Assembly: GCA_947481685.1 (NCBI GenBank)
Contig: CANKHA010000005.1
Span: 62,001-126,000, forward strand
Length of the DNA: 64,000 nucleotides
Source: Bradyrhizobiaceae bacterium
Lineage (GTDB): Bacteria; Pseudomonadota; Alphaproteobacteria; Rhizobiales; Xanthobacteraceae
Direction of reading: 5' to 3'
The position numbers and the translations under genes were made by a program. Numbering within the stretch: position 1 is the first letter of the stretch; each line of letters begins with the position of its first letter. The notes under the pieces are model-generated. The model made no database searches, was not told the origin of the DNA, and saw only the letters and a program-made list of their open reading frames with translations. Of the stretch, positions 1 through 64,000 are shown in pieces.

Positions 1-347
1 GTCGCGACGCCTTTGCCGCCCTTGAAGCCGAGCCACACCGGAAAGAGATGTCCGAGAAACGCGCCGAGGCCGGCAGCCAGCCCACCGGCGATGGCGGCGC
101 CGAGCCCAAACTGCTGCGCGACCAGAACCGCGATGGTGCCTTTCAGCATGTCGCCGAGCAGCGTTGCTGCGGCGAGCCCCTTGCGGCCGGTGCGCAAGAC
201 ATTGGTCGCGCCGATATTGCCCGAGCCGATGGCGCGCGGATCCGGCCCGCCGCTCAGTTTGCTCAGCACCAGGCCGAAGGGGATCGAGCCCAGCAGATAG
301 CCAAAGGTCAGCGCCAGCAGGATGTGCGGGTAGGGCGTGCTCATCAT
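1..347 (-). CDS. plsY: Acyl-phosphate glycerol-3-phosphate acyltransferase, 3' end cut by window edge
   Basis: Membrane enzyme that transfers an acyl group from acyl-phosphate to glycerol-3-phosphate, the first step of phospholipid synthesis. Translating the minus strand from ATG at 347 gives an N-terminal membrane segment ([14 protein letters not shown]), the conserved stretch [14 protein letters not shown], and the second signature [20 protein letters not shown] running into the window edge. These are the PlsY family motifs. A second ATG at 344 is an equally possible start. The gene lies 15 bases downstream of the pyrC-like gene on the same strand and is probably cotranscribed with it. The remaining C-terminal membrane segments are outside the window. 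Confidence 0.95.
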
Positions 348-362
348 GGCGCGCCCTTGTGC

Positions 363-1685
363 CTAGACATATTCATAGACCGTGCGGCCGACCACGATGG
401 TCCGCACCACGCGGCCCTGCATTTTCGCTTCATCGAATGGCGTATTCTTGCATTTCGATTTCAGCTCGGTCGGGTCGAGGATCCAGGGCATGTCGGGATC
501 GATCACGACCACATCGGCCGGTGCGCCGCTGCGCAGCGATCCGCCCGGCAGCCCGAGGATTTCAGCGGGGCGGGTCGATAGCGCCTTGAGCAGCTTGATG
601 AGCGAGAGTTCGCCGCTGTGCACCAGCCGCAGGCCCGCCGAGAGCATGGTCTCGATGCCGATGGCGCCGGGCTCAGCTTCCGCAAACGGTAGGCGCTTGG
701 TTTCCACGTCCTGCGGATTGTGATCCGACATGATGACGTCGATCAGTCCGGAGTCGATGGCCGCCGCGAGCGCGACGCGATCTTCCTCGGAACGCAGCGG
801 CGGCGCGAGCTTAAGGAAGGTGCGGTAGGGCCCAATATCGTTGTCGTTCAGCGTGAGATGGTTGATCGACGCCGATGCGGTGATGGCGAGGCCGTGGTCC
901 TTGGCGCGCTTCAGCACCTCAAGGCTTTCGGCGCAGGTCAGCGACGCGGCGTGATAGCGCCCGCCGGTCAACTCGAGCAGGCGCACGTCGCGTTCGAGCA
1001 TGATGGTTTCCGCCGCGCGCGGCACGCCCATCAGGCCAAGGCGGGCGGCGAATTCGCCTTCGTTCATCACGCCTTCGCCGACGAGATCGGGATCTTCGGT
1101 GTGATGCACGATCAGTGCGTCGAAATCGCTGGCGTAAGTCAGTGCGCGGCGCATCACCTGGGCATTGGTGACGCTCCTGTCGCCATCGGTGAAGGCGAGG
1201 GCGCCCGCGGCCTTCAGCAGGCCGATCTCGGTCATCTCCTTGCCTTTCATCCCCTTGGTCAGCGCGGCCATGGGATGGACATGCACGATCGCGGTGTCGC
1301 GCGCGCGGCGCAGCACGAAATCCACGATCGCGGGATCGTCGATTACCGGCGTGGTGTCCGGCTGGCAGACGATGGTGGTGACGCCACCTGCCGCCGCCGC
1401 CTGGCTGGCGGATGCGAGCGTTTCACGGTGACCGGCGCCCGGTTCGCCGATGAATGCACGCATGTCGATCAGGCCCGGCGCAACGACACGACCGTGGCAA
1501 TCGACGACCTCGGTGCCATCAGGCACACCGGCCGCACCGATGCCGCGCCGTGCTTCGCGGATAACGCCATCGGCGATCAGTACGTCGCCCGCGATATCGA
1601 GATCGCGCGACGGATCGATGATGCGCGCATTGGCGAGCAGGATGGGCGGGCGGCGGCGATCGACCAGCATCAGCGGATTCCACAT
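363..1685 (-). CDS. pyrC: Dihydroorotase-like protein (PyrC' type), metal ligands missing
   Basis: Amidohydrolase-fold protein of about 440 residues, full length for class I dihydroorotase, in the pyrimidine pathway. The motif that normally reads PGLIDMHxHxREPG is here PGLIDMRAFIGEPG (residues about 70-83), so the HxH zinc ligands are replaced by R and F. The later HxCHxST segment reads YHAASLT, losing another His. The region EDPDLVGEGVMNEGEFAARLG and the SDHNPQ segment remain recognisable. I therefore read it as a non-catalytic PyrC' partner of PyrB, as known in Pseudomonas, with the active dihydroorotase encoded elsewhere. An internal ATG at 1670 (MLVDRRRPP) may be the true start. It lies 120 bases after pyrB, with a palindromic repeat between them. 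Confidence 0.9.
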   Translation of the reverse strand: MWNPLMLVDRRRPPILLANARIIDPSRDLDIAGDVLIADGVIREARRGIGAAGVPDGTEVVDCHGRVVAPGLIDMRAFIGEPGAGHRETLASASQAAAAGGVTTIVCQPDTTPVIDDPAIVDFVLRRARDTAIVHVHPMAALTKGMKGKEMTEIGLLKAAGALAFTDGDRSVTNAQVMRRALTYASDFDALIVHHTEDPDLVGEGVMNEGEFAARLGLMGVPRAAETIMLERDVRLLELTGGRYHAASLTCAESLEVLKRAKDHGLAITASASINHLTLNDNDIGPYRTFLKLAPPLRSEEDRVALAAAIDSGLIDVIMSDHNPQDVETKRLPFAEAEPGAIGIETMLSAGLRLVHSGELSLIKLLKALSTRPAEILGLPGGSLRSGAPADVVVIDPDMPWILDPTELKSKCKNTPFDEAKMQGRVVRTIVVGRTVYEYV

Positions 1686-1717
1686 GCGTCAGTGAGGGGC
1701 GCGAGTGTAGCGAGCGA

Positions 1718-1795
1718 CCCCGGAATCCGGATGCAGACTACCGAGCGTGCATCTGGATTCCGGGTCCGGCGCGATGCGCCGTCCCGGAATGACGA
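1718..1795. repeat. REP-like palindrome between pyrB and pyrC
   Basis: Arms 1719-1735 and 1748-1764 pair over 17 positions with one mismatch around a 12-base loop. A second small GGCGC/GCGCC hairpin and the phrase GTCCCGGAATGACG follow. The CCGGAATCC/GGATTCCGG core resembles abundant dispersed palindromes of Bradyrhizobium relatives, which is from memory and not verified. It sits inside a likely operon, so it could affect mRNA processing or attenuate pyrC and plsY. Confidence 0.6.
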
Positions 1796-1805
1796 TGAAA
1801 ATTCT

Positions 1806-2759
1806 TTACGCATTGGGCAAATGCCTCGAAAGCGCTTCGAGCACGGCCATGCGCACCGCAACGCCCATCTCGACCTGTTCGCGGATCAGGGATTGCGCGC
1901 CGTCCGCCACCGCGGTGTCGATCTCGATCCCTCGGTTCATCGGGCCGGGATGCATCACCAGCGCACCGGGCTTGGCGTAGCTCAGCTTTTTCTCGTCGAG
2001 GCCGAAGTAGTGCGAGAACTCGCCGGTGGAAGGAACGAACGAGCCGTTCATCCGCTCTTTCTGCAACCGCAGCATCATGACGATATCGGCCCCGGCGAGG
2101 CCCTCGCGCATGTCGCGGGTGACTTCGACCCCGAAGCGCTCGATGCCGGTCGGCAATAGGGTCGAGGGTGCGACCACGCGCACCCGCGCGCCCATCGTGT
2201 TGAGCAGCATGATGTTGGAGCGTGCGACGCGCGAATGCAGGATGTCACCGCAGATCGCGACCGTGAGGCCCTCGATGTGGCCCATGCGGCGGCGGATGGT
2301 GAGCGCGTCGAGCAGCGCCTGGGTCGGATGTTCGTGCGAGCCGTCGCCGGCATTGATCACCGAGCAGTCCACCTTGCGCGCTAGCAGTTCGACCGCGCCG
2401 GATGCGTGGTGCCGTACGACAATAATGTCTGGCCGCATGGCGTTGAGCGTAATCGCGGTGTCGATCAGCGTTTCGCCCTTCTGCATGGAGGACGACTGGA
2501 CCGACATGTTCATGACATCGGCGCCGAGCCGCTTGCCGGCAAGTTCGAAGGAGGCCTGGGTCCGCGTCGATGCCTCGAAGAAGAGGTTCATCAGGGTGCG
2601 GCCGCGCAAAGTCGCGGTCTTTTTCTCGACCTGGCGGTTGAGATCGACGAAATTTCCGGCAAGGTCGAGGAGGCCGGTGATGTCCTCACGGGAAAGGCCC
2701 TCGATGCCAAGCAAATGACGCTGGCTGAGGACGAAAGAGGACTTCGGCGCAATGTTCAT
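1806..2759 (-). CDS. pyrB: Aspartate carbamoyltransferase catalytic subunit
   Basis: Condenses carbamoyl phosphate with aspartate to carbamoyl-aspartate in de novo pyrimidine synthesis. The 317-residue protein has the carbamoyl-phosphate signature [20 protein letters not shown] (about residues 60-79), the [11 protein letters not shown] loop, and the C-terminal [13 protein letters not shown] segment that binds aspartate. Length is normal for PyrB. The pyrC-like gene and plsY follow on the same strand. No pyrI regulatory gene is present, consistent with a PyrB-PyrC' type complex. Confidence 0.97.
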
Positions 2760-2888
2760 TAAAGCGGTATATTAGGCGCTGATCCGGCTCATGGCAAGGC
2801 GATGGTTGAGGTCAGGATGAATTGTCCCCGCCGTTTCGTGCCAAAGCCGGGAAACACCTGATAAAACGTGGTGAATCCGCAAGCGCAC

Positions 2889-3359
2889 CTAAAGCCGCGC
2901 CAGCCGGTCGAGCGCGCCTTGCAGGATGAACAGGGCGGCGTGCTCGTCGATCACGGCGGCGCGCTTGGCGCGGCTGACGTCGGAGGCGATCAGTTCCCGC
3001 TCCACCGCGGCGGTGGAGAGCCGCTCGTCCCACAGCGCAATCGGCAATTCGGTCAATTTTGCGAGATTGCGTGCAAAGGCGCGAGTCGACTGCGCGCGCG
3101 GGCCCTCGCTGCCGTCCATGTTGACGGGAAGGCCCAGCACAAACCCGACGACACGGCGCTCGGCGGCAAGAGCGAGCAGGCGGGCGGCGTCGGCGGTGAA
3201 GGTCTTGCGTGCGACCGTTTCCACGCCGGTCGCGAGCTTGCGGTCGGGATCGGACACCGCGACGCCAATGGTCTTGGTGCCGAGGTCCAGCCCGATCAGC
3301 GCGCCGCGCGGCGGCCACTGGGCGGCAATCTCAACAAGCGGGGCAATCGGTGCAGGCAT
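2889..3359 (-). CDS. ruvX: RuvX/YqgF family Holliday junction resolvase-like nuclease
   Basis: RNase H-fold protein of 156 residues. Family members act on 16S rRNA 5' maturation and/or Holliday junctions. Motifs in order are [18 protein letters not shown] with the first catalytic Asp, the nucleotide-fold strand [33 protein letters not shown] with Asp-Glu, and C-terminal [17 protein letters not shown] with the last acidic residue. All catalytic positions are present. It reads in the same direction as pyrB, 129 bases upstream of the pyrB start. Confidence 0.95.
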
Positions 3360-3396
3360 GGCAGGTGCCTATCATATCGCAGCGGTTGATCCCATA

Positions 3397-3504
3397 CGCG
3401 CATGATCCGGCGAAGTGGGAACCGGTTCGCCGATAAAATTATGCGCCATTAAATAGACTAGCGCGCTCGGACGCAAAACCGGTATCCACTTTTGCTGAGC
3501 GCGC
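3397..3504. repeat. Palindromic dispersed-type repeat pair
   Basis: The 221-base gap between ruvX and the next gene holds two adjacent palindromic units. One runs from GCGCATGATCC to AATTATGCGC (3397-3446) with AGTGGGAACCGGTT inside. The other is bounded by AGCGCGCT at both ends (3460-3504) with ACCGGTATCCACTTTTGC inside. The GCATGATC/CCGGTTTCCACTTTT vocabulary is familiar from repeats scattered through Rhizobiales genomes. That recognition is from memory. Confidence 0.55.
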
Positions 3505-3580
3505 TAGGCAGTTATTCTTCCGGCCGAATTGCGGGACCGGCTCTGATCATCACGATCTGGGGACATCTAAGGGGCAGTAC

Positions 3581-5050
3581 ATGAAATCATATCATCGCGT
3601 ATCCAGAGGCGTCGCCGCCGGTGTTGCTTTCGCTGCGGGTCTCGCTCTGTCGAGCAACGCGCGCGCCGACACGGTGATCCCGGACGATCTGATCGTTCAG
3701 GGCTCGCAATGTGTCGGATTGGATTGCGTTGACGGCGAAAGTTTTGGCTTCAGCACCCTGATACTGAAGGAAAACAATACGCGTATTCTTTTCAATGACA
3801 CCAGCACCGCACAGGGCTTTTCCGCAAACAAGTGGCAACTCACCGCCAACGATTCAGCCAGTGGCGGCGCCAGCTTTTTTGCGATCGACGATGTCACAGG
3901 CGCCAAGACACTCTTAAGGGTCAACGCCGGCGCTCGCTCAGACGCTCTGGTGGTCGGTTCCAACAGCAACGTCGGCATTGGGGTCGCCAATCCTCTGCTG
4001 ATGGTGCACATGCTGAGGGGAGACACCCTCGGAATTCGGTTTGAACAGGATACCAGCAGCGGATTTAGCGCCCAGACATGGGATATCGGCGCAAACGAAG
4101 CGAATTTCTTTGTTCGCGATATAACCGGTGGCAGCCGGTTGCCGTTCCGTATCCGTCCGGGTGCGCCCACCAGCAGCATCGATATCGGAGCGACGGGCTT
4201 TGTCGGCATCGGCACCGCCAGCCCGGCTGCGAACCTGCATGTTTCCAGCGCGACCAATCCGACGATTCAAATCCAGACGACGACTGGCAGCCTGGGCAAC
4301 TGGACAGTGTCGGTTCCGACAGCGAACGGGATTTTCACGGTGAAGGATGTCGTCGCAAACACCTTTTCGTTCAAAGTCACTCCGGGTGCCCCCACAAACA
4401 GCTTTTTGATCAAGGCCAATGGCGGGCTGCAATTTGCGGGCCTTCCCAACTGCAAAAAGGGCCTCAAGACCAATGCGACAGGCGTCGTGTCCTGCGTCGG
4501 CGGAGACGCCGGCGATGTCCGGGCTAATTCAGAGTCAGTGAGCCTCGCTCCGGGCGTAACCCGCGCCAGTTATGGAGCAAGCCGTATCGCATCGGGTGGC
4601 GGTGCCACAGGATCGAAGTCCGCTGATACAAATGAGACGGAGGATGCTGCATCTGGGTGTGGCGATGCGGATATCGCCAGCAGCTGGAGCATGTTCGGCA
4701 CCAATATCGAAGATGCCGGCGCCAACAGCGTGTTGTGGTGTGACGTGCAATTCAGCAAAGTGGGCAAGCTGGCCAAATACAGCATTGACGGTGTTTGCCG
4801 CAGCCATGCCACCAATGCGGCGCTGCCACAGAATTTCACCGTAAGCGGGGAACGTTCTATCAGCGTCACTCCCGCCTGCAAGTTCAGCGGCAGTTTCACC
4901 ATCAAACAGGGAAACAAGACGCCTGTCACAGCAACGATTCTTGAAGGCAGGATCGAAGGTGAAGCCGGTCCGAAATCGCGTGCCATCGTTTTGACGCGCT
5001 GGCCGCACGGGAAGGCCTTCGCGTTGCAGTCATTTACGATGCAGCGATAA
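3581..5050 (+). CDS. Exported repeat protein with tail-fibre-like beta modules
   Basis: 489 residues with an N-terminal signal peptide (cleavage near SSNARADT) after a good ribosome site AAGGGGC. The mature part contains about three copies of a module of roughly 70-80 residues. Each has an RIxFxDTSTxxGFSAxxW-like start, an F-x-V/I-D-D/I-T-G-x strand, a GAPTxS turn and an end like VGIGTASPAANLHV. The last copy lacks that tail. The VGIGTxxP phrase is typical of phage tail-fibre and surface-adhesin trimer modules. The C-terminal third (from about residue 320) is unrelated, with several cysteines (ASGCGDAD, VLWCDVQF, DGVCRS), and may be disulfide-stabilised. Function unknown; a surface or periplasmic adhesin is my inference. 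No other phage gene is nearby. Confidence 0.8.
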   Translation: MKSYHRVSRGVAAGVAFAAGLALSSNARADTVIPDDLIVQGSQCVGLDCVDGESFGFSTLILKENNTRILFNDTSTAQGFSANKWQLTANDSASGGASFFAIDDVTGAKTLLRVNAGARSDALVVGSNSNVGIGVANPLLMVHMLRGDTLGIRFEQDTSSGFSAQTWDIGANEANFFVRDITGGSRLPFRIRPGAPTSSIDIGATGFVGIGTASPAANLHVSSATNPTIQIQTTTGSLGNWTVSVPTANGIFTVKDVVANTFSFKVTPGAPTNSFLIKANGGLQFAGLPNCKKGLKTNATGVVSCVGGDAGDVRANSESVSLAPGVTRASYGASRIASGGGATGSKSADTNETEDAASGCGDADIASSWSMFGTNIEDAGANSVLWCDVQFSKVGKLAKYSIDGVCRSHATNAALPQNFTVSGERSISVTPACKFSGSFTIKQGNKTPVTATILEGRIEGEAGPKSRAIVLTRWPHGKAFALQSFTMQR

Positions 5051-5061
5051 TCGCGGGACAG

Positions 5062-5340
5062 CTATCCCCGCAGGTCGTTGAATTCCGGATGCGTTGCCAT
5101 GTAATGAGAAACGAAGCCGCATGCCGGAATGACCTTGAGCCCTTGGGCGCGCGCCAGTTCCAGCGCGCCCTGAACGAGCAGCGAACCGATGCCGCGCTCG
5201 CGCAACTGCGGTGGCACCTCGGTGTGATAAATCGCGACCACCCCATCCGAAGCGCGGTAGTTTGCCACCGCCAAGCCGAATTCGGTCTCCAGCTCGAAGC
5301 GGGAGTGGGCGGTGTTATTGCGGACGGCCGGTTCGGTCAT
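5062..5340 (-). CDS. Small GNAT-like N-acetyltransferase (YjdJ type)
   Basis: 92-residue protein. It shows the acetyl-CoA binding segment PPQLRERGIGSLLVQGALELAR (motif A, R/Q-x-x-G-x-G) and the short-family ending VIPACGFVSHYMATHPEF. These match the small GNAT family (Acetyltransf_CG), whose members lack the usual N-terminal strands and whose substrates are mostly unknown. It converges on the exported repeat protein gene with 11 bases between stops. Confidence 0.85.
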   Translation of the reverse strand: MTEPAVRNNTAHSRFELETEFGLAVANYRASDGVVAIYHTEVPPQLRERGIGSLLVQGALELARAQGLKVIPACGFVSHYMATHPEFNDLRG

Positions 5341-5500
5341 TGCGCCAGGCTCTCTCGGTCGCTGATGCGTTCGATATATAACGGCTCGACGACAGGCGCG
5401 CAGCCTTTATAGTCGAAAGACTTCGGTGGAGTTTTAGCCCGCGCCGTTGTGTGGCCGCCCGAAACAGTGGAAATAGGGGTCGAATTCCGGGGAGGATACC

Positions 5501-6100
5501 ATGCAAGCCGATGAAGCTGCTGATCTGATGGACAAGGACAAGGAAAGCGACGGGTTCAAGCAGCGTGCTGCGGTAGCGATCGCCATTTTCGCCATGGTGC
5601 TGGCGATCTGCGGGTTGGGTGGATCGAACGCCGGCAAGGACGTGGTTCAGAACAACGTGCTCGCGTCCAACTATTTCAACTTTTATCAGGCCAAGAATAT
5701 GCGGCAGACGGCAATCTCGCTCGCTGCCGATGAAATCGAGCTTGGACGTCTGACCGATCCGGCGCTGCCGGAAGCCGCCAAGGCCGCATTACAAAAGAAG
5801 CTGGCCGACTACAGGGCGACTATCGAACGTTACGAGTCCGAACCAGCTACCAATGAAGGCAAGAAGGAACTGCTGGTCCGCGCCAAGACGCATGAGGATA
5901 TCCGCGACCACGCGCTCAAGCAGGATCCCTATTTCGATTACGCCGAAGCTTTGCTGCAGATTGCGATCGTGCTGATTTCAGTGTCGATCATTGCCAGTCT
6001 GCCGTGGCTCGCCTTTTTTGGCGGTTCAGTTGGTCTCATCGGTGTTCTTCTGACCGTCAACGGATTTTATCTGCTGGTGGAGATACCGGGGCTGTCGTAA
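5501..6100 (+). CDS. DUF4337-type membrane protein
   Basis: 199 residues. The start is preceded by a strong GGGGAGG site. A short charged N-terminus is followed by one membrane helix (about 25-42), a soluble charged helical middle containing NNVLASNYFNFYQAKNMRQT, and two C-terminal membrane helices (about 155-195). This arrangement and the YFNFYQAKNxRQT stretch match the DUF4337 family, which has no known function. The last 34 bases overlap the 3' end of the opposing histidine kinase gene. Confidence 0.8.
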   Translation: MQADEAADLMDKDKESDGFKQRAAVAIAIFAMVLAICGLGGSNAGKDVVQNNVLASNYFNFYQAKNMRQTAISLAADEIELGRLTDPALPEAAKAALQKKLADYRATIERYESEPATNEGKKELLVRAKTHEDIRDHALKQDPYFDYAEALLQIAIVLISVSIIASLPWLAFFGGSVGLIGVLLTVNGFYLLVEIPGLS

Positions 6101-7215
6101 CGCAAAGTCTGTTCTTCAATCGGTAGCCGTATCTCCACGGATGCGTGCAGTCCCTGAGGTTCAAAGGACATCGCCACTTTGCCGCCGAGTTGGCCTTCCA
6201 CCAGCCGGCGGAGAAGGTTCATGCCAAAGCCATGCTGTTGCGGTGGTGTGACGGCCGGTCCACCGCTCTCGATCCAGTCAAGGGTGACGACGTTCTTCCC
6301 GGAGTCCTGTCGCAGCGTCCAGGACACCGCGATCGATCCCTCGTCATTACACAACGCACCATATTTGCTCGCATTGGTCGCGAGCTCGTGAAACACCATG
6401 CCGACCGTCACCGCAGTTTGCGATGCCATGCGCAAATCCGGCCCCTTCAGTGTGACACCGCCCGCGCGATCGTAGGGCGCTAGCTCTGAAGCGAGCAATT
6501 CGGTGAACGAGATGGCGGCCCACTGACGTTCACTCAGAAGCGTGTGGGTGTTGGCAAGCGACGCGATGCGGCGCGTGATGCCGGTGCTGAACGTCTTCAA
6601 ATCCGTCGAGGCCCGTAAGCTCATCTGCACAACGGCCTGCACGGTCGCGAGCGTATTCTTCACGCGATGATGCAGCTCTGCGATCAGGAAATCCTGCTGC
6701 GCTTCCGCTGCGCGGCGGAGACGAATCTCCTCGCGCAATGCGATTTCGTCCATCACGATCCGGCCGAAGTCGAGCAGCATCGCCACGTCATCCGCGGACC
6801 ATTGCCGGGGCCGAAGGTCGAGGACGCAGAGCGAGCCGAGCACATGCCCCTCAGTGGTGGTGAGCGGCACGCCCAGATAGGCGGCGACGTTGAGGTCGCG
6901 GATCGTCAGGTTATCCTTGACGCGGGGATCGTTGACGGCGTCCGTCACCGAGAGGACGCCGCCAGTCGTCACGACGTGCTGGCAGAAAGAGTGGCTGAGC
7001 GGCGTCTCGCGGGTGTTTTCGATCGGTTTCGGCAAGCCGGTTGCGCTCTTGAAGAACTGCCTGTCCGCCGTCACCAACGAAACGAGCGACACCGGTGCGC
7101 CAATCATCTTGCTGGCCAGCGCAGTGATGCGGTCGAAAGCGGGTTCCGAATCCGAGTCAACAAGGCCGGTCTCTTGCAACGCAGCCAGCCGGGCAGGGTC
7201 ATTCAGGACAGACAT
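6067..7215 (-). CDS. GAF-domain HWE-type sensor histidine kinase
   Basis: Soluble sensor kinase of 382 residues from ATG at 7215. The frame is open to 7293, but homology begins at MSVLNDPARL. The N-terminal GAF domain (about 20-160) has the typical FDRITALASKMIGAPVSLVSLV and SFCQHVVTTGGVLSVTDA segments. The kinase H-box is ELHHRVKNTLATVQAVV. The ATP lid includes FHELATNASKYGAL, and the DWIESGGPAV segment carries the W-x-E motif defining HWE kinases. No transmembrane segment and no response regulator lie nearby, so it is an orphan kinase. Such kinases in alphaproteobacteria often feed the PhyR general stress pathway, but that link is inference. Confidence 0.92.
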   Translation of the reverse strand: MSVLNDPARLAALQETGLVDSDSEPAFDRITALASKMIGAPVSLVSLVTADRQFFKSATGLPKPIENTRETPLSHSFCQHVVTTGGVLSVTDAVNDPRVKDNLTIRDLNVAAYLGVPLTTTEGHVLGSLCVLDLRPRQWSADDVAMLLDFGRIVMDEIALREEIRLRRAAEAQQDFLIAELHHRVKNTLATVQAVVQMSLRASTDLKTFSTGITRRIASLANTHTLLSERQWAAISFTELLASELAPYDRAGGVTLKGPDLRMASQTAVTVGMVFHELATNASKYGALCNDEGSIAVSWTLRQDSGKNVVTLDWIESGGPAVTPPQQHGFGMNLLRRLVEGQLGGKVAMSFEPQGLHASVEIRLPIEEQTLRYDSPGISTSR

Positions 7216-7343
7216 CCGCACATATATAGAGCCTCCCTCCCGCCGCGTCATCCGCCGCCACCAGCTAAATGCGGTGAGGAAAACGAGATCCATGGAACGT
7301 TGCTGCGTCGCAAGGGTTCACCTTTTTTACCAGGAGAATACAA

Positions 7344-8459
7344 ATGCCCTCGACCCCAACGCTAGCCGGTCTGCTGGCCACGGCCGCTATCGCTTCCGTT
7401 GCCGTCACATCTGCCCAGGCGCAGGATCCCAAAGCTCCAGAGGCTGTGGTTTCAGCGCAAACGGCCGGGAAACCCGATGCCGACATGGCCAAGGTCCTCG
7501 ATACGCTGGCTGGGCTTAAGGGCAAGCCAGTTGAGTCGCTTGAGCCTTCCGAGGCGCGCAAGCAGCCGACTCCCACCGATGCCGTGATGAAAATCGTCAA
7601 GGACGAGAAGATCAAGGCAGACCCCCATGCCGGCCTCAAGGTGTCGAACAGCCATTTTGCGGATATGGGAAATCTGCGTCTGCGCTACTACACCCCGGAG
7701 AAGGCGGATAAGGACTCCAACCTGCCGGTCGTCGTGTATTTCCGCGGCGGCGGCTGGGTGATCGCCAGCCTCGATGTCTACGACTCATCGCCGGCCGCGA
7801 TCGCGCGCAAGGCCAATGCCATCGTGGTGTCGGTGGATTATCCAATGGCGCCGGAACACAAATTCCCGGCAGCGCATGACGAAGCGATCGAGGCGTATAA
7901 GTATATTGCCAAGAACGCGAAAAGCTGGGGCGGCGATCCGAACAAGATCGCCATCGTCGGCGAGAGCGCCGGCGGTAACCTCGCGGTGAATACGGCCATC
8001 GCTGCGCGTGACCAGAACCTGGTGAAGCCGGTTGCGGTGGTCGCGGTTTATCCGGTAGCGAGCAATTCGCTGGATACACCTTCGGAAAAGCAATATGCCG
8101 ACGCCAAGCCGCTCAACCGCGCGATGATGGCATGGTTTTTCAAGTACGTGCCGGCGGATGAAAATGCCAAGAACGATCCGCGTCTCAATCTGGTGGATGC
8201 CAAGCTGCAAGGCTTGCCGCCGGTGACCATCATCAATGCGGAAATCGATCCGCTGAAATCCGATGGCGATATGCTGGCGGAGAAGCTGAAGGCGGCGGGT
8301 GTCGATGTGACCCAGAAGATCTATTCCGGCGTGACCCATGAATTTTTCGGCATGGACGCCGTGGTCGCCAAGGCGAAAGACGCGCAGGACTTCGCTGTGA
8401 CCCAGTTGAAGAAGAGTTGGGATGGTCCTGCGACCGTCGGAACCGGGCTCGCGCAGTAG
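7344..8459 (+). CDS. Exported alpha/beta hydrolase, hormone-sensitive-lipase type
   Basis: 371 residues with a signal peptide (about 1-27, ending SAQAQ) and an AGGAG ribosome site. The fold shows an oxyanion loop YFRGGGWVIASLD, nucleophile elbow GESAGGN, acid residue in INAEIDPLKSDGD, and catalytic His in GVTHEFFGM. The oxyanion signature is normally HGGG; here the His is Arg, which is uncommon. The linker between signal peptide and catalytic domain (about 30-100) is charged and unrelated to the fold. Probably an exported esterase or lipase; substrate unknown. A strong terminator follows directly. Confidence 0.9.
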   Translation: MPSTPTLAGLLATAAIASVAVTSAQAQDPKAPEAVVSAQTAGKPDADMAKVLDTLAGLKGKPVESLEPSEARKQPTPTDAVMKIVKDEKIKADPHAGLKVSNSHFADMGNLRLRYYTPEKADKDSNLPVVVYFRGGGWVIASLDVYDSSPAAIARKANAIVVSVDYPMAPEHKFPAAHDEAIEAYKYIAKNAKSWGGDPNKIAIVGESAGGNLAVNTAIAARDQNLVKPVAVVAVYPVASNSLDTPSEKQYADAKPLNRAMMAWFFKYVPADENAKNDPRLNLVDAKLQGLPPVTIINAEIDPLKSDGDMLAEKLKAAGVDVTQKIYSGVTHEFFGMDAVVAKAKDAQDFAVTQLKKSWDGPATVGTGLAQ

Positions 8460-8498
8460 CTCCGACACCAAGTTTTATTGGGAAAGATTCTGATTGTG

Positions 8499-8529
8499 AA
8501 AGGCCCCGCTGGATTCCAGCGGGGCCTTT
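8499..8529 (+). terminator. Rho-independent terminator after exported hydrolase
   Basis: Perfect 14-base-pair stem AAAGGCCCCGCTGG / CCAGCGGGGCCTTT with a 3-base loop, followed by a short T-rich tail. It stands between two convergent genes and probably works in both directions. Confidence 0.9.
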
Positions 8530-8558
8530 CCTTTTATCGTGCAGCAGGAGCCAACCAC

Positions 8559-10235
8559 TTATTCCAGCGGCTCGACCTTGATGATCGATCCACCGTGGTT
8601 GTTGCCGACCCACAAAACACCGGAGCCCTTCGACTCGTCGATGAAGACACGCCGGATGTTGGTCGACCGCGGCAGCGGATAGTCAGTGATCTCGCCGCTC
8701 TTGGTATCGACGCGGGTCACGCGGTCCGTCAGCATCGAGCCGGTCCAGGCTTCCCCCTTCTTAGTGGCTGCGGCATCATACGGCGCGCTCCACATCGTCG
8801 GTACCTTCCATTCCTTCATGCTTGCCGTCTTCGGGTCGAACATGCCGATGCGCTCGCCCTGGTATTCCGCGAACCACACTTTGCCTTCTTCATCCACGCG
8901 TCCGCGGCGCGGGCGTGAATTCTGTGTCGGAGTCAGGAACACGGAGATCTGCTTGGTCTTGGCGTCGATCTTTGCGATATCGCCCGCGGAGAAATTGAGC
9001 AGATAGACGTTGTTCTCCTCGTCCGCGTGCAGGCCGTAGGTGCCGATTTTCTTGTCGTTGCGCGGGTCCTTCGGTGCGCCGAGATTTTCCCATTCCTTGG
9101 TCTTGGGATCGAGGCGGTAGATGAAGGTGCCGTCGGAATTCTTCACCCAGATCTTGCCGTCGTGTTGCAGGCCTTCCACCGCGAGATGGCTGAACTGCGC
9201 GCCATTGGTGTCCCATTCCTTCGGAATGGAGAAGGTTTCCATCTGCCCGGTCTTTTTGTCGAAGCGGGCGACGGCGGCCTGGTAGCTCAGCCCGATCCAG
9301 ATGTTGTCGAAGTGATCGACTTCCAGATTGAGGGCTCCGAGCGGGAAGCCTTTCTTCAGTTCTGGTGTCGGATACGACGTCACAGCACCGGTCTTTGGAT
9401 CCATCTTGCCGAGGATGAGCTGGCCGAAGTCGGAGAACCAGACGTAGCCCTCCTTATCGACGATCACGTCATGCGGCTGCATCCGGCGTTGCGGCAGATC
9501 GTATTCGGTAATGATCACGCGCGTCGATTTGCCTGTGAGGCGCGGCATGACCTTGAGCGGCCAACTCCATTTTTCCTGGGCGCTGAGATTGACACTGGCA
9601 AGCCAGTCCGCCGTCGCCTTGATATCGCCGCCGCGGTCGCGGACGCGCAGGAAATCGCCGTACAGTTTCTGCGGATTTTCCGGGGTGCTGCCGGGGTAAT
9701 AGCCGCTCATGCGCTGGAAAATCTGCAGGAAGCCTTCGCCATCGTAGTTCGACTTCACGATGCGTTCGAGGGTGTGGCAGCCGACGCAATTGAGCAGGAA
9801 CTTCTTCTGCTCATCGCTGCCGGGCATGCTGTTCAGCCAGTCGGCATTGGTCATGTGCGGGAGGAGGCTGGCGCTTTTCTTCAGTTTGAGATCGGCCTTG
9901 GTCTCCTTGCCGGCGTCGATATTGGTGTCCTTCGGGCCTTCGAGGTCAAAACCGGCGGCGCGAGCCTTCAGTGTGTAATGGCCGGGCTCGAGGCGTCCCG
10001 TAGGGAAGCTGTATTTGCCGGTGTTGTCCGTCACGACTGAGATGTTGATGGGCGAGCCGTCCTTCTTGGCGGTGACGACCACGCCTTCCATGTTGCTCTC
10101 TTCGGCGGAAGTGACTGTTCCCGAGAGCGTTTGCGCCAGCGCAGTGGTGGACAGCAGCGCGGCTTGCAGCAGCGTCAATGCGCCGGCTGCGGCGAACGCG
10201 AGGCAGACTCGTGTCTTGGTGTTGGTTTTCGACAT
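8559..10235 (-). CDS. Exported beta-propeller (Vgb-like) protein with CxxCH haem motif
   Basis: 558 residues. Signal peptide ends near TALAQ, with a GGAGG site before ATG. A carboxypeptidase-regulatory-like beta domain follows (about 36-115, LSGTVTSAEESNMEGVVVTA). Next comes a helical segment with one c-type haem motif NCVGCHTLER (about residue 150). A C-terminal propeller shows repeated phrases VWFSDFGQ, IWIGLSYQ, IWVKNSDG, VWFAEYQG and LWVGNNHG, in the style of virginiamycin B lyase/NHL repeats. Predicted periplasmic; the haem could make it redox active. Function not established. A close paralogue at 41425-43098 is broken by a stop. It is downstream of another exported hydrolase gene on the same strand, with a 202-base gap. 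Confidence 0.85.
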   Translation of the reverse strand: MSKTNTKTRVCLAFAAAGALTLLQAALLSTTALAQTLSGTVTSAEESNMEGVVVTAKKDGSPINISVVTDNTGKYSFPTGRLEPGHYTLKARAAGFDLEGPKDTNIDAGKETKADLKLKKSASLLPHMTNADWLNSMPGSDEQKKFLLNCVGCHTLERIVKSNYDGEGFLQIFQRMSGYYPGSTPENPQKLYGDFLRVRDRGGDIKATADWLASVNLSAQEKWSWPLKVMPRLTGKSTRVIITEYDLPQRRMQPHDVIVDKEGYVWFSDFGQLILGKMDPKTGAVTSYPTPELKKGFPLGALNLEVDHFDNIWIGLSYQAAVARFDKKTGQMETFSIPKEWDTNGAQFSHLAVEGLQHDGKIWVKNSDGTFIYRLDPKTKEWENLGAPKDPRNDKKIGTYGLHADEENNVYLLNFSAGDIAKIDAKTKQISVFLTPTQNSRPRRGRVDEEGKVWFAEYQGERIGMFDPKTASMKEWKVPTMWSAPYDAAATKKGEAWTGSMLTDRVTRVDTKSGEITDYPLPRSTNIRRVFIDESKGSGVLWVGNNHGGSIIKVEPLE

Positions 10236-10437
10236 AGGCGTAACCTCCGGCTTGGGGTCGCGCTCCGCCTGAAGCCGGCGGATTATTTATCGATTGTCGA
10301 AGCGCCCCGTCGGGAAAGTGTGCCACTCCTCAACCTGCGAGGGAAGGGCGCCTTCCCGGTGTTTATGTTCAATTTTCGAACGGTCGGCCGCCCAATCCGT
10401 GGATTGGCGGCGCGGCCGGGGCTTCCTCATCCCTTCT

Positions 10438-11634
10438 TTATTTGCCGGCTGCCTCGGCCGGCGTCACCCGCTTGTTCAGCCAGTCGGCGATGACGGCGGC
10501 GATCTCCATGTTGTTCTTTTCCAGCATGAGGAAGTGCCCGTTGCCCTTGATGCCTATATCCGCGAGCCGGATGAAGTCGATCGGCACACCGGCCGATTTC
10601 AGGTAGGCAGCGTTGCAATGCGCCATCGGAGCGCCGAACGACGCTTCGGCCGACATCTGCAGCGTCGGGATATTCTTGAAGTTGGTGAGCTTGTGCGCCG
10701 GCTCCTTCTGCTGCCAGCAGCGGATGACGTCGGGGCTATCTGCCTTCTCCTGCCGCACCAGGCCGAAATCCTCCACGCTTTTCGCCGGCGGATCGAAGGT
10801 CAACGGCGCGCGCGTCAGCCCGTTAAACTTGCCAAGCTCGCCGTCCTTGAACCATTCCGGCGCGCCGACGAACTTGACGTCATAGAAGGTCGAGCTGCCG
10901 GCCTCGACCATCAGCAGCGCCTTCACCAGTTGCGGGCGCGCATCCGCCGCGAGCCAGACCGGCGCCGCTGATTGCGAATGCGGCGCGATGATCGAAGGGC
11001 CGATCCTGTCGAGCAGCGCGATAGTCGCGTCGCGATTGAGAGTCTCGCGCAGGTCGCTGTCGTTGATGGCGGGGATCATCGACGCCATGAACTGGTCGAA
11101 CACCGGGTCGCCGACCGTACCGGGGCCGGGCCATTGGGTGTGTAATTTCGCCTGCGGATAGAGATTGTATTTTTCGTAGGCGATGAAATCGCGCTCGATC
11201 TCCTTCGGCGAGCGCCCCTTCATCTTTCCATAGACCTCCTCGACATAGGGCGACCGGCCGCGGCCGACCTGGTCCATGATGTAGATGGCATAGCCCTTGG
11301 AGAGGAAATACTGGCCCCAGCCGTCGCGGCCGTCGGGCGTGCCCATGTAGGGCGCGCCGGAAGGGCAGCAGCCTTCGATGAAGACGATTGGCCAAGGATG
11401 GGTGCGCTGCGCCGGAATGTAGTATTCGACATAGGACTGGCCGGCGAGCACCTTGTCGTCTTTTTTGCCACTTTTGCTCTCGACGTATTTTCCGCCGACG
11501 AAGAAATGCCCGGTCTTGGCGATGGTGAGCGGGCCGATCTCGCCCGCGTGTGCCGTCGATGCAGCAAAGAAGCAGGCAGCAGTGGCGAACAGGCAGCTAA
11601 ATACCAACTGCAAGAAGAGGGATGCGGTGCGCAT
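10438..11634 (-). CDS. Exported alpha/beta hydrolase
   Basis: 398 residues from ATG at 11634, chosen because GGAG lies just upstream and a clean signal peptide follows (ending STAHAG). The frame is open further upstream, but that extension looks non-coding. The fold has IVFIEGCCPSGAPY where the oxyanion loop lies, IMDQVGRGRSPY typical of the strand before the nucleophile, nucleophile elbow region APHSQSAAPVWL (Ser in H-S-Q-S-A), and C-terminal IKGNGHFLMLEKNN with the catalytic His. Likely an exported esterase-like enzyme; substrate unknown. Probably cotranscribed with the haem/propeller gene downstream. Confidence 0.85.
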   Translation of the reverse strand: MRTASLFLQLVFSCLFATAACFFAASTAHAGEIGPLTIAKTGHFFVGGKYVESKSGKKDDKVLAGQSYVEYYIPAQRTHPWPIVFIEGCCPSGAPYMGTPDGRDGWGQYFLSKGYAIYIMDQVGRGRSPYVEEVYGKMKGRSPKEIERDFIAYEKYNLYPQAKLHTQWPGPGTVGDPVFDQFMASMIPAINDSDLRETLNRDATIALLDRIGPSIIAPHSQSAAPVWLAADARPQLVKALLMVEAGSSTFYDVKFVGAPEWFKDGELGKFNGLTRAPLTFDPPAKSVEDFGLVRQEKADSPDVIRCWQQKEPAHKLTNFKNIPTLQMSAEASFGAPMAHCNAAYLKSAGVPIDFIRLADIGIKGNGHFLMLEKNNMEIAAVIADWLNKRVTPAEAAGK

Positions 11635-11856
11635 GATCGTCTCCAAACCCGGCTTGAGGATGAGACTATTATGAACCCGGCAGGGACAGACGCAATGCAG
11701 ATAACGCAGCGCCGAGAGCAGCGCTGTTATGATTGACGGAACGCATTGCACGCCAACAGGAAACGGTTGGGTTTTGCCCGGCCGTTTTGAATCTTGCCGC
11801 GCTACGGAGCCGCTGTAAAAGTTAGGCGCCGAAGATAGATCCGGTAGTCCGCTGGC

Positions 11857-12948
11857 TCATTGGACCGGCGGAATATCGAGCACTTGAAGTCTAAGGCCAC
11901 CGTCAGAGCCCGAAACCAGCCGCTCCCAGATGGCAACAAACTTGTTCCCTGACAGGGTAGCAACAACAGGGTCTCCCAGATGGATATTGTTGGAAGGTGT
12001 CTGCGCTGCAGGAAACTGCCCCGTTTCGGATTGCCCGCCGGGAGTCAGAATCCGACCCGCGATTGTGGGAGAGGAGTTCCAGACGACAACAGATCGGCCG
12101 CTGGCAAACGAAGCAACGGCTGCAGTCCCAAATGCCGGGCTACCTAAGGTCGTTTTAGCGGCGAGGGCCTGTCCGGCATTATTGAATCGCCGCATGACAA
12201 GTTCGCTTGGTTGATCCAGGCCAGAGAGCCACATTACTGAAAATCCGGTGGCGGTACGCTGCGCCACCGGCCGCAACTGATCTCCGGTAGTCACGGAGTT
12301 GATCCTGAACTCAGCGCCTTTTTTCTTGGCGGTCTTGTCAAAAAGTTGGCCGTAGATATCCGCATGCGTCGGGTCTTGCGGCGTCTGTCCAACCGACTGC
12401 CATGCGATGACAAACCCGCCTTCCGGAAGGCCGGCAACCGTTGGATACGACTGGTTCTTGATTTTGGTGGTGTTGACGGCGAGTTCGCCGCCATCCTTTT
12501 TACCCTTCTTGTCGTAGGCTTGCGCATAGATCTCGTCACCGGTGCCTAAGGCAGTCCACGTGACGACGAAGCCACCATCTGCCAATGCAGCAACTTTCGG
12601 GTGCTGTTGATATTTGGTTTTGGTTTTGTTGATCGTGAACTCGCTGCCGACTTTGGCGCCGGAGTTGTTAAATCGCTGGCCCAGAATCGTGCCTGGGTCG
12701 ATGCTTTTCTTTTCCCACTGCCACACAACAATAAAGCCATCATCCAGCGCGGCAATAGAAGGATTGTTGTCTTCGAAATTCACCATTTGTTTGATGAGAA
12801 CAGGGTTGCCGAGCGGCTGGGCCGTCGCATTGTAGCGTTGGAAGAAGATGCCGCTTTTCGAGATGGGATCGGTATCCAGGTGCCACAGGACCACGAATGA
12901 ACCGTTCCGAAGGTTAGCGACGGCGGGCTTCGAAACCGTTTGACGAGG
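11857..12948 (-). pseudogene. 5'-truncated repeat protein (GGFVVTW-type repeats)
   Basis: The open frame encodes about five copies of a module of roughly 50 residues with the pattern ...A.L.DGGFVVxW......I..Q.(F/Y)...G.K.G.EF.IN. Clear copies carry GFIVVWQWE, GGFVVTWTA, GGFVIAWQS, GFSVMWLSG and SVVVWNSS. Such repeats occur in large secreted calcium-binding or adhesin-like proteins. The first usable start (GTG at 12894) is inside a repeat, and repeat homology continues upstream (KPAVANLRNGSFVVLW) until a TAA at 12949-12951. There is no signal peptide and no ribosome site. I read this as the 3' part of a longer gene that lost its 5' end near 12930. Lower GC than neighbouring genes. Confidence 0.6.
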
Positions 12949-13184
12949 TTAGGGCAATCTATAACGAAATCATGGTAGCAGTTGGAATGCTAGTAAGGAC
13001 TTACAGAGGACGCAGTTACGAGAAAAAGCCTGAGCTGTACGACAAATGGGAAAAGAAGATTTGGGCCGACTTTGACGACAACGATGAAATTCCCCTGAAG
13101 CTTGATGCCGCGGTCAAGGCGATCGAGGAACTGTGCAAGCCTATAATTACCGAAGCGAGTCAGCGAGTAAGTAGTCAGCCTTAG
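12918..13184 (+). pseudogene. Possible 5'-truncated hypothetical coding remnant
   Basis: The frame from 12918 to the stop at 13184 encodes a charged, helical, plausible protein C-terminus (FDEVRAIYNEIMVAVG, then YDKWEKKIWADFDD). Codon usage looks genuine for this GC-rich genome. An ATG at 12972 exists but has no ribosome site, and protein-like sequence continues upstream of it. Its 5' end meets the 5' end of the opposing truncated repeat gene near 12930. Family not recognised. Confidence 0.35.
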
Positions 13185-13210
13185 AGCAGAGCGAATGGTA
13201 CTGGTTCGTT

Positions 13211-13699
13211 TCAATCCCAGTCCCGCACGATCTGCTTGATCGACCACCACTTGCCATCGACCGTGCCGCGGATGTCGTCGATCACCCAGCGGCCGTCCTC
13301 GCGCTTCATGTCGTAGAGCACAGTGGTGCGCTTGCCTTTCTTCTCGTAAGTCAGGAAGGAAGCTTGGATCACGGTGGTGTCCTTGCCGCGCTCTTTCACC
13401 GTCACCTTCGGATCCTTGATCATCGGATCCTGCGAACTGCTGACCGGATCGAAGCCGGGCGGGTTCTGGTCGCCCTCCGCCGTGCGGTCGTCGGCCGCCT
13501 TCCACAGCGCGGTGGTTTCCTTCGACCAGTATTTCTGCCGGTCTGCGTGTTCCTGAAAAATGAAATTGCCGCCAACGTCGCCGGTCGCCTTTTTGTAGAT
13601 CGCGGCGACGATGGCTTGCGGATCGTCGCCCGCGGCGAAGGCGGGCAGGGACACGAGCGCTGCGGCGCAGAGCGTCAGGAACGTGCGGCGGTGGAGCAT
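13211..13699 (-). CDS. Exported DUF3828-like protein
   Basis: 162 residues from ATG at 13699, preceded by AGAGGGA. The Tat/Sec-like signal MLHRRTFLTLCAAALVSLPAFAAG is followed by DDPQAIVAAIYKKATG, which opens the DUF3828 type of small NTF2-like periplasmic domains. Later segments TVLYDMKREDGRWVIDDIRG fit the same fold, in which a substituted residue count of sulfur or charged groups often marks secretion-related roles. Biological role unknown. The upstream extension of the frame to 13816 overlaps the next gene and is not needed. Confidence 0.75.
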   Translation of the reverse strand: MLHRRTFLTLCAAALVSLPAFAAGDDPQAIVAAIYKKATGDVGGNFIFQEHADRQKYWSKETTALWKAADDRTAEGDQNPPGFDPVSSSQDPMIKDPKVTVKERGKDTTVIQASFLTYEKKGKRTTVLYDMKREDGRWVIDDIRGTVDGKWWSIKQIVRDWD

Positions 13700-13770
13700 G
13701 TGCGTCCCTCTAAGTTTTCGTGAAACCGATGCTTGGCGCGATGGCTTTCCGATAGCGTTCGATCCAATTC

Positions 13771-14604
13771 CTACCAGAAGGATAGCGAACGAAAGTAATC
13801 TACGCGAGGTGTACAAGCAGGCCGCTGGACGTGGCGCATGTGAGATTCTGTCTTAGGAAGCGTGAACCCCTGTTGCCGATACGACCAATTATACCAATCG
13901 AACCCACCTTCTTTCTCAACAATCAATATTGAATGGAAGGTAGAAACAAGTGATCCGGAACCGCCGTGATAGGTTTCGGACGACTGCATGTCGAGGCCGC
14001 TCAGTTCGTGAAGCGAGGTCAAAGGTTTGTATCGAATGAAATTGTCGGCTGTTACCTGGAGACAATAGGGCCGGCCAGAGGAGAGTTTTTCCGCTTGCAT
14101 CACGACGATGCCAATATTGACATATGACCAAACAAAGAGCGCGGCCATAGCTCCGCAAACGACAAAAATATATCTCCAGCGGTACTTGGAAATTTCGCGT
14201 TCATCTTCGCTGTCCCGCGGGAGCAGAGCCAGCAGCACCAAGCTCGTCAACAAAAACGATGCGCCTAAAAGGCCAAAGTAGCCCATGCCGGTAAGCGGCT
14301 TCAGCAACGGGTGTGGCCCCAAGCAAGACACGAGGGTGAAACACGCCGTCAGAAACACGCTTGCCTGAACGAGGCGGCGCAAGATATTTGCTTGATGTCG
14401 CCAAGAGAACGGAGTGAATGTCGCCCACGCCAGCGTCATCAACGGCACCAAGCTGAAGCCTATCAGGATAATTACGCTGTTCTTGTCTACAGAGCGTGGT
14501 CCGCTGGGATATATCGACCAGATGACAAGCAACAGCACCGCTGTACTGAGGAAAATGCCAAACCAAAGCCGCACTGGAAGGCCCTGGCTTTCGGCCGTTG
14601 ACAT
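13771..14604 (-). CDS. Hypothetical membrane protein coupled to uvrA
   Basis: 277 residues with five predicted membrane helices (about 10-30, 42-62, 78-95, 104-125, 145-168), then a soluble C-terminal domain of about 100 residues with YCLQVTADNFIRYKPLTSL and STFHSILIVEKEGGFDWYNW. Family not recognised. The ATG lies 6 bases after the uvrA stop, and the ribosome site GGCGGAG overlaps the end of uvrA. It is therefore likely translated from the uvrA message and would share SOS control. AT content is higher than uvrA, suggesting a different origin. Confidence 0.7.
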   Translation of the reverse strand: MSTAESQGLPVRLWFGIFLSTAVLLLVIWSIYPSGPRSVDKNSVIILIGFSLVPLMTLAWATFTPFSWRHQANILRRLVQASVFLTACFTLVSCLGPHPLLKPLTGMGYFGLLGASFLLTSLVLLALLPRDSEDEREISKYRWRYIFVVCGAMAALFVWSYVNIGIVVMQAEKLSSGRPYCLQVTADNFIRYKPLTSLHELSGLDMQSSETYHGGSGSLVSTFHSILIVEKEGGFDWYNWSYRQQGFTLPKTESHMRHVQRPACTPRVDYFRSLSFW

Positions 14605-14610
14605 TGGCGT

Positions 14611-17592
14611 CTACTCCGCCGCCTCGACAGCCGCGTTGCCCTTGCGCTTCGGCGAGATGCGCCGCGCCAGCACCGGCTTGAGGAATTGCCCGGTGTAGCT
14701 GCGCTTTTCCTTCACGATATCTTCCGGCGGGCCGACCGCGACGATCTCGCCGCCGCCGTCGCCGCCTTCGGGGCCGAGGTCGATGATCCAGTCGGCGGTC
14801 TTGATCACTTCGAGATTGTGCTCGATCACCACCACGCTGTTGCCGCCTTCGGTAAGCTCGTGCAGCACCTCGAGCAGCTTGGCGACGTCGTGGAAATGCA
14901 GGCCGGTGGTCGGCTCGTCCAGGATATAGAGCGTGCGGCCGGTGGCGCGCTTGCTCAGCTCCTTGGCGAGCTTGATGCGCTGGGCCTCGCCGCCGGACAG
15001 CGTCGTGGCCTGCTGGCCGACATGGATATAATCGAGGCCGACGCGGTGCAGCGTCTCCAGGATGTTGCGGATGCGCGGCACTGCCTTGAAGAAGTTCAGC
15101 GCCTCTTCCACCGTCATGTCGAGCACGTCGGCGATCGACTTGCTCTTGAAGGTGACGTCGAGCGTCTCGCGGTTGTAGCGCTTGCCCTTGCAGACATCGC
15201 AGGTGACGTAGACGTCCGGCAGGAAGTGCATCTCGATCTTGATGACGCCGTCGCCTTCGCAGGCCTCGCAGCGTCCGCCCTTGACGTTGAACGAGAAGCG
15301 GCCCGGCTCGTAGCCGCGCGCTTTGGCTTCCGGCAGGCCGGCGAACCATTCGCGGATCGGCGTGAAGGCGCCGGTGTATGTCGCGGGGTTGGAGCGCGGC
15401 GTGCGGCCGATTGGCGACTGGTCGATGTCGATGATCTTGTCGATATGCTCCAGGCCCTCGATGCGATCATGGGGCGAGGGCGCGTCGCTGGCGTTGTTGA
15501 GCTTGCGCGCAATCGCCTTGTAGAGCGTGTCGATCAGCAGCGTGGACTTGCCGCCGCCGGACACGCCGGTGACGCAGGTGAACAGGCCGAGCGGAATTTC
15601 GGCGTCGACGTTCTTGAGGTTATGGCCGCGCGCGTTGACGACCTTGAGCTGGCGCTGTTTGTTCGGCTTGCGCCGTTGCGGGATCTCGATGCCGAGCTCG
15701 CCGGTGAGATATTTGCCGGTGAGCGACTTCGGATTGGCCATGATGTCGTCGACGGTGCCTTCGGCAATGATATGGCCGCCGTGGATGCCGGCGCCGGGGC
15801 CGATGTCGAGCACGTAATCCGCGAGGCGGATGGCGTCCTCGTCATGCTCCACCACGATCACGGTGTTGCCGAGGTCGCGCAGGCGCTTGAGCGTTTCCAG
15901 CAGCCGCGCGTTGTCGCGCTGGTGCAATCCGATGCTGGGCTCGTCGAGCACATAGAGCACGCCGGTGAGGCCGGAGCCGATCTGCGAGGCGAGGCGAATG
16001 CGCTGGCTCTCGCCGCCGGACAGCGTGCCGGAGCCGCGCGCCAGCGTGAGGTAATCGAGGCCGACATCCACCAGGAAGCGCAGGCGGTCGCGGATTTCCT
16101 TCAGGATGCGGACGGCGATTTCGTTCTGCTGCTTGGTCAGATGCTTCGGCAGCTCGGTGAACCAGTCGCCGGCTTTGCGGACGGACATTTCCGAGGACTG
16201 GCTGATGTGCAGGCCGTTGATCTTCACGGCCAGCGCTTCCGGCTTCAGGCGAAAGCCGCTACAGGCGGCGCAGGGCACGTCGGTGAAATATTTCTCGATC
16301 TCCTCGCGCGCCCACTCGCTGTCGGTTTCCTTGTAGCGGCGCTCGAGGTTGGTGATGACGCCCTCGAACGGCTTCTTGGTGGTGTAGCTGCGCGAGCCGT
16401 CCTCATAGACGAAGCGGATTTCGTCTTCGCCGGAGCCGTACAGGATGATGTCCTGCGTCTTCTTCGGCAGGTCCTTCCATTTGGTCTCGAGCGTGAAGCG
16501 GTAATGCTTGCCGAGCGCGACCATGGTCTGGACGTAATAATGCGACGATGAGCGCGACCAGGGCGCGAGCGCGCCTTTCTTCAGCGTCATCGCCTTGTCG
16601 GGAACGACGAGTTCGGCATCGATATGCTTCTCGACGCCGAGGCCGCCGCATTCCGGGCAGGCGCCGAACGGATTGTTGAAGGAGAACAGGCGCGGCTCGA
16701 TTTCCGCGATGGTGAAGCCGGACACGGGACAGGCGAATTTCTCCGAGAAGATCAGCCGCTCCGGGCCGCTCTTGTCGTGGATCTTCGCGCCTTTCTTCTT
16801 CACGGCGTCGGCCGCCGCAGCTTCACCCGCCGCGGTGTCCGCGAATTCCGCGACCGCCATGCCTTCGGCGAGCTGCAGCGCGGCCTCGAAGGATTCCGCA
16901 AGCCGCTGCGCGAGATCGGGGCGGACCACGACGCGGTCCACGATCACATCGATGTCGTGCTTGAATTTCTTGTCGAGCGTGGGTGCTTGCGCGATCTCGT
17001 AGAATTTGCCGTCGATCTTGAGCCGCTGGTAGCCGCGCTTCTGCCAGTCGGCGATCTCCTTCTTGTACTCGCCTTTGCGTCCGCGGATGACCGGCGCCAT
17101 GATGTAAAGCCGCGTGCCTTCCGGCAGCACCATCACGCGATCGACCATCTGCGATACGGTCTGGCTTTCAATTGGCAGGCCTGTGGCGGGCGAATAGGGC
17201 ACGCCAACACGCGCCCAGAGCAGGCGCATGTAGTCGTAAATCTCGGTGACGGTGCCGACGGTCGAGCGCGGGTTCTTCGACGTGGTCTTCTGTTCGATGG
17301 AAATGGCGGGCGACAGGCCGTCGATCTGGTCGACGTCCGGCTTCTGCATCATCTCCAGGAATTGCCGCGCATAGGCCGAGAGCGACTCCACGTAGCGGCG
17401 CTGGCCCTCGGCATAGATGGTGTCGAAGGCGAGGGAGGATTTGCCGGAGCCCGACAGGCCGGTGAAGACAACCAGCTGGTCGCGCGGTAGATCCACATCG
17501 ACGTTCTTGAGATTGTGTTCACGCGCGCCGCGCACCGAAATAAAGCGCATGTCGGCACGGCGCGGAGGGGTTTTGTCGAGACGGTCGGCCAT
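14611..17592 (-). CDS. uvrA: Excinuclease ABC subunit A
   Basis: Damage-recognition ATPase of nucleotide excision repair. About 993 residues from ATG at 17592 ([11 protein letters not shown]); an upstream in-frame ATG at 17652 gives an unlikely extension. Two ABC modules are visible: first Walker [15 protein letters not shown] and signature [16 protein letters not shown], second Walker [15 protein letters not shown] and signature [15 protein letters not shown]. The second zinc module (CEACEGDG ... CDVCKGKRY) is intact. The first reads CPVSGF ... CPECGG, so one of its four cysteines is Ser. Divergent from ssb with an SOS box between them. Confidence 0.97.
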
Positions 17593-17806
17593 TGTTCTCG
17601 TATCGCTTTTCCGGTGTCGCTCACATGAGAAAGGCCCGCGCGGCACCAGCATCAGGCGGCGGGGACACCCACAAGTTAGGGAGCCATCCTTCGATTGCTA
17701 GGCCGAAAAGCACCATGCGCCTATGCATTTACCTGCGGGGACGGCCTTTTCCCCGACGTATTCACAGGCGCGATTTTACTCTTGCTGATTCCACTTGACT
17801 TGGCTA

Positions 17807-17821
17807 GAACAAAAAGAGAAC
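17807..17821. promoter_or_regulatory. LexA SOS box (GAAC-N7-GAAC) between uvrA and ssb
   Basis: The sequence GAAC AAAAAGA GAAC is an exact match to the alphaproteobacterial LexA operator, direct repeat GTTC-N7-GTTC read on the other strand. It lies 215 bases upstream of the uvrA ATG and 106 bases upstream of the ssb ATG. A TTGACT hexamer at 17795-17800 lies next to it and could be a -35 element for ssb. LexA control of the uvrA/ssb divergent pair is established in this bacterial class. Confidence 0.85.
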
Positions 17822-17926
17822 AGAATTATCGAGTTCCGAGGCGCGGATCAGTGTGGAAAACACCGACGCGGCGTCCCGGCGAGAGCCGCCAGCAGGTAGG
17901 GTGCGCTCGAACAGGTGGAGAGTTAC

Positions 17927-18415
17927 ATGGCAGGCAGCGTCAACAAGGTCATCCTCATCGGCAACCTCGGCAAGGACCCGGAAATCCGGCGGACCCAGGA
18001 CGGCCGTCCGATCGCCAATCTGAGCATTGCGACATCCGAGAGCTGGCGTGACAAGACCTCTGGCGAGCGCAAGGAAAAGACCGAGTGGCATCGCGTCGTC
18101 ATCTTCAACGAAGGGCTCTGCAAGATCGCCGAGCAGTATTTGAAGAAGGGCTCCAAGGTCTATCTCGAGGGCGCGCTGCAGACGCGCAAATGGACCGACA
18201 AGGACGGCGTTGAGAAATACTCCACCGAAGTCGTGCTCCAGGGCTTCAACTCGTCGCTCACGATGCTCGACGGCCGTCCGGGCGGCGGTGGCGCCATTGG
18301 CAGCGACGAGGGCGGCGGCGAAAGCTTCGGTTCGCCGGGCCCGAGCGCGGCGCGCAAGCCCGCGATGGCCGGCGGCGGACGTCGGGATGACATGGACGAC
18401 GAGATTCCTTTCTAG
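17927..18415 (+). CDS. ssb: Single-stranded DNA-binding protein
   Basis: 162 residues from ATG at 17927 ([19 protein letters not shown]), with an in-frame ATG 12 bases upstream less likely. The OB-fold core runs to about residue 115 ([49 protein letters not shown]). A flexible Gly-rich linker follows, and the tail DDMDDEIPF is the canonical partner-recruiting C-terminal peptide. Binds ssDNA in replication, recombination and repair. Probably SOS inducible through the box upstream. A terminator follows. Confidence 0.97.
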
Positions 18416-18436
18416 GCGGACGATATTCTTCACGGC

Positions 18437-18474
18437 AAACGCGGCTTGCTGACGCAGCAGGCCGCGTTTTTCGT
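18437..18474 (+). terminator. Rho-independent terminator after ssb
   Basis: AAACGCGGC (18437-18445) pairs with GCCGCGTTT (18461-18469), with additional TGCT/AGCA pairing inside, followed by a T-rich tail. Confidence 0.85.
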
Positions 18475-18675
18475 TTTTGGTGCCGCGATCTTGCGCAGCA
18501 GTTGCTTCGTGTAATGCTTTAAGGCGTTAAAGTTGGGCAACAACTGTTGCGCACAATGCGATTATACAGGCGGGTGATTTGACATTCCCCCAACGCTCCG
18601 AGACCATTGCGTGCCGGGCATTTTGCAACGGGTGCTCAGGGGCGGGCGCCAATTGGCTTCTATTGGGGGCTTGTC

Positions 18676-20166
18676 ATGTCTGAGATCAAATCCATCGGTG
18701 TCGCTTACGAGACCGTCACCGTCGAATATTTCGAACAACGCAAACTCAAGCGCCATGCGCGGGTCTGGTCGCTGTGGGCGCTCGGCGTCGGCGCGGTGAT
18801 TTCCGGGCATTTCTCCGGATGGAATCTCGGTCTCGCGTCGGGCGGATGGGGCGGCATGTTGATCGCCGCCATCCTGATCGCGATCATGTATCTCGGACTG
18901 GTATTCTGCATCGCAGAGATGTCGCCGGCGCTGCCTCACACGGGCGCGGCTTATTCCTTCGCGCGTTCGGCGATGGGGACCTGGGGCGGCTTCATCACCG
19001 GCCTGTTCGAGAACGTCGAATATGTTGTGACGCCCGCGGTGGTGGTGTTCTTCATCGGCAGTTACCTGACGACGATTTTCGGCACGCCGCCGGCGTTCCA
19101 GCCGTTCTACTGGGTGGCCTGCTACGTGATTTTCGTCGGGCTCAATATTGCGGGCGTCGAATTGTCGTTCCGCGTGACGCTGGTCGTCACCATCGCGGCG
19201 CTGGCCTGCCTTGTGGTGTTCTGGATCAGCGCCTTTCCGGTCAGCAACTTCTCGCGCTGGGCCTTGAACATCGGGCCGGGCGGCGTCGAACTGCCGAACG
19301 GCGGCGGACCGTTCCTGCCGATGGGTATATGGGGCGCGCTGTCAGCGATGCCGTTCGCGGTCTGGCTGTTCCTCGCCATCGAGCAACTGCCGCTGGCGGC
19401 GGAAGAGTCAGTCGATCCGAAAGCTGACATGTCGAAGGGCATCATCTCCGGGATGCTGACGCTGATCGTGTCCGCCTTCATGATCCTGTGGCTGAATTCG
19501 TCGGTCCCGAGCGGCGCGTTCGCGCTCGGAAAATCCAGCGAGCCTTTGCTGGACGGCTTCAAGGCGATTTACGGGGAGGGCACCGCGAAGGCGCTCGCTT
19601 GCGTGGCGGTGATCGGGCTTGTGGCCAGCTTCCACACCATCATCTTCGCCAAGGGGCGGCAGATCTACTCGCTGTCGCGCGCGGGTTATTTCCCGCGCAA
19701 TCTGTCGGTGACACACGACACTTTCGCGACGCCCCATCTGGCGATGATCTGCGGTTCGCTGCTCGCGCTCGTCATCATGTTCGGCATCTGGTTCGCGCTC
19801 GGCGCGGAAGAGGGAACGGCGGCGATTGGGGGCATGCTGCTCAACATGGCGGTGTTCGGCGCCATGTGTTCCTACATTATGCAAGCGGTGTCCTTCATCC
19901 TGCTGCGGCAGAACTTTCCAGATATCCCGCGGCCCTATAAGAGCCCGTTCGGCATTGCCGGCGCGATAGCGACCATCGTGCTGGCGCTGGTGACGATTGC
20001 GTTCCAGCTGGTCGATCCGGTCTATCGCCAGGGCGTGTTCGGGGTCGGGATTTGGTGCGCGGTGGGCATTGCCTATTTCGCGGCGGTCGGACGCAACAGG
20101 TTGGTGCTGTCGCCGGAAGAAGAATTCGCGATGTCCAAAGGCACGGCAGAATACCGCAGCTTCTGA
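18676..20166 (+). CDS. Ethanolamine-type APC permease
   Basis: 496 residues from ATG at 18676 after a GGGGG stretch, with about twelve membrane helices of the amino acid-polyamine-organocation superfamily. The N-terminal stretch YFEQRKLKRHARVWSLWALG and following VISGHFSGWNLGLASGGWGG and AEMSPALPHTGAAYSFARSA match the ethanolamine permease subfamily closely. FLAIEQLPLAAEESVDPK is another subfamily marker. No ethanolamine ammonia-lyase genes are in the window, so the substrate could also be a related amine or amino acid. Stands alone between ssb and the TetR operon. Confidence 0.88.
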   Translation: MSEIKSIGVAYETVTVEYFEQRKLKRHARVWSLWALGVGAVISGHFSGWNLGLASGGWGGMLIAAILIAIMYLGLVFCIAEMSPALPHTGAAYSFARSAMGTWGGFITGLFENVEYVVTPAVVVFFIGSYLTTIFGTPPAFQPFYWVACYVIFVGLNIAGVELSFRVTLVVTIAALACLVVFWISAFPVSNFSRWALNIGPGGVELPNGGGPFLPMGIWGALSAMPFAVWLFLAIEQLPLAAEESVDPKADMSKGIISGMLTLIVSAFMILWLNSSVPSGAFALGKSSEPLLDGFKAIYGEGTAKALACVAVIGLVASFHTIIFAKGRQIYSLSRAGYFPRNLSVTHDTFATPHLAMICGSLLALVIMFGIWFALGAEEGTAAIGGMLLNMAVFGAMCSYIMQAVSFILLRQNFPDIPRPYKSPFGIAGAIATIVLALVTIAFQLVDPVYRQGVFGVGIWCAVGIAYFAAVGRNRLVLSPEEEFAMSKGTAEYRSF

Positions 20167-20176
20167 CCGACTCGTC

Positions 20177-20202
20177 CCCGCTCATCCATCGGGGTGAGCG
20201 GG
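20177..20202 (+). terminator. Possible terminator after permease
   Basis: CCCGCTCA (20177-20184) pairs with TGAGCGGG (20195-20202) over a 10-base loop, followed by only a short T-run, so it may be weak. Confidence 0.45.
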
Positions 20203-20278
20203 CGTTTCTCAATCGCCTATCCCGTAATAAATCACTGAATGTATTAGCTATTCAAAGTGTCTTTCGTTTCGACTTGAA

Positions 20279-20300
20279 ACATACCGACCAGTTGGTATGT
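20279..20300. promoter_or_regulatory. Palindromic TetR-type operator
   Basis: A 22-base palindrome with arms ACATACC and GGTATGT and partly symmetric centre (GACCAGTT) lies 24 bases before the tetR ATG. Nine of eleven half-site positions are symmetric. Position and shape fit autoregulation by the TetR protein just downstream, controlling the four-gene operon. Confidence 0.75.
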
Positions 20301-20324
20301 TCGAGGTAGAAAAGGAAACGGGCG

Positions 20325-20999
20325 ATGCCACAGAGGCCTACAGCCAAGTCAGCGGCAAAGACCAAGCCAACCGCGCAGCGGAAGGCCGCAGGCTCTGCGA
20401 AGCAATCCGCGCGGGACAAGTTGCTCGATGCCGCGGTGCATGTGGTGCGGCAGAAGGGTTACGCATCGACCTCGGTCGACGACCTCTGCAAGGAAGCTGG
20501 CGTCACCAAGGGGGCTTTCTTCCATCACTTCGCGAGCAAGGAAGATTTGGGCGTTGCCGCCGCGCGTTACTGGAGCGACTTCACCACCGAATTTTTCAAC
20601 AGCGCGCCGTACCAGAAGTTGAGCGATCCGCTCGACCGTCTGCTCGGCTATATCGACTTCCGCCGCGAGATTTTGCGCGGCAAGGTCGAAGACTTCACCT
20701 GCCTGCTCGGTACCATGGTGCAGGAGGCTTACGAGACTAGCCCGAAAATCCGCCAGGCTTGTGACGAGAGCATCAGCCGGCATGCAACGGCGGTCGCCCG
20801 CGATATCGTTGCGGCCAAGAAACTCTACGCGCCTGACGCGAGATGGGACGCCGAGGAACTGGCGCTCTTCACGCAGGTTGTCCTGCAGGGGTCTTTCATT
20901 CTGGCCAAAGCGAAGCAGGGGCCGGCGGCGGCCGAGGCCAGCGTTCTGCATCTTCGCCGCTACATCGAATTCCTCTTCAACAAACCAACAGGGAGATAG
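20325..20999 (+). CDS. TetR-family transcriptional regulator
   Basis: 224 residues. A basic Lys/Ala-rich N-terminal tail (1-27) precedes the helix-turn-helix domain, ARDKLLDAAVHVVRQKGYAS and VDDLCKEAGVTKGAFFHHFASKE, which is the textbook TetR DNA-binding motif. The C-terminal ligand domain carries EDFTCLLGTMVQEAYETSP. First gene of an operon with two VOC proteins and a YciI-like protein (2-base gap to the next). The operator-like palindrome upstream suggests it represses itself and the operon. Ligand unknown. Confidence 0.93.
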   Translation: MPQRPTAKSAAKTKPTAQRKAAGSAKQSARDKLLDAAVHVVRQKGYASTSVDDLCKEAGVTKGAFFHHFASKEDLGVAAARYWSDFTTEFFNSAPYQKLSDPLDRLLGYIDFRREILRGKVEDFTCLLGTMVQEAYETSPKIRQACDESISRHATAVARDIVAAKKLYAPDARWDAEELALFTQVVLQGSFILAKAKQGPAAAEASVLHLRRYIEFLFNKPTGR

Positions 21000-21001
21000 T
21001 C

Positions 21002-21475
21002 ATGTCCAGAATTATTCCGTTCCTCTGGTACAATGCCAAAGCCGACGAAGCCGCGGCCTTCTATGCCTCGATCATTCCGAACTCTAAGGTCAACAGCGTC
21101 ACCGAGATGCCGGCAGACAGCCCGAGCGGGCCGGCGGGATCGGTCAAGGTCGTCGATTTCACCCTGGCCGGCCAGCCTTTCATGGCAATGACCGCCGGCG
21201 GGGCTGAAGGCTTCAACCATGCGTTCTCCATGATGATCGAATGCGAGGACCAGAAGGAAGTCGACCGGCTTTGGGATGCGCTTGGCGCCGGCGGCAAGCC
21301 TGAGGCGTGCGGCTGGCTCAAGGACCGTTATGGCTTGAGCTGGCAGATCACGCCGCGCGTGCTCAACGAGATGATGAAGGACAAGGACCGAAGCCGCGCC
21401 AAGCGCGTCGCAGAGGCGATGATGCAGATGGTCAAACTCGACGTCGCCGCTTTGCAAAAAGCATTCAACGGTTAA
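21002..21475 (+). CDS. VOC-family protein (PhnB/3-demethylubiquinone methyltransferase-like fold)
   Basis: 157 residues from ATG at 21002, two bases after the tetR stop, with GGGAGATAGTC as ribosome site. The PhnB-like opening IPFLWYNAKADEAAAFYASI, then FTLAGQPFMAMTAGG, FNHAFSMMIECEDQKEVDRLW and CGWLKDRYGLSWQITPR are characteristic of this vicinal-oxygen-chelate subgroup. Members are often named 3-demethylubiquinone-9 3-methyltransferase without evidence for that activity. Likely metal dependent; substrate unknown. Part of the TetR operon. Confidence 0.88.
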   Translation: MSRIIPFLWYNAKADEAAAFYASIIPNSKVNSVTEMPADSPSGPAGSVKVVDFTLAGQPFMAMTAGGAEGFNHAFSMMIECEDQKEVDRLWDALGAGGKPEACGWLKDRYGLSWQITPRVLNEMMKDKDRSRAKRVAEAMMQMVKLDVAALQKAFNG

Positions 21476-21510
21476 TCGGATTTTCCACTCAAACCCAAGG
21501 AGCTATCGTT

Positions 21511-21984
21511 ATGGATCAACAACTCTCGCGCGGCGTCAGCCCGGTTTCCCCGCATCTCGTCGTCGCCGGTGGCGCCGAAGCCATCAAGTTCTATGAGCGC
21601 GCTTTCGGCGCCAAGGAATTGATGAAGATCGAAGGCCCCGACGGCAAGCTGATGCATGGCTGCATTCTGATCAATGGCGGAACCATCATGCTGGTCGATG
21701 AAATGCCGGAATGGAAGGCGCTCGGGCCGAAGGCTCTGGGTGGCACCGCGGTGACCATCCATCTCCAGGTCGAGAATGCGGACAAGGTCGCGCAGCAGGC
21801 CATCGCTGCCGGCGCGACAGTCGTGATGCCGGTGGCCGATGCCTTTTGGGGCGATCGTTACGGCATCGTCGAGGATCCGTTCGGCCACAAATGGTCGATC
21901 GCTCACACCGTGAAGCAGATGACCAAAGCCGAACTCAAGGCTGCGGCGCAGAAGGCCATGTGCGGCGAAGGCGCTTCCACCTGA
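21511..21984 (+). CDS. VOC/glyoxalase-like protein (PhnB type)
   Basis: 157 residues with an AAGGAGC ribosome site. The sequence VSPHLVVAGGAEAIKFYERAFGA, then GKLMHGCILINGGTIMLVDE, VTIHLQVENADKVAQQAI and FWGDRYGIVEDPFGHKWSIA are typical PhnB-type VOC segments with potential metal ligands His and Glu. The C-terminal 20 residues form a charged helix. Third gene of the TetR operon, 35 bases after the previous VOC gene. Specific reaction unknown. Confidence 0.88.
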   Translation: MDQQLSRGVSPVSPHLVVAGGAEAIKFYERAFGAKELMKIEGPDGKLMHGCILINGGTIMLVDEMPEWKALGPKALGGTAVTIHLQVENADKVAQQAIAAGATVVMPVADAFWGDRYGIVEDPFGHKWSIAHTVKQMTKAELKAAAQKAMCGEGAST

Positions 21985-22019
21985 GTCCAGGTTTCAACCC
22001 TTAAACAAGGAGAACGACC

Positions 22020-22442
22020 ATGCGCGTGATCGTATTTGTGAAAGCGACCAAAGACAGCGAAGCCGGCAAGATGCCGACGACTGAAGAGTTCGCGGCGATG
22101 GGCAAATTCAACGAAGAACTGGTGAATGCCGGGATCATGGAAGCCGGCGAAGGCCTGCATCCTTCCTCGAAGGGCAAGCGCATCGCATTCGATGGTCCGA
22201 AGCGCACTGTCATCGACGGCCCGTTCAAGGCGACCGGCGAGCTGGTGGCCGGATTCTGGATCTGGAAGGTCAAGGATATGGCCGAGGCGGTGGAATGGGC
22301 GAAGCGTTGCCCCAATCCGATGCCTGGTCCGAGCGAACTCGAAATTCGTCCGTTCTTTGAAATGGCCGACTTTGGAGACGCCGTGACGCCGGAAGTGGCA
22401 GCGCAGGAAGAGCGGCTCCGCCAAAAGGTGGCGAGCCGCTAA
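22020..22442 (+). CDS. YciI/DGPF-domain protein
   Basis: 140 residues with an AAGGAG site. The pattern MRVIVFVKATKDSEAGKMPT, FNEELVNAGIMEAGEGLHPS, TVIDGPFKATGELVAGFWIW and EWAKRCPNP matches the YCII-related family with the DGPF motif. Such proteins often sit beside VOC proteins and sigma factors, and their function is unresolved. Last gene of the TetR operon, ended by a strong hairpin. Confidence 0.88.
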   Translation: MRVIVFVKATKDSEAGKMPTTEEFAAMGKFNEELVNAGIMEAGEGLHPSSKGKRIAFDGPKRTVIDGPFKATGELVAGFWIWKVKDMAEAVEWAKRCPNPMPGPSELEIRPFFEMADFGDAVTPEVAAQEERLRQKVASR

Positions 22443-22462
22443 GCGCGGCGACCGTTTCTGCG

Positions 22463-22492
22463 ATAAAGGCCGGCGTTCGCGCCGGCCTTTAT
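22463..22492. terminator. Bidirectional terminator between YciI-like gene and marC
   Basis: A 13-pair stem (ATAAAGGCCGGCG / CGCCGGCCTTTAT) closes a TTCG tetraloop and is flanked by T-rich sequence. The marC stop codon (22489-22491) lies within the distal arm. Both convergent transcripts can use it. Confidence 0.9.
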
Positions 22493-23115
22493 TTTGCCAG
22501 CAACACCCGCACGCCATCGACCACGAACTGCACCGCGAGTGCCGCAAGCAGCACGCCGAGCAGGCGCGACAGCACCACATTGCCGGTGATGCCAAGCAGC
22601 TTCTCGATCCTTGATGCAGCGAGGAACACGATCAGGCACAGCGCCACCACGACGAAGGCCACGCCGATCAATCCTGCCAGCATGTCGGGATGGCCGGTGG
22701 CGCGGCCCGACAGCAGCACCATGGCGGTGATCGCGCCCGGGCCGGCCATCAAGGGAATGGCGAGCGGGAAGGCGGCAACGTTGCGCACGCGTTCTTCCAG
22801 CGCCTGCTCGGCGGTGGCGGACTGGCGCTGAATGCGCAGGCCGAAGACCATTTCCGATGCAATGGAAAACAGCAACAGGCCGCCGGCAATGCGGAAAGCA
22901 GCAAGCGAGATGCCGAGCGCACTCAGCAACTTGTCACCGCCCAAGGCGGCACCCGCGAGAATAAGCACCGCGATGATGCTGGCGCGGATCGCCACCTGAC
23001 GTCGCGCCGGGCCCGGCATGCCCTGGGTGATCGCAATGAAGGTCGGCGCCAGTCCGATCGGATCGAACACGATCAGCAGCGTCACAAAAGCGGAGATCAA
23101 AAATTCCAGCAGCAT
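22489..23115 (-). CDS. MarC-family integral membrane protein
   Basis: 208 residues with about six membrane helices. Family signatures include VTLLIVFDPIGLAPTFIAIT near the N-terminus and FPLAIPLMAGPGAITAMVLL in the middle, with FRIAGGLLLFSIASEMVFG between them. MarC proteins were once linked to multiple antibiotic resistance, but the role was not supported and the transported substrate is unknown. Monocistronic, converging on the TetR operon. Confidence 0.92.
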   Translation of the reverse strand: MLLEFLISAFVTLLIVFDPIGLAPTFIAITQGMPGPARRQVAIRASIIAVLILAGAALGGDKLLSALGISLAAFRIAGGLLLFSIASEMVFGLRIQRQSATAEQALEERVRNVAAFPLAIPLMAGPGAITAMVLLSGRATGHPDMLAGLIGVAFVVVALCLIVFLAASRIEKLLGITGNVVLSRLLGVLLAALAVQFVVDGVRVLLAK

Positions 23116-23247
23116 GGAATGGGCCTATAGCGGCCTTGCGAGAGCGTCAATTACGCCTCCGTCTCACGTCGCCGAAACACGAATATAAACTATTGAAATA
23201 ACAAAGGAAATTAGCCTGTTTAGTCAGCGCTTTAGGGTAGCCTTGGA

Positions 23248-23262
23248 TAACTGAATCAGTTA
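23248..23262. promoter_or_regulatory. Perfect palindrome in gyrA leader
   Basis: TAACTGA-A-TCAGTTA is a perfect 15-base inverted repeat, 39 bases before the gyrA start. It could be a protein-binding site or a small hairpin in the leader. No regulator is assigned. Confidence 0.35.
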
Positions 23263-23300
23263 CAAAAAACCGACATCAAAACCGCGCAGGATTCTGTTCA

Positions 23301-26048
23301 TTGTCCGATATTGAAAATCCCAAGCCGGGGGACCAACCCCCCTCGGATCTGCGGCCGATTTCCATCACCGAGGAGATGAAACGCTCCTACCTCGATTACG
23401 CGATGAGCGTGATCGTGGCGAGGGCGCTGCCGGATGCGCGTGACGGGCTCAAGCCCGTGCATCGCCGCATCCTCTACTCGATGAACGAGCAGGGGCACAC
23501 GCCCGACAAAAAATACGTGAAGTCGGCGCGCATCGTCGGCGACGTGATGGGTAAATATCATCCCCACGGCGACCAGGCGATCTACGACTCTCTCGTGCGT
23601 ATGGCGCAGGATTTCTCCATGCGCCTGCCGCTGATCGACGGGCAGGGCAATTTCGGCTCCGTCGACGGCGATCCCGCAGCGGCGATGCGCTATACGGAAT
23701 CCCGTCTCCACCGTTCGGCGCAGGCGCTGCTTGAGGACATCGACAGCAACACCGTCGACTTCCAGTCGAACTATGATGGCAATGAACGCGAACCGGTGGT
23801 TCTGCCGGCGCGGTTCCCCAATCTGCTGGTCAATGGCGCCGGCGGCATTGCCGTCGGCATGGCGACCAATATCCCGCCGCACAATCTCGGTGAGATCGTC
23901 GATGCCACGGTGGCATTGATCGACAATCCGGAGATGAGCATCGAAGACCTGATGGGCATCGTGCCGGGACCGGATTTCCCGACCGGCGGCATCATCCTCG
24001 GCCGCGTCGGCATTCGCGGCGCCTATCACCTCGGTCGCGGCTCCATCGTGATGCGTGGCAAGGTCGCGATCGAGCAGATCCGCAAGGATCGCGACGCGAT
24101 CATTATCACCGAGATTCCCTACCAGGTGAACAAAGCCACCATGGTGGAGAAGATCGCGGATCTGGTGCGCGAAAAGCGGATCGAGGGCATCGCCGACTTG
24201 CGCGACGAGTCCGACCGCGACGGTTACCGCGTGGTGGTCGAGCTCAAGCGCGACGCCGTGCCGGAAGTGGTGCTGAACCAGATTTACCGTTTCACGCCGC
24301 TGCAATCGACCTTCGGCGCCAATATCGTGGCGCTCGATGGCGGCCGTCCGCTGGTGATGAACCTGAAGGACCTGCTGGTCGTCTTCATCGCCTTCCGCGA
24401 AGATGTGATTTCCCGCCGCACCAAGTTCCTGCTGAACAAAGCGCGCGACCGCGCCCACATTTTGGTCGGTCTTGCCATTGCTGTGGCGAATATCGACGAA
24501 GTCATCAAGCTGATCCGGGGATCAAAGGACGCCCACGAGGCCCGCGAAGCCTTGATGGCGCGCGAGTGGCCTGCCACGACTGCCGCCTCGCTGATGGCGC
24601 TGATCGACGATCCGCGTCATCGCGTATCGTCCGCAGGCACTGCGCGGCTCACCGGGGAACAGGCCAAGGCCATTCTCGATCTGCGGCTGCAACGCCTCAC
24701 GGCACTGGGCCGTGACGAGATCGCCGCCGAACTGGACAAGCTCGCCGCCGAGATCGCCGACTATCTGGATATCCTGCGTTCGCGCGCGCGCATTCAGACC
24801 ATCATCAAGGACGAACTGCAGGCGGTGAAGACGCAGTTCGCTACGCCGCGGCGAACCATGATCGTCGATCAAGAAGGCGAGATGGACGATGAGGACTTGA
24901 TCCAGCGCGACGACATGGTGGTGACCGTGTCTCACGCGGGCTACGTCAAGCGCGTGCCGCTTTCGACTTACCGTGCGCAAAAGCGCGGAGGCAAGGGCCG
25001 CGCCGGCATGCAGACGCGCGACGAGGATTTCGTCACGCGCCTGTTCGTGGCCTCGACCCATACGCCGGTGCTGTTCTTCTCGTCGCGCGGTCAGGTCTAC
25101 AAGGAAAAGGTCTGGCGTCTGCCGTTGGCAGCGCCGCAGGCGCGCGGCAAGGCGATGATCAACATCCTGCCGCTCGAGCAGGGCGAGGTCATCACCACCA
25201 TCATGCCGTTGCCGGAGGACGAGAGTTCCTGGGCCAACCTCGACGTGATGTTTGCCACGACGCGCGGCACGGTCCGGCGCAACAAGCTGTCCGACTTCGT
25301 GGACGTGCGGCGCTCCGGCATCATCGCGATGAAACTCGACGAGGGTGAAGCCATCGTCGATGTGCAGATCTGTACGTCCAACGACGACGTGCTGCTGACC
25401 TCGGCCGACGGCCAGTGCATCCGCTTTGCGGTGGATGACGTGCGTGTCTTCACCGGCCGCACCTCCATGGGCGTGCGCGGCATTACCCTGGGTGACGGCG
25501 ACAAGGTTATCTCGCTCACCATCCTGCGTCACTTCGAGGCGACGCCGGATGAGCGCGCCGCCTATCTCAAGCGCGCCGCCGCGGTGCGTCGCGGCAGCAC
25601 GGGCGAGACCGAGGAGGTTTCTGCCGACACCGAAGATGCAACCGGCGCGATCGAACTCGGCGAGCAGCGTTATGTCGAAATGTCGGCCGCCGAGCAGTTC
25701 GTGCTCACCGTCTCCGAGAAGGGCTACGGCAAGCGTACCTCCTCGTACGAATACCGGGTGACCGGCCGTGGCGGCAAAGGCTTGGTTGCCATGGATATCT
25801 GGGACAAGAACGGCAATCTGAAAACAAAGATTGGACGCCTGATCGCATCATTCCCCGTGGACGAGAGCGATCAGATCATGCTGGTGACCAATGGTGGCCA
25901 ACTGATCCGCTGCCCGATCAACGGCATCCGCACCGCCGGGCGTGGCACACAGGGCGTGATCGTATTCAGCACCGCCGATGACGAGCGCGTTGTCTCGGTA
26001 GAGCGACTCTCGGAAGAGGATGCAACGAACGGGGATGACGGCGAATAG
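23301..26048 (+). CDS. gyrA: DNA gyrase subunit A
   Basis: Type II topoisomerase subunit that breaks and rejoins DNA. 915 residues starting at TTG 23301, with an AGGA site upstream; no in-frame ATG fits the N-terminus. The breakage domain contains [18 protein letters not shown] and the catalytic Tyr in AMRYTESRL. The quinolone-pocket helix reads [11 protein letters not shown], with Gln92 at the E. coli Ser83 position and Asp96 at Asp87. The C-terminal wrapping domain has the GyrA box QKRGGKG (near residue 558) and a related GRGGKG later. An insertion with acidic residues (about 765-790) is lineage typical. Confidence 0.98.
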
Positions 26049-26051
26049 CCG

Positions 26052-26993
26052 TCACCACCCTCGTTCGATGTAGACGACGTGGCCGCGCCGGCTGCTGATG
26101 TCGCGCCCGGTTGCTGCTTCTACAGCCGAGATCACTTCATCAGGGACGTCCTGCGCGGACTTGCGGTTGTTCTTGAGGCTTTTGACGGTCGCAACCACGT
26201 CTTCGGGCACGCCGTTGGCGTCATCCATCATCTTGCGGCGCTTCGCCTCCCGTTTAGAGTCGCGCTTTTCCGCAGCCCGTTCGGTTTTGGATTTCTTCGG
26301 ACGCGCTTCGTCGATCGCCGCTCCACCGGCGGAAACAGGTGTCTCGGATGATGCGGCCGGAGGCACGGGCGTGCGGGCAAATGCTTCCGTCGGCTGCGGA
26401 TCGGTCGTCGCAACAGCGGCCTGAACGGTTGGCTTGGCTTCGGCCACGCTGGGTTTTGCTTCGGCAATGATCGACGCCGATTTAGGTGCTGGGGCCGGAG
26501 CTGGCGGTTGCGCTACGGACGCTGTCTGTTCGATTGGCGGTGAGCCTTCCGGCGCCGGCGGAACGGCAGCCGGCCCCATCTTGCGCTCGACTTGCGCGAC
26601 GACCGGTGTGGCTGTTGGCTTGGGTTTCGCCTCTACCACTGGAACCGGCGTCGTCACAGTGACGGAGTTTCCTTTATCCGTCACGATCCGTACCTGGCGC
26701 GTGTCGCGCGCTTTTTCGATGCGCTGAGCGCAGCGCTGATCGACATAAGGCCAAGCCTGCTTGTCGCAGGCCGAGTCATCGACCTCTGAAGTTTCCGCTG
26801 CGCTGGCACTGCCTGTCGTCCCCACACTTGCGGTAGTGGCCGTCGTTTTGTTCGACTGTCTGTTGCTGTCAGGAAGACCGAACATTACGCCTGCGCCGAG
26901 CAAAAGAAGCGCGGCGGCGGAGACCAAGGGAGCATAGGAGCGATAACGTTTGATCCCGTTCCAGAAGACAGGAAGATCCAACTGCTTGGTCAT
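26052..26993 (-). CDS. Hypothetical membrane-anchored Pro/Ala-rich protein
   Basis: 313 residues. One membrane helix (about 21-40, YAPLVSAAALLLLGAGVMFG) is followed by a short cysteine-containing segment (DSACDKQAWPYVDQRC), a long low-complexity linker rich in Pro, Ala, Val and Lys (about 115-225), and a strongly basic charged helix (KSKTERAAEKRDSKREAKRRK). The C-terminus ends with VVYIERGW. Looks like a periplasm-spanning linker protein. Family not recognised. Its stop is 4 bases from the converging gyrA stop. Confidence 0.7.
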   Translation of the reverse strand: MTKQLDLPVFWNGIKRYRSYAPLVSAAALLLLGAGVMFGLPDSNRQSNKTTATTASVGTTGSASAAETSEVDDSACDKQAWPYVDQRCAQRIEKARDTRQVRIVTDKGNSVTVTTPVPVVEAKPKPTATPVVAQVERKMGPAAVPPAPEGSPPIEQTASVAQPPAPAPAPKSASIIAEAKPSVAEAKPTVQAAVATTDPQPTEAFARTPVPPAASSETPVSAGGAAIDEARPKKSKTERAAEKRDSKREAKRRKMMDDANGVPEDVVATVKSLKNNRKSAQDVPDEVISAVEAATGRDISSRRGHVVYIERGW

Positions 26994-27102
26994 TTAATAA
27001 CCTCTCCCAGGAACGTCCGAAATTCGCCCCATTTGGTGTTGTGCCAGATCAACGCGGAGGCTAGCCTTGGGGTTCCTGAACCGAATTCCCCAGACATAAC
27101 CA

Positions 27103-27609
27103 ATGCTCCGAATCGCCCTTTACGCAGGCTCGTTTGATCCCGTTACCAACGGACATATTGATGTCGTGACCCATGCGGCGCGGCTGTGCGACCGCCTGAT
27201 TCTGGCGATCGGCCTGCACCCGGGTAAGGCGCCGCTGTTCACCGCGGATGAACGGGTGGTCATGTTGCAGGAAACCTGCACTCCGCTCGCGCGCGCCGCC
27301 GGATGCGAATTGCAATGCATCACCTTCGCCGACCTCGTGGTAGAGGCCGCGCGCCGTCTGAACGCGACCACCCTGATCCGCGGATTGAGGGACAGTACCG
27401 ACTTCGACTATGAAATGCAGATGGCGGGAATGAATGCCGGGCTTGCCCCGACCATCCAGACGATATTCCTGCCGGCGTCGCCCGCAGTTCGCCCGATCGC
27501 TGCCACACTGGTGCGGCAAATCGCGGGCATGGGTGGCGACGTATCCGGATTTGTGCCGGCTAACGTCGCTGCGCAGTTAAAGAAGAAATTCGCAGTCCAA
27601 TCCCGTTAA
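27103..27609 (+). CDS. coaD: Pantetheine-phosphate adenylyltransferase
   Basis: Makes dephospho-CoA from phosphopantetheine and ATP. 168 residues, normal for the family. Signatures are [17 protein letters not shown], with the TxGH nucleotidyl-transfer motif, [23 protein letters not shown], and the C-terminal [15 protein letters not shown]. First gene of a plus-strand run with two cyclophilins, queA and tgt. Confidence 0.97.
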
Positions 27610-27623
27610 ATTTCGGAGACACC

Positions 27624-28190
27624 ATGATTCGCATTCTCGCTTTCGTCATTGCGCTCGTCTGCGCATTCCCCGCGTTCGCCCAGGCGCCGAAACTTCCCGC
27701 CGGCGTCGATCCGCAGAATGCGCTGGTGATCGACACCACAAAGGGCCGCGTCATCGTCAAGCTCCGCACCGATCTTGCGCCCAAGCATGCCGAGCGCCTC
27801 AAGCAGCTCGCGCGTGACGGTTACTATAACAACGTGCCATGGCATCGCGTGACGGATGGTTTCATGGCGCAGACCGGAGACGGCCAGAACTTCAACGGCA
27901 CCGGCGGCTCTAAATATCCAAATCTGCAACAGGAATTCTCGTCAACGCCTTTCAAGCGCGGTGTGCTCGGCATGGCGCGTTCCGCCGATCCGAACTCCGC
28001 AAACTCGCAATTCTTCATCTGTTTCGGTGATGCTTCGTTCCTCAACAACAATTACACCGTTATTGGCGAGGTGGTGTCGGGAATGGATGTTGTCGACAAG
28101 CTCAAGAAGGCACCGGCCGGTTCACAGAGCGGCTCGGTCACCGATCCCGACAAGATGACGAAGGTGCAGGTCGCTGCCGACGTGAAGTAA
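27624..28190 (+). CDS. Exported cyclophilin-type peptidyl-prolyl isomerase
   Basis: 188 residues with a signal peptide (IRILAFVIALVCAFPAFAQA). The cyclophilin core has NNVPWHRVTDGFMAQTGD, with the catalytic Arg-bearing HRV segment, KRGVLGMARSADPNSANSQF and FLNNNYTVIGEVVSGMDVVD. Catalyses cis-trans proline isomerisation in the periplasm. Follows coaD by 14 bases. A cytoplasmic homologue lies 485 bases downstream. Confidence 0.93.
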   Translation: MIRILAFVIALVCAFPAFAQAPKLPAGVDPQNALVIDTTKGRVIVKLRTDLAPKHAERLKQLARDGYYNNVPWHRVTDGFMAQTGDGQNFNGTGGSKYPNLQQEFSSTPFKRGVLGMARSADPNSANSQFFICFGDASFLNNNYTVIGEVVSGMDVVDKLKKAPAGSQSGSVTDPDKMTKVQVAADVK

Positions 28191-28233
28191 CCTGATCGAG
28201 ACGCATTGGCCGCACAAGTTTTCGAGGCTTTCC

Positions 28234-28659
28234 ATGCGGAAGCATGCTGCGGTGGCTTTGCTGTTGCTGGCTGCGATCATCGGTTGCGGCGGTTTTCGGC
28301 CGGCGTGGGCTGGAGATCCGAAGGCACGTTTTGGCCAAGGCGTCAGTCCAGAAGGGCCAATCACTACTCTGACCGGGGTCACCGATGCGCTGAAAGGATG
28401 CTGGCGCTGGCCGCCGGCGGATCAAATCCAAACCGGCATGGAACTGACGATCGTGCTGAGCTTCAGGCGCAATGGTGAAATCTTTGGAAGCCACATCACC
28501 TACCAAAGCCCTGGGGTTTCGGAAGGCGAGCGCGCCCTGTATCACGCCGCCCTGGAGCAGATACTCTTGCTGTGCTCACCAATGCCAATTACTGAAAGTC
28601 TCGGCCATGCGATTGCGGGCAAACAGTTCGCTATTCGCTTCATAGGTACTCGAAAATAG
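28234..28659 (+). CDS. Small exported protein of unknown family
   Basis: 141 residues with a signal peptide containing IGCGG, possibly a lipobox, ending near RPAWAGD. The mature part has LKGCWRWPPADQIQTGMELT and VLSFRRNGEIFGSHITY, resembling the C-terminal domain of TonB-like energy transducers (a positively charged beta strand pair around a helix). That resemblance is weak. Located between the two cyclophilin genes, in the same direction, with 16 bases to the next start; probably one operon. Confidence 0.75.
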   Translation: MRKHAAVALLLLAAIIGCGGFRPAWAGDPKARFGQGVSPEGPITTLTGVTDALKGCWRWPPADQIQTGMELTIVLSFRRNGEIFGSHITYQSPGVSEGERALYHAALEQILLLCSPMPITESLGHAIAGKQFAIRFIGTRK

Positions 28660-28675
28660 AGGAAGGCGTAACACA

Positions 28676-29140
28676 ATGGCTAATCCGGAAGACACCATCA
28701 TTCTCGATACCACGCAGGGCAAGGTGGTGATCGAAACCCGCCCCGACCTCGCACCGGGCCATGTCGCCCGCATCAAGGAGCTGGTGCGCGAAGGCTTCTA
28801 TGACGGCATCGTGTTTCATCGCGTGATCGACGGCTTCATGGCGCAGACCGGCTGCCCTCAGGGCACCGGCACCGGCGGCTCCGGCAAGAAGCTGAAGGCG
28901 GAATTCAGCAAGGAGCCGCATGTTCGCGGCGTGGTCTCGATGGCGCGGGCGCAAGACCCGAATTCCGGCGACAGCCAGTTCTTTATCGTGTTCGACAACG
29001 CGAACTTCCTCGACGGTCAATATACCGTCTGGGGCAAGGTCACCGAAGGCATGGAGAACGTCGACAAAATCAAGAAGGGCGAACCGGTCCAGAACCCGGA
29101 CAAGATCGTCAAGGCGACCATCGCGGCTGACGCCAAGTAG
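28676..29140 (+). CDS. Cytoplasmic cyclophilin-type peptidyl-prolyl isomerase
   Basis: 154 residues without signal peptide. Core motifs are DGIVFHRVIDGFMAQTGCPQ, VRGVVSMARAQDPNSGDSQF and FLDGQYTVWGKVTEGMENVD. Compared with the exported paralogue, the substrate loops align closely, so the pair probably arose by duplication followed by loss or gain of a signal sequence. Sits between the small exported protein and queA. Confidence 0.94.
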   Translation: MANPEDTIILDTTQGKVVIETRPDLAPGHVARIKELVREGFYDGIVFHRVIDGFMAQTGCPQGTGTGGSGKKLKAEFSKEPHVRGVVSMARAQDPNSGDSQFFIVFDNANFLDGQYTVWGKVTEGMENVDKIKKGEPVQNPDKIVKATIAADAK

Positions 29141-29163
29141 CCGCTGCCGTTTTGAGATGCTAC

Positions 29164-29195
29164 GTGATGGCCGGGGTAATCCCGGCCATTTCACG
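29164..29195 (+). terminator. Hairpin between cyclophilin and queA
   Basis: TGGCCGGG / CCCGGCCA stem with outer GTGA/TCAC pairing and a short loop (GTAAT). It lies 24 bases downstream of the cyclophilin stop and 24 before queA. It lacks a long T-run, so it may only attenuate read-through into queA-tgt. Confidence 0.55.
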
Positions 29196-29218
29196 TTTGG
29201 AGCCGCTCAGTAAGACCC

Positions 29219-30304
29219 ATGCGCACCGACCTGTTCGATTTTGAACTGCCATCCGAGCGGATCGCGTTGCGGCCGATTGCGCCGCGCGACGCTGCGCGGC
29301 TGTTGGTTGTGCGGCCGGGCGGTGTGCCGAAACTGGAGGATTGCGTGGTGCGCGATCTTCCGGATCTGCTGCAGCCCGGCGATGCGCTGGTGGTCAACGA
29401 TACCAAGGTCATTCCGGCACGGCTCAAGGGCAGGCGCATCGGGCGCGGCGATACCGAGCCGAAGATCGAAGCGACCCTGCACCGGCGAATTGATGGTTCA
29501 CACTGGCTTGCTTTCGCGCGTCCGGGAAAGCGCCTCGACGTGGGTGACGTGATCCGGTTCGGCACCGAAGGCCGCGTCTGCTTTCTCGGAGAGCTTGACG
29601 CCACGGTCCAGGCGAAGGGCGAGGGTGGTGAAGTCACGCTCGCCTTTACATTAGACGGCGCGGTGCTCGATGAAGCGATCGAAGAGCGCGGGGAGATGCC
29701 GTTGCCGCCCTACATCGCGTCAAAGCGCGGTGTCGATGCGCAGGACCGCAGCGATTACCAGACGCTGTTTGCAAAGCAGGAAGGGTCGGTGGCAGCACCG
29801 ACCGCCAGCCTGCACTTCACGCCTGAACTTCTTGACCGGTTGAAAGCGCGCGGCGTGACCGTACATATCGTGACACTACACGTTGGCGCTGGCACGTTCT
29901 TGCCGGTCAAGGCGGACGATACCGCAGGCCACGTCATGCATGCGGAGTGGGGCACAGTGAGTGCCGAGACGGCGGACGCGTTGAATGCTGCGCGGCGTGC
30001 GGGTGGACGCGTCATCGCCGCCGGATCGACCTCACTGCGATTGCTGGAAAGTGCGACGGGAGAAGATAGTGTCATTCGGCCTTTTGCCGGGGAAACCGCT
30101 ATCTTCATCACGCCGGGCTATCGGTTCCGCGCCATCGATCTGATGCTGACGAATTTCCACTTGCCGTGCTCGACATTATTCATGCTGGTGTCGGCCTTTG
30201 CCGGCCTTGATGTGATGCAACGGGCTTACACGCATGCGATTGCGTCGGGCTACCGTTTCTATTCCTATGGCGATGCCTGCCTGCTGCATCGCGCCAACAT
30301 CTGA
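29219..30304 (+). CDS. queA: S-adenosylmethionine:tRNA ribosyltransferase-isomerase
   Basis: Transfers and rearranges the ribose of SAM onto preQ1-modified tRNA to give epoxyqueuosine. 361 residues. Signatures are [71 protein letters not shown] and [20 protein letters not shown]. All are characteristic of QueA. It is 5 bases from tgt, so these two queuosine steps are cotranscribed. Confidence 0.97.
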
Positions 30305-30309
30305 GTGCC

Positions 30310-31443
30310 ATGGCCGAATCTTTCTCCTTCCATCTGACGAAGACCGACGGCGCGGCACGGCTGGGTGAATTCGTCACCCCGCACGGCCGTGTATCGACAC
30401 CCGCATTCATGCCGGTCGGGACGCAGGCGACGGTGAAGGGCATGACGCCGGAGATGGTACGCGCCACAGGTGCTGAGATTCTGCTCGGCAACACCTATCA
30501 TCTGATGCTGCGTCCGGGTCCTGAGCGCGTGGCGGGGCTGGGCGGCCTCCATAAGTTTATGAACTGGTCGCTGCCGATCCTGACCGACTCCGGTGGCTTC
30601 CAGGTGATGTCGCTGTCCGGCCTTCGCAAGCTTGAAGAGAAAGGCGTCACCTTTCGCTCGCATCTCGATGGCACGACGTATGAATTGACGCCGGAGCGCT
30701 CGATCGAAATCCAGCTGCTGCTGGGCTCGGATATCGTGATGCAGCTCGACGAGTGTTTGAAGTTGCCCGCGACCTCAGCAGAGATGGAGCGGGCAATGCA
30801 ATTATCGTTGCGCTGGGCCGAGCGCAGCAAGCGCGCGTTCGAGCAGGCGCCGACCGGCCATGCATTGTTCGGCATCGTGCAGGGTGGCGACAATCATGCG
30901 CTACGCCAGCAAAGCGCCAAAGGCCTCATCGGGATCGGCTTCGATGGCTATGCCGTCGGCGGTCTTGCGGTCGGCGAACCGCAGGATGTGATGCTCAAAA
31001 CGGTTGAGGAGATCACGCCCACGCTGCCTGCCGACCGGCCGCGCTATCTGATGGGCGTGGGTACGCCCGAGGATATTCTGGAAGCAGTCGCGCGCGGGAT
31101 CGACATGTTCGATTGCGTCATGCCGACGCGCAACGGCCGCCACGGCCACGCCTTCAGTCGGTTCGGCACGATCAATCTGAAGAACGCCCGCCATGCCGAA
31201 GACACGCGTCCGCTCTTCGAAGAAAGCAGTTGTCCTGCTGCGCGGGATTATTCACGCGCCTATCTGCATCATTTGGTGAAGGCCAACGAGATGCTGGGTG
31301 CGATCCTGCTCACTAGCGTCAACCTGCATTACTACCAGGATCTGACGCGCGGGATGCGCGAAGCCATCGGGCAGGGCCGGTTCGAGGCGTTTCGGGCGGC
31401 TACCAAAGAAGGCTGGGCACGCGGCGACATTCCCGAGCGGTGA
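30310..31443 (+). CDS. tgt: tRNA-guanine transglycosylase with degenerate zinc site
   Basis: Exchanges guanine 34 for preQ1 in tRNAs for Asp, Asn, His and Tyr. 377 residues with active-site segments [12 protein letters not shown] (catalytic Asp region) and [14 protein letters not shown] (nucleophile Asp). The zinc motif normally reads CxCxxC followed 26 residues later by His. Here it reads SSCPAA (Ser306, Cys308, Ala311), and the His position is Val337, leaving one of four ligands. The rest of the zinc lobe ([17 protein letters not shown]) is intact, so this looks like a lineage-specific zinc-free form and not decay. Directly downstream of queA. Confidence 0.96.
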
Positions 31444-31449
31444 GAAGCA

Positions 31450-31477
31450 AAAGGGCCAGCCGGTGGGCTGGCCCTTT
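31450..31477. terminator. Bidirectional terminator after tgt
   Basis: AAAGGGCCAGCC / GGCTGGCCCTTT, 12 perfect pairs around a GGTG loop with T-rich flanks, between convergent tgt and the LVIVD-repeat gene. Confidence 0.9.
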
Positions 31478-31481
31478 GTTC

Positions 31482-32834
31482 TTACGAATGCTTGCCGTCG
31501 GGATGCTTTGGATCGCGCAGGATCCAGATGCCCCACTTGTCGTCGTCGGCATAAATGTAGCCGCGCGTATCCTGCGTCACATCTTCCATCCAGTTGGTCG
31601 GCGCGGAGTGCGGGCCGCCATGGGCGGCTTCGGAGTCGTCGCGTTCCGGCGGCAGGAAGTAACCGACGTCGGTTGGCGTGTAGGGATCGCTGATGTCCCA
31701 GACGCGCAGGCCGGCGTTGAACCATGTGATGTACATGATGTCGGTCGTGGGATGCACGGCGGAGTTATGCTGCTCCATCACCGTGTTGTGTGGGCCGAAG
31801 CGGCCTTCCTTGTAGCAGAAGCTCTTGTAGGGAGCGTCGGCCGGCGGCTTCGGTGACGGAAACACCGACATCAGGCGTGGCTTCTTCGGATCCTTGTTGT
31901 CGATCAGCGCGGCCCAGTTCATCGGATCCTTGTCGCAGCCCCACTGCTTGGCTTCGGAGCTGGCGAAGATGATCTTCCTGTCCCAGAACGGAAGCGCGGT
32001 GTGCACCGACTGATTGCCGCCATACATAAACGGCGGCGTCATCGTCAGGCGGCCGATCAGCTTCGGATTGGTCGGATCGCTGATATCGAGATTGACGACG
32101 TCCGGCGTGAAGCCCGTCACCGCCATCTTTCCGTCGGGGCTGACATTCACCGGGCCGTGGAATCCGGGATCGAGCTCCGGCTTCGGCTCGCCTTTCTTCT
32201 GACCGGGCTGCGCCCAGACCGCAACCTGCTTCGGCTCCGCAGGATTGCTGATGTCGAGAATGACGATCTCGTGGCCGCGGCTCTGGTAACCCTCTGCGAA
32301 GGCGGAGATGTAGGCATACTTCCCGCCGGGATAGCTGTTGCGGTGCGATCCGCCTTCCACTCCCTTCCACTGGCTGAGCTGTTTCGGATTTTCCGGATCG
32401 CTGATGTCCCAGATCAGCAGAGTGGGATCGTTGCTTTTCGACTCCTTGTCGACGGCGGTGATCATGATGTCGTCATGGATGGTGACCTGCGCGGTCAGAA
32501 CGTTTTTGGATTCCGACTTGTACGGAATGAATTTCACGTAACGTGGATTTGCCGGGTCGGTGACGTCGATAATGCTCCAGCCCTGGTCGAAGGAATGACC
32601 GGCGTAGAGATACCATTTGTCGTTCTTGGTGTGCTTAAGCGCGAGCTTGAATGCTCCCGGCCGTCCATTGAGGCCGGTGAAGCCGACGACCTCGAGGTTA
32701 GAGGACTTGCCGCCGGCCGGGATCTCGTCCGCGCGGGCGGGCAAGGACAACAACATGGCTGCGCTGGCAACGCCGGCAGCTAGGATGAGCTTTCGCGACG
32801 TACGTATCGATTGAGACAGAACGTGTGGTGTCAT
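31482..32834 (-). CDS. Exported LVIVD-repeat beta-propeller protein
   Basis: 450 residues with a signal peptide (LILAAGVASAAMLLSLPARA). The mature region carries repeats built on D-(V/I)-T/S-(D/N)-P-x-(N/E)-P, for example IIDVTDPANPRYVKFI, IWDISDPENPKQLSQW, ILDISNPAEPKQVAVW, NLDISDPTNPKLIGRL and VWDISDPYTPTDVGYF. That is the LVIVD repeat pattern of predicted propellers on bacterial surfaces. Function unknown; several acidic and His-rich loops (HGGPHSAPTN) could bind metal. Its own promoter region lies in the 216 bases upstream, which also contain an imperfect hairpin at 32941-32973. Confidence 0.85.
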   Translation of the reverse strand: MTPHVLSQSIRTSRKLILAAGVASAAMLLSLPARADEIPAGGKSSNLEVVGFTGLNGRPGAFKLALKHTKNDKWYLYAGHSFDQGWSIIDVTDPANPRYVKFIPYKSESKNVLTAQVTIHDDIMITAVDKESKSNDPTLLIWDISDPENPKQLSQWKGVEGGSHRNSYPGGKYAYISAFAEGYQSRGHEIVILDISNPAEPKQVAVWAQPGQKKGEPKPELDPGFHGPVNVSPDGKMAVTGFTPDVVNLDISDPTNPKLIGRLTMTPPFMYGGNQSVHTALPFWDRKIIFASSEAKQWGCDKDPMNWAALIDNKDPKKPRLMSVFPSPKPPADAPYKSFCYKEGRFGPHNTVMEQHNSAVHPTTDIMYITWFNAGLRVWDISDPYTPTDVGYFLPPERDDSEAAHGGPHSAPTNWMEDVTQDTRGYIYADDDKWGIWILRDPKHPDGKHS

Positions 32835-33000
32835 GCGGTACCTCCCTGCTGGCTTTTTGTTGCCTGCAAGATGTCACCGAACACCCCTGCGTCGCAAGGT
32901 CGCACCCGTGATAGGGGCATGAAAATATTGAAAAACAGAAGGGCTGACCACCGTTTTTGCCTGTGATCAGCCCCTTCCGCCAACGGGCGGTGAGCCCAAA

Positions 33001-33025
33001 AAACCTGCCGCCTGGCGGCAGGTTT
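33001..33025 (-). terminator. Terminator after TctC-type gene
   Basis: On the minus strand AAACCTGCCG pairs with CGGCAGGTTT around a 5-base loop and is followed by a T-run. It lies 26 bases after the stop at 33051. Confidence 0.85.
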
Positions 33026-33050
33026 GATTTTCAGTGTCTTACACAGCCGG

Positions 33051-34323
33051 CTATTTGCATTCTATCTGCGTCGCTTCCTGGCCATCGCCCGGTGCTGTCA
33101 CCGCGCAGACCTGCCCGACCTTGAACTCTTTGCGGTCGCCCTTTTTGCCGGCGATCTGGAGCTTCGTGCGGGATCCGGAAATGCTGGTTTTGTAGTTTTT
33201 CCCGTCTTTGAGCTTGATGGTTATTTGCCCCCCGCCGTTCTCGATCTCCGAGATCGTGCCTTCTTTCGCGGGCACGGCCTCGATCTTGGCGGTGATGGTC
33301 GGGCCCTTATACTTGAGCGAGTCCGCCAGCCTCTCGACCAGGCTTTTTGGCGTCTTGGCAAGACGTTCGAGCAGCGACTGCATCTCGTCGCCATTCACGA
33401 TATCAAGTTCACGCTTTTCCTTTTCCGCATCGGCCAGAAAATCCTTGTCTTTCACCATTTGATTGAAGGCAGCACGAAGCGCCTTCACCCGCTCGGCAGG
33501 CACGCCGGGCGGCAGCATGAAAGGACGGCCGATCGCAAGCCGCGCGTCATTGAGCTCAAGCAAGGCCTTGTCGTCGGGGGTGGTCGCAAGGTCGAGAGCA
33601 AGCGGCACGTTCGGAAGCTGGGGAAGCTTTTTCGTCGATTCCTGCACCAGGATATTGACCAAGTTGTCCTTGAACCAGTGCGCGTTACGGGTCGTAAGGG
33701 ACGAATACGAGGAGCAGATTCCCTGAACTTCGCCGCGCTCGACCGCAAGCGTTACCGCGGTCGATGATGGATAGCCGGAGATGATTTTGAACTTCGCTCC
33801 GAGCACGTTGTTCAGGATCGCGGGGACCGTTTCGGTGTCGTTCGGCCCGCTGCCGCCTACAATGAGCTCTTTTTTCTGAACATCCGCGAAGGTCTTGATA
33901 TCGGTGCTCTTCTTCCAGGAGACGCAAACCGTCACTTCACTTGCCAGACTGCCCAACCAGTTGAATTTCGCGGTTTCGAATTGCGGTCCCGGCTCGCCCA
34001 TAATCTGCACGAAGGGAACCAAGCGCTGGACCTGCGCCATGACAGTGCCGTCCTTCGGCGCGACATTATAAAGATAGTTCGCCGCGACGATGCCGCCCGC
34101 CCCGGGCATGTTCTGCACCAGGATGGTGGGATTGCCTGGGATGAATTTACCCAGATGCCGGGCAAGAAGGCGGGCGTATCCATCGTACCCCCCACCGGGT
34201 TCCGAACCCACCAGCAGGCGAACGGTATCGTTCTCATTATAAAAGTTAGCGACCGAATCTTGAGCGGAAGCGGATGAAGCGGCAAGCACGCCCGCAAAGC
34301 GCGAGGAGGAGGCTGGGTTTCAT
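33051..34323 (-). pseudogene. TctC-type solute-binding protein, signal peptide frameshifted
   Basis: The long frame (33051-34289, GTG start) encodes a tripartite tricarboxylate transporter binding protein: LVGSEPGGGYDGYARLLARH, ILVQNMPGAGGIVAANYLYN and VGGSGPNDTETVPAILNNVL. From GTG, only a stub of signal sequence remains (LAASSASAQ). A well-placed AAAGG site and ATG at 34323 start MKPSLLLAL in another frame. Removing one base from the A-run at 34296-34298 would join them into a perfect signal peptide ending SASAQ. So it is either a +1 frameshift mutation or a sequencing error. The C-terminal 90 residues beyond the usual TctC end form an extra beta-rich domain with two cysteines. Downstream of a flavin monooxygenase gene. 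Confidence 0.75.
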
Positions 34324-34487
34324 GGTCTGACCTTTGCTTTCGCAACCTGAAATTGTCCCCCGGTCAGACTCCCAAATTCTCCCCGTCGTCACAACGCGAC
34401 GGGATGTCGCCGCGCAAATGGTCGCAGCCCCGTTGGCAGCGCTTTGAAGCTGGATGAGGTGCGGCAGCTCAAGGCGCCCAACGCGGT

Positions 34488-35687
34488 CTAGCCGCCGCCG
34501 TAGAGCCACGCGATGCCGTCGTAGGCCTGCGTCGGCGTGCGCCCGCCCAGCATGGTGTTGCGCAGTTCGGCGGTGACACCGCGGGCGTGATAAAACTGAC
34601 CATAGACACCGGCCATGATCTGCACCCGGCCGGTGCGGAGATAACGCGCCGCCTGATAGGCCTGGAACGCGGACGCGATATCGTCGGGCTGCTCCGCAAC
34701 TTTCTCCGCCAGCACCACGGCGTCCTCGGTGGCCTGGCAGGCCCCCTGGGCAAGATATTGCAGCATCGGATGCGCCGCATCGCCCAACAGCGTAGCGCAG
34801 CCCTGCGACCAGTTCTTTACCGGCTCGCGATCGCACAACACCCACATGCGCCAGGTCTCGATGCGCTCCAGCAGTCGCAGCACTTCCGGCCGCTGTCCGC
34901 TGAAATGCTTCCATAGCTCGCTGGGGTCAGCCTCGGCGTTCCAGCCTTCCTCGTAGCGATCGGAATGAAAAACCGCGACCAGATTATAGAGCTCGCCGCG
35001 CCGCAAGGGATAATGCACGAAATGGGTGCGGGGCCCGGCCCAGAGCACGATATCGGGCCGCCATAGATCTTCCGGCACGTCGGAGCGCTTCAGCACCGCG
35101 CGATAGGCAATGTGGCCGGAGACGCGCGGCACGCCGTCGCCGATGATTTTCTCACGCATCTTCGACCACATGCCGTCGCAGGCGATCAGCGCGCGGCCTT
35201 TGATCCGGTCGCCGCTGTGGAGCAGGGCAGTGATGCCGGTGCCATCCTCCTCGAAATCCTCAACGCGCTGATTGTTTTCAAGCGCAATGAGATTGCTACC
35301 CTGGCAGGCCTTCAGGAAGACAGCGTGGATGTCGGCCCGGTGGCTGACGGCATACGGTTGCTTGAAGCGGGCGACGATTTCCTTTTCCAGTGGCAGGTTG
35401 GTGACAAGATCGCCGGAGAGCGCACAGCGCATTTCCATCGCCGGTGGCTGCCACGCATCGGCCAGCAAAGCGTCTCGCAGGCCAAGGTGCTCCGCGGCGG
35501 CAAAGATATTGGGAGCAAGCTGGATGCCGGCGCCGATCTCGCGAAACTCGGAGGACTGTTCCAGGACGCGGACCGGAAAGCCCTTGAGCGACAGCGCATA
35601 GGCCGCCGCGAGGCCGCCGATGCCACCGCCCGCGATCAGGATTGGAAGATTGTCGCCGCCCGCTTGTCCCACCCGGACTACTCCCAT
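34488..35687 (-). CDS. FAD-dependent aromatic monooxygenase (3-hydroxybenzoate 6-hydroxylase/salicylate hydroxylase type)
   Basis: 399 residues of the group A flavoprotein hydroxylase fold. The dinucleotide motif ILIAGGGIGGLAAAYALSLK is at residues about 16-35, followed by the DG motif ALIACDGMWSKMREK and the second FAD motif CATLLGDAAHPMLQYLAQGA. Inserts NAD(P)H-dependent hydroxyl groups into small aromatic acids. The sequence style fits 3-hydroxybenzoate 6-hydroxylases, which make gentisate, but salicylate or other substrates cannot be excluded. A TctC-type binding protein follows on the same strand after 164 bases and may have supplied the aromatic or carboxylate substrate. Confidence 0.88.
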   Translation of the reverse strand: MGVVRVGQAGGDNLPILIAGGGIGGLAAAYALSLKGFPVRVLEQSSEFREIGAGIQLAPNIFAAAEHLGLRDALLADAWQPPAMEMRCALSGDLVTNLPLEKEIVARFKQPYAVSHRADIHAVFLKACQGSNLIALENNQRVEDFEEDGTGITALLHSGDRIKGRALIACDGMWSKMREKIIGDGVPRVSGHIAYRAVLKRSDVPEDLWRPDIVLWAGPRTHFVHYPLRRGELYNLVAVFHSDRYEEGWNAEADPSELWKHFSGQRPEVLRLLERIETWRMWVLCDREPVKNWSQGCATLLGDAAHPMLQYLAQGACQATEDAVVLAEKVAEQPDDIASAFQAYQAARYLRTGRVQIMAGVYGQFYHARGVTAELRNTMLGGRTPTQAYDGIAWLYGGG

Positions 35688-35796
35688 GCTTGTCCCGGCG
35701 TTTTAGCGCGGCCGAAAATTCAATGCCATGCAGGAAAAGCAACGGCGGCCGTTTTGAAGCGGCCGCCGGGCTTACGCACTCTATGGACAGCGAGGT

Positions 35797-36015
35797 TTAC
35801 GCAGGCAAGGAGGGTGTTGTGACGTCCGCGATTTCAACGCTGGTTTGGAATTCCTCACCGCAGGATTCGCAGGCCCAGGAATGGCGAATATGACCGTCGG
35901 GCAAAAATTCCGATGCTTCCGCGGCCATCACATGATTGCCGCAGCGTGGGCAGCTTGGCGCGCTCAAATAGGTCCGGAATTCGAACGCGAGGGGTGCTTG
36001 GCTTTGAAGGCTCAT
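35797..36015 (-). CDS. Small two-CxxC zinc-ribbon protein
   Basis: 72 residues with CPRC (about 22-25) and CESC (about 49-52), forming a probable zinc ribbon around GNHVMAAEASEFLPDGHIRHSWA. Start ATG at 36015 with clear coding codon use. No known partner. Possibly a nucleic-acid or protein-binding adaptor. It is separated by 109 bases from the flavin monooxygenase and divergent from a second unrelated zinc-ribbon gene. The 269-base gap to that gene shows no convincing coding frame. Confidence 0.7.
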   Translation of the reverse strand: MSLQSQAPLAFEFRTYLSAPSCPRCGNHVMAAEASEFLPDGHIRHSWACESCGEEFQTSVEIADVTTPSLPA

Positions 36016-36284
36016 GGCGACGCTCCCGGTTTCTTGGGGGACGCTAGGAGGCCACTATGGCAGGCTCGCGACGACGATGTGAAACTCTTGAGGTGAAGTC
36101 CTTAAGGCCGGGCTGTGTGGATAAGTCCGATTTAGTTTAATCCGGCCAAAGGATTGCACCTGGATCGGGCAAATCACCATCCCAATACCTCTCGCGAACG
36201 TGATATCGAGTATTCGGCAGTTGCCGCGCCGCGCCATCGGCGTGATAGAGAGATTTTCAAACGGGACAGAGGAAAACTGCACGC

Positions 36285-36497
36285 ATGTCAAAAGAAGCTG
36301 CTCGGGGCGAACTGGAGCGTCTGGTTCGCGAGGCGATGGAAAAGAAGAACATCGCCGTCAAAAAAGTCGATGCGCGGCTGGAAGCCAAGTGCGGGAAATG
36401 CGGCATCGCGAACAAGGTGAAGGTGTCACCGGGCGAAGAGGGCCGGGGGATCAAGTTCACATGCAAGGAATGCGGGCATCAGCAAAGCGCGTTTTGA
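36285..36497 (+). CDS. Small zinc-ribbon protein
   Basis: 70 residues. A charged helix (GELERLVREAMEKKNIAVKK) precedes a ribbon with CGKC (about 36-39) and CKEC (about 60-63). The ribosome site AGAGGAAAA is well placed. Similar in size but not in sequence to the zinc-ribbon protein encoded divergently at 35797-36015. Followed after 10 bases by a putative lipoprotein gene, likely cotranscribed. Function unknown. Confidence 0.7.
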   Translation: MSKEAARGELERLVREAMEKKNIAVKKVDARLEAKCGKCGIANKVKVSPGEEGRGIKFTCKECGHQQSAF

Positions 36498-36507
36498 CGC
36501 GGAGTGT

Positions 36508-37221
36508 GTGATGCCGGGATTCTTTAAGCTTCGTCGAAGAACTTTGATGCCAGTAGCGCTGGCGCTCGTTGGGTGTGCATCAACCGCGCCATCTAGCGCA
36601 CAAACCACTTCAGTTCCCTATGACAAGACTTGGAATATTGCCAAGTTCTGGTCCGGCGAATATCCGACGGGCTTTTCAGTCACGCGGCGAGGCACGATCG
36701 TTCTTGCGCGCTCCGGCATGGACAAGAGTTTGCCGCGAACCATTAAATGCGAATTGCCTTACCTAGCAGTAATTCACCCGTGGAATCAGAGTCGCGTCAA
36801 AAAGAGCAACATCGAATTTTTGTCGGCTACAAAAATTGAACGGCTGACTGCAAAGCAAGACTTCGACTTTCATGACATCGCGATCAAGAAAGGGGACATT
36901 TTGGAGTATGTTCAGCCTTTCTCCGAGGGCATGTTCCAAGTCCGCGTGGCGGGGAAATTATATGACGCGGATGAGACGTTGTTTGAGCAGTTGGAAGATG
37001 TCGAAAAGGGGCAACTCATCCAAGACGAATGGGTGGCATTGAACTGCCAGCGTGGCGGCCGGGCTTATATCTACCTGGCGGATATTGATGTGCGACCATA
37101 CGAGAATGTCAAAAGCACTGTGCCCGGTATCTCTGACATGGGCCCGGAGGCGATGGGCTACGGGAAAACCCGGGATATCACGGAAAAAGAAGCCCGGGAA
37201 CTCGAGAAAAAGGCCAAATGA
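36508..37221 (+). CDS. Putative lipoprotein of unknown function
   Basis: 237 residues. The N-terminus has a lipobox (LALVGC, Cys at about residue 23) after a basic region, so it is probably lipid-anchored in the periplasm. The body is mixed alpha/beta with FWSGEYPTGFSVTRRGTIVLAR and ITEKEARELEKKAK at the C-terminus. Family not recognised. The GC content is visibly lower than in the surrounding genes. Converges with the adenylate cyclase gene, 9 bases between stops. Confidence 0.7.
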   Translation: MMPGFFKLRRRTLMPVALALVGCASTAPSSAQTTSVPYDKTWNIAKFWSGEYPTGFSVTRRGTIVLARSGMDKSLPRTIKCELPYLAVIHPWNQSRVKKSNIEFLSATKIERLTAKQDFDFHDIAIKKGDILEYVQPFSEGMFQVRVAGKLYDADETLFEQLEDVEKGQLIQDEWVALNCQRGGRAYIYLADIDVRPYENVKSTVPGISDMGPEAMGYGKTRDITEKEARELEKKAK

Positions 37222-37230
37222 CTGGCCGTT

Positions 37231-38811
37231 TCAGGGCGTTGCAGGTTTTGCCCCGGCTTCGAGCGCGGCGAGTGCGTCCTGCAACAAGCGTTTTGTCCGC
37301 TCCTGAGCGCCCTTGTCGAGCAGCTCCAGATCGAGGAACAGGTCCATCCCCGGCACATGTTCGCTGATCACGCTGGGGCGCTGCTGGACGTCCTTGACCA
37401 GCCCATCGACCACATAAGGCACGATCATGCGGCTGATGCCTTTCATCGCGATGGGCTCCTGCGGCCGCGCGCGAACGATGTCGCGCACCAGCGCGTAGGT
37501 TTCGTAAGACAACACGATACCACCCGGTTCGGCATTGGCTTGTAACCGCGCGGCGAGGTTCGCCTCCGCGCCGATGATCGTGTAATCCATGCGGTCGTCG
37601 CTGCCGAAATTGCCAACGTTGCAGAAGCCGGTGTTGATGCCCATGCGCACGCGGAACGGCTGCTCCACGCCGCGCTTGCACCATTCGCCGTTGAGCTGGG
37701 AAATGCGCTTCTGCATGGCGACTGCCATCAGCAGGCATTGCTGCGCGTCTTCGCTCACGCCCCTGGTTTCGGGATCGCCGAAGAAGGCCACCACGGCGTC
37801 GCCGATGAACTTGTCGACGGTGGCGCCGTATTCCGACGCGATCTCGGACATCGCTGTGAGATATTCGTTTAAGAGCGCGGTCAGGTCTTCCGGCTGCAAC
37901 CGCTCGGTGGTGGCGGTGAAATCCTTGATGTCGGAAAAGAAGATCGTGAGCTTCTTGCGCTCGGTGACGATGGTCACATCCCGCTGGCCCGAGAAAATGC
38001 TCTTGTAGATCTGCGGTGACAAATACTTCGCGATCTTCATCGAGATGCTGGCGAGAAAATCGTTGGCCTCGGTCAGGTCACGATTGGCGCCCGCGATGGC
38101 TTTCTGTTGCTTGCGCTGGAGGGCGACGAAGGTAATGCCGATAAGCGCGGCGAGCGCGAAGTAGAGCATCAGGTACTTGAACGAGAAGATATTGGCGGCG
38201 ATCGGCTGCTCCACGGAAATTTCCTGGATGCCGCGCACATCGCCGACCTTCCAGTCCTTTCGGGGGCTGTCGGGGTGGCTGTTGTGGCAACTGACGCAGC
38301 CGGCCGCCATGATCACGGGGCCAGCCGCGCGAATCCGGCTGTCGAAAATAGACCCGGAGACTTCCACCACCTGCGCCTTGGGATCTTTCCGCAGCGTGGC
38401 AAGAGCGTCCGTCTCGAACCCGTCGAGCTTGTGGGTTTCGCGACCCTTGAACGGCAAGTCGGACAGGAAGCTGTATTTCACTGCGCCATCGCGCGCGGTG
38501 ATCAGCTTGCCGAGTTCGATAGAAAGGGTAGCGGGGATCGGGATGCCGCCCGGGACGTCTCGGTAGTTGCTGGTCGGGATAGCCTCGTGCTGGACCAGAA
38601 CGCGCCCCACCACGTCGCTGGCGTAGAAATTCCGCATGTCATTGATGATGCGCCCGACCTCGTCGGCCTGACGCCGCAGGATGCTTTCGGACAGGTTGCG
38701 CAAATCGAGCCAGGCCGCGAACGGCAGGCCGGCAAGCAGCAGAATGACAAGGCACACCACAAGAGGACCGGAACCAGACTCGCGGCCGGCTGACTTCTGC
38801 GTCGGTGTCAT
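37231..38811 (-). CDS. Membrane class III adenylate cyclase with haem-type Tll0287-like sensor
   Basis: 526 residues. Membrane helix (about 16-35), a periplasmic sensor domain (about 40-205), a second helix (about 211-232), then the cyclase domain (about 284-450). The sensor contains CVSCHNSHPDSPRKDWKVGD (CxxCH at about 172-176) as in DUF3365/Tll0287 haem-binding domains. The cyclase has metal Asp residues in FFSDIKDFT and FIGDAVVAFFGDP. The purine-specifying Lys (VDKFIGD) and Asp (MDYTIIG) are those of ATP-using enzymes, with Asn and Arg in AEANLAARL. Predicted to make cAMP in response to a haem-bound ligand or redox state; the ligand is unknown. Confidence 0.88.
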   Translation of the reverse strand: MTPTQKSAGRESGSGPLVVCLVILLLAGLPFAAWLDLRNLSESILRRQADEVGRIINDMRNFYASDVVGRVLVQHEAIPTSNYRDVPGGIPIPATLSIELGKLITARDGAVKYSFLSDLPFKGRETHKLDGFETDALATLRKDPKAQVVEVSGSIFDSRIRAAGPVIMAAGCVSCHNSHPDSPRKDWKVGDVRGIQEISVEQPIAANIFSFKYLMLYFALAALIGITFVALQRKQQKAIAGANRDLTEANDFLASISMKIAKYLSPQIYKSIFSGQRDVTIVTERKKLTIFFSDIKDFTATTERLQPEDLTALLNEYLTAMSEIASEYGATVDKFIGDAVVAFFGDPETRGVSEDAQQCLLMAVAMQKRISQLNGEWCKRGVEQPFRVRMGINTGFCNVGNFGSDDRMDYTIIGAEANLAARLQANAEPGGIVLSYETYALVRDIVRARPQEPIAMKGISRMIVPYVVDGLVKDVQQRPSVISEHVPGMDLFLDLELLDKGAQERTKRLLQDALAALEAGAKPATP

Positions 38812-38964
38812 ATTTCCCCGAACCCCCGAAAGTGGCGCAAAGCCGCCTGATGACGGCCATTATACATCACTGAACGCCGATGGAAGGGCTGCTTCGTGCG
38901 CCGCGAAACAGTACTGGATCGACCTTGCCTAAATGTGTAAACGGACCGCTCTTTGGGAGCGACG

Positions 38965-40221
38965 ATGTCAGCTTGCGGACTGGATTTTGGGACCTCCAAT
39001 ACGGCGCTGGGCAGGTCCGTGGATCATGTGCCAGAATTGTTGCCGCTCGAGGCCGGCCAGACCGCAATTCCCAGTGCAATTTTCTTCGAGCATGACGGTG
39101 CTGTCTTCATCGGTCGCGCGGCGATCGATGCCTACGTCGATGGCGGGCCGGGCCGGTTCATGCGGAGTCTAAAATCGGTTCTCGGCACCGCGCTGATCGA
39201 CGAGAAAACCAAGATCGGGCGCGAGCGCGCCAGCTTCCGGGATGTGATCGCATCCTATCTTCGGGTGGTGAAGCATCGCGCCGAGCAGGCCGCCGGTTAT
39301 TCCTTCAACAGCGTCGTTCACGGCCGCCCCGTGCATTTCGTCGATAACAAGCCGGAGGCGGACCGGAAAGCCGAGGAGACGCTGCGCGAGATTGCGAAGG
39401 ACATAGGCTTCGCCAACGTTACGTTCCAGTTCGAGCCGATCGCGGCATCGCTTGATTACGAACGCCAGATCACCCGCGAGGAAATCGCGCTGATCGCCGA
39501 TATCGGTGGCGGCACGTCCGACTTCTCCATCGTGCGGCTTAGTCCGGAGCGGCACAAGAAGGCCGACAGGAAAAGCGACATCCTCGCCAATGACGGCGTG
39601 CGGATCGGGGGCACGGATTTCGACCGGCGACTCAGTCTTGGCACGCTGATGCCGCTGTTCGGCTTCGGCAGCGAGATGAAGAAGGAGGGCCTGCACGCGC
39701 CGTCGGGTTATTTCAATGACCTCGCCACATGGTCCAGCATCAACCGGATGTACGAGCACAATGTGAAATTTCAGATTGGCCAGGTACGGCGGGAGGCGAA
39801 GGCGCCGGAGCTGTTCGACCGGCTGCTGCATGTGCTGGAAGAGCAGCGCGGCCACACGCTGGCGATGGATGTGGAGGACGCCAAGATCGCATTGTCCGAT
39901 GTGGAGCAGTTCGATTTTTCGCTGGACTGGGTCGAGCCGGGTCTGGGCGCCACGATTAGCCGCGACGATCTTGTCACCCATACCAAGCGGCTCGCGTTAC
40001 GCATCGGCGCGCGGATCGAGATTTGCCTCAAGCAGGCCAAGCTCTCTGCCGACAAGATCGACGTAGTATTTCTGACCGGCGGCTCCACGCGGCTGGCGCA
40101 TGTGCGGCGCGCTATCGTCGAAGGCGTTCCTGCCGCGCACGTGATTGAGGGCGACACGTTTGGCGCGGTGGCCAAAGGCCTCACGATCGAGGCCGAGCGG
40201 AGATTTGGCCCTGCCGGCTAA
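38965..40221 (+). CDS. Hsp70-family protein (YegD type)
   Basis: 418 residues from ATG at 38965, with GGGAG upstream; a TTG 12 bases earlier is in frame. The actin-like ATPase fold shows phosphate-1 CGLDFGTSNTALG, phosphate-2 ALIADIGGGTSDFSIVRL, and adenosine motif VVFLTGGSTRLAHVRRAI. It lacks the C-terminal substrate domain of DnaK, like E. coli YegD. YegD-type proteins are chaperone-like ATPases of unknown clients. It converges with the glycosyltransferase gene and overlaps it by 4 bases. Confidence 0.9.
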   Translation: MSACGLDFGTSNTALGRSVDHVPELLPLEAGQTAIPSAIFFEHDGAVFIGRAAIDAYVDGGPGRFMRSLKSVLGTALIDEKTKIGRERASFRDVIASYLRVVKHRAEQAAGYSFNSVVHGRPVHFVDNKPEADRKAEETLREIAKDIGFANVTFQFEPIAASLDYERQITREEIALIADIGGGTSDFSIVRLSPERHKKADRKSDILANDGVRIGGTDFDRRLSLGTLMPLFGFGSEMKKEGLHAPSGYFNDLATWSSINRMYEHNVKFQIGQVRREAKAPELFDRLLHVLEEQRGHTLAMDVEDAKIALSDVEQFDFSLDWVEPGLGATISRDDLVTHTKRLALRIGARIEICLKQAKLSADKIDVVFLTGGSTRLAHVRRAIVEGVPAAHVIEGDTFGAVAKGLTIEAERRFGPAG

Positions 40222-41018
40222 GCGGCTGATAGCGCCACGTTTTGCCTTCGGCATATCTCTGCAATGAAAGAAGCCGGATCGACGTCTGCATTCTTCTGGC
40301 GCTGAATCATCGCGTTCCACAAATGGATCGCTTGTGTTTGGGGTGTGAAGCTGTCTTCAACGCGGCCGTCGGGCGCGAACAGTCGTTCCGCCCCGGACCA
40401 GTGGATGGGATAAAAAACGTCGCGCGGCGCCACCTGCGCGGTCAGGCCATTTTTCCCGATGAAGTGAGTTAGCGCCTTGGGGCCGGCGGTACCCCATGGC
40501 ATGTCTTCAAGTGTCAACGCGCGGCCCTGCGCGGCCAGTTGCCGCTGGCGTTCCTGTTCTTCCAATGGCCACCACGGCGGAATGACAGGATCCGCATTCA
40601 CGAATTCCAGGAGATCGGCCAGCAACGGAGACGTAGGCGGGATTTGCAAAATGGCGGAGCACACCTGCTGATCGTCTTCAAAACCGAAAACGTGCGTGTC
40701 GTCTCCGAACGTCAAAGGCTTCAGAAAATAAACATCGGCGTCGATCCAGCAGCCAAGGCCAAGCCGCATGAGTGCGTATCGGAAAATGTCCGACCCCAGG
40801 GCAACGCTTCCGGTCGCCTTGTTGCGGATCAGCCGCTCTTCGGGCAGGACGTCCCGCGCATCGCGCAGATCGATTCCGGCGGGGACGTTGGCGATGCCAT
40901 GATAGGTGTACAGCGAAACGGGATGTCCGACGGCGACAGCGGAAGCGAGGCAAGCCTGTTCCAGATATCCGAGGCTGCCGCCGACCCACAGCGCATTCAG
41001 TCTCAGCAATGCCGTCAA
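40218..41018 (-). CDS. DXD-motif glycosyltransferase (sugar-binding region type)
   Basis: 266 residues starting at TTG 41018, which overlaps the TGA of the upstream small gene (TTGA). Core features are LNALWVGGSLGYLEQACLAS, VSLYTYHG, then SDIFRYALMRLGLGCWIDAD with the metal-binding DxD in WIDADVYFLKP. This is the Gly_transf_sug type (as in capsule and OCH1-like transferases). The overlapping start implies translational coupling with the small membrane protein. Acceptor and sugar donor unknown. An upstream non-coding-looking extension exists in the same frame and is not included. Confidence 0.82.
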   Translation of the reverse strand: MTALLRLNALWVGGSLGYLEQACLASAVAVGHPVSLYTYHGIANVPAGIDLRDARDVLPEERLIRNKATGSVALGSDIFRYALMRLGLGCWIDADVYFLKPLTFGDDTHVFGFEDDQQVCSAILQIPPTSPLLADLLEFVNADPVIPPWWPLEEQERQRQLAAQGRALTLEDMPWGTAGPKALTHFIGKNGLTAQVAPRDVFYPIHWSGAERLFAPDGRVEDSFTPQTQAIHLWNAMIQRQKNADVDPASFIAEICRRQNVALSAA

Positions 41019-41227
41019 CGGACCATCTCGACCTTGACCGGGTACTGGCCATTCTGGATCTCGACGTCGCCCTGAACCGCAACCGACCCGCCGCGGACAT
41101 AGACGTCCACCCGCGACGTCGCCATCGCAGCGACGCTGATGGCAGTCACGACGTTTGCTATCGCCGATATCAGCAGCAACCATGTGAGAAAAGTCATGGC
41201 GCGGATGCGCGCCGCCAGCGTTCTCAT
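41015..41227 (-). CDS. Small single-span membrane protein coupled to glycosyltransferase
   Basis: 70 residues from ATG at 41227 with GGGAG five bases upstream. One membrane helix (about 12-34, MTFLTWLLLISAIANVVTAI) is followed by a short extracytoplasmic domain of beta character (SRVDVYVRGGSVAVQGDVEI). Family not recognised. The TGA stop overlaps the TTG start of the glycosyltransferase. Together they could form a membrane-associated transferase unit, which is inference. Confidence 0.65.
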   Translation of the reverse strand: MRTLAARIRAMTFLTWLLLISAIANVVTAISVAAMATSRVDVYVRGGSVAVQGDVEIQNGQYPVKVEMVR

Positions 41228-41424
41228 TTCAAACTCCCATTCCTGCACCGAAGCTGCGGGCTCATTCAGCGCCCAGGCATGCTTACGGGTCAGGATATAT
41301 CATGGTCGAGGATAGAGGGATGTCTTGCCAGCGTTCTCCGCCGGGCGAATACTGTCCCTGCGTCGTGGGTCTGGAATGAGGTGCGGTCGGAAAATCAAAT
41401 GCAATAAACCCTGGGGAGGGGACA

Positions 41425-43098
41425 ATGAATTCCACAAAAATGTGGCTGCTGGCTGGGACAAGTTTCGCTGCCGTGCTTTTGCAGGGCGACCTGCGCGCGC
41501 AGGCGCAAACTGTGGCGGCGGCGCTGAGCGGGAAAGTGACGTCGGCGGAAGAGCCGGTCATGGAAGGGGTGGTCGTCAGCGCCAAGATGGATGGATCGAC
41601 GAAAACCATCTCCGTGGTGACGAACGACAAGGGCGAATACAGCTTTCCGGCGGCGAAGCTCGAGCCGGGTAAATACAAAATCTCCATCCGCGCCGCCGGT
41701 TACGATCTCGACGGTTCCAACAGCGCCGATGTAACAGCGGCGGGCGGCAAGGCCGACCTGAAACTCGTCAAGGCGAAGAATGAGGCGCTGCAACTCTCGA
41801 CCGCCGAATGGCTGATGAGCGCGCCGGGCCTGTTGGACAAGCAAAAGGCGACGCTCGGCGGCTGCCTTGGCTGCCATACCTTGCAGCGTCCGTTCATGTC
41901 CAAATACACCGCGGAGGAGTGGCCGGCGGTGTTCCAGCGCATGGGCTTCTACTATCAGGGCAGCGTCCCGACCAAGCCGCAGATGCTGGTGCAGGGCGGA
42001 GCACGGGGCGAACGCGTGCGCGTGCGGGATGATGCCCAGAAGACAATGTCCGAATGGCTCGCCAAGTCCAATCTCAGCGCCGGTGACAAGCACAGCTTCG
42101 AGTTCAAGCGGATTCCGCGTCCGAAAGGCCGCGCCACCCATGTCGTCTATACGGAATACGATCTGCCCCGGAAGGACGCCGAGCCACATGACGCCATGCG
42201 TGGCCCCGACGGCAACATCTGGTACTCGGATTTCGGCGAGCTGATGGTCGGCTCGCTTGATCCCAAGACGGGGAAGGTCACGGACTATCCGCTGCCGGTG
42301 ATGAAGCCGGAAGAGCCGAAAGGCACGCTCGCGCTCAGCCTCGACAAGCAGGGCAATTTCTGGATCGCGGCAATGTATCAGGCCGGTGTCTACAAATTCG
42401 ACCTGAAGACCAAACAGGCCACGCCTTATCCCTTCCCGAAGGAGTGGCAGACCAACAGCACGCAGGCGTCGATGGCCACGGCGACGAATTCCCACGTCGA
42501 CGGCAAGGTGTGGGTCGTCAACAACGACACCCACAATCTCTACAAGCTCGACGTTGCGACCGGGCAATACACCGACATGGGCGTGGCCACCGATGCCAGC
42601 GGCTCGCATATCAGCGGCTATGGCATGCCGACGGACTCCAAAAACAATGCCTATCTGCTCGAACAGGGCAACACGCGCATCGGCCTCGTCGATGCCAAGA
42701 CCAATGTCACCAGAATATGGTCCACGCCGACCGTAGGCTCGAAGCCGCGCCGCGGTCGTGTGGATGACTAGGATCGCGTGTGGTTCGGTGAATTCGCCGG
42801 CGGCGCGATCGGCATGTTCGATCCGAAGACCGAGAAGATCAGGGAATGGCAGCTGCCGACACCGTGGAGCGGGCCTTACGATGCCGAGCTTTCCAAGAGC
42901 GGTGACGCCTGGGCGGGCTCGATGTACAACGATCACGTTTCGCGCGTGATCACGACGAAGGACGAGTTCGTCGAGTATCTGTTGCCGCGCCCCACGAATA
43001 TCCGACGTGTGTTCGTGGACAACACGACGAGCCCGGCGTCGCTCTGGATTGGCAACAACCACGGCGCGGCGATTATTCACGTGGAGCCGACGGACTGA
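41425..43098 (+). pseudogene. Paralogue of exported haem/beta-propeller protein, interrupted by TAG
   Basis: A strong GGGGAGG site and signal peptide start a reading frame equivalent to the gene at 8559-10235: regulatory beta domain (LSGKVTSAEEPVMEGVVVSA), haem motif GGCLGCHTLQR, and the propeller. At 42769-42771 the codon is TAG, between GRVDD and DRVWFGEF. In the paralogue that position is Glu (VDEEGKVWF). The frame then continues without further change to a natural stop at 43098 (NNHGAAIIHVEPTD). One substitution (G or C to T) accounts for the stop. Translation would give a 448-residue product missing the last propeller blades. Recent pseudogene or sequencing error are the likely explanations. 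Confidence 0.85.
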
Positions 43099-43104
43099 CG
43101 ACAG

Positions 43105-43311
43105 CTACGGAAGCTCGACCTTGCTGTAGATCGTGACGTTCAGCCCGACCTTCTCGCTCGATAGCGTGACGGCGGCGGTGAAGGTTTCATGGTTCTGCAG
43201 CTTGCCGCTGGCAACGGCCTGGCGGACGGCTTTCTTGATTTCGCGCTGGGCGGTGAGGCTGATGTTCTTCATGAACTGGGCAGCGATCGAATTGAGTGCG
43301 TCCTCGTTCAT
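43105..43311 (-). CDS. DUF6494-type small protein
   Basis: 68 residues with the compact pattern MNEDALNSIAAQFMKNISLT, REIKKAVRQAVASGKLQ and TVTLSSE-like EKVGLNVTIYSKVELP. I recognise this as the DUF6494 family of short alphaproteobacterial proteins with no known role. Helix-helix-strand composition. Its stop lies 6 bases from that of the converging interrupted propeller gene. Confidence 0.75.
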   Translation of the reverse strand: MNEDALNSIAAQFMKNISLTAQREIKKAVRQAVASGKLQNHETFTAAVTLSSEKVGLNVTIYSKVELP

Positions 43312-43589
43312 TGCGATCCCGGAGTATTTTCGCTTGCCTGCGCGCGCCTGGCAGCCTGAATGTGGGCTTTGCCCGCTCCAAATCTAGCGGGAAACGCACC
43401 GCTCCGGCAATGGCGCGGTGCTTGCCCGATCGTCAGATGGTTTACGCCGGGCGCCCGTCGGGGCGGCGTTATGGATAATTCCCGATTTTCCAGCCGGCGA
43501 CGCCAATTCATTTACAGTGGGATCGTCGGTGAAAGCGGAGGCTGGTGGCTGGCCCCGCGGCGCGGGAAATTGGCGATCAGGAGGGTTAA

Positions 43590-44093
43590 TTGAGCTACTT
43601 CAAGCAGGGGAAAAACGAGCTCGGCGGCACCAGCGCGGGAGGCGAGCCAAGGCTCGTCGGCAATCCGGTGCCCGAAGATACGTCGCCGGAAAATATCTCG
43701 ACGCTTGGCCGTAACCTCACGATTACGGGCAACATCGTCTCCGAAGGCTCCGTGCAGATTTTCGGACGCGTCATTGGCGATATCCATGCGAAAAGCCTCA
43801 GCATCTGCGAAGGCGCGCAGGTCGAAGGCAATGTGATGGCGCAGGAAACCGTCATTCGCGGCCAGTTCAAGGGCGTAATCCACAGCGACAGCGTCAAGAT
43901 CCAGGGCCGGGCCTCCGTCGAGGGCGAGATCTTCAACAAGTCGTTGAGCGTTGAAGAGAACGCCCAGTTCGAAGGCATGGCGCGGCGGCTCGAGAAGCCG
44001 GTGGTTGCGCCGTCCAATATTCAGGCAAAGGCTGAGAAGCCGGCCTGGGCCCAGACCGCCGATGTCGTGCCGTTTAACGACGGCGTTCGCTAG
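43590..44093 (+). CDS. Bactofilin (polymer-forming cytoskeletal protein)
   Basis: 167 residues starting at TTG 43590, preceded by a perfect Shine-Dalgarno AGGAGGG at 43579-43585. The central domain (about 38-135) is a beta-helix of repeated short strands: LTITGNIVSEGSVQIFGRVI, SLSICEGAQVEGNVMAQETV, VIHSDSVKIQGRASVEGEIF, SLSVEENAQFEGMARRLE. Bactofilins polymerise into cytoskeletal filaments that position cell-wall enzymes and envelope structures. The disordered N- and C-termini fit the family. A strong terminator follows. Confidence 0.93.
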   Translation: MSYFKQGKNELGGTSAGGEPRLVGNPVPEDTSPENISTLGRNLTITGNIVSEGSVQIFGRVIGDIHAKSLSICEGAQVEGNVMAQETVIRGQFKGVIHSDSVKIQGRASVEGEIFNKSLSVEENAQFEGMARRLEKPVVAPSNIQAKAEKPAWAQTADVVPFNDGVR

Positions 44094-44128
44094 TTCTGAT
44101 TGATCCGGCAAGCGGGATCGCAATTCCG

Positions 44129-44164
44129 AGCTTCAGGTTCTCACGCAGAACCTGAAGCTTTTTT
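44129..44164 (+). terminator. Rho-independent terminator after bactofilin
   Basis: AGCTTCAGGTTCT pairs perfectly with AGAACCTGAAGCT (13 pairs, 5-base loop), followed by TTTTTT. Confidence 0.95.
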
Positions 44165-44377
44165 GTGCGCACCGGCGTTTCTGCTTATAGCACTGACTAC
44201 CGGCATGCTGGCCGACCCACTCTCGGGCGAATATGGTGTCAGTTATTGCTGACCAGGCCCAAGGATATTTCATCTCCCGTCATTGGCCCAAAGGGCAATG
44301 CCCTTGAGGATAAAATATTCGCTACAGATTCTGATGTTCCTTTTAAACCCCGCAGCCTCACTGACGGGAAGGTGCCC

Positions 44378-45478
44378 ATGCGCAACCCCATTCTTTTCCT
44401 CGTAGCAGCCGCGCTCCTTGTTGGCGGTCCCTGCGCAGCGCAACCGGCGGGCGTTGCGGACGCCGGCTTTTCCGTTCAGCGGGAGTTGGTCATCGGCACC
44501 AAGCAGGCGCCGCCTTTTGCGATGAAATCGAGCGACGGCAATTGGTCCGGGATCAGCATCGACCTTTGGCGCCATATCGCTGAGCAGAACAAGTGGCAGT
44601 TCCGTTTTGCCGAAGAAGAGACGGTTCAGGACCTGATCGACGGCGTTGCCGGGGGGAAGTTTGACGTCGCCGTGGCGGCGCTGACGGTTACCGCACCGCG
44701 CGAGAACATGCTCGATTTCACCTCATCGTTCTTTGGGACGGGCCTTGGCATCGCCGTATCGTCCGGTCGTGATCCGAGCTGGGCACCGGTTGTACGTACC
44801 CTTACGTCCTTCGGATTCATACAAGCGGTGCTCGCGTTGGTTGGTCTCGCCCTCGCCGTCGGATTGATCGTCTGGCTCTTCGAGCGTCGTCACAATGAGG
44901 ATTTCGGTGGCGGCGTCGTGAAGGGGCTCAGCAGCAGCGTGTGGTGGACTACGGTCGCGATGACGCAGCGCGGGATCGGGAATTTCGGTCCAAGAACTTT
45001 TCCCGGTCGCGCCGTTGCCATTTTGTGGATGGTTGGTTCCATCATTGCGATCGCCGTATTCACCGCCGGTATTACCTCGGCGCTTACGGTGAGGCACCTG
45101 CAAGGGACGGTGCAGGGTGTTACGGATCTGTCGGCGGTGCGCGTCGGTGTCGTGGCCGGATCGTCGACCGAAGACACGCTGAAGCGGATGCGGGTGAGTT
45201 ATGATGGGTTTGCAAATGCCAGGGACGGGCTGCGGGCCGTGCGACAAGGCGAAGTTGACGCATTTGTCTATGACAAGCCTCTGCTCGCATGGGTCGTGAA
45301 TCAGGAATTCCGATCGACTGTCCAGTTGCTCGATGTGACGTTCGATCCGCAGAACTATGCTTTTGCGCTGCCGAACAACAGCCCGCTTCGAAAGCCACTC
45401 AGCGTTGCCATTCTGAACGCCGTGCAGAGTGACTGGTGGGACCGCACCCTGTTTCAATATCTGGGATCGATGCGTTAG
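44378..45478 (+). CDS. Prokaryotic ionotropic glutamate-receptor-like channel
   Basis: 366 residues from ATG at 44378 (GGGAAGG site); upstream in-frame sequence looks non-coding. Signal peptide (1-20), then binding lobe S1 (about 30-138), membrane helix M1 (about 146-166), a re-entrant pore loop (about 186-206), membrane helix M2 (about 210-234), then lobe S2 to the end. This SBP-TM-P-TM-SBP order is the GluR0 plan. Ligand-type residues are present: Arg in TAPRENMLDF, the GVVAGSSTED loop, and Asp in EVDAFVYDKP. The pore reads TTVAMTQRGIGNFGPRT, where K+ channels have TxTTVGYGDxxPxT. GYG is therefore GIG and Asp is Asn, so K+ selectivity is doubtful. Most likely an amino-acid-gated channel. 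Confidence 0.82.
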   Translation: MRNPILFLVAAALLVGGPCAAQPAGVADAGFSVQRELVIGTKQAPPFAMKSSDGNWSGISIDLWRHIAEQNKWQFRFAEEETVQDLIDGVAGGKFDVAVAALTVTAPRENMLDFTSSFFGTGLGIAVSSGRDPSWAPVVRTLTSFGFIQAVLALVGLALAVGLIVWLFERRHNEDFGGGVVKGLSSSVWWTTVAMTQRGIGNFGPRTFPGRAVAILWMVGSIIAIAVFTAGITSALTVRHLQGTVQGVTDLSAVRVGVVAGSSTEDTLKRMRVSYDGFANARDGLRAVRQGEVDAFVYDKPLLAWVVNQEFRSTVQLLDVTFDPQNYAFALPNNSPLRKPLSVAILNAVQSDWWDRTLFQYLGSMR

Positions 45479-45644
45479 CGATCGATTTGTTCTCGCCAGG
45501 TGACCGGAGAAAGCCGGTTACGTGAGGCGCTGGAATTATGTTACAACGAAACCAGCTGTTGATGCAGAGGGCGCCGCAAACTATGTGTCAGCGACAGAGT
45601 GCGCGCGCCTGCTTAATTCTTTTTAAGCAACAAGAGGGCAGGCG

Positions 45645-46139
45645 ATGACTTTTAGATTGGCGACCGCATGTTTATTTTTGGCGGCATTTGCCGGGGAGGC
45701 TTGTGCCGAAACTATCAATTGGCACAGCGTCCCAAAGGACGCGGACAAGCTTGAATTTTTTGGCCTGGTAAAAGGCGATGTCGAGGGCGATACCGTCCTG
45801 CGCGTGATTTGCGCAAGCCCCGGCAAAATTCAGGTCACCGTCGGCGCATACAAGGACCTCGGCAAGGGGAAGCCGGCGCCCCTGTCAGTGACCTTGGCGA
45901 GTGGCGACTTATCCGTCACGCTGAAGGGCAAGTCGGTCCAAAGCAACAATTTCGAGATGACCGGTTTTTATGAAATGCGCACGGAGCCGTTTCCCGTCAA
46001 CGACGGTCCCATTCGCCTTCTTCCTTTGTTTCAGACGAAAAAGCCCATCACTGTGATCGGAGCGATGAAGGCGACATGGACAACCAGAGGCGTTGAGAAA
46101 CTTGCGCAGGATTTTGAAAAAGGCTGTTTGAAGCGATAG
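45645..46139 (+). CDS. Small exported protein of unknown family
   Basis: 164 residues with a signal peptide (ending AGEACAET). The mature protein is predicted all-beta, with VLRVICASPGKIQVTVGAY and TMPFPVNDGP-like EPFPVNDGPIRLLPLF. A Cys near residue 58 and one near the C-terminus (EKGCLKR) could form a disulfide. Family not recognised. The adjoining genes to 46748 are also small, exported or membrane-related, and lower in GC. Confidence 0.65.
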   Translation: MTFRLATACLFLAAFAGEACAETINWHSVPKDADKLEFFGLVKGDVEGDTVLRVICASPGKIQVTVGAYKDLGKGKPAPLSVTLASGDLSVTLKGKSVQSNNFEMTGFYEMRTEPFPVNDGPIRLLPLFQTKKPITVIGAMKATWTTRGVEKLAQDFEKGCLKR

Positions 46140-46217
46140 AGAAGGGAAAAGGCCTGACATTTGCGTGGCCTCTGTTTAGCTTGGTTGCCAGTTCACAGCT
46201 TAATTGGGGCGCGGGCG

Positions 46218-46571
46218 ATGAGAGGATTTGGACGCTGGGTAGTGTCGCTCGCATTCTTGTCTGCTGGCCTTTCCATGCCAACCCCATCCCGCGCCCTGGA
46301 TTATCCTAATATTTTAGGGAACTGGTGCAGCGAAACGTCGAAATATACCTTCACGCGGGAGATGTTCTCCATCTTCGTGTTCGCCACGAGGGGTGAAGGC
46401 AGCTTCAAGATCATAGACTACAGGTTCACTTCGGAAGAAGTTGACGTTGGCTGGTTCAACCCGGAGGCCGGCGAACGCCATGCCGCTTTCGGCGAGTTCA
46501 CCAAAGACGGTGCGACGATGTTTCAATTGGCGCGCGGTTCAGCGCCGCACAAGCGCTATGAACGCTGCTGA
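46218..46571 (+). CDS. Small exported protein of unknown family
   Basis: 117 residues from ATG at 46218, signal peptide ending SRALDYP. The mature part, LGNWCSETSKYTFTREMFSI, begins in the style of small periplasmic proteins of the lipocalin-like kind that start with GxW. Two cysteines (NWCS, and the C-terminal YERC) could pair. Its stop (TGA 46569-46571) is followed in the same frame by the zinc-ribbon ORF 46584-46748. Function unknown. Confidence 0.6.
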   Translation: MRGFGRWVVSLAFLSAGLSMPTPSRALDYPNILGNWCSETSKYTFTREMFSIFVFATRGEGSFKIIDYRFTSEEVDVGWFNPEAGERHAAFGEFTKDGATMFQLARGSAPHKRYERC

Positions 46572-46583
46572 ATCGGTTTTGCC

Positions 46584-46748
46584 GTGGTTCAATGTCGAAA
46601 ATGTAAAGCACCCCTCACAAAAGTCGGCCCAACCGTAAAGGTGCCGACTTGTCCTTACTGTGGGGCGTACTACCCGCAAGGCTTCGGGCCTTTCTGGATA
46701 GTTTTGGCGGTGATGGCGGGATTACTTGCGCTGTGGGCGATAAGATGA
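46584..46748 (+). CDS. Unlisted 54-residue zinc-ribbon/transmembrane microprotein
   Basis: Reading from GTG at 46584 gives VVQCRKCKAPLTKVGP, then VPTCPYCGAYYPQGFGP, then a membrane helix FWIVLAVMAGLLALWAIR and TGA at 46746. Two CxxC pairs form a convincing treble-clef or ribbon, followed directly by one membrane span. The frame is the same as that of the preceding exported gene, only 12 bases after its TGA, so translation by re-initiation is plausible. No ribosome site is evident. Homologous microproteins are easily missed because of their length. Confidence 0.6.
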   Translation: MVQCRKCKAPLTKVGPTVKVPTCPYCGAYYPQGFGPFWIVLAVMAGLLALWAIR

Positions 46749-46780
46749 AGCCCACGGGAACGACTGCGCTCGAAGCGGGG

Positions 46781-46972
46781 TTAGCGTTCCTCCAACATCT
46801 TCCGCCCCGCCTGCGTCATTTCGTAAAGCACTTCGGAGATATTCACCGCAGTTGCGTTCACAAGCCCGGATTCGACCAGCTTTGACATGTCCGAGCCCGG
46901 CCGGGTACCGCCGTAAATGACCTCGCCCTTCTTGGTCAGCCTACGCAGAACATTCATTTCAGTTGGGGTCAT
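46781..46972 (-). CDS. Small hypothetical protein
   Basis: 63 residues. MTPTEMNVLRRLTKKGEVIY, SDMSKLVESGLVNATAVN and ISEVLYEMTQAGRKMLEER resemble a single winged-helix-like unit in which an unknown DNA-binding role would be possible. Weak ribosome site (AGAAGA). Codon usage is acceptable. Moderately likely to be a real gene. Confidence 0.5.
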   Translation of the reverse strand: MTPTEMNVLRRLTKKGEVIYGGTRPGSDMSKLVESGLVNATAVNISEVLYEMTQAGRKMLEER

Positions 46973-47117
46973 GTGAAAATCTTCTATGGCCAGCGGAATT
47001 GGCTTCGTGGCAGTCCGGCTGCATCTGCAGGACGGTTAAAAGGGGAGCGCATTCTTCCCATGGTCTTCCCAATGGAAGAAGCTGGGAAGAGGAAACATCA
47101 GAAGCCATTGGATTTGT

Positions 47118-47193
47118 TGGTGGGCGCGATGGGACTCGAACCCATGACCACCGGATTAAAAGTCAGGTGCTCTACCAACTGAGCTACGCGCCC
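47118..47193 (-). tRNA. tRNA-Lys (anticodon TTT)
   Basis: 76 bases including encoded CCA on the minus strand. Acceptor stem GGGCGCG / CGCGCCC, D-loop TAGCTCAGTTGGTAGAGCA, anticodon loop CTTTTAA with anticodon TTT reading AAA and AAG lysine codons, and T-arm GGGTTCGAGTCCC. All four stems pair. No other tRNA is adjacent. Confidence 0.97.
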
Positions 47194-47351
47194 GCCCGGA
47201 GGCTGTTTAGGGGCGGTCCGGGATGGGGTCAATAGCGGGGCGGAAATGCCTCTGAATTATCGATTTCGACTCGAATTTGCCCTGAATTAGGCCACCGGCC
47301 AAGGCCGGATTTTGCTACACTTGGCGCTTCGCACCAGCGCAAGAGTTTGCA

Positions 47352-48521
47352 ATGCCGATCAATAACCGCGTCGCCGCCATGCAGGGTGAAATCACCGAAT
47401 GGCGGCGCGACATCCACGCCAATCCGGAGCTGCTCTACGACGTGCACCGCACCGCCGCCAGCGTGGCCGAGAAGCTGCGTGCCTTCGGCTGCGATGATGT
47501 CGTCACCGGTCTCGGCCGGACCGGGGTGGTCGGGCTGATCCGCGGCAATCGTCCCGGCAATGGCGAGCACGTCATCGGGTTGCGCGCCGACATGGATGCG
47601 CTGCCGATAGAGGAAGCCACCGGCGCGGCTTATGCCTCGAAGAATGCCGGGAAGATGCATGCCTGCGGCCATGACGGCCACACCGCCATGCTGCTGGGCG
47701 CTGCGAAGTATCTCGCGGAGACGCGCAACTTCGCCGGCACCGCGGCATTGATTTTTCAGCCGGCGGAGGAAGGCGGCGCGGGCGCGCGGGCCATGATCGC
47801 CGACGGCCTGATGGACAAATTCCGGATCGAGGAAGTCTACGGCATGCATAACCTGCCCGGCTTGCCGGTTGGGCAATTCGCGATCCGCCCCGGCGCGGTG
47901 ATGGCCGCGACCGATACCGTCATCATCGATATCGAAGGCAAGGGCGGCCACGCGGCCTGGCCCAATCACACCATCGATCCGGTGCTGGTCGGTGCCCAGA
48001 TCGTCGCCCAGGCGCAGTCGATCGTGGCGCGCAGTGTCGATCCGCTGGAAGCCGCGGTGATCTCGATCTGCGTGTTTCAGGCGGGCTCCGCCATCAATAT
48101 CATTCCGCAGACTGCGCAGTTGCGCGGAACCGCGCGCAGCTTCAAGCCGGAGGTGCGCGATCTGCTGGAGAAGCGGCTGCGCGAATTGGTGGAACACACC
48201 GCGCAGGCGCATGGCGCCAGGGCGACGCTGACCTACCGGCGCGGCTATCCGGTGACGCATAATCACGAGGAGCAGACGGCGTTCGCCGCGTCCGTTGCAA
48301 AGGAAATTGCCGGCAACGATCGCGTCGATACCAACACGCCGCCGATGATGGGGGCGGAGGATTTCTCTTACATGCTGGAAGCGCGTCCTGGTGCTTTCAT
48401 CTTTGTCGGCAACGGCGACACCGCGGGCCTCCATAACCCGGCCTACGACTTCAACGACGAGGCGATCCCGACCGGCACGTCCTATTGGGTGAAACTGGTC
48501 GAGACCAAGCTCGCGGGATAG
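47352..48521 (+). CDS. M20-family amidohydrolase (hippurate hydrolase/aminoacylase type)
   Basis: 389 residues. The metal-binding sites are in RADMDALPIEE, GKMHACGHDGHTAMLLGAA, and FQPAEEGGAGARAMI (Glu-Glu), with a C-terminal MMGAEDFSYM. An intact dimerisation domain lies in the middle (about 185-295, GGHAAWPNHTIDPVLVGAQIV). Hydrolyses N-acyl amino acids or related amides in the cytoplasm; specific substrate unknown. Single gene, ended by a strong terminator before the converging aldehyde dehydrogenase. Confidence 0.93.
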   Translation: MPINNRVAAMQGEITEWRRDIHANPELLYDVHRTAASVAEKLRAFGCDDVVTGLGRTGVVGLIRGNRPGNGEHVIGLRADMDALPIEEATGAAYASKNAGKMHACGHDGHTAMLLGAAKYLAETRNFAGTAALIFQPAEEGGAGARAMIADGLMDKFRIEEVYGMHNLPGLPVGQFAIRPGAVMAATDTVIIDIEGKGGHAAWPNHTIDPVLVGAQIVAQAQSIVARSVDPLEAAVISICVFQAGSAINIIPQTAQLRGTARSFKPEVRDLLEKRLRELVEHTAQAHGARATLTYRRGYPVTHNHEEQTAFAASVAKEIAGNDRVDTNTPPMMGAEDFSYMLEARPGAFIFVGNGDTAGLHNPAYDFNDEAIPTGTSYWVKLVETKLAG

Positions 48522-48524
48522 CAA

Positions 48525-48551
48525 AAAGGCCGGGCATAACCCGGCCTTTTC
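48525..48551. terminator. Bidirectional terminator
   Basis: AAAAGGCCGGG pairs with CCCGGCCTTTT around CATAA, 11 pairs, between the M20 hydrolase and the opposing aldehyde dehydrogenase. Confidence 0.88.
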
Positions 48552-48572
48552 ATTTCGACTACTCAGAAAAAA

Positions 48573-50057
48573 TTACAGCGCGATCGCGATGTTCTTGACA
48601 TGGGTGTTCGAGAGCATTTCCTCGATCACCTTGTCGCGGCCGTAGCCCGACTGTTTCATGCCGCCGTAAGGCGTACCGAGCGCCTGACCGCCGGCGGTGT
48701 TAACCCAGACATAGCCGGAATCGATCCGCCGGGCGGCCTTGAGGGCCGTCGAGATGTTCTGGGAGAAGACCGCGCCGGTGAGGCCGTATTCGACGGCGTT
48801 GACGTCGGCGAGCATCTTCTCCTCGTCGGACCACTTCATTACCGAGAGGATCGGTCCGAACACTTCCTCGTTGGCGATGCGCATGTCCTGGGTCACGTCG
48901 GCGAACACCGTCGGCTCAAAGAAGAAGCCGCCCTTGAGCTTCGGATCGTCCGAAGGCTTTCCGCCGGTCATCAGTTTGGCGCCGTCCTTCTTGGCGATCT
49001 CGACATAGGAGAGCACCTTGTCGAACTGAGCCTTGGAGATCAGCGCGCCCATCTTGCAGTCTTCGTCGAGCGGGTTGCCCGGCTTGATCTTCGAGATGCC
49101 CTCAACCACCGCCTTGAGCACCTCGTCGTAGACGCTCTCATGCACCATCAGGCGCGACATCGATCCGCAGGACTGACCGCACCAGGAGAAGTTCATGCCG
49201 GAGATGGCGAACTTGATGGCCTTCTTGATATCGGCGTCGGGGTAAACGATCAGCGCGTTTTTGCCGCCAAGCTCGAGCTCGACATGCTTGAGACGGTCTG
49301 CTGCGCCCTTGGCGATCGCGCGCCCGGTTGCCGGGCTGCCGACGAGCGACATCTTGGCGATCAGCGGATGCGCGACCATCGCCTGGCCGCACTCGACACC
49401 GCCCGACACCACGTTGACCACGCCGGGCGGCAAGATGCCGTCGATAAGCTCCATCAGGCGATAGGCGGAGAGCGGCGCCTGATAAGCGGCTTTCACCACC
49501 AACGTGCAGCCAGCGCCTAGCGCCGCGCCGAACTTGGCTGCGGTGAAGGCGAAAGGATGGTTGTAGGCGACGATGCGGCCGATGACGCCGATCGGAATGC
49601 GTTCGGTGACGTTAAACATGTCTGGGCCGAGCGGCACGTTATTGCCGTGCATTTGCAGAACGAGGCCGGCGAAGTAGTCGATTGCGGCGGCGGCGTTGGT
49701 GATGTCACGGCGCAGCGCGGAGATCGGGTTGCCGCAGTTTAGCGAGTCGATCAGCGCGAATTCCTCGGCATTGGCGCGGATGACGGCGGAAACCTTGCGC
49801 ATCAGCGCGGCGCGGTCGGTTGGCTTTACGTTGCGCCATTCCAGGAACGCCTTGTGAGCGGCCTTGGCGGCAGCATCGATGTCGGCGGCGTTGGCATTCG
49901 GCGCATTGCCAAGGCTCTCGCCGGTCGCGGGGTTGATGGTTTCGGCATAGCCGCCCTGGGGCTTAACCCACTGGCCGCCGATATAGAGGTCACGGTGGGT
50001 GGGAAGCGGCGAGCGGCCCTTCGTATCTGCTGAATCGCGAAGCGCTGAAACCGTCAT
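48573..50057 (-). CDS. NAD(P)-dependent aldehyde dehydrogenase
   Basis: 494 residues, full length for the ALDH superfamily, with GGGAGGAAGAA ahead of ATG. The coenzyme segment LVGSPATGRAIAKGAADRL, catalytic Glu in HVELELGGKNALIVYPDADI, and the nucleophile Cys in WCGQSCGSMSRL are in place, then EEVFGPILSVMKW. The Cys motif differs slightly from the betaine-aldehyde dehydrogenase form GQxCxAxxR by the Gly-Ser after it. Oxidises aldehydes to acids; the physiological substrate cannot be told from sequence. Divergence to other genes is clean, with no operon partner. Confidence 0.93.
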   Translation of the reverse strand: MTVSALRDSADTKGRSPLPTHRDLYIGGQWVKPQGGYAETINPATGESLGNAPNANAADIDAAAKAAHKAFLEWRNVKPTDRAALMRKVSAVIRANAEEFALIDSLNCGNPISALRRDITNAAAAIDYFAGLVLQMHGNNVPLGPDMFNVTERIPIGVIGRIVAYNHPFAFTAAKFGAALGAGCTLVVKAAYQAPLSAYRLMELIDGILPPGVVNVVSGGVECGQAMVAHPLIAKMSLVGSPATGRAIAKGAADRLKHVELELGGKNALIVYPDADIKKAIKFAISGMNFSWCGQSCGSMSRLMVHESVYDEVLKAVVEGISKIKPGNPLDEDCKMGALISKAQFDKVLSYVEIAKKDGAKLMTGGKPSDDPKLKGGFFFEPTVFADVTQDMRIANEEVFGPILSVMKWSDEEKMLADVNAVEYGLTGAVFSQNISTALKAARRIDSGYVWVNTAGGQALGTPYGGMKQSGYGRDKVIEEMLSNTHVKNIAIAL

Positions 50058-50208
50058 TTTCTTCCTCCCTTGGTGATGAACCGCGGGACCTTAAGGCGCG
50101 GCGGCACACATGACAATGCGTCGCCATCACGGGGTCAGGAGGAAGAAAAACGATAGTTTTTCGCGCAATCTTGCGGCGAACCCGTTTCCCACTTCGCCGG
50201 ACTGCGCT

Positions 50209-53010
50209 CTAGGGTTGCTGCGCGGTCTCCACGACTTTATCCGCGGGCACCGATACCGAAATATCGGACACGCGGGCCACCTGTGCCGGCCGACGGGTGA
50301 ACAGTTCCGCCGTGCGGGTCTCAAGGCTGCGCCAATAGGCAAACTCGTTGAGCTTGGTCGCCTCGACCGTCGCAATAATGACTGCCGCGATGAAGGGAAG
50401 GCTCTGTACCACCAGCACAGCGGCAAATAGGTTGATCTCGCGCACTTCTTTATAGTTGGTCGCGACGAGGATAACCGCGCCAGCCAGCAACAGGCTGGCA
50501 AGCACCGCTTCCCAGAACGCTGGGAAGTCGGGGCCACGCTTGCCTTTGCCGCCCTTGGCGGTGCGCACGAAGGGCAGGTGGTCCCAGATCAGGCCGGCCG
50601 TGACGGCGCGCGCCACAGTCCACTGCACCGACATCGCGGCGAACATGGTGGCGAACAACTGGCTTGGTGAAATTTTCACCCGCAGGCGGTAGAGCGCGGC
50701 AAAATGGACGAGCGAAATGGCGAAGGACGCCAGGATCGGAATCGTCAGGATGGTGTCGGGAATGGCGATGCCGGAGAAGGCAACGAACGGCACCCAGATC
50801 AGGTTGAGGATGGCCACCAGCACGCCGATGCTTTCGGCGCCCAGCCAGTTCAGCCAGCCAAGACCGAATTCACGCTTCTGCTCGCGCGTCAGCATGCTTG
50901 CGCCCGGCAGGAACCGGCGCCAGTGCTTCTTGACGATCTGGAAGCCGCCGTAGGCCCAGCGATGACGCTGCTTCTTGTAGGCTTCGAACGTGTCGGGCAG
51001 CAGGCCGTGGCCGTAACGGCGGTTGGTGTAATGCGCGAGCCAGCCGTTCTCGAGAATGCTCAAGCCGAGATCGGTGTCTTCGCAAATCGTGTCGCTCGAC
51101 CATCCACCGGCCTGCTCAAGCGCAGTACGGCGCACCAGACACATCGTGCCGTGCACGATGATGGCATTGACCTCGTTGCGCTGGACCATGCCGATGTCGA
51201 AGAAGCCGGCATATTCGCCGTTCATCGCATGGTGGATCACACTGCGGTCGCCGTCGCGATGATCCTGTGGCGCTTGCACCAAGCCAACCTTGGGATCGGC
51301 GAACAGCGGCGTGAGATCCTTCAGCCAGTCCGGCTGCACGGCGTAATCGGCGTCGATGATGCCGATCACTTCCGCATCCGGCGCGGTGTGGGAGAGGGCG
51401 AGCCGGAGCGCACCAGCCTTGAAGCCCTGCAGGTTCTCGGCATTGATGAACTTGAAGCGTTCGCCAAGCGCCAGGCAATGCTCCTGGATCGGGAGCCAGT
51501 AGGCCGGATCCGGCGTGTTGTTGATCACGACGATGCATTCGAAATTCGCATAGTCGAGGCGCGCAACGGAATCGAGCGTCGCCTTCAGCATTTCCGGCGG
51601 CTCGAAGTAAGCCGGGATGTGGATCGAAACCTTCGGCGCGATGCCTTGCACGTCCGGCACGATCGACGGCGAGGGGGCAAGCGCCAGCCGGCGCGGCTTG
51701 CGGCCGAAAGCAATGGCGGCGATGTCATCCACGCGCGCGAAGGCGATGGCGACGAGCGGCATCAACAGCACCAGTCCAAGCCCGAGCGCGAAAGCGGCGC
51801 CGGGAACGAAGTAATGCTTGTCCCAGAATGAGAAGACAATCGCGAACCACGCGCCGACAACATTAGCGGCTGCAGCCAGCGTCACGGCCTGCGGCACTGT
51901 AGGCGTGCGCAACGCGAGGATTGGCAGCGAGAAGAGGAAGGCGAGCAGGATCGCGAGACCCGCGAGCTTGTAATGGTCGGGATCGCCGACCGGGCCGCTC
52001 CAGGCAAACTTCGGCTGCCGGTTGGCATCGAACAGACCCCAGTAAGCACCGACGCCGCCTTCGATCGCGACCTTCCATGGCTGGTCGATCGCTTCGACGA
52101 TGTTGTAGTCGATGCCATAGGCATCCGCGCGCGCAACGAAATCGCGCAGGATGACAGCTTGCTCGGTGCGGCCGGGGTTGGCCAGTTTCATGTTGTAACC
52201 GCCGCTCGGCCAGCCGAACTCGGCGATGACAATGCGCTTGCCGGGATAGAGCCGGCGCAGCGTATCGTAACCACCAATGGCGGCATCGACGGCAGCTTTA
52301 TCGGATACGCCTTCCCAGTAAGGCAAGATGTGGACGGCGATGTAGTCGACCGCCGACACCAGTTCCGGATGATCGCGCCACACGCTCCAGATTTCACCGG
52401 TGGTGACAGGCACGGGGCTCTGACGCTTCACGCGCTGGATCATCTTGATCAGGCGTTCGACTGCCATCGACTGTTTCGCGGCGGCAAGCTTCTTGGGCTC
52501 GGTCCCGGCGCGAAGGAGCGAAGCTTTCTCCTCGCTGGTAATGTCTTCGTCGGACGGCTCAAGTTCGCCGCGGAAGATCGTTTCGTTGCCGACCACGATG
52601 CCGTTGACGTTGTTGTAGCGCTTGGCGAGATCGACCGCGTTGCGAATCTCACGCTCGTTGCGCGTGGCTGCAAGCCCCGCAGGCGTATCCGCCTTCTCGG
52701 GTTTGCCGATCCAGGCGCCGACATTGACCTTGAGACCCTGTTCAGCGGCCGCAGCCGGGATCAGTTCGGCACCGTTCGTCGCAGAATAGGTACGGATGGC
52801 GCGCGTGTATGGCGCCAGCAGATTCATGTCGCTGCGAATCTGGTTGATATCGGCAGTGGCGTTTTCGCCGGCCGACTTGTTGGATGGGTCGTATGAAAGA
52901 CTGTTGAGCTGCGCCCCGTAATTAGGCGCTGCTGTTTTGTTGCCCGCTAAAGCCCAAATACCGGCATGCACGCAAGCAACAAGCGCGATGACAGCAACTA
53001 CGGTGCGCAT
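50209..53010 (-). CDS. ndvB: Cyclic beta-1,3/1,6-glucan synthase: GH17-like domain fused to processive GT2 (NdvB type)
   Basis: 933 residues from ATG at 53010 (GTG at 53025 also in frame), about 102 kDa. Order: N-terminal membrane helix, GH17-like domain (about 30-340) with acid/base Glu in GIVVGNETIFRGE and nucleophile Glu in RIVIAEFGWPSGG, membrane helices (about 355-425), a GT2 domain (about 455-715) with IDADYAVQPDWLKD, CEDTDLGLSILENGW and KKQRHRWAYGG, then four membrane helices. This is the NdvB architecture of Bradyrhizobium that makes cyclic beta-(1,3),(1,6)-glucans for osmotic adaptation and host interaction. Family assignment rests on my recognition of the architecture. Confidence 0.85.
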   Translation of the reverse strand: MRTVVAVIALVACVHAGIWALAGNKTAAPNYGAQLNSLSYDPSNKSAGENATADINQIRSDMNLLAPYTRAIRTYSATNGAELIPAAAAEQGLKVNVGAWIGKPEKADTPAGLAATRNEREIRNAVDLAKRYNNVNGIVVGNETIFRGELEPSDEDITSEEKASLLRAGTEPKKLAAAKQSMAVERLIKMIQRVKRQSPVPVTTGEIWSVWRDHPELVSAVDYIAVHILPYWEGVSDKAAVDAAIGGYDTLRRLYPGKRIVIAEFGWPSGGYNMKLANPGRTEQAVILRDFVARADAYGIDYNIVEAIDQPWKVAIEGGVGAYWGLFDANRQPKFAWSGPVGDPDHYKLAGLAILLAFLFSLPILALRTPTVPQAVTLAAAANVVGAWFAIVFSFWDKHYFVPGAAFALGLGLVLLMPLVAIAFARVDDIAAIAFGRKPRRLALAPSPSIVPDVQGIAPKVSIHIPAYFEPPEMLKATLDSVARLDYANFECIVVINNTPDPAYWLPIQEHCLALGERFKFINAENLQGFKAGALRLALSHTAPDAEVIGIIDADYAVQPDWLKDLTPLFADPKVGLVQAPQDHRDGDRSVIHHAMNGEYAGFFDIGMVQRNEVNAIIVHGTMCLVRRTALEQAGGWSSDTICEDTDLGLSILENGWLAHYTNRRYGHGLLPDTFEAYKKQRHRWAYGGFQIVKKHWRRFLPGASMLTREQKREFGLGWLNWLGAESIGVLVAILNLIWVPFVAFSGIAIPDTILTIPILASFAISLVHFAALYRLRVKISPSQLFATMFAAMSVQWTVARAVTAGLIWDHLPFVRTAKGGKGKRGPDFPAFWEAVLASLLLAGAVILVATNYKEVREINLFAAVLVVQSLPFIAAVIIATVEATKLNEFAYWRSLETRTAELFTRRPAQVARVSDISVSVPADKVVETAQQP

Positions 53011-53242
53011 GGAATCCAACACCAAAACGGGGCAGGGAAACGGACCCGAACCCGTCCCCTAGGTTCGACCGGAAGAAGCTGCCGATATCAACTTATCGCA
53101 GCGACCGTATGTGGAGCAAGTAATTGCGTTGGGATGGCGAATTAAGGGCGGCTACCGGCTCTTATGCATTAAATAAGTGATAGCTAGATGACCGGCCATT
53201 CATTCGTGCCAAAACGCATTTCTATGCCCACTGACCGAACGC

Positions 53243-53719
53243 TCAGCGCTTCACCGGGTTCCCGACGGTCGCTGCCGGGGCTTCCTGTGCGGTGGCGGCT
53301 CCGGGATTGATCCAGCACGCATGGACGCGCGAGTTGAGCGTGTCGGCCGCCTTGGTATCGAAGGGGCCCTGGCGCACCAGGCAGCGATAGGTCGCCTGGA
53401 TATGGTTGGCCGGGCAGCCGAACCGGTCATAGAGATCGAGGTGCCGGAAGGCGGTATCGAGGTCGTCCTGCCAAAGCCATCGCACTACCCGCCGTCCGAG
53501 CCAGACGCATTCCGCATTGCCGGCCGGAGCGCTCAGGGCGGCTGCAGCCTCGGCTAACTCATCGGTTTTTGGAGCGCTTTTGGCGCTATCGGTCGGGTTG
53601 CCGACCTGTTGGCCTGGCGGCTTCAGCTCCCCGCTTTGGGCGAGGGCAGGCAGCACCGAAAAGGACAAAGCTGCCGCACAGAGCGCGGCGGGGACTAAAC
53701 GCTGAAAGAAACTCATCAT
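53243..53719 (-). CDS. Small exported beta-1,3/1,6-glucan biosynthesis-type protein
   Basis: 158 residues with signal peptide LVPAALCAAALSFSVLPALA. After a low-complexity linker, the domain has NAECVWLGRRVVRWLWQDDL, AFRHLDLYDRFGCPANHIQA and YRCLVRQGPFDTK, with four conserved cysteines. Proteins of this pattern are annotated in Bradyrhizobium as beta-1,3/beta-1,6-glucan biosynthesis proteins. Located between the NdvB-type synthase and the NdvC-type glucosidase homologue, so probably a periplasmic factor of that pathway. Confidence 0.75.
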   Translation of the reverse strand: MMSFFQRLVPAALCAAALSFSVLPALAQSGELKPPGQQVGNPTDSAKSAPKTDELAEAAAALSAPAGNAECVWLGRRVVRWLWQDDLDTAFRHLDLYDRFGCPANHIQATYRCLVRQGPFDTKAADTLNSRVHACWINPGAATAQEAPAATVGNPVKR

Positions 53720-53934
53720 TCGCTTTGCTTGCTAGACGCCACCCAGACGAACGGTCACCTGCGCATCAGATTCCGACAGGAATACGACGAATGGCGAACC
53801 GGCCGCCGATGCTGCAACTTTGGACGGAAGTCCTTTGTCTTGTCCAGCACCGTTCATACTCTTGATTAAGGACGGCGCCTTTGGCACGGGTTGTTGCAGC
53901 CGGGCGGCATCCGGATTCTCGGTCAGGAGCGCGG

Positions 53935-55530
53935 ATGCGCCTTCCCCTCGCGTTATTTGCGGTTTTAGCGGCGGCGATCTTCGCCGGCTGGGCCTGGCTG
54001 GTCGCGCCGGTCGCTATGCCGGCATCGCCCCTGGCCGCCGGCGAAAAGCTCCCGTGCGTTTCCTATGCGCCATTTCGTCCCGGTCAGTCCCCCTTCGATC
54101 CGGCGACCCGGATCGATCCCCGGCAAATCGACGAGGATCTGGCGCTGTTGGCCCCCGTGACCCAGTGCGTCCGGACCTATTCGACCGATTTCGGCCTCGA
54201 CCATGTCCCGGAAATCGCCAAGCGCTACGGTCTGAAGGTCATTCAGGGGTTGTGGCTCTCGGGGGAGGCCGAGAAGAACCGCATCCAGGTCCAAACCGCG
54301 ATCGATCTGGCCAAGCGCTATCCCGACGTCATCACGGCGGTGGTGGTTGGCAACGAAGTCCTTTTGCGCGGGGAAATGGCCCCTGCGGAGCTCCTCAACA
54401 CCATCCGGACGGTGAAATCCCAGGTGGCGCCGGTGAAGGTTACCTACGCCGATGTCTGGGAATTCTGGCTGCGTAACCGGGCCCTGCTGGACGGGGTGGA
54501 TTTCGTCACCATCCATATCCTTCCGTATTGGGAGGACTTTCCAATCCCGGCGAACAACGCCGGAGCCCATATCGACGCTATCCGGAAGCAGGTCGCGGAT
54601 GCTTTCCCTGACAAGGAAATCCTGATCGGGGAAACCGGCTGGCCGAGCGCCGGGCGGATGCGGGAAGGCGCGTTGCCATCGCCGGTGAGCCAGGCTCGCG
54701 TGATGCACGACGTTCTGACCTTGGCGAAGCGGCAGAACTATCGGGTCAATCTGATCGAAGCCTTCGACCAGCCGTGGAAGCGGCTGCTGGAAGGCACGGT
54801 CGGCGGCCATTGGGGTTTGCTGGATGCGGGCGACCGGCAGGTCAAATTTCACTGGGGCCAGGCGGTATCGAACCACCCGTTCTGGATCTGGCAGGCGATT
54901 GGTGGCGTGGCGCTGGTCTTTCTGACCTTTGTGGTGGCGCAGGCGAGCGCCAGCAGGCGACTGCTGTCGAAAGACTGGCTGGCCATTGCGGCAATTGCCC
55001 TTGCACCTGGGCTCTTTGCTGGATGGGCGGTTGCCAATGTCCCGCTGGAAAGCCTCGGGCTTGGCGGATGGACACGCTCGTTGGCGCTTGCGGCCGTTGC
55101 GCTTGCGGCGCCGATCTTGGCTGCGGTTGCCGTGGCGCGCGATATTTCCATTCCCGCGTTCGCGCAGGTGCTGGCGCAATCATCCGAGCGCCTGCGGGAT
55201 TTGCCTGCGCTCGCACTCGGTGCGGTCATGATTGCGGTTGGCCTGCTTGCAACGGAACGCGCTCTCATTCTGACCTTCAACCCTCGCTACATCGATTTCG
55301 CTTTTGCACCGCTGACGGCGGCAATCGCGCCGTTTCTTGTACTGGCTTTGCTGCGCCCATCGGCCGGCATGCGCGGCACAGCCGAAGCCGTGATGGCGGG
55401 CGTCTTGGGCATTTGCGCGATTTATATCGCCTTCAACGAGAGCTTCGCGAACTGGCAGGCGTTGTGGTGTTGCGCGGCGTTGCTCGCTCTCGCGTTTACG
55501 CTGCTGCGCTCGCGGGCCGCGCCAGGCTGA
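53935..55530 (+). CDS. ndvC: NdvC-type GH17-like membrane protein of glucan synthesis
   Basis: 531 residues from ATG at 53935 with CAGGAG upstream. Membrane helix (about 4-24), then a GH17-like domain (about 40-310) with acid/base Glu in AVVVGNEVLLRGEMAP and nucleophile Glu in ILIGETGWPSAGR, homologous to the N-terminal half of the NdvB-type protein nearby. The C-terminal third has about six membrane helices. In Bradyrhizobium such proteins (NdvC) are required for the beta-1,6 linkages of cyclic glucan. Divergent from the ndvB-type gene and overlapping the next gene by 35 bases at its 3' end. Confidence 0.82.
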   Translation: MRLPLALFAVLAAAIFAGWAWLVAPVAMPASPLAAGEKLPCVSYAPFRPGQSPFDPATRIDPRQIDEDLALLAPVTQCVRTYSTDFGLDHVPEIAKRYGLKVIQGLWLSGEAEKNRIQVQTAIDLAKRYPDVITAVVVGNEVLLRGEMAPAELLNTIRTVKSQVAPVKVTYADVWEFWLRNRALLDGVDFVTIHILPYWEDFPIPANNAGAHIDAIRKQVADAFPDKEILIGETGWPSAGRMREGALPSPVSQARVMHDVLTLAKRQNYRVNLIEAFDQPWKRLLEGTVGGHWGLLDAGDRQVKFHWGQAVSNHPFWIWQAIGGVALVFLTFVVAQASASRRLLSKDWLAIAAIALAPGLFAGWAVANVPLESLGLGGWTRSLALAAVALAAPILAAVAVARDISIPAFAQVLAQSSERLRDLPALALGAVMIAVGLLATERALILTFNPRYIDFAFAPLTAAIAPFLVLALLRPSAGMRGTAEAVMAGVLGICAIYIAFNESFANWQALWCCAALLALAFTLLRSRAAPG

Positions 55531-55876
55531 GGATCAACAGTGCCACGGCAAAAGCCGAAAGCGTGACGTTGTAGAGAACAATGCCAAGACCGGCGAAGGC
55601 CAATGCAACGGCGAACAGCACGATCGATGGTCGCACCAGATTGAGCATCGCGACTGCGAGCGCGACGACGCCGAAGACCGAGTTTTGAAACAAGGTCGTC
55701 GCGGTCTTGCGTGCGAGACAGAGCCATGTGTCGAGGCCCGCATGACACGAAAGTGCGAACCCTGGCATCTCGATTGCAAGATAGCGCAAATAAAGCGCGT
55801 AGCCGACGGACACAAAACCAACGACGATGAGCCAATTGGCCTGCCGCGCGGTGGGCTGGAATAAGCGTTGTTGCAT
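55496..55876 (-). CDS. Small four-helix membrane protein overlapping ndvC
   Basis: 126 residues, ATG at 55876. Four predicted membrane helices (about 13-33, 64-80, 84-102, 104-120) with a short cysteine-containing loop (FALSCHAGLDTWLCLARKTA) between the first and second. The loop placement (two cysteines, likely extracytoplasmic) is reminiscent of small quinone-linked or vitamin K epoxide-type proteins but is not diagnostic. Family not recognised. Its 3' end overlaps the ndvC-type gene in antisense. Confidence 0.65.
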   Translation of the reverse strand: MQQRLFQPTARQANWLIVVGFVSVGYALYLRYLAIEMPGFALSCHAGLDTWLCLARKTATTLFQNSVFGVVALAVAMLNLVRPSIVLFAVALAFAGLGIVLYNVTLSAFAVALLILSLARPASAAA

Positions 55877-55920
55877 CGGGCGAATATGCAGCGTGCAGCA
55901 CGATGCTGCAACCGTAAGAC

Positions 55921-56802
55921 TTACGGAGCCAGGCGTTCACCCTGATACGTGCGCGTCGAACACATGACATCTGCCGAACCGAGAGAGGCGCAGACTCTCG
56001 CGGCTGCGCCGGCATTCGCAAACGGGCCGATAATCAAGCGGTAATCGGGGCCGCCGGCGGGATCCTCACGCTTGAGCACGAGCGGCTTCAGGTTTCCGAT
56101 TTGCTTGCCATACTGCGTTCGGGCGGCATTCCAGAGAATCCGAACGTCCGCGAGGTTTGAGCCGCTGCCAATGTCGATGCCGAATTCGGTCCGGCTGGTC
56201 CCTGTTGCTACTGGCTGTGTTTCCGGGAGCGCGGCGATACGAACAGGGGGCGCAGCAGTCACGCGTGGAAACGGATTTGACGATGGGACGGCTGCAATCT
56301 CGCGTGCAGATGAAGGGCTGGGCCAGGGCTCAGGCACATTGGCCAGCCAATCCGGCAGGTCGGCCGGCTTTGTCGCCGGAGCGTCGGCGGTAATCGCAGG
56401 AAGGGCGTCATACAGATTGGCTGCAGGCTCCCGGGCCGTTGACTGCGCCGGGCGCGTGGCCGTCTGGCTTTTAATGGAGCCAGTGATGTCGTCGATATTG
56501 CGCTCAAGCGAACCGACGCGCGTCGCCAGCCGGTCGCGATCCGATGCCAGCAGGCGCAGGGTTTCGTTGAGGCTGCGTCGCTCATTCTCGATGTAGGGCT
56601 GGCGCGACGTCAGTTGCGCCACATGGCGGGTTTCAACGCCGTTGCCGCTCAGGGATGCGATCGCGACGCCGATGCGCTGGGATCCCGCGGAAGACATGCT
56701 CGCGAGGCTCGCGACCGTGAGCGCAACGGCAGCCGCGGTCGCCCAGCTTGTCAGCCGCAGCAGACCGCTGTGCGTAGCCCGGTCGTGATCGGTTGCATCC
56801 AT
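55921..56802 (-). CDS. Membrane-anchored SPOR-like protein
   Basis: 293 residues from ATG at 56802, with an AGGCGG site. One membrane helix (about 21-40, ATAAAVALTVASLASM), a coiled-coil region (RSLNETLRLLASDRDRLATR, about 75-110), a Pro/Ala-rich linker, and a C-terminal domain with KQIGNLKPLVLKREDPAGG, YRLIIGPFANAGAAARVCAS that fits the SPOR pattern (RxxxGPFxxxxxAxxxCxxL). SPOR domains bind denuded peptidoglycan at division sites. Divergent from glmU. Confidence 0.75.
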   Translation of the reverse strand: MDATDHDRATHSGLLRLTSWATAAAVALTVASLASMSSAGSQRIGVAIASLSGNGVETRHVAQLTSRQPYIENERRSLNETLRLLASDRDRLATRVGSLERNIDDITGSIKSQTATRPAQSTAREPAANLYDALPAITADAPATKPADLPDWLANVPEPWPSPSSAREIAAVPSSNPFPRVTAAPPVRIAALPETQPVATGTSRTEFGIDIGSGSNLADVRILWNAARTQYGKQIGNLKPLVLKREDPAGGPDYRLIIGPFANAGAAARVCASLGSADVMCSTRTYQGERLAP

Positions 56803-56939
56803 TAGGCCGCCTGTTGCTAAATCTCGGCTTCCGAGCCTGAAAACGTTAGCTGATTCGTGCTTCGGGCGCTGCTTTTGGCGCATAAATCGCGGTATATGCT
56901 CACTACCGGAATCGGCCCTGCGGGGCGTTTGGAGAATCG

Positions 56940-58310
56940 ATGCAGGGGAAGACTGATGCAGGGAGGACTTGCCTTTCGATCGTGCTGGCCGCCGGCGAGG
57001 GCACGCGTATGCGTTCGACCTTGCCCAAGGTGCTGCACATGCTCGCCGGGCGTTCCCTGCTGGCGCATGTGCTGACAGCGGTGCGCGATGCGGGCGGCAC
57101 GGCCACGGCTGTGGTGATCGGTCCGGGGCACGAGGCCGTTGCGGCGGAAGCCAGACGGATCATTCCCGACGCGGATATTCACGTGCAGACCGAGCGGCGC
57201 GGCACAGCCCATGCGGTGCTGATGGCGAAATCCGCGCTCGCGCGTAGCGCCGACGATGTGGTGGTGATCTTCGGCGATACGCCGCTGCTCGGCGCAGATA
57301 CCCTGCGCCGTCTGCGCGGCGCGCTGTCCGCAGGTGCTGCAGTGGCGGTGCTGGGATTCCGGCCGGCCGATCCCGCGGGCTATGGACGGCTGATCGTGGA
57401 AGGTGGGCAGCTTGCCGCCATCCGCGAGGAGAAAGATGCAACGCCGGCCGAGCGCGCGATCACGCTTTGCAATGGCGGGCTGATGGCGCTCGCGGGCCAA
57501 CAGGCGCTCGACATCATCGAACGGATTGGCGACGACAACGCCAAGAGGGAATTCTATCTGACGGACGCTGTCGCCATCGCCCGTTCGATGGGACTACAGA
57601 CGGCAGCGATTGAAGTGGAGGAGGACGAAGTGCGCGGCATCAACACCAAGGCGCAGTTGGCGGAAGCGGAAGCCGTATTGCAGAAGCGGTTGCGCGATGC
57701 GGCGCTCGAAGCCGGCGCGACCATGCAGGCGCCGGAGACGGTATTCCTCGCCGCCGACACCAGGCTGGGCCGCGACGTGACCATCGAGCCTTATGTCGTG
57801 TTTGGTCCCGGCGTCGTGGTTGAGGATGGCGCAGTGATCCACTCCTTCTCGCATCTCGAAGGCGCGCATGTCGGCACGAAGGTTTCGGTCGGTCCGTTCG
57901 CGCGGCTGCGTCCCGGCGCGCAACTCGGCGCCAATTCTCGCGTCGGCAATTTCGTCGAGATCAAAGAGGCAAAGCTTGGCGAAGGCGCCAAGGCCAACCA
58001 CCTTTCCTATATCGGGGATGCGACGGTCGGCCCGGATTCCAACATCGGTGCCGGCACCATCTTCTGCAACTACGACGGCGAGGCGAAACATCGCAGCGAA
58101 GTCGGCAAGGGCGCCTTTATCGGGTCGAACTCGGCACTGGTATCTCCGGTCAAGATCGGTGACGGTGCCTATGTGGCCACCGGCAGTGTCATCACCGACG
58201 ATGTGCCTGCGGATGCGTTGGTTTTCGGCCGGGCGCGACAGGTTATTAAGGAAAATCGGGCCAAAGTCTTGCGCGAGAAGGCTGCGGCAGCCAAAAAGAA
58301 GTCGAAATAG
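56940..58310 (+). CDS. glmU: Bifunctional UDP-GlcNAc pyrophosphorylase/GlcN-1-P acetyltransferase
   Basis: Catalyses the last two steps to UDP-N-acetylglucosamine, the precursor of peptidoglycan and LPS. 456 residues with TTGGAG upstream of ATG. N-terminal uridyltransferase: [21 protein letters not shown]-terminal left-handed beta-helix: [40 protein letters not shown] and [20 protein letters not shown]. glmS follows in the same direction after 157 bases. Confidence 0.97.
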
Positions 58311-58401
58311 CCGCTGTGATGACTATGTGTGTTGAGGTTTGTCACACCGCGTAATGCTTTTTGACTTCACTCGGCGGGCCCGGCGCGTCAAACAGACGTG
58401 G

Positions 58402-58445
58402 ACTAGTGTCACGAATGAAGCGAATTTCTGAACCACGACACTAGC
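58402..58445. repeat. Palindromic element between glmU and glmS
   Basis: ACTAGTGTC at the left and GACACTAG at the right bound a 26-base interior (containing GAATTTCTGAACCAC). It forms a closed stem of 8 pairs. Looks like a dispersed mobile palindrome of this lineage; I recall the same TAGTGTCGTGGTTCAGAAATTCG vocabulary but cannot verify it. It lies 22 bases before glmS. Confidence 0.5.
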
Positions 58446-58467
58446 GGCAGGGGGCTTAAGCACATCA

Positions 58468-60291
58468 ATGTGCGGGATTGTCGGAATTCTCGGCCGCGAG
58501 GCCGTCGCGGACCAATTGGTCGATGCGCTCAAGCGCCTCGAATATCGCGGTTATGACTCCGCAGGCGTTGCCACGCTCGAGGGCGGCAAGCTGACGCGTC
58601 GCCGCGCCGAAGGCAAATTGAAGAATCTCGAAAAGCGCCTGCGCGACGAACCGCTCGCAGGCACCAGCGGTATAGGTCACACGCGCTGGGCGACGCATGG
58701 GCGTCCGACGGAAAACAACGCGCATCCGCATGCCACCGAGCAGGTGGCGGTGGTGCATAACGGCATTATCGAGAATTACCGCGAGCTGCGCGCGCAACTT
58801 GAAAAAGAGGGCGCCAAGTTCGTCACCCAGACCGACACCGAAGCGGTGGCGCACCTCGTCAGCCGCGAGATCAAGAAGGGGCTCTCGCCGGCGGACGCCG
58901 TCGCCGCGACGCTGCCGCAACTGCGCGGCGCTTTCGCGCTGGCGTTTCTATTCGCCGGCAAGGACGATCTGCTGATCGGCGCGCGCAAGGGTTCGCCGCT
59001 CGCAATCGGTTACGGCGACGGAGAAATGTATCTCGGCAGCGATGCGATCGCGCTTGCGCCCTTCACCGATACCATCAGCTATCTCGAAGACGGCGATTGG
59101 GTCGAGCTCAACCATAAAGGCGCGGCGGTCCACGACGCCGGCAATCGCGCGGTGAAGCGGCAGGTGCTGAAGTCGTCTGCGTCGTCGGTGCTGATCGACA
59201 AGGGCAACCATCGTCACTTCATGGCGAAGGAAATTCACGAACAGCCCGAGGTCGTCGGCCACACGCTCGCGCATTACCTCGACATGGCGAATGAACGCAT
59301 CGATCTGCCGAAACTGCCGTTCGATCCTGCCAACCTGAAGCGGATATCGATCTCGGCCTGCGGCACCGCCTACTATGCCGGTCTCGTCGCCAAATACTGG
59401 TTCGAGCGCTATGCGCGGTTGCCGGTTGAAATCGATGTCGCGTCGGAGTTCCGCTATCGCGAAGCGCCGATGAACGAGGGCGACCTGGCGATCTTCGTGT
59501 CGCAGTCCGGCGAGACCGCCGACACGCTCGCGTCGCTGCGCTATGCCAAGGAGCAGAAACAGCACGTCGTCTCGGTGGTCAACGTGCCGACCTCAACCAT
59601 TGCGCGCGAAAGCGACGTGGTGCTGCCGACGCTGGCCGGGCCGGAAATCGGCGTTGCCTCCACCAAGGCTTTCACCTGTCAACTTGCGGTGCTGGCCTGC
59701 TTTGCCATCGCGATGGGCCGCGCGCGCGGCGTGCTCAGCGAAAAGCAGGAGCAGGAGCTTGTGCACGCGCTGATCGAAGTGCCGCGTCACATGGCTCAGG
59801 CCCTGACGCTGGAACCGCAGATCGAGGCATTGGCGCGCGACCTGGCGAAATGCAAGGACGTGCTCTATCTCGGCCGTGGCACGAGCTACCCGCTCGCGCT
59901 CGAAGGCGCGCTGAAGCTGAAGGAGATTTCCTATATCCACGCCGAAGGCTATGCGGCCGGCGAACTGAAGCATGGCCCGATTGCGCTGATAGATGAAACC
60001 ATGCCGGTGATCGTGATCGCGCCGCATGACCGGGTGTTCGAGAAGACCGTGTCGAACATGCAGGAAGTCGCGGCGCGGGGCGGGCGCATCATTCTCGTCA
60101 CCGACGCCAAGGGTGTCGCGGCTGCGCCGGTTGATTCCGTGCTGACGCTCACGCTTCCGGATGTGCCGGAAACGATAACGCCGCTTATTTATGCATTGCC
60201 GGTGCAGCTTATTGCCTATCATACGGCGGTCACCATCGGCACCGATGTTGACCAGCCACGCAATCTTGCGAAATCGGTAACGGTGGAATGA
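58468..60291 (+). CDS. glmS: Glutamine-fructose-6-phosphate aminotransferase
   Basis: First committed step of hexosamine synthesis. 607 residues. Begins MCGIVGILGREAVADQLVDA with the catalytic Cys at position 2 and the glutaminase motif VEYRGYDSAGVA-like LEYRGYDSAGVATLEGG, then SIS domains (SACGTAYYAGLVAKYW, FVSQSGETADTLASLR, STKAFTCQLAVLACF), and ends in DQPRNLAKSVTVE. Downstream of glmU. The stop overlaps the DUF502 gene start by 4 bases. Confidence 0.97.
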   Translation: MCGIVGILGREAVADQLVDALKRLEYRGYDSAGVATLEGGKLTRRRAEGKLKNLEKRLRDEPLAGTSGIGHTRWATHGRPTENNAHPHATEQVAVVHNGIIENYRELRAQLEKEGAKFVTQTDTEAVAHLVSREIKKGLSPADAVAATLPQLRGAFALAFLFAGKDDLLIGARKGSPLAIGYGDGEMYLGSDAIALAPFTDTISYLEDGDWVELNHKGAAVHDAGNRAVKRQVLKSSASSVLIDKGNHRHFMAKEIHEQPEVVGHTLAHYLDMANERIDLPKLPFDPANLKRISISACGTAYYAGLVAKYWFERYARLPVEIDVASEFRYREAPMNEGDLAIFVSQSGETADTLASLRYAKEQKQHVVSVVNVPTSTIARESDVVLPTLAGPEIGVASTKAFTCQLAVLACFAIAMGRARGVLSEKQEQELVHALIEVPRHMAQALTLEPQIEALARDLAKCKDVLYLGRGTSYPLALEGALKLKEISYIHAEGYAAGELKHGPIALIDETMPVIVIAPHDRVFEKTVSNMQEVAARGGRIILVTDAKGVAAAPVDSVLTLTLPDVPETITPLIYALPVQLIAYHTAVTIGTDVDQPRNLAKSVTVE

Positions 60292-61064
60292 CGTCCGAAC
60301 TGGAAAAATCAGTGCACGAAACGGCCAAGGTCCTGACGGCCGAAGCCGAAGCGGCGGCCGAAGCCGAAGCGGCGGCCGCTGCCGAACGCAGGCCGATGGC
60401 GCGGTTGCGCAATTATTTCCTGACCGGTCTCGTCGTCGCTGGTCCTGTTGCCATTACGTTGTGGCTGACATGGGCGATCGTCACCTGGGTCGATGACCTG
60501 GTGCGTCCATTCATTCCGGTCGTCTACCGCCCCGAAACCTATTTGAATGTGTACGTGCCGGGTTACGGGTTGATCATTGCGCTGGTGATGTTGACCTTCC
60601 TCGGCTTTCTCACCGCCAATCTGGTCGGGCGCAAGCTGGTGGAGTTCGGCGAGAAGCTGCTCGATCGGATGCCGATCGTGCGCCCTGTGTACCGGACGAT
60701 GAAGCAGATCTTCGAGACGCTGTTTTCGAAGAGCGGATCGAGTTTTCGCACTGTGGCGCTGGTGGAGTTTCCCGCGCCGCGCATGTGGTCGCTGGTGTTC
60801 CTGTCGCAGCCGCCGAGCGCGGACGTCTCCGCGAAGCTGCCGCAGAGCGAGCACGTCTCAGCCTTCCTGCCTTGCACCCCGAACCCGACCACCGGTTTTT
60901 TCTTCTATGTCCCGCGCAAGGATGTGGTCGAACTCGATATCACGGTGGAGAGCGCGATGACGCTGCTGATGTCGGCGGGCATGGTGCAGCCGGGCGAAGA
61001 TCAGCAGAAGAAGCTGGCCTCCATGGCTGCTGCTGCGCAGGCCGCCCGCGCGTCGCCGGTGTGA
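60288..61064 (+). CDS. DUF502 family membrane protein
   Basis: 258 residues. ATG overlaps the glmS stop (ATGA). An Ala/Glu-rich N-terminus (about 12-33), two membrane helices (about 42-65 and 88-112), and the family phrase LLDRMPIVRPVYRTMKQIFE, then VALVEFPAPRMWSLVFLSQ and LPCTPNPTTGFFFYVPRKDV. DUF502 proteins are widespread in alphaproteobacteria and plants; function unknown. Translational coupling to glmS is clear. Confidence 0.9.
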   Translation: MTSELEKSVHETAKVLTAEAEAAAEAEAAAAAERRPMARLRNYFLTGLVVAGPVAITLWLTWAIVTWVDDLVRPFIPVVYRPETYLNVYVPGYGLIIALVMLTFLGFLTANLVGRKLVEFGEKLLDRMPIVRPVYRTMKQIFETLFSKSGSSFRTVALVEFPAPRMWSLVFLSQPPSADVSAKLPQSEHVSAFLPCTPNPTTGFFFYVPRKDVVELDITVESAMTLLMSAGMVQPGEDQQKKLASMAAAAQAARASPV

Positions 61065-61076
61065 TTGATTATCCGT

Positions 61077-61215
61077 CATCCTGAGGTGCGAGCACCGCAG
61101 ATAAGTTCACGCAATCTGCGTACACTTGATTGCTTTTGCGAGCCTCGAAGGATGAGCGGCCCAGGCCGGAGCCCTTCGAGGCTCGGCACTTCGCGCCGAG
61201 CACCTCAGGGTGATG
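61077..61215. repeat. REP-like composite palindrome
   Basis: The 169-base gap between the DUF502 and recG genes consists mostly of a nested inverted repeat. Outer arms CATCCTGAGGTGC (61077-61089) and GCACCTCAGGGTGATG (61200-61215); inner arms AGCCTCGAAGG (61141-61151) and CCTTCGAGGCT (61173-61183). CATCCTGAGGTGC and GCCTCGAAGGATG are familiar repeats in Bradyrhizobium and Rhodopseudomonas genomes. Confidence 0.65.
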
Positions 61216-61233
61216 GTGACACTTAATATCCTG

Positions 61234-63336
61234 TTAGCCTGCCTGGATCAGCCGGACCGCTTCGTCTTTTTCGAACAGATAGAGCAAATGCAGCAGCGCC
61301 TTTGCGCGCTCGCCCGCAAGCTTAGGATCGCGTTCGAGGATGAGCGCGGCGTCGTCCCGCGCGGGGCCCAACAGGTGACTGTGGAATTCCATCCGCGCGA
61401 GCCGAAATCCAGGCATGCCGCTCTGGCGTGTGCCGAGTACGTCGCCTTCGCCGCGCAGTTTCAGGTCTTCTTCGGCGATCCGGAAACCGTCTTCGGTGTC
61501 GCGCAGGATCGCGAGCCGTGCTTTCGCAGTCTCGCCAAGCGGTGCCTTGTAGAGCAGAAGGCAGGTGGAGTGCTCCGAGCCCCGTCCGATGCGGCCGCGC
61601 AATTGATGCAACTGGGCGAGGCCGAAGCGCTCGGCATGCTCGATCACCATCACGGTCGCCTCAGGCACATCAACGCCGACTTCGATTACGGTGGTGGCGA
61701 CCAGCAGGCGTGCATCGCCTGAAGCGAAGCGCTGCATGGCGCGGTCCTTCTCCGCGCCCTTCATCTTGCCGTGGACCAGTTCGACAGTGTCACCGAAATA
61801 CTGGTGCAGCATTTCGTAGCGGTCAGACGCAGCAGCGAGGTCGATCTTCTCGGACTCCTCCACCAGCGGACAGACCCAATAGACGCGCTGGCCGTTGTTC
61901 AGGGCGCGCCCGACGCCGTCAATCACTTCTTCGAGGCGATCGAGCGCCACTGTGCGGGTGTCGATCGGTTTGCGGCCTGCCGGTTTTTCCCGCAGCTCCG
62001 ACATATCCATGTCGCCGAAGTAAGTGAGCACCAGCGTGCGCGGGATCGGCGTCGCGGTGAGCACCAGCACATCGACGGCGGCGCCCTTGCGGGCGAGGGC
62101 GAGGCGTTGATGCACGCCGAAGCGATGCTGCTCATCGACAATGGCGAGCGCCAACTCCTTGAAGGCAACATCGTCCTGGAACAGGGCGTGGGTGCCGAGC
62201 AGAAGATCGATCTCGCCAGCGGCGAGGCGTTCGAAGGTCGCGGCGCGCTCTTTACCCTTTTCGCGGCCGGTGAGAATGGCGATGCGAATTCCGGCGGCTT
62301 CCGCCAGGGGTGCGATGGTCTTGTGATGCTGCCGGACGAGGATTTCTGTCGGCGCCATGATCGCGGCCTGCCGCCCGGTCTCGATCACGGCAGTGGCCGC
62401 CAGCAACGCAACAATGGTCTTGCCGGAGCCGACGTCGCCTTGCAGCAGCCGCAACATGCGCTGCGGCAGTGCGAGATCCGCCGTGATTTCCTCCAGTGCG
62501 CGCTTTTGCGAAGGCGTGAGTGAATAAGGCAAAGCCTTGACGATCTTCTCGCGCAGTTTGCCGTCGCCTGCATGCACGCGGCCCGCCGGGCGGCGGATAT
62601 GGGCGCGGACAAGACCGAGCGCGAGCTGGCCCGCCAGCAATTCGTCATAGGCGAGACGCGACCAGGCCGGGCTCGCGGGCTCGATATCGCGCGGCTCCGC
62701 CGGACGATGCAGGGAACGCAGCGCGTCGGCGAAAGCCGGAAGGCGTTCCCGCGAGACCCAGGCTTTGTCCTGCCACTCGGGAAGATCGGGCAGTTTCTCC
62801 AGCGCGCCTTCAACCGCCTTGCGCAGCAGATTGGGGCCGAGCCCCTCGGTCATCGGATAGACCGGCTCGACCAGCGGCAAAGTCGCGAGCCCGGTCTCGT
62901 CCACCACGCGGTCGGGATGCACCATTTGCAGCATGCCGTCGTAGAGCTCGGTGGTGCCGGAGACGTAACGCGTCGCACCTTCCGGGAGGAGCTTCTCGAG
63001 GTAATCCCGCCGCGCGTTGAAGAAGGTCAGTACCAGGGTGCCGGTGTCGTCCGAGCAATAGACCCGATAGGGCGCGCGCGGCCGGTTTGGCGGCGAGGGT
63101 TTGTGCTTGTCGACGGTCACCGCGACGGTGACGACGGTTCCCGGCTGCACGTCGACCAGTTTTGGCTGCGCCCGGCGATCGACCACGCCGGAAGGCAGAT
63201 GAAACAGCAGATCGGCGATGCGTGGCGTGTCACCTTCGCGGCCCAGCAGGCGCGCATAGAGTTTCTCCTGCTTCGGACCGACGCCGGGCAGGCTGGTGAG
63301 CGCAGCGAAGAGCGGATTGAGCGACAGTGGACGCAT
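61234..63336 (-). CDS. recG: ATP-dependent DNA helicase RecG
   Basis: 700 residues. Wedge domain N-terminus (LPGVGPKQEKLYARLLG), helicase motifs GDVGSGKTIVALLAATA (Walker A), AIVDEQHRFGVHQR (DEQH box), LTATPIPRTLVLTYFGDMD and QLRGRIGRGSEHSTCLL (motif VI). Remodels stalled replication forks and Holliday junctions. ATG at 63336, divergent from the sdhE-mfd pair. Ends close to the repeat that separates it from the DUF502 gene. Confidence 0.97.
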   Translation of the reverse strand: MRPLSLNPLFAALTSLPGVGPKQEKLYARLLGREGDTPRIADLLFHLPSGVVDRRAQPKLVDVQPGTVVTVAVTVDKHKPSPPNRPRAPYRVYCSDDTGTLVLTFFNARRDYLEKLLPEGATRYVSGTTELYDGMLQMVHPDRVVDETGLATLPLVEPVYPMTEGLGPNLLRKAVEGALEKLPDLPEWQDKAWVSRERLPAFADALRSLHRPAEPRDIEPASPAWSRLAYDELLAGQLALGLVRAHIRRPAGRVHAGDGKLREKIVKALPYSLTPSQKRALEEITADLALPQRMLRLLQGDVGSGKTIVALLAATAVIETGRQAAIMAPTEILVRQHHKTIAPLAEAAGIRIAILTGREKGKERAATFERLAAGEIDLLLGTHALFQDDVAFKELALAIVDEQHRFGVHQRLALARKGAAVDVLVLTATPIPRTLVLTYFGDMDMSELREKPAGRKPIDTRTVALDRLEEVIDGVGRALNNGQRVYWVCPLVEESEKIDLAAASDRYEMLHQYFGDTVELVHGKMKGAEKDRAMQRFASGDARLLVATTVIEVGVDVPEATVMVIEHAERFGLAQLHQLRGRIGRGSEHSTCLLLYKAPLGETAKARLAILRDTEDGFRIAEEDLKLRGEGDVLGTRQSGMPGFRLARMEFHSHLLGPARDDAALILERDPKLAGERAKALLHLLYLFEKDEAVRLIQAG

Positions 63337-63444
63337 GGGGGAAATATTGCAGACTTTCAGGCGCGATGCAGCGATGACATCGGCGATTTTGGCCTTTATA
63401 TAAAATCACCCGGCACCGTCCGGGCTTTCTGCGTTGGAGAAACC

Positions 63445-63738
63445 ATGACCGGGATGATGCGTTCAAGTGAAGGGCTGGACCCGCGCAGGCGGCGGCTGCT
63501 CTTCATGTGCTGGCATCGTGGCATCCGCGAAATGGATCTGATCATGGGCCGCTTTGCCGACGATCATATCGACCGTCTCAGCGACGATGAGGTTGCAGCG
63601 CTGGAGCAACTCTCCGAGCAGCGCGACCAGGACTTGCTGGGCTGGTTCACCGGGGAATTCGCGACACCTGCCGAATTCGACACCCTGGTATTCCGCAAGA
63701 TCCGGGAATTCAACTGGCGTTTGCGGGAGACGGAATAG
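63445..63738 (+). CDS. sdhE: Succinate dehydrogenase assembly factor 2 (SdhE/DUF339)
   Basis: 97 residues from ATG at 63445 with GGAGAAACC. The RRRLLFMCWHRGIREMDLIMG core matches the SdhE/Sdh5 RGxxE motif (RGIRE) required for FAD insertion into succinate dehydrogenase. Four-helix bundle predicted. The frame is open well upstream, antisense to recG, but that part is not coding. mfd follows after 3 bases. Confidence 0.93.
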   Translation: MTGMMRSSEGLDPRRRRLLFMCWHRGIREMDLIMGRFADDHIDRLSDDEVAALEQLSEQRDQDLLGWFTGEFATPAEFDTLVFRKIREFNWRLRETE

Positions 63739-63741
63739 GGA

Positions 63742-64000
63742 ATGGCGAAATCTCCTGCTGAATTGCTGGGGCCCGGCAAGCCGCTGACGCTGGCGAGCGT
63801 TGCCGATGGCGCCGAAGGCCTCGTGATCTCCGACCTCGCGCGCGCGGTGGCAGCGCGCAAGGACGCGCCTGCGACCAGTCTCATGGTCATTTGCCGCGAC
63901 GGGCCGCGGATGGCCGCGCTTGAGCGCGCGCTCGGCTTCTTCGCACCGGACATCGGCGTGCAGCAATTGCCGGCATGGGATTGTCAGCCTTATGACCGGG
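63742..64000 (+). CDS. mfd: Transcription-repair coupling factor, 5' part
   Basis: ATG at 63742, right after sdhE, runs to the window edge (86 codons). The sequence begins MAKSPAELLGPGKPLTLASV and includes LGFFAPDIGVQQLPAWDCQP, matching the N-terminal UvrB-like region of Mfd where PAWDCLPYDR-type signatures occur. The helicase part lies outside the window. Mfd clears stalled RNA polymerase and recruits UvrA. Confidence 0.88.
   Translation, partial: MAKSPAELLGPGKPLTLASVADGAEGLVISDLARAVAARKDAPATSLMVICRDGPRMAALERALGFFAPDIGVQQLPAWDCQPYDR

Follow-up and report, generated by a model that had tools for sequence, protein, structure and literature searches.

The step from a K+ pore to the non-selective pore of glutamate receptors is usually argued from a comparison of GluR0 with animal and plant receptors. 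GluR0 (Slr1257 of Synechocystis) is a glutamate-gated K+ channel with the segment order S1-M1-P-M2-S2, without amino-terminal domain (ATD) or M4, and it carries the filter of K+ channels (PMC2950845, PMC3483616). The physiology of GluR0 was published in 2026, in a study that made use of the K+-uptake-deficient E. coli strain LB2003 (PMC13099474). Croset 2010 counted 23 prokaryotic iGluRs in 971 genomes (PMC2924276), and Ger et al. 2010 distinguished 12 prokaryotic iGluRs with a K+ filter from 10 others ('Group 2'), which they judged to be nearer to the eukaryotic receptors (PMC2950845). In that paper 'Group 2' shows glutamate-receptor topology, a conserved Arg and Asp and a P region that its authors matched to no known selectivity, and the same holds for the protein described here.

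This protein is encoded in a window of 64,000 nucleotides (the whole stretch of DNA analysed) from a Bradyrhizobiaceae bacterium. Based on the open reading frame, Pfam and homologues, the gene at 44378-45478 on the plus strand is complete (ATG at 44378, stop codon 45476-45478) and encodes an iGluR-like protein of 366 aa. The motif GGGAAGG at 44366-44372, just 5' of the ATG, reads as a likely ribosome-binding site. The N-terminus (residues 1-21, 44378-44440) is a putative signal peptide, as residues 8-21 are hydrophobic and the pLDDT is low there. The first binding lobe S1 (residues ~35-144, 44480-44809) holds T103, T105 and R108, which are ligand contacts by analogy. It is followed by the transmembrane helix M1 (145-169, 44810-44884; AlphaFold2 model and hydropathy), the pore helix (180-196, 44915-44965; AlphaFold2 model), which stops right before Q197, and the filter loop QRGIGNFGPRT (197-207, 44966-44998, with the Q197 codon at 44966-44968; alignments). 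The second transmembrane helix M2 (208-242, 44999-45103; AlphaFold2 model and alignment) corresponds to M3 of eukaryotic receptors, and the second lobe S2 (243-364, 45104-45469; Pfam, AlphaFold2 model and alignments) contains G261-S262-S263 and D299. All these features lie on the plus strand.

In Pfam, SBP_bac_3 covered residues 37-363 (4.7e-19) with Lig_chan nested inside at 155-253 (1.8e-15), both above the cut-off, and Ion_trans_2 was barely at its cut-off (22.6 vs 22.5 bits). Features of a prokaryotic iGluR were found, namely a two-lobe SBP_bac_3 domain interrupted by a TM-pore loop-TM segment, the Arg of S1 and the Asp of S2. The product of 44378-45478 is a complete prokaryotic iGluR homologue (lobe, M1, re-entrant pore helix, M2, lobe), which bears out the GluR0 architecture proposed in the preliminary description. 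As in GluR0, there is no ATD, S1 starting at about residue 35 (Pfam, AlphaFold2 model), and no M4 after S2, the last helix of the model ending at residue 362 of 366.

AlphaFold2 was run as a single chain on an alignment of 70 rows, and the model (mean pLDDT 90.7, pTM 0.79) placed M1, the pore helix, the loop and M2 between the two lobes. Among solved sequences NpGluR0 (1.5e-28) and GluR0 (1.1e-19) came closest with their binding cores, followed by an AMPA receptor over residues 70-351 (6.1e-18). NpGluR0 was the best match of the binding lobes in both sequence and structure, its solved chain (2pyy) being a binding core only. The top three of VIA-align included 2pyy (Z 28.9, 1.8 A, 212 residues) and GluR0 1ii5 (Z 28.6), with the lobes matched. 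The Arg and Asp ligand contacts of GluR0 (PMC2950845) are retained as well. With Foldseek against the PDB the 50 matches listed were all AMPA receptors (364-388 columns aligned, best E 6.4e-23, 18-21% identity). The TM-scores of these listed matches by query length were 0.52-0.69 and the rmsd 4.9-10.8, and therefore the domains stand at other angles in the model.

The segment WWTTVAMT-QRGIGN corresponds to residues 189-202, with QRGIGN at the place of the filter TVGYGD that GluR0 carries. For comparison, 161 loci gave 156 aligned proteins after removal of a duplicate (L001, equal to L051), the frame-split L017 and L033/L101, and the second piece of L016. The sample was centred on the window protein and weak matches were fetched in part, so that counts outside its own clade describe the sample. 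A K+ filter was present in 20 of the 156 rows (17 TVGYGD, 2 TIGYGD, 1 TTGYGD) and the rest have other loops. Against these 20 rows the window protein differed at four of the six filter positions (197, 198, 200 and 202) and shared only G199 and G201, confirming the earlier reading that the K+ filter is lost. The accompanying statement that prokaryotic iGluRs normally keep this filter was not upheld, given the 20 of 156 rows here and the 10 of 22 proteins without it in PMC2950845.

The preliminary description dealt with one protein, and we found that the variant is a trait of a whole Rhizobiales clade. This clade comprises 70 rows whose K+ filter is replaced by MTQ or MTR, of which 50 come from the family of the window (all matches at E<=1e-100), 15 from a wider contig search and five from another family of the same order. 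None of the 70 Rhizobiales relatives had a TVGYGD-type filter. Position 197 was Gln in 66 and Arg in four of the 70 rows; at position 198, 38 rows had Ala and 32 had Arg. Residues 199-204 differed strongly between subclades, the loops being QRGIGN/H (5), QASTG (23), QRSSAE (15), QAGA (15), QRAAGG (4), RRG (4) and singles (4). The four rows with Arg at the position level with the Q/R site read MTRRG. The ligand contacts were conserved throughout (R108 and T105 in 70/70, D299 in 69/69 with one gap), and the side-chain site varied at residue 262 (S 41, T 28, R 1) and at residue 263 (S 33, A 30, P 5, T 2); therefore the ligands may differ between members of the clade.

Among 391 genomes of the host family, a homologue was present in 68 at E<=1e-15 and, with 50 matches in total, in 49 at E<=1e-100. 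One full-length copy is found in the host assembly (3.26 Mb, 107 contigs), where the sole other match was 79 residues long (E 3e-5). A lone mutated copy or a sequencing error as the origin of QRGIGN was rejected, as the filter change is common to the 70 relatives. Broken relatives were also seen. L017 and G194 (L033/L101) are split across two frames and lie outside the 70. L016 breaks after residue ~280 and L012 is matched only as far as residue 335; these two are within the 70, since their loops read through.

Other loops were found outside the clade. Paracoccus denitrificans has ITSGRTARKN, a cyanobacterium (Kovacikia) LIGQDVTMPR and Photobacterium ITKGPFNYFE, all unlike QRGIGN; these are presumably the kinds of organism behind the 'Group 2' accessions. 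In the tree described below, rows with TSGR- and GQ-type loops fell outside the 70-row clade. Three proteobacterial rows, those with a name coming from outside the class, had an ITKGPFNY or ITRGPFNY loop, one of them on the Photobacterium plasmid. A second alphaproteobacterial iGluR clade (eleven rows, here the LATQ clade) has the loop TLATQ(A/G)(D/E), two residues shorter, and one more row joins it with an LVAQ variant. In family f5, which is kin to the Rhizobiales clade, three rows had a degenerate Pro/Gln- or Pro/His-rich pore loop and are perhaps pore-less receptors. The variant had been thought undescribed, and for the loop this stood: no description of a QRGIGN-type loop was found in the literature searched. 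For the class it did not, since filter-less prokaryotic iGluRs have been in print since 2010 ('Group 2', PMC2950845).

When the pore segment alone was searched with phmmer, plant GLR3.4 (3.8e-8), GluN1 (7.4e-7) and GluA2 (2.4e-6) all came ahead of Kv2.1 (3.5e-5). The segment QRGIGNFGPRTFPGR was aligned to NSGLGEGAPRSFSAR of GluN1 (chain 5un1_G) ungapped, with 6 of 15 residues equal, and MAFFT reproduced this alignment. Against GluA2, Q197 stood opposite the first Gln of MQQG, and HMMER required a one-residue gap further on. Q197 was thus level with the GluN1 Asn and the GluA2 Gln (HMMER, MAFFT), residues that by receptor numbering we take to be the Q/R/N site. The preliminary description had pointed out a likeness to the Q/R site with a reserve about homology of the position; these alignments put Q197 level with that site. 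The Q/R/N site overlaps the filter of KcsA and GluR0 (PMC3483616). The loops of GluN1 and GluA2 also have in common with the window protein a Gly two residues on, followed by Pro-Arg and by a distal Arg. They differ in that the window protein lacks M4 and the ATD and has Gly201 where animal receptors have an Asp four residues on (PMC12226733).

Pore profiles were also compared. The top 60 matches of the K+-filter rows were all K+ channels by name except one 'Lmo2059 protein' (best 5.3e-15), and those of the LATQ rows were all AMPA receptors (best 3e-8). The profile of the Rhizobiales clade gave a mixed result (GLR3.4 2.9e-11, Kv2.1 1e-7, GluN1 1.2e-6, GluA2 3.2e-6, KcsA 3.7e-6), and judged by these scores its pore is intermediate between glutamate-receptor and K+-channel pores.

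A tree was built without columns 193-208, that is free of the loop; it was a quick, unrooted tree with SH-aLRT supports and no bootstrap. The 70 clade rows formed one group (90), the support being 95 with the three degenerate-pore f5 rows added and 98 with four further f5 rows. Four K+-filter rows adjoined the clade and the f5 set (84-88). The four Arg197 rows formed one subclade (99), and a single genomic change therefore suffices by parsimony. Constraining all non-K+ rows into one group was rejected (delta lnL 109, AU p 3e-9); this test used 47 non-K+ and 19 K+ rows after thinning and removal of 10 long, degenerate or broken rows, with the labels taken from the loops and assigned ahead of the tree. 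The K+ filter was lost more than once. A change from K+ filter to Gln loop would be the parsimonious direction, though not a proven one because the tree is unrooted. The clade and the adjoining K+-filter homologues would then be a bacterial case of the filter change usually argued from GluR0, with Gln at the decisive position.

On balance we lean towards the window protein being an amino-acid-gated, non-K+-selective inner-membrane channel of a Rhizobiales iGluR clade, in which a Gln loop replaces the K+ filter. In this clade a loop that has Gln level with the animal Q/R/N site would have taken the place of the K+ filter, and four subunits would assemble in the inner membrane around a pore like that of an inverted K+ channel. 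An amino acid, bound by the conserved backbone contacts and in the window copy by the Gly-Ser-Ser side-chain site, would close the periplasmic lobes and pull M2 open. In other receptors of the family ligand closure opens the helix equivalent to M2, and we carry this over to the window protein by inference. As the TVGYG cage is gone, K+ selectivity is not expected of the pore, which should pass small monovalent cations with weak selectivity, and ligand binding would lower the membrane potential. In the window protein Arg198 follows Gln197 and residues 197-204 include no acid; low conductance and poor Ca2+ passage are therefore predicted for this copy. Relatives with Ala198, 23 of 38 of which have Glu193 in the pore helix, would be expected to conduct better. 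If this reading is true, soil bacteria can respond to an amino acid by depolarisation rather than by K+ passage of the GluR0 kind.

A more far-reaching proposal, which we hold to be doubtful, is that a non-K+-selective, amino-acid-gated channel whose Q/R-type position is functional either arose in Rhizobiales or is common to them and eukaryotes through descent. This position would be mostly Gln, with Arg fixed in the genome in one subclade, and would determine conductance and the passage of Ca2+, a role that RNA editing plays in animals. In animal receptors Gln at the Q/R/N site accompanies Ca2+ passage and four Arg give poorly conducting homomers (PMC12226733). Shared descent was addressed in a tree with eukaryotic receptors and the 52 bacterial rows left after removal of 10. 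Constraining plant GLR3.4 and GluN1 to the Q/R clade was not rejected (AU p 0.28), and constraining them to the LATQ clade was weakly rejected (AU p 0.028). In the free tree both were on long branches, apart from the Q/R clade, in the half that holds LATQ, other loops and three K+-filter rows. If the proposal is true, these proteins represent a minimal bacterial AMPA/NMDA-like pore without M4, ATD or auxiliary subunits. The clade offers a natural Gln/Arg difference in about 70 small single-polypeptide proteins, in which the filter step is directly testable.

A non-conducting receptor, whose pore is sealed by the Arg-bearing loop and which either signals through its conformation or just binds ligand, seems rather unlikely to us. 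Arg198 of the window copy is without a balancing acid, and the degenerate loops of the f5 relatives also fit such a receptor. From the poorly conducting Arg homomers of animals (PMC12226733) it follows that the channel may hardly conduct; the openings of GluA2(R)/gamma-2 are mostly of 3.5 pS (PMC6754398). Against a sealed pore, 38 of the 70 members have Ala instead of Arg at 198, and A226, T229 and T237 of M2 are invariant in the clade and in the 81 rows that include it. Moreover, no cytoplasmic signalling domain was found in the Pfam scan of the protein, and no neighbour gene is widely common.

Constraint on the pore bears on the same question and was measured as amino-acid-variable columns in 186-205 against those in the binding domain (Fisher), the p-values being guides only since the rows share kinship. 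Clusters were formed blind to the loop, from binding-domain identity alone (60% cut, at least 5 rows), and all five lay inside the clade. In a cluster of 15 rows (QRSSAE) 0/20 columns varied vs 110/228 (p 5e-6), with 13 of the 20 columns varying in codon; the pore helix and loop were the least variable part there, 14/51 columns varying in M1 and M2. The cluster of 23 rows gave 7/20 vs 170/228 (p 5e-4) and the other one of 15 rows 4/20 vs 107/227 (p 0.02). Pore constraint was not significant in the cluster of 6 rows (10/20 vs 132/227, p 0.49) and in that of 5 rows, four of which have QRGI loops (7/20 vs 135/228, p 0.057). At a 70% cut, the p-values of five clusters were 5e-6, 2e-5, 0.004, 0.02 and 0.16. 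The QRGI set gave 2/20 vs 139/228; sets chosen by their loop have the invariance of the loop columns partly built in, and they match groups of the loop-free tree, in this case its 5-row group. In the LATQ clade the pore columns were no less variable than the binding domain (13/18 vs 149/227, p 0.8). Constraint on pore helix and loop is thus clear in the large subclades and not significant in small clusters such as the nearest kin of the window protein. Three of the five loop-blind clusters speak against a decaying pore in the clade, and the two others leave room for it.

It is improbable that the channel is anion-permeable or mixed, with Arg198, or Arg197 in four relatives, pulling anions into the pore. 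The net charge over residues 197-207 is +2 in the window protein, and a P_Cl/P_Cs of 0.14 has been cited for GluA2(R) in the absence of auxiliary subunits; with gamma-2, however, negligible Cl- flux was inferred (PMC6754398). An acid in 197-204, though absent from the window copy, is present in 20 of the 32 Arg198 rows, which argues against anion passage.

That K+ selectivity is retained through an unconventional filter is very unlikely. The clade sits among K+-filter proteins in the tree and G199 and G201 preserve both filter glycines in the window copy, but the K+-filter residues Thr197, Val198, Tyr200 and Asp202 have been lost, and across the clade Gly occurs at 199 in only 24/70 and at 201 in 33/70 rows. 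The best K+-channel score of the clade pore profile was 35.2 bits, compared with 58.2 for the K+-filter rows.

The iGluR-like gene seems to be a solitary one, with a bactofilin gene (43590-44093, plus strand) directly upstream and a 164-aa ORF downstream. A terminator-like hairpin with a T-run at 44128-44170 (plus strand) separates the bactofilin and iGluR-like genes, weakly supported with 1 found vs a shuffle mean of 2.0. The window was compared with 19 other loci on raw open frames, in which a short partner could escape; among the 14 largest clusters only the channel gene and its antisense or shadow frames were found in more than 5 of the 20 loci. The bactofilin gene was absent from the frames common to the other 19 loci in the clusters listed. 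An ABC-importer substrate-binding protein with incidental membrane anchors and no channel is hardly credible, even though the name 'transporter substrate-binding domain-containing protein' is given to 15 of 19 plasmid relatives, as M1, pore helix and M2 are inserted between the lobes in the AlphaFold2 model, the nine window neighbours scanned include no ABC component, no neighbour is common to more than 5 of the 20 loci and no NCBIfam model scored above its cut-off. A missing pore loop or an ABC system had been named in advance as what would speak against a channel; the loop is present in the homologues and in the model. The iGluR family is obscured by its database annotation. Two of the 19 plasmid matches are close (Rhizobium tumorigenes, 54% identity), one of them with MTQASTG.

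In three loci a frame family encoded on the opposite strand adjoins the channel gene, and in a fourth it is found further off. Elsewhere in the window, a gene with CarboxypepD_reg and virginiamycin-B-lyase-like regions (41425-43098, plus strand) has an in-frame TAG at 42769-42771, after which the frame continues to 43098. At 37231-38811 on the minus strand an adenylate/guanylate cyclase with an N-terminal Tll0287-like domain is encoded.
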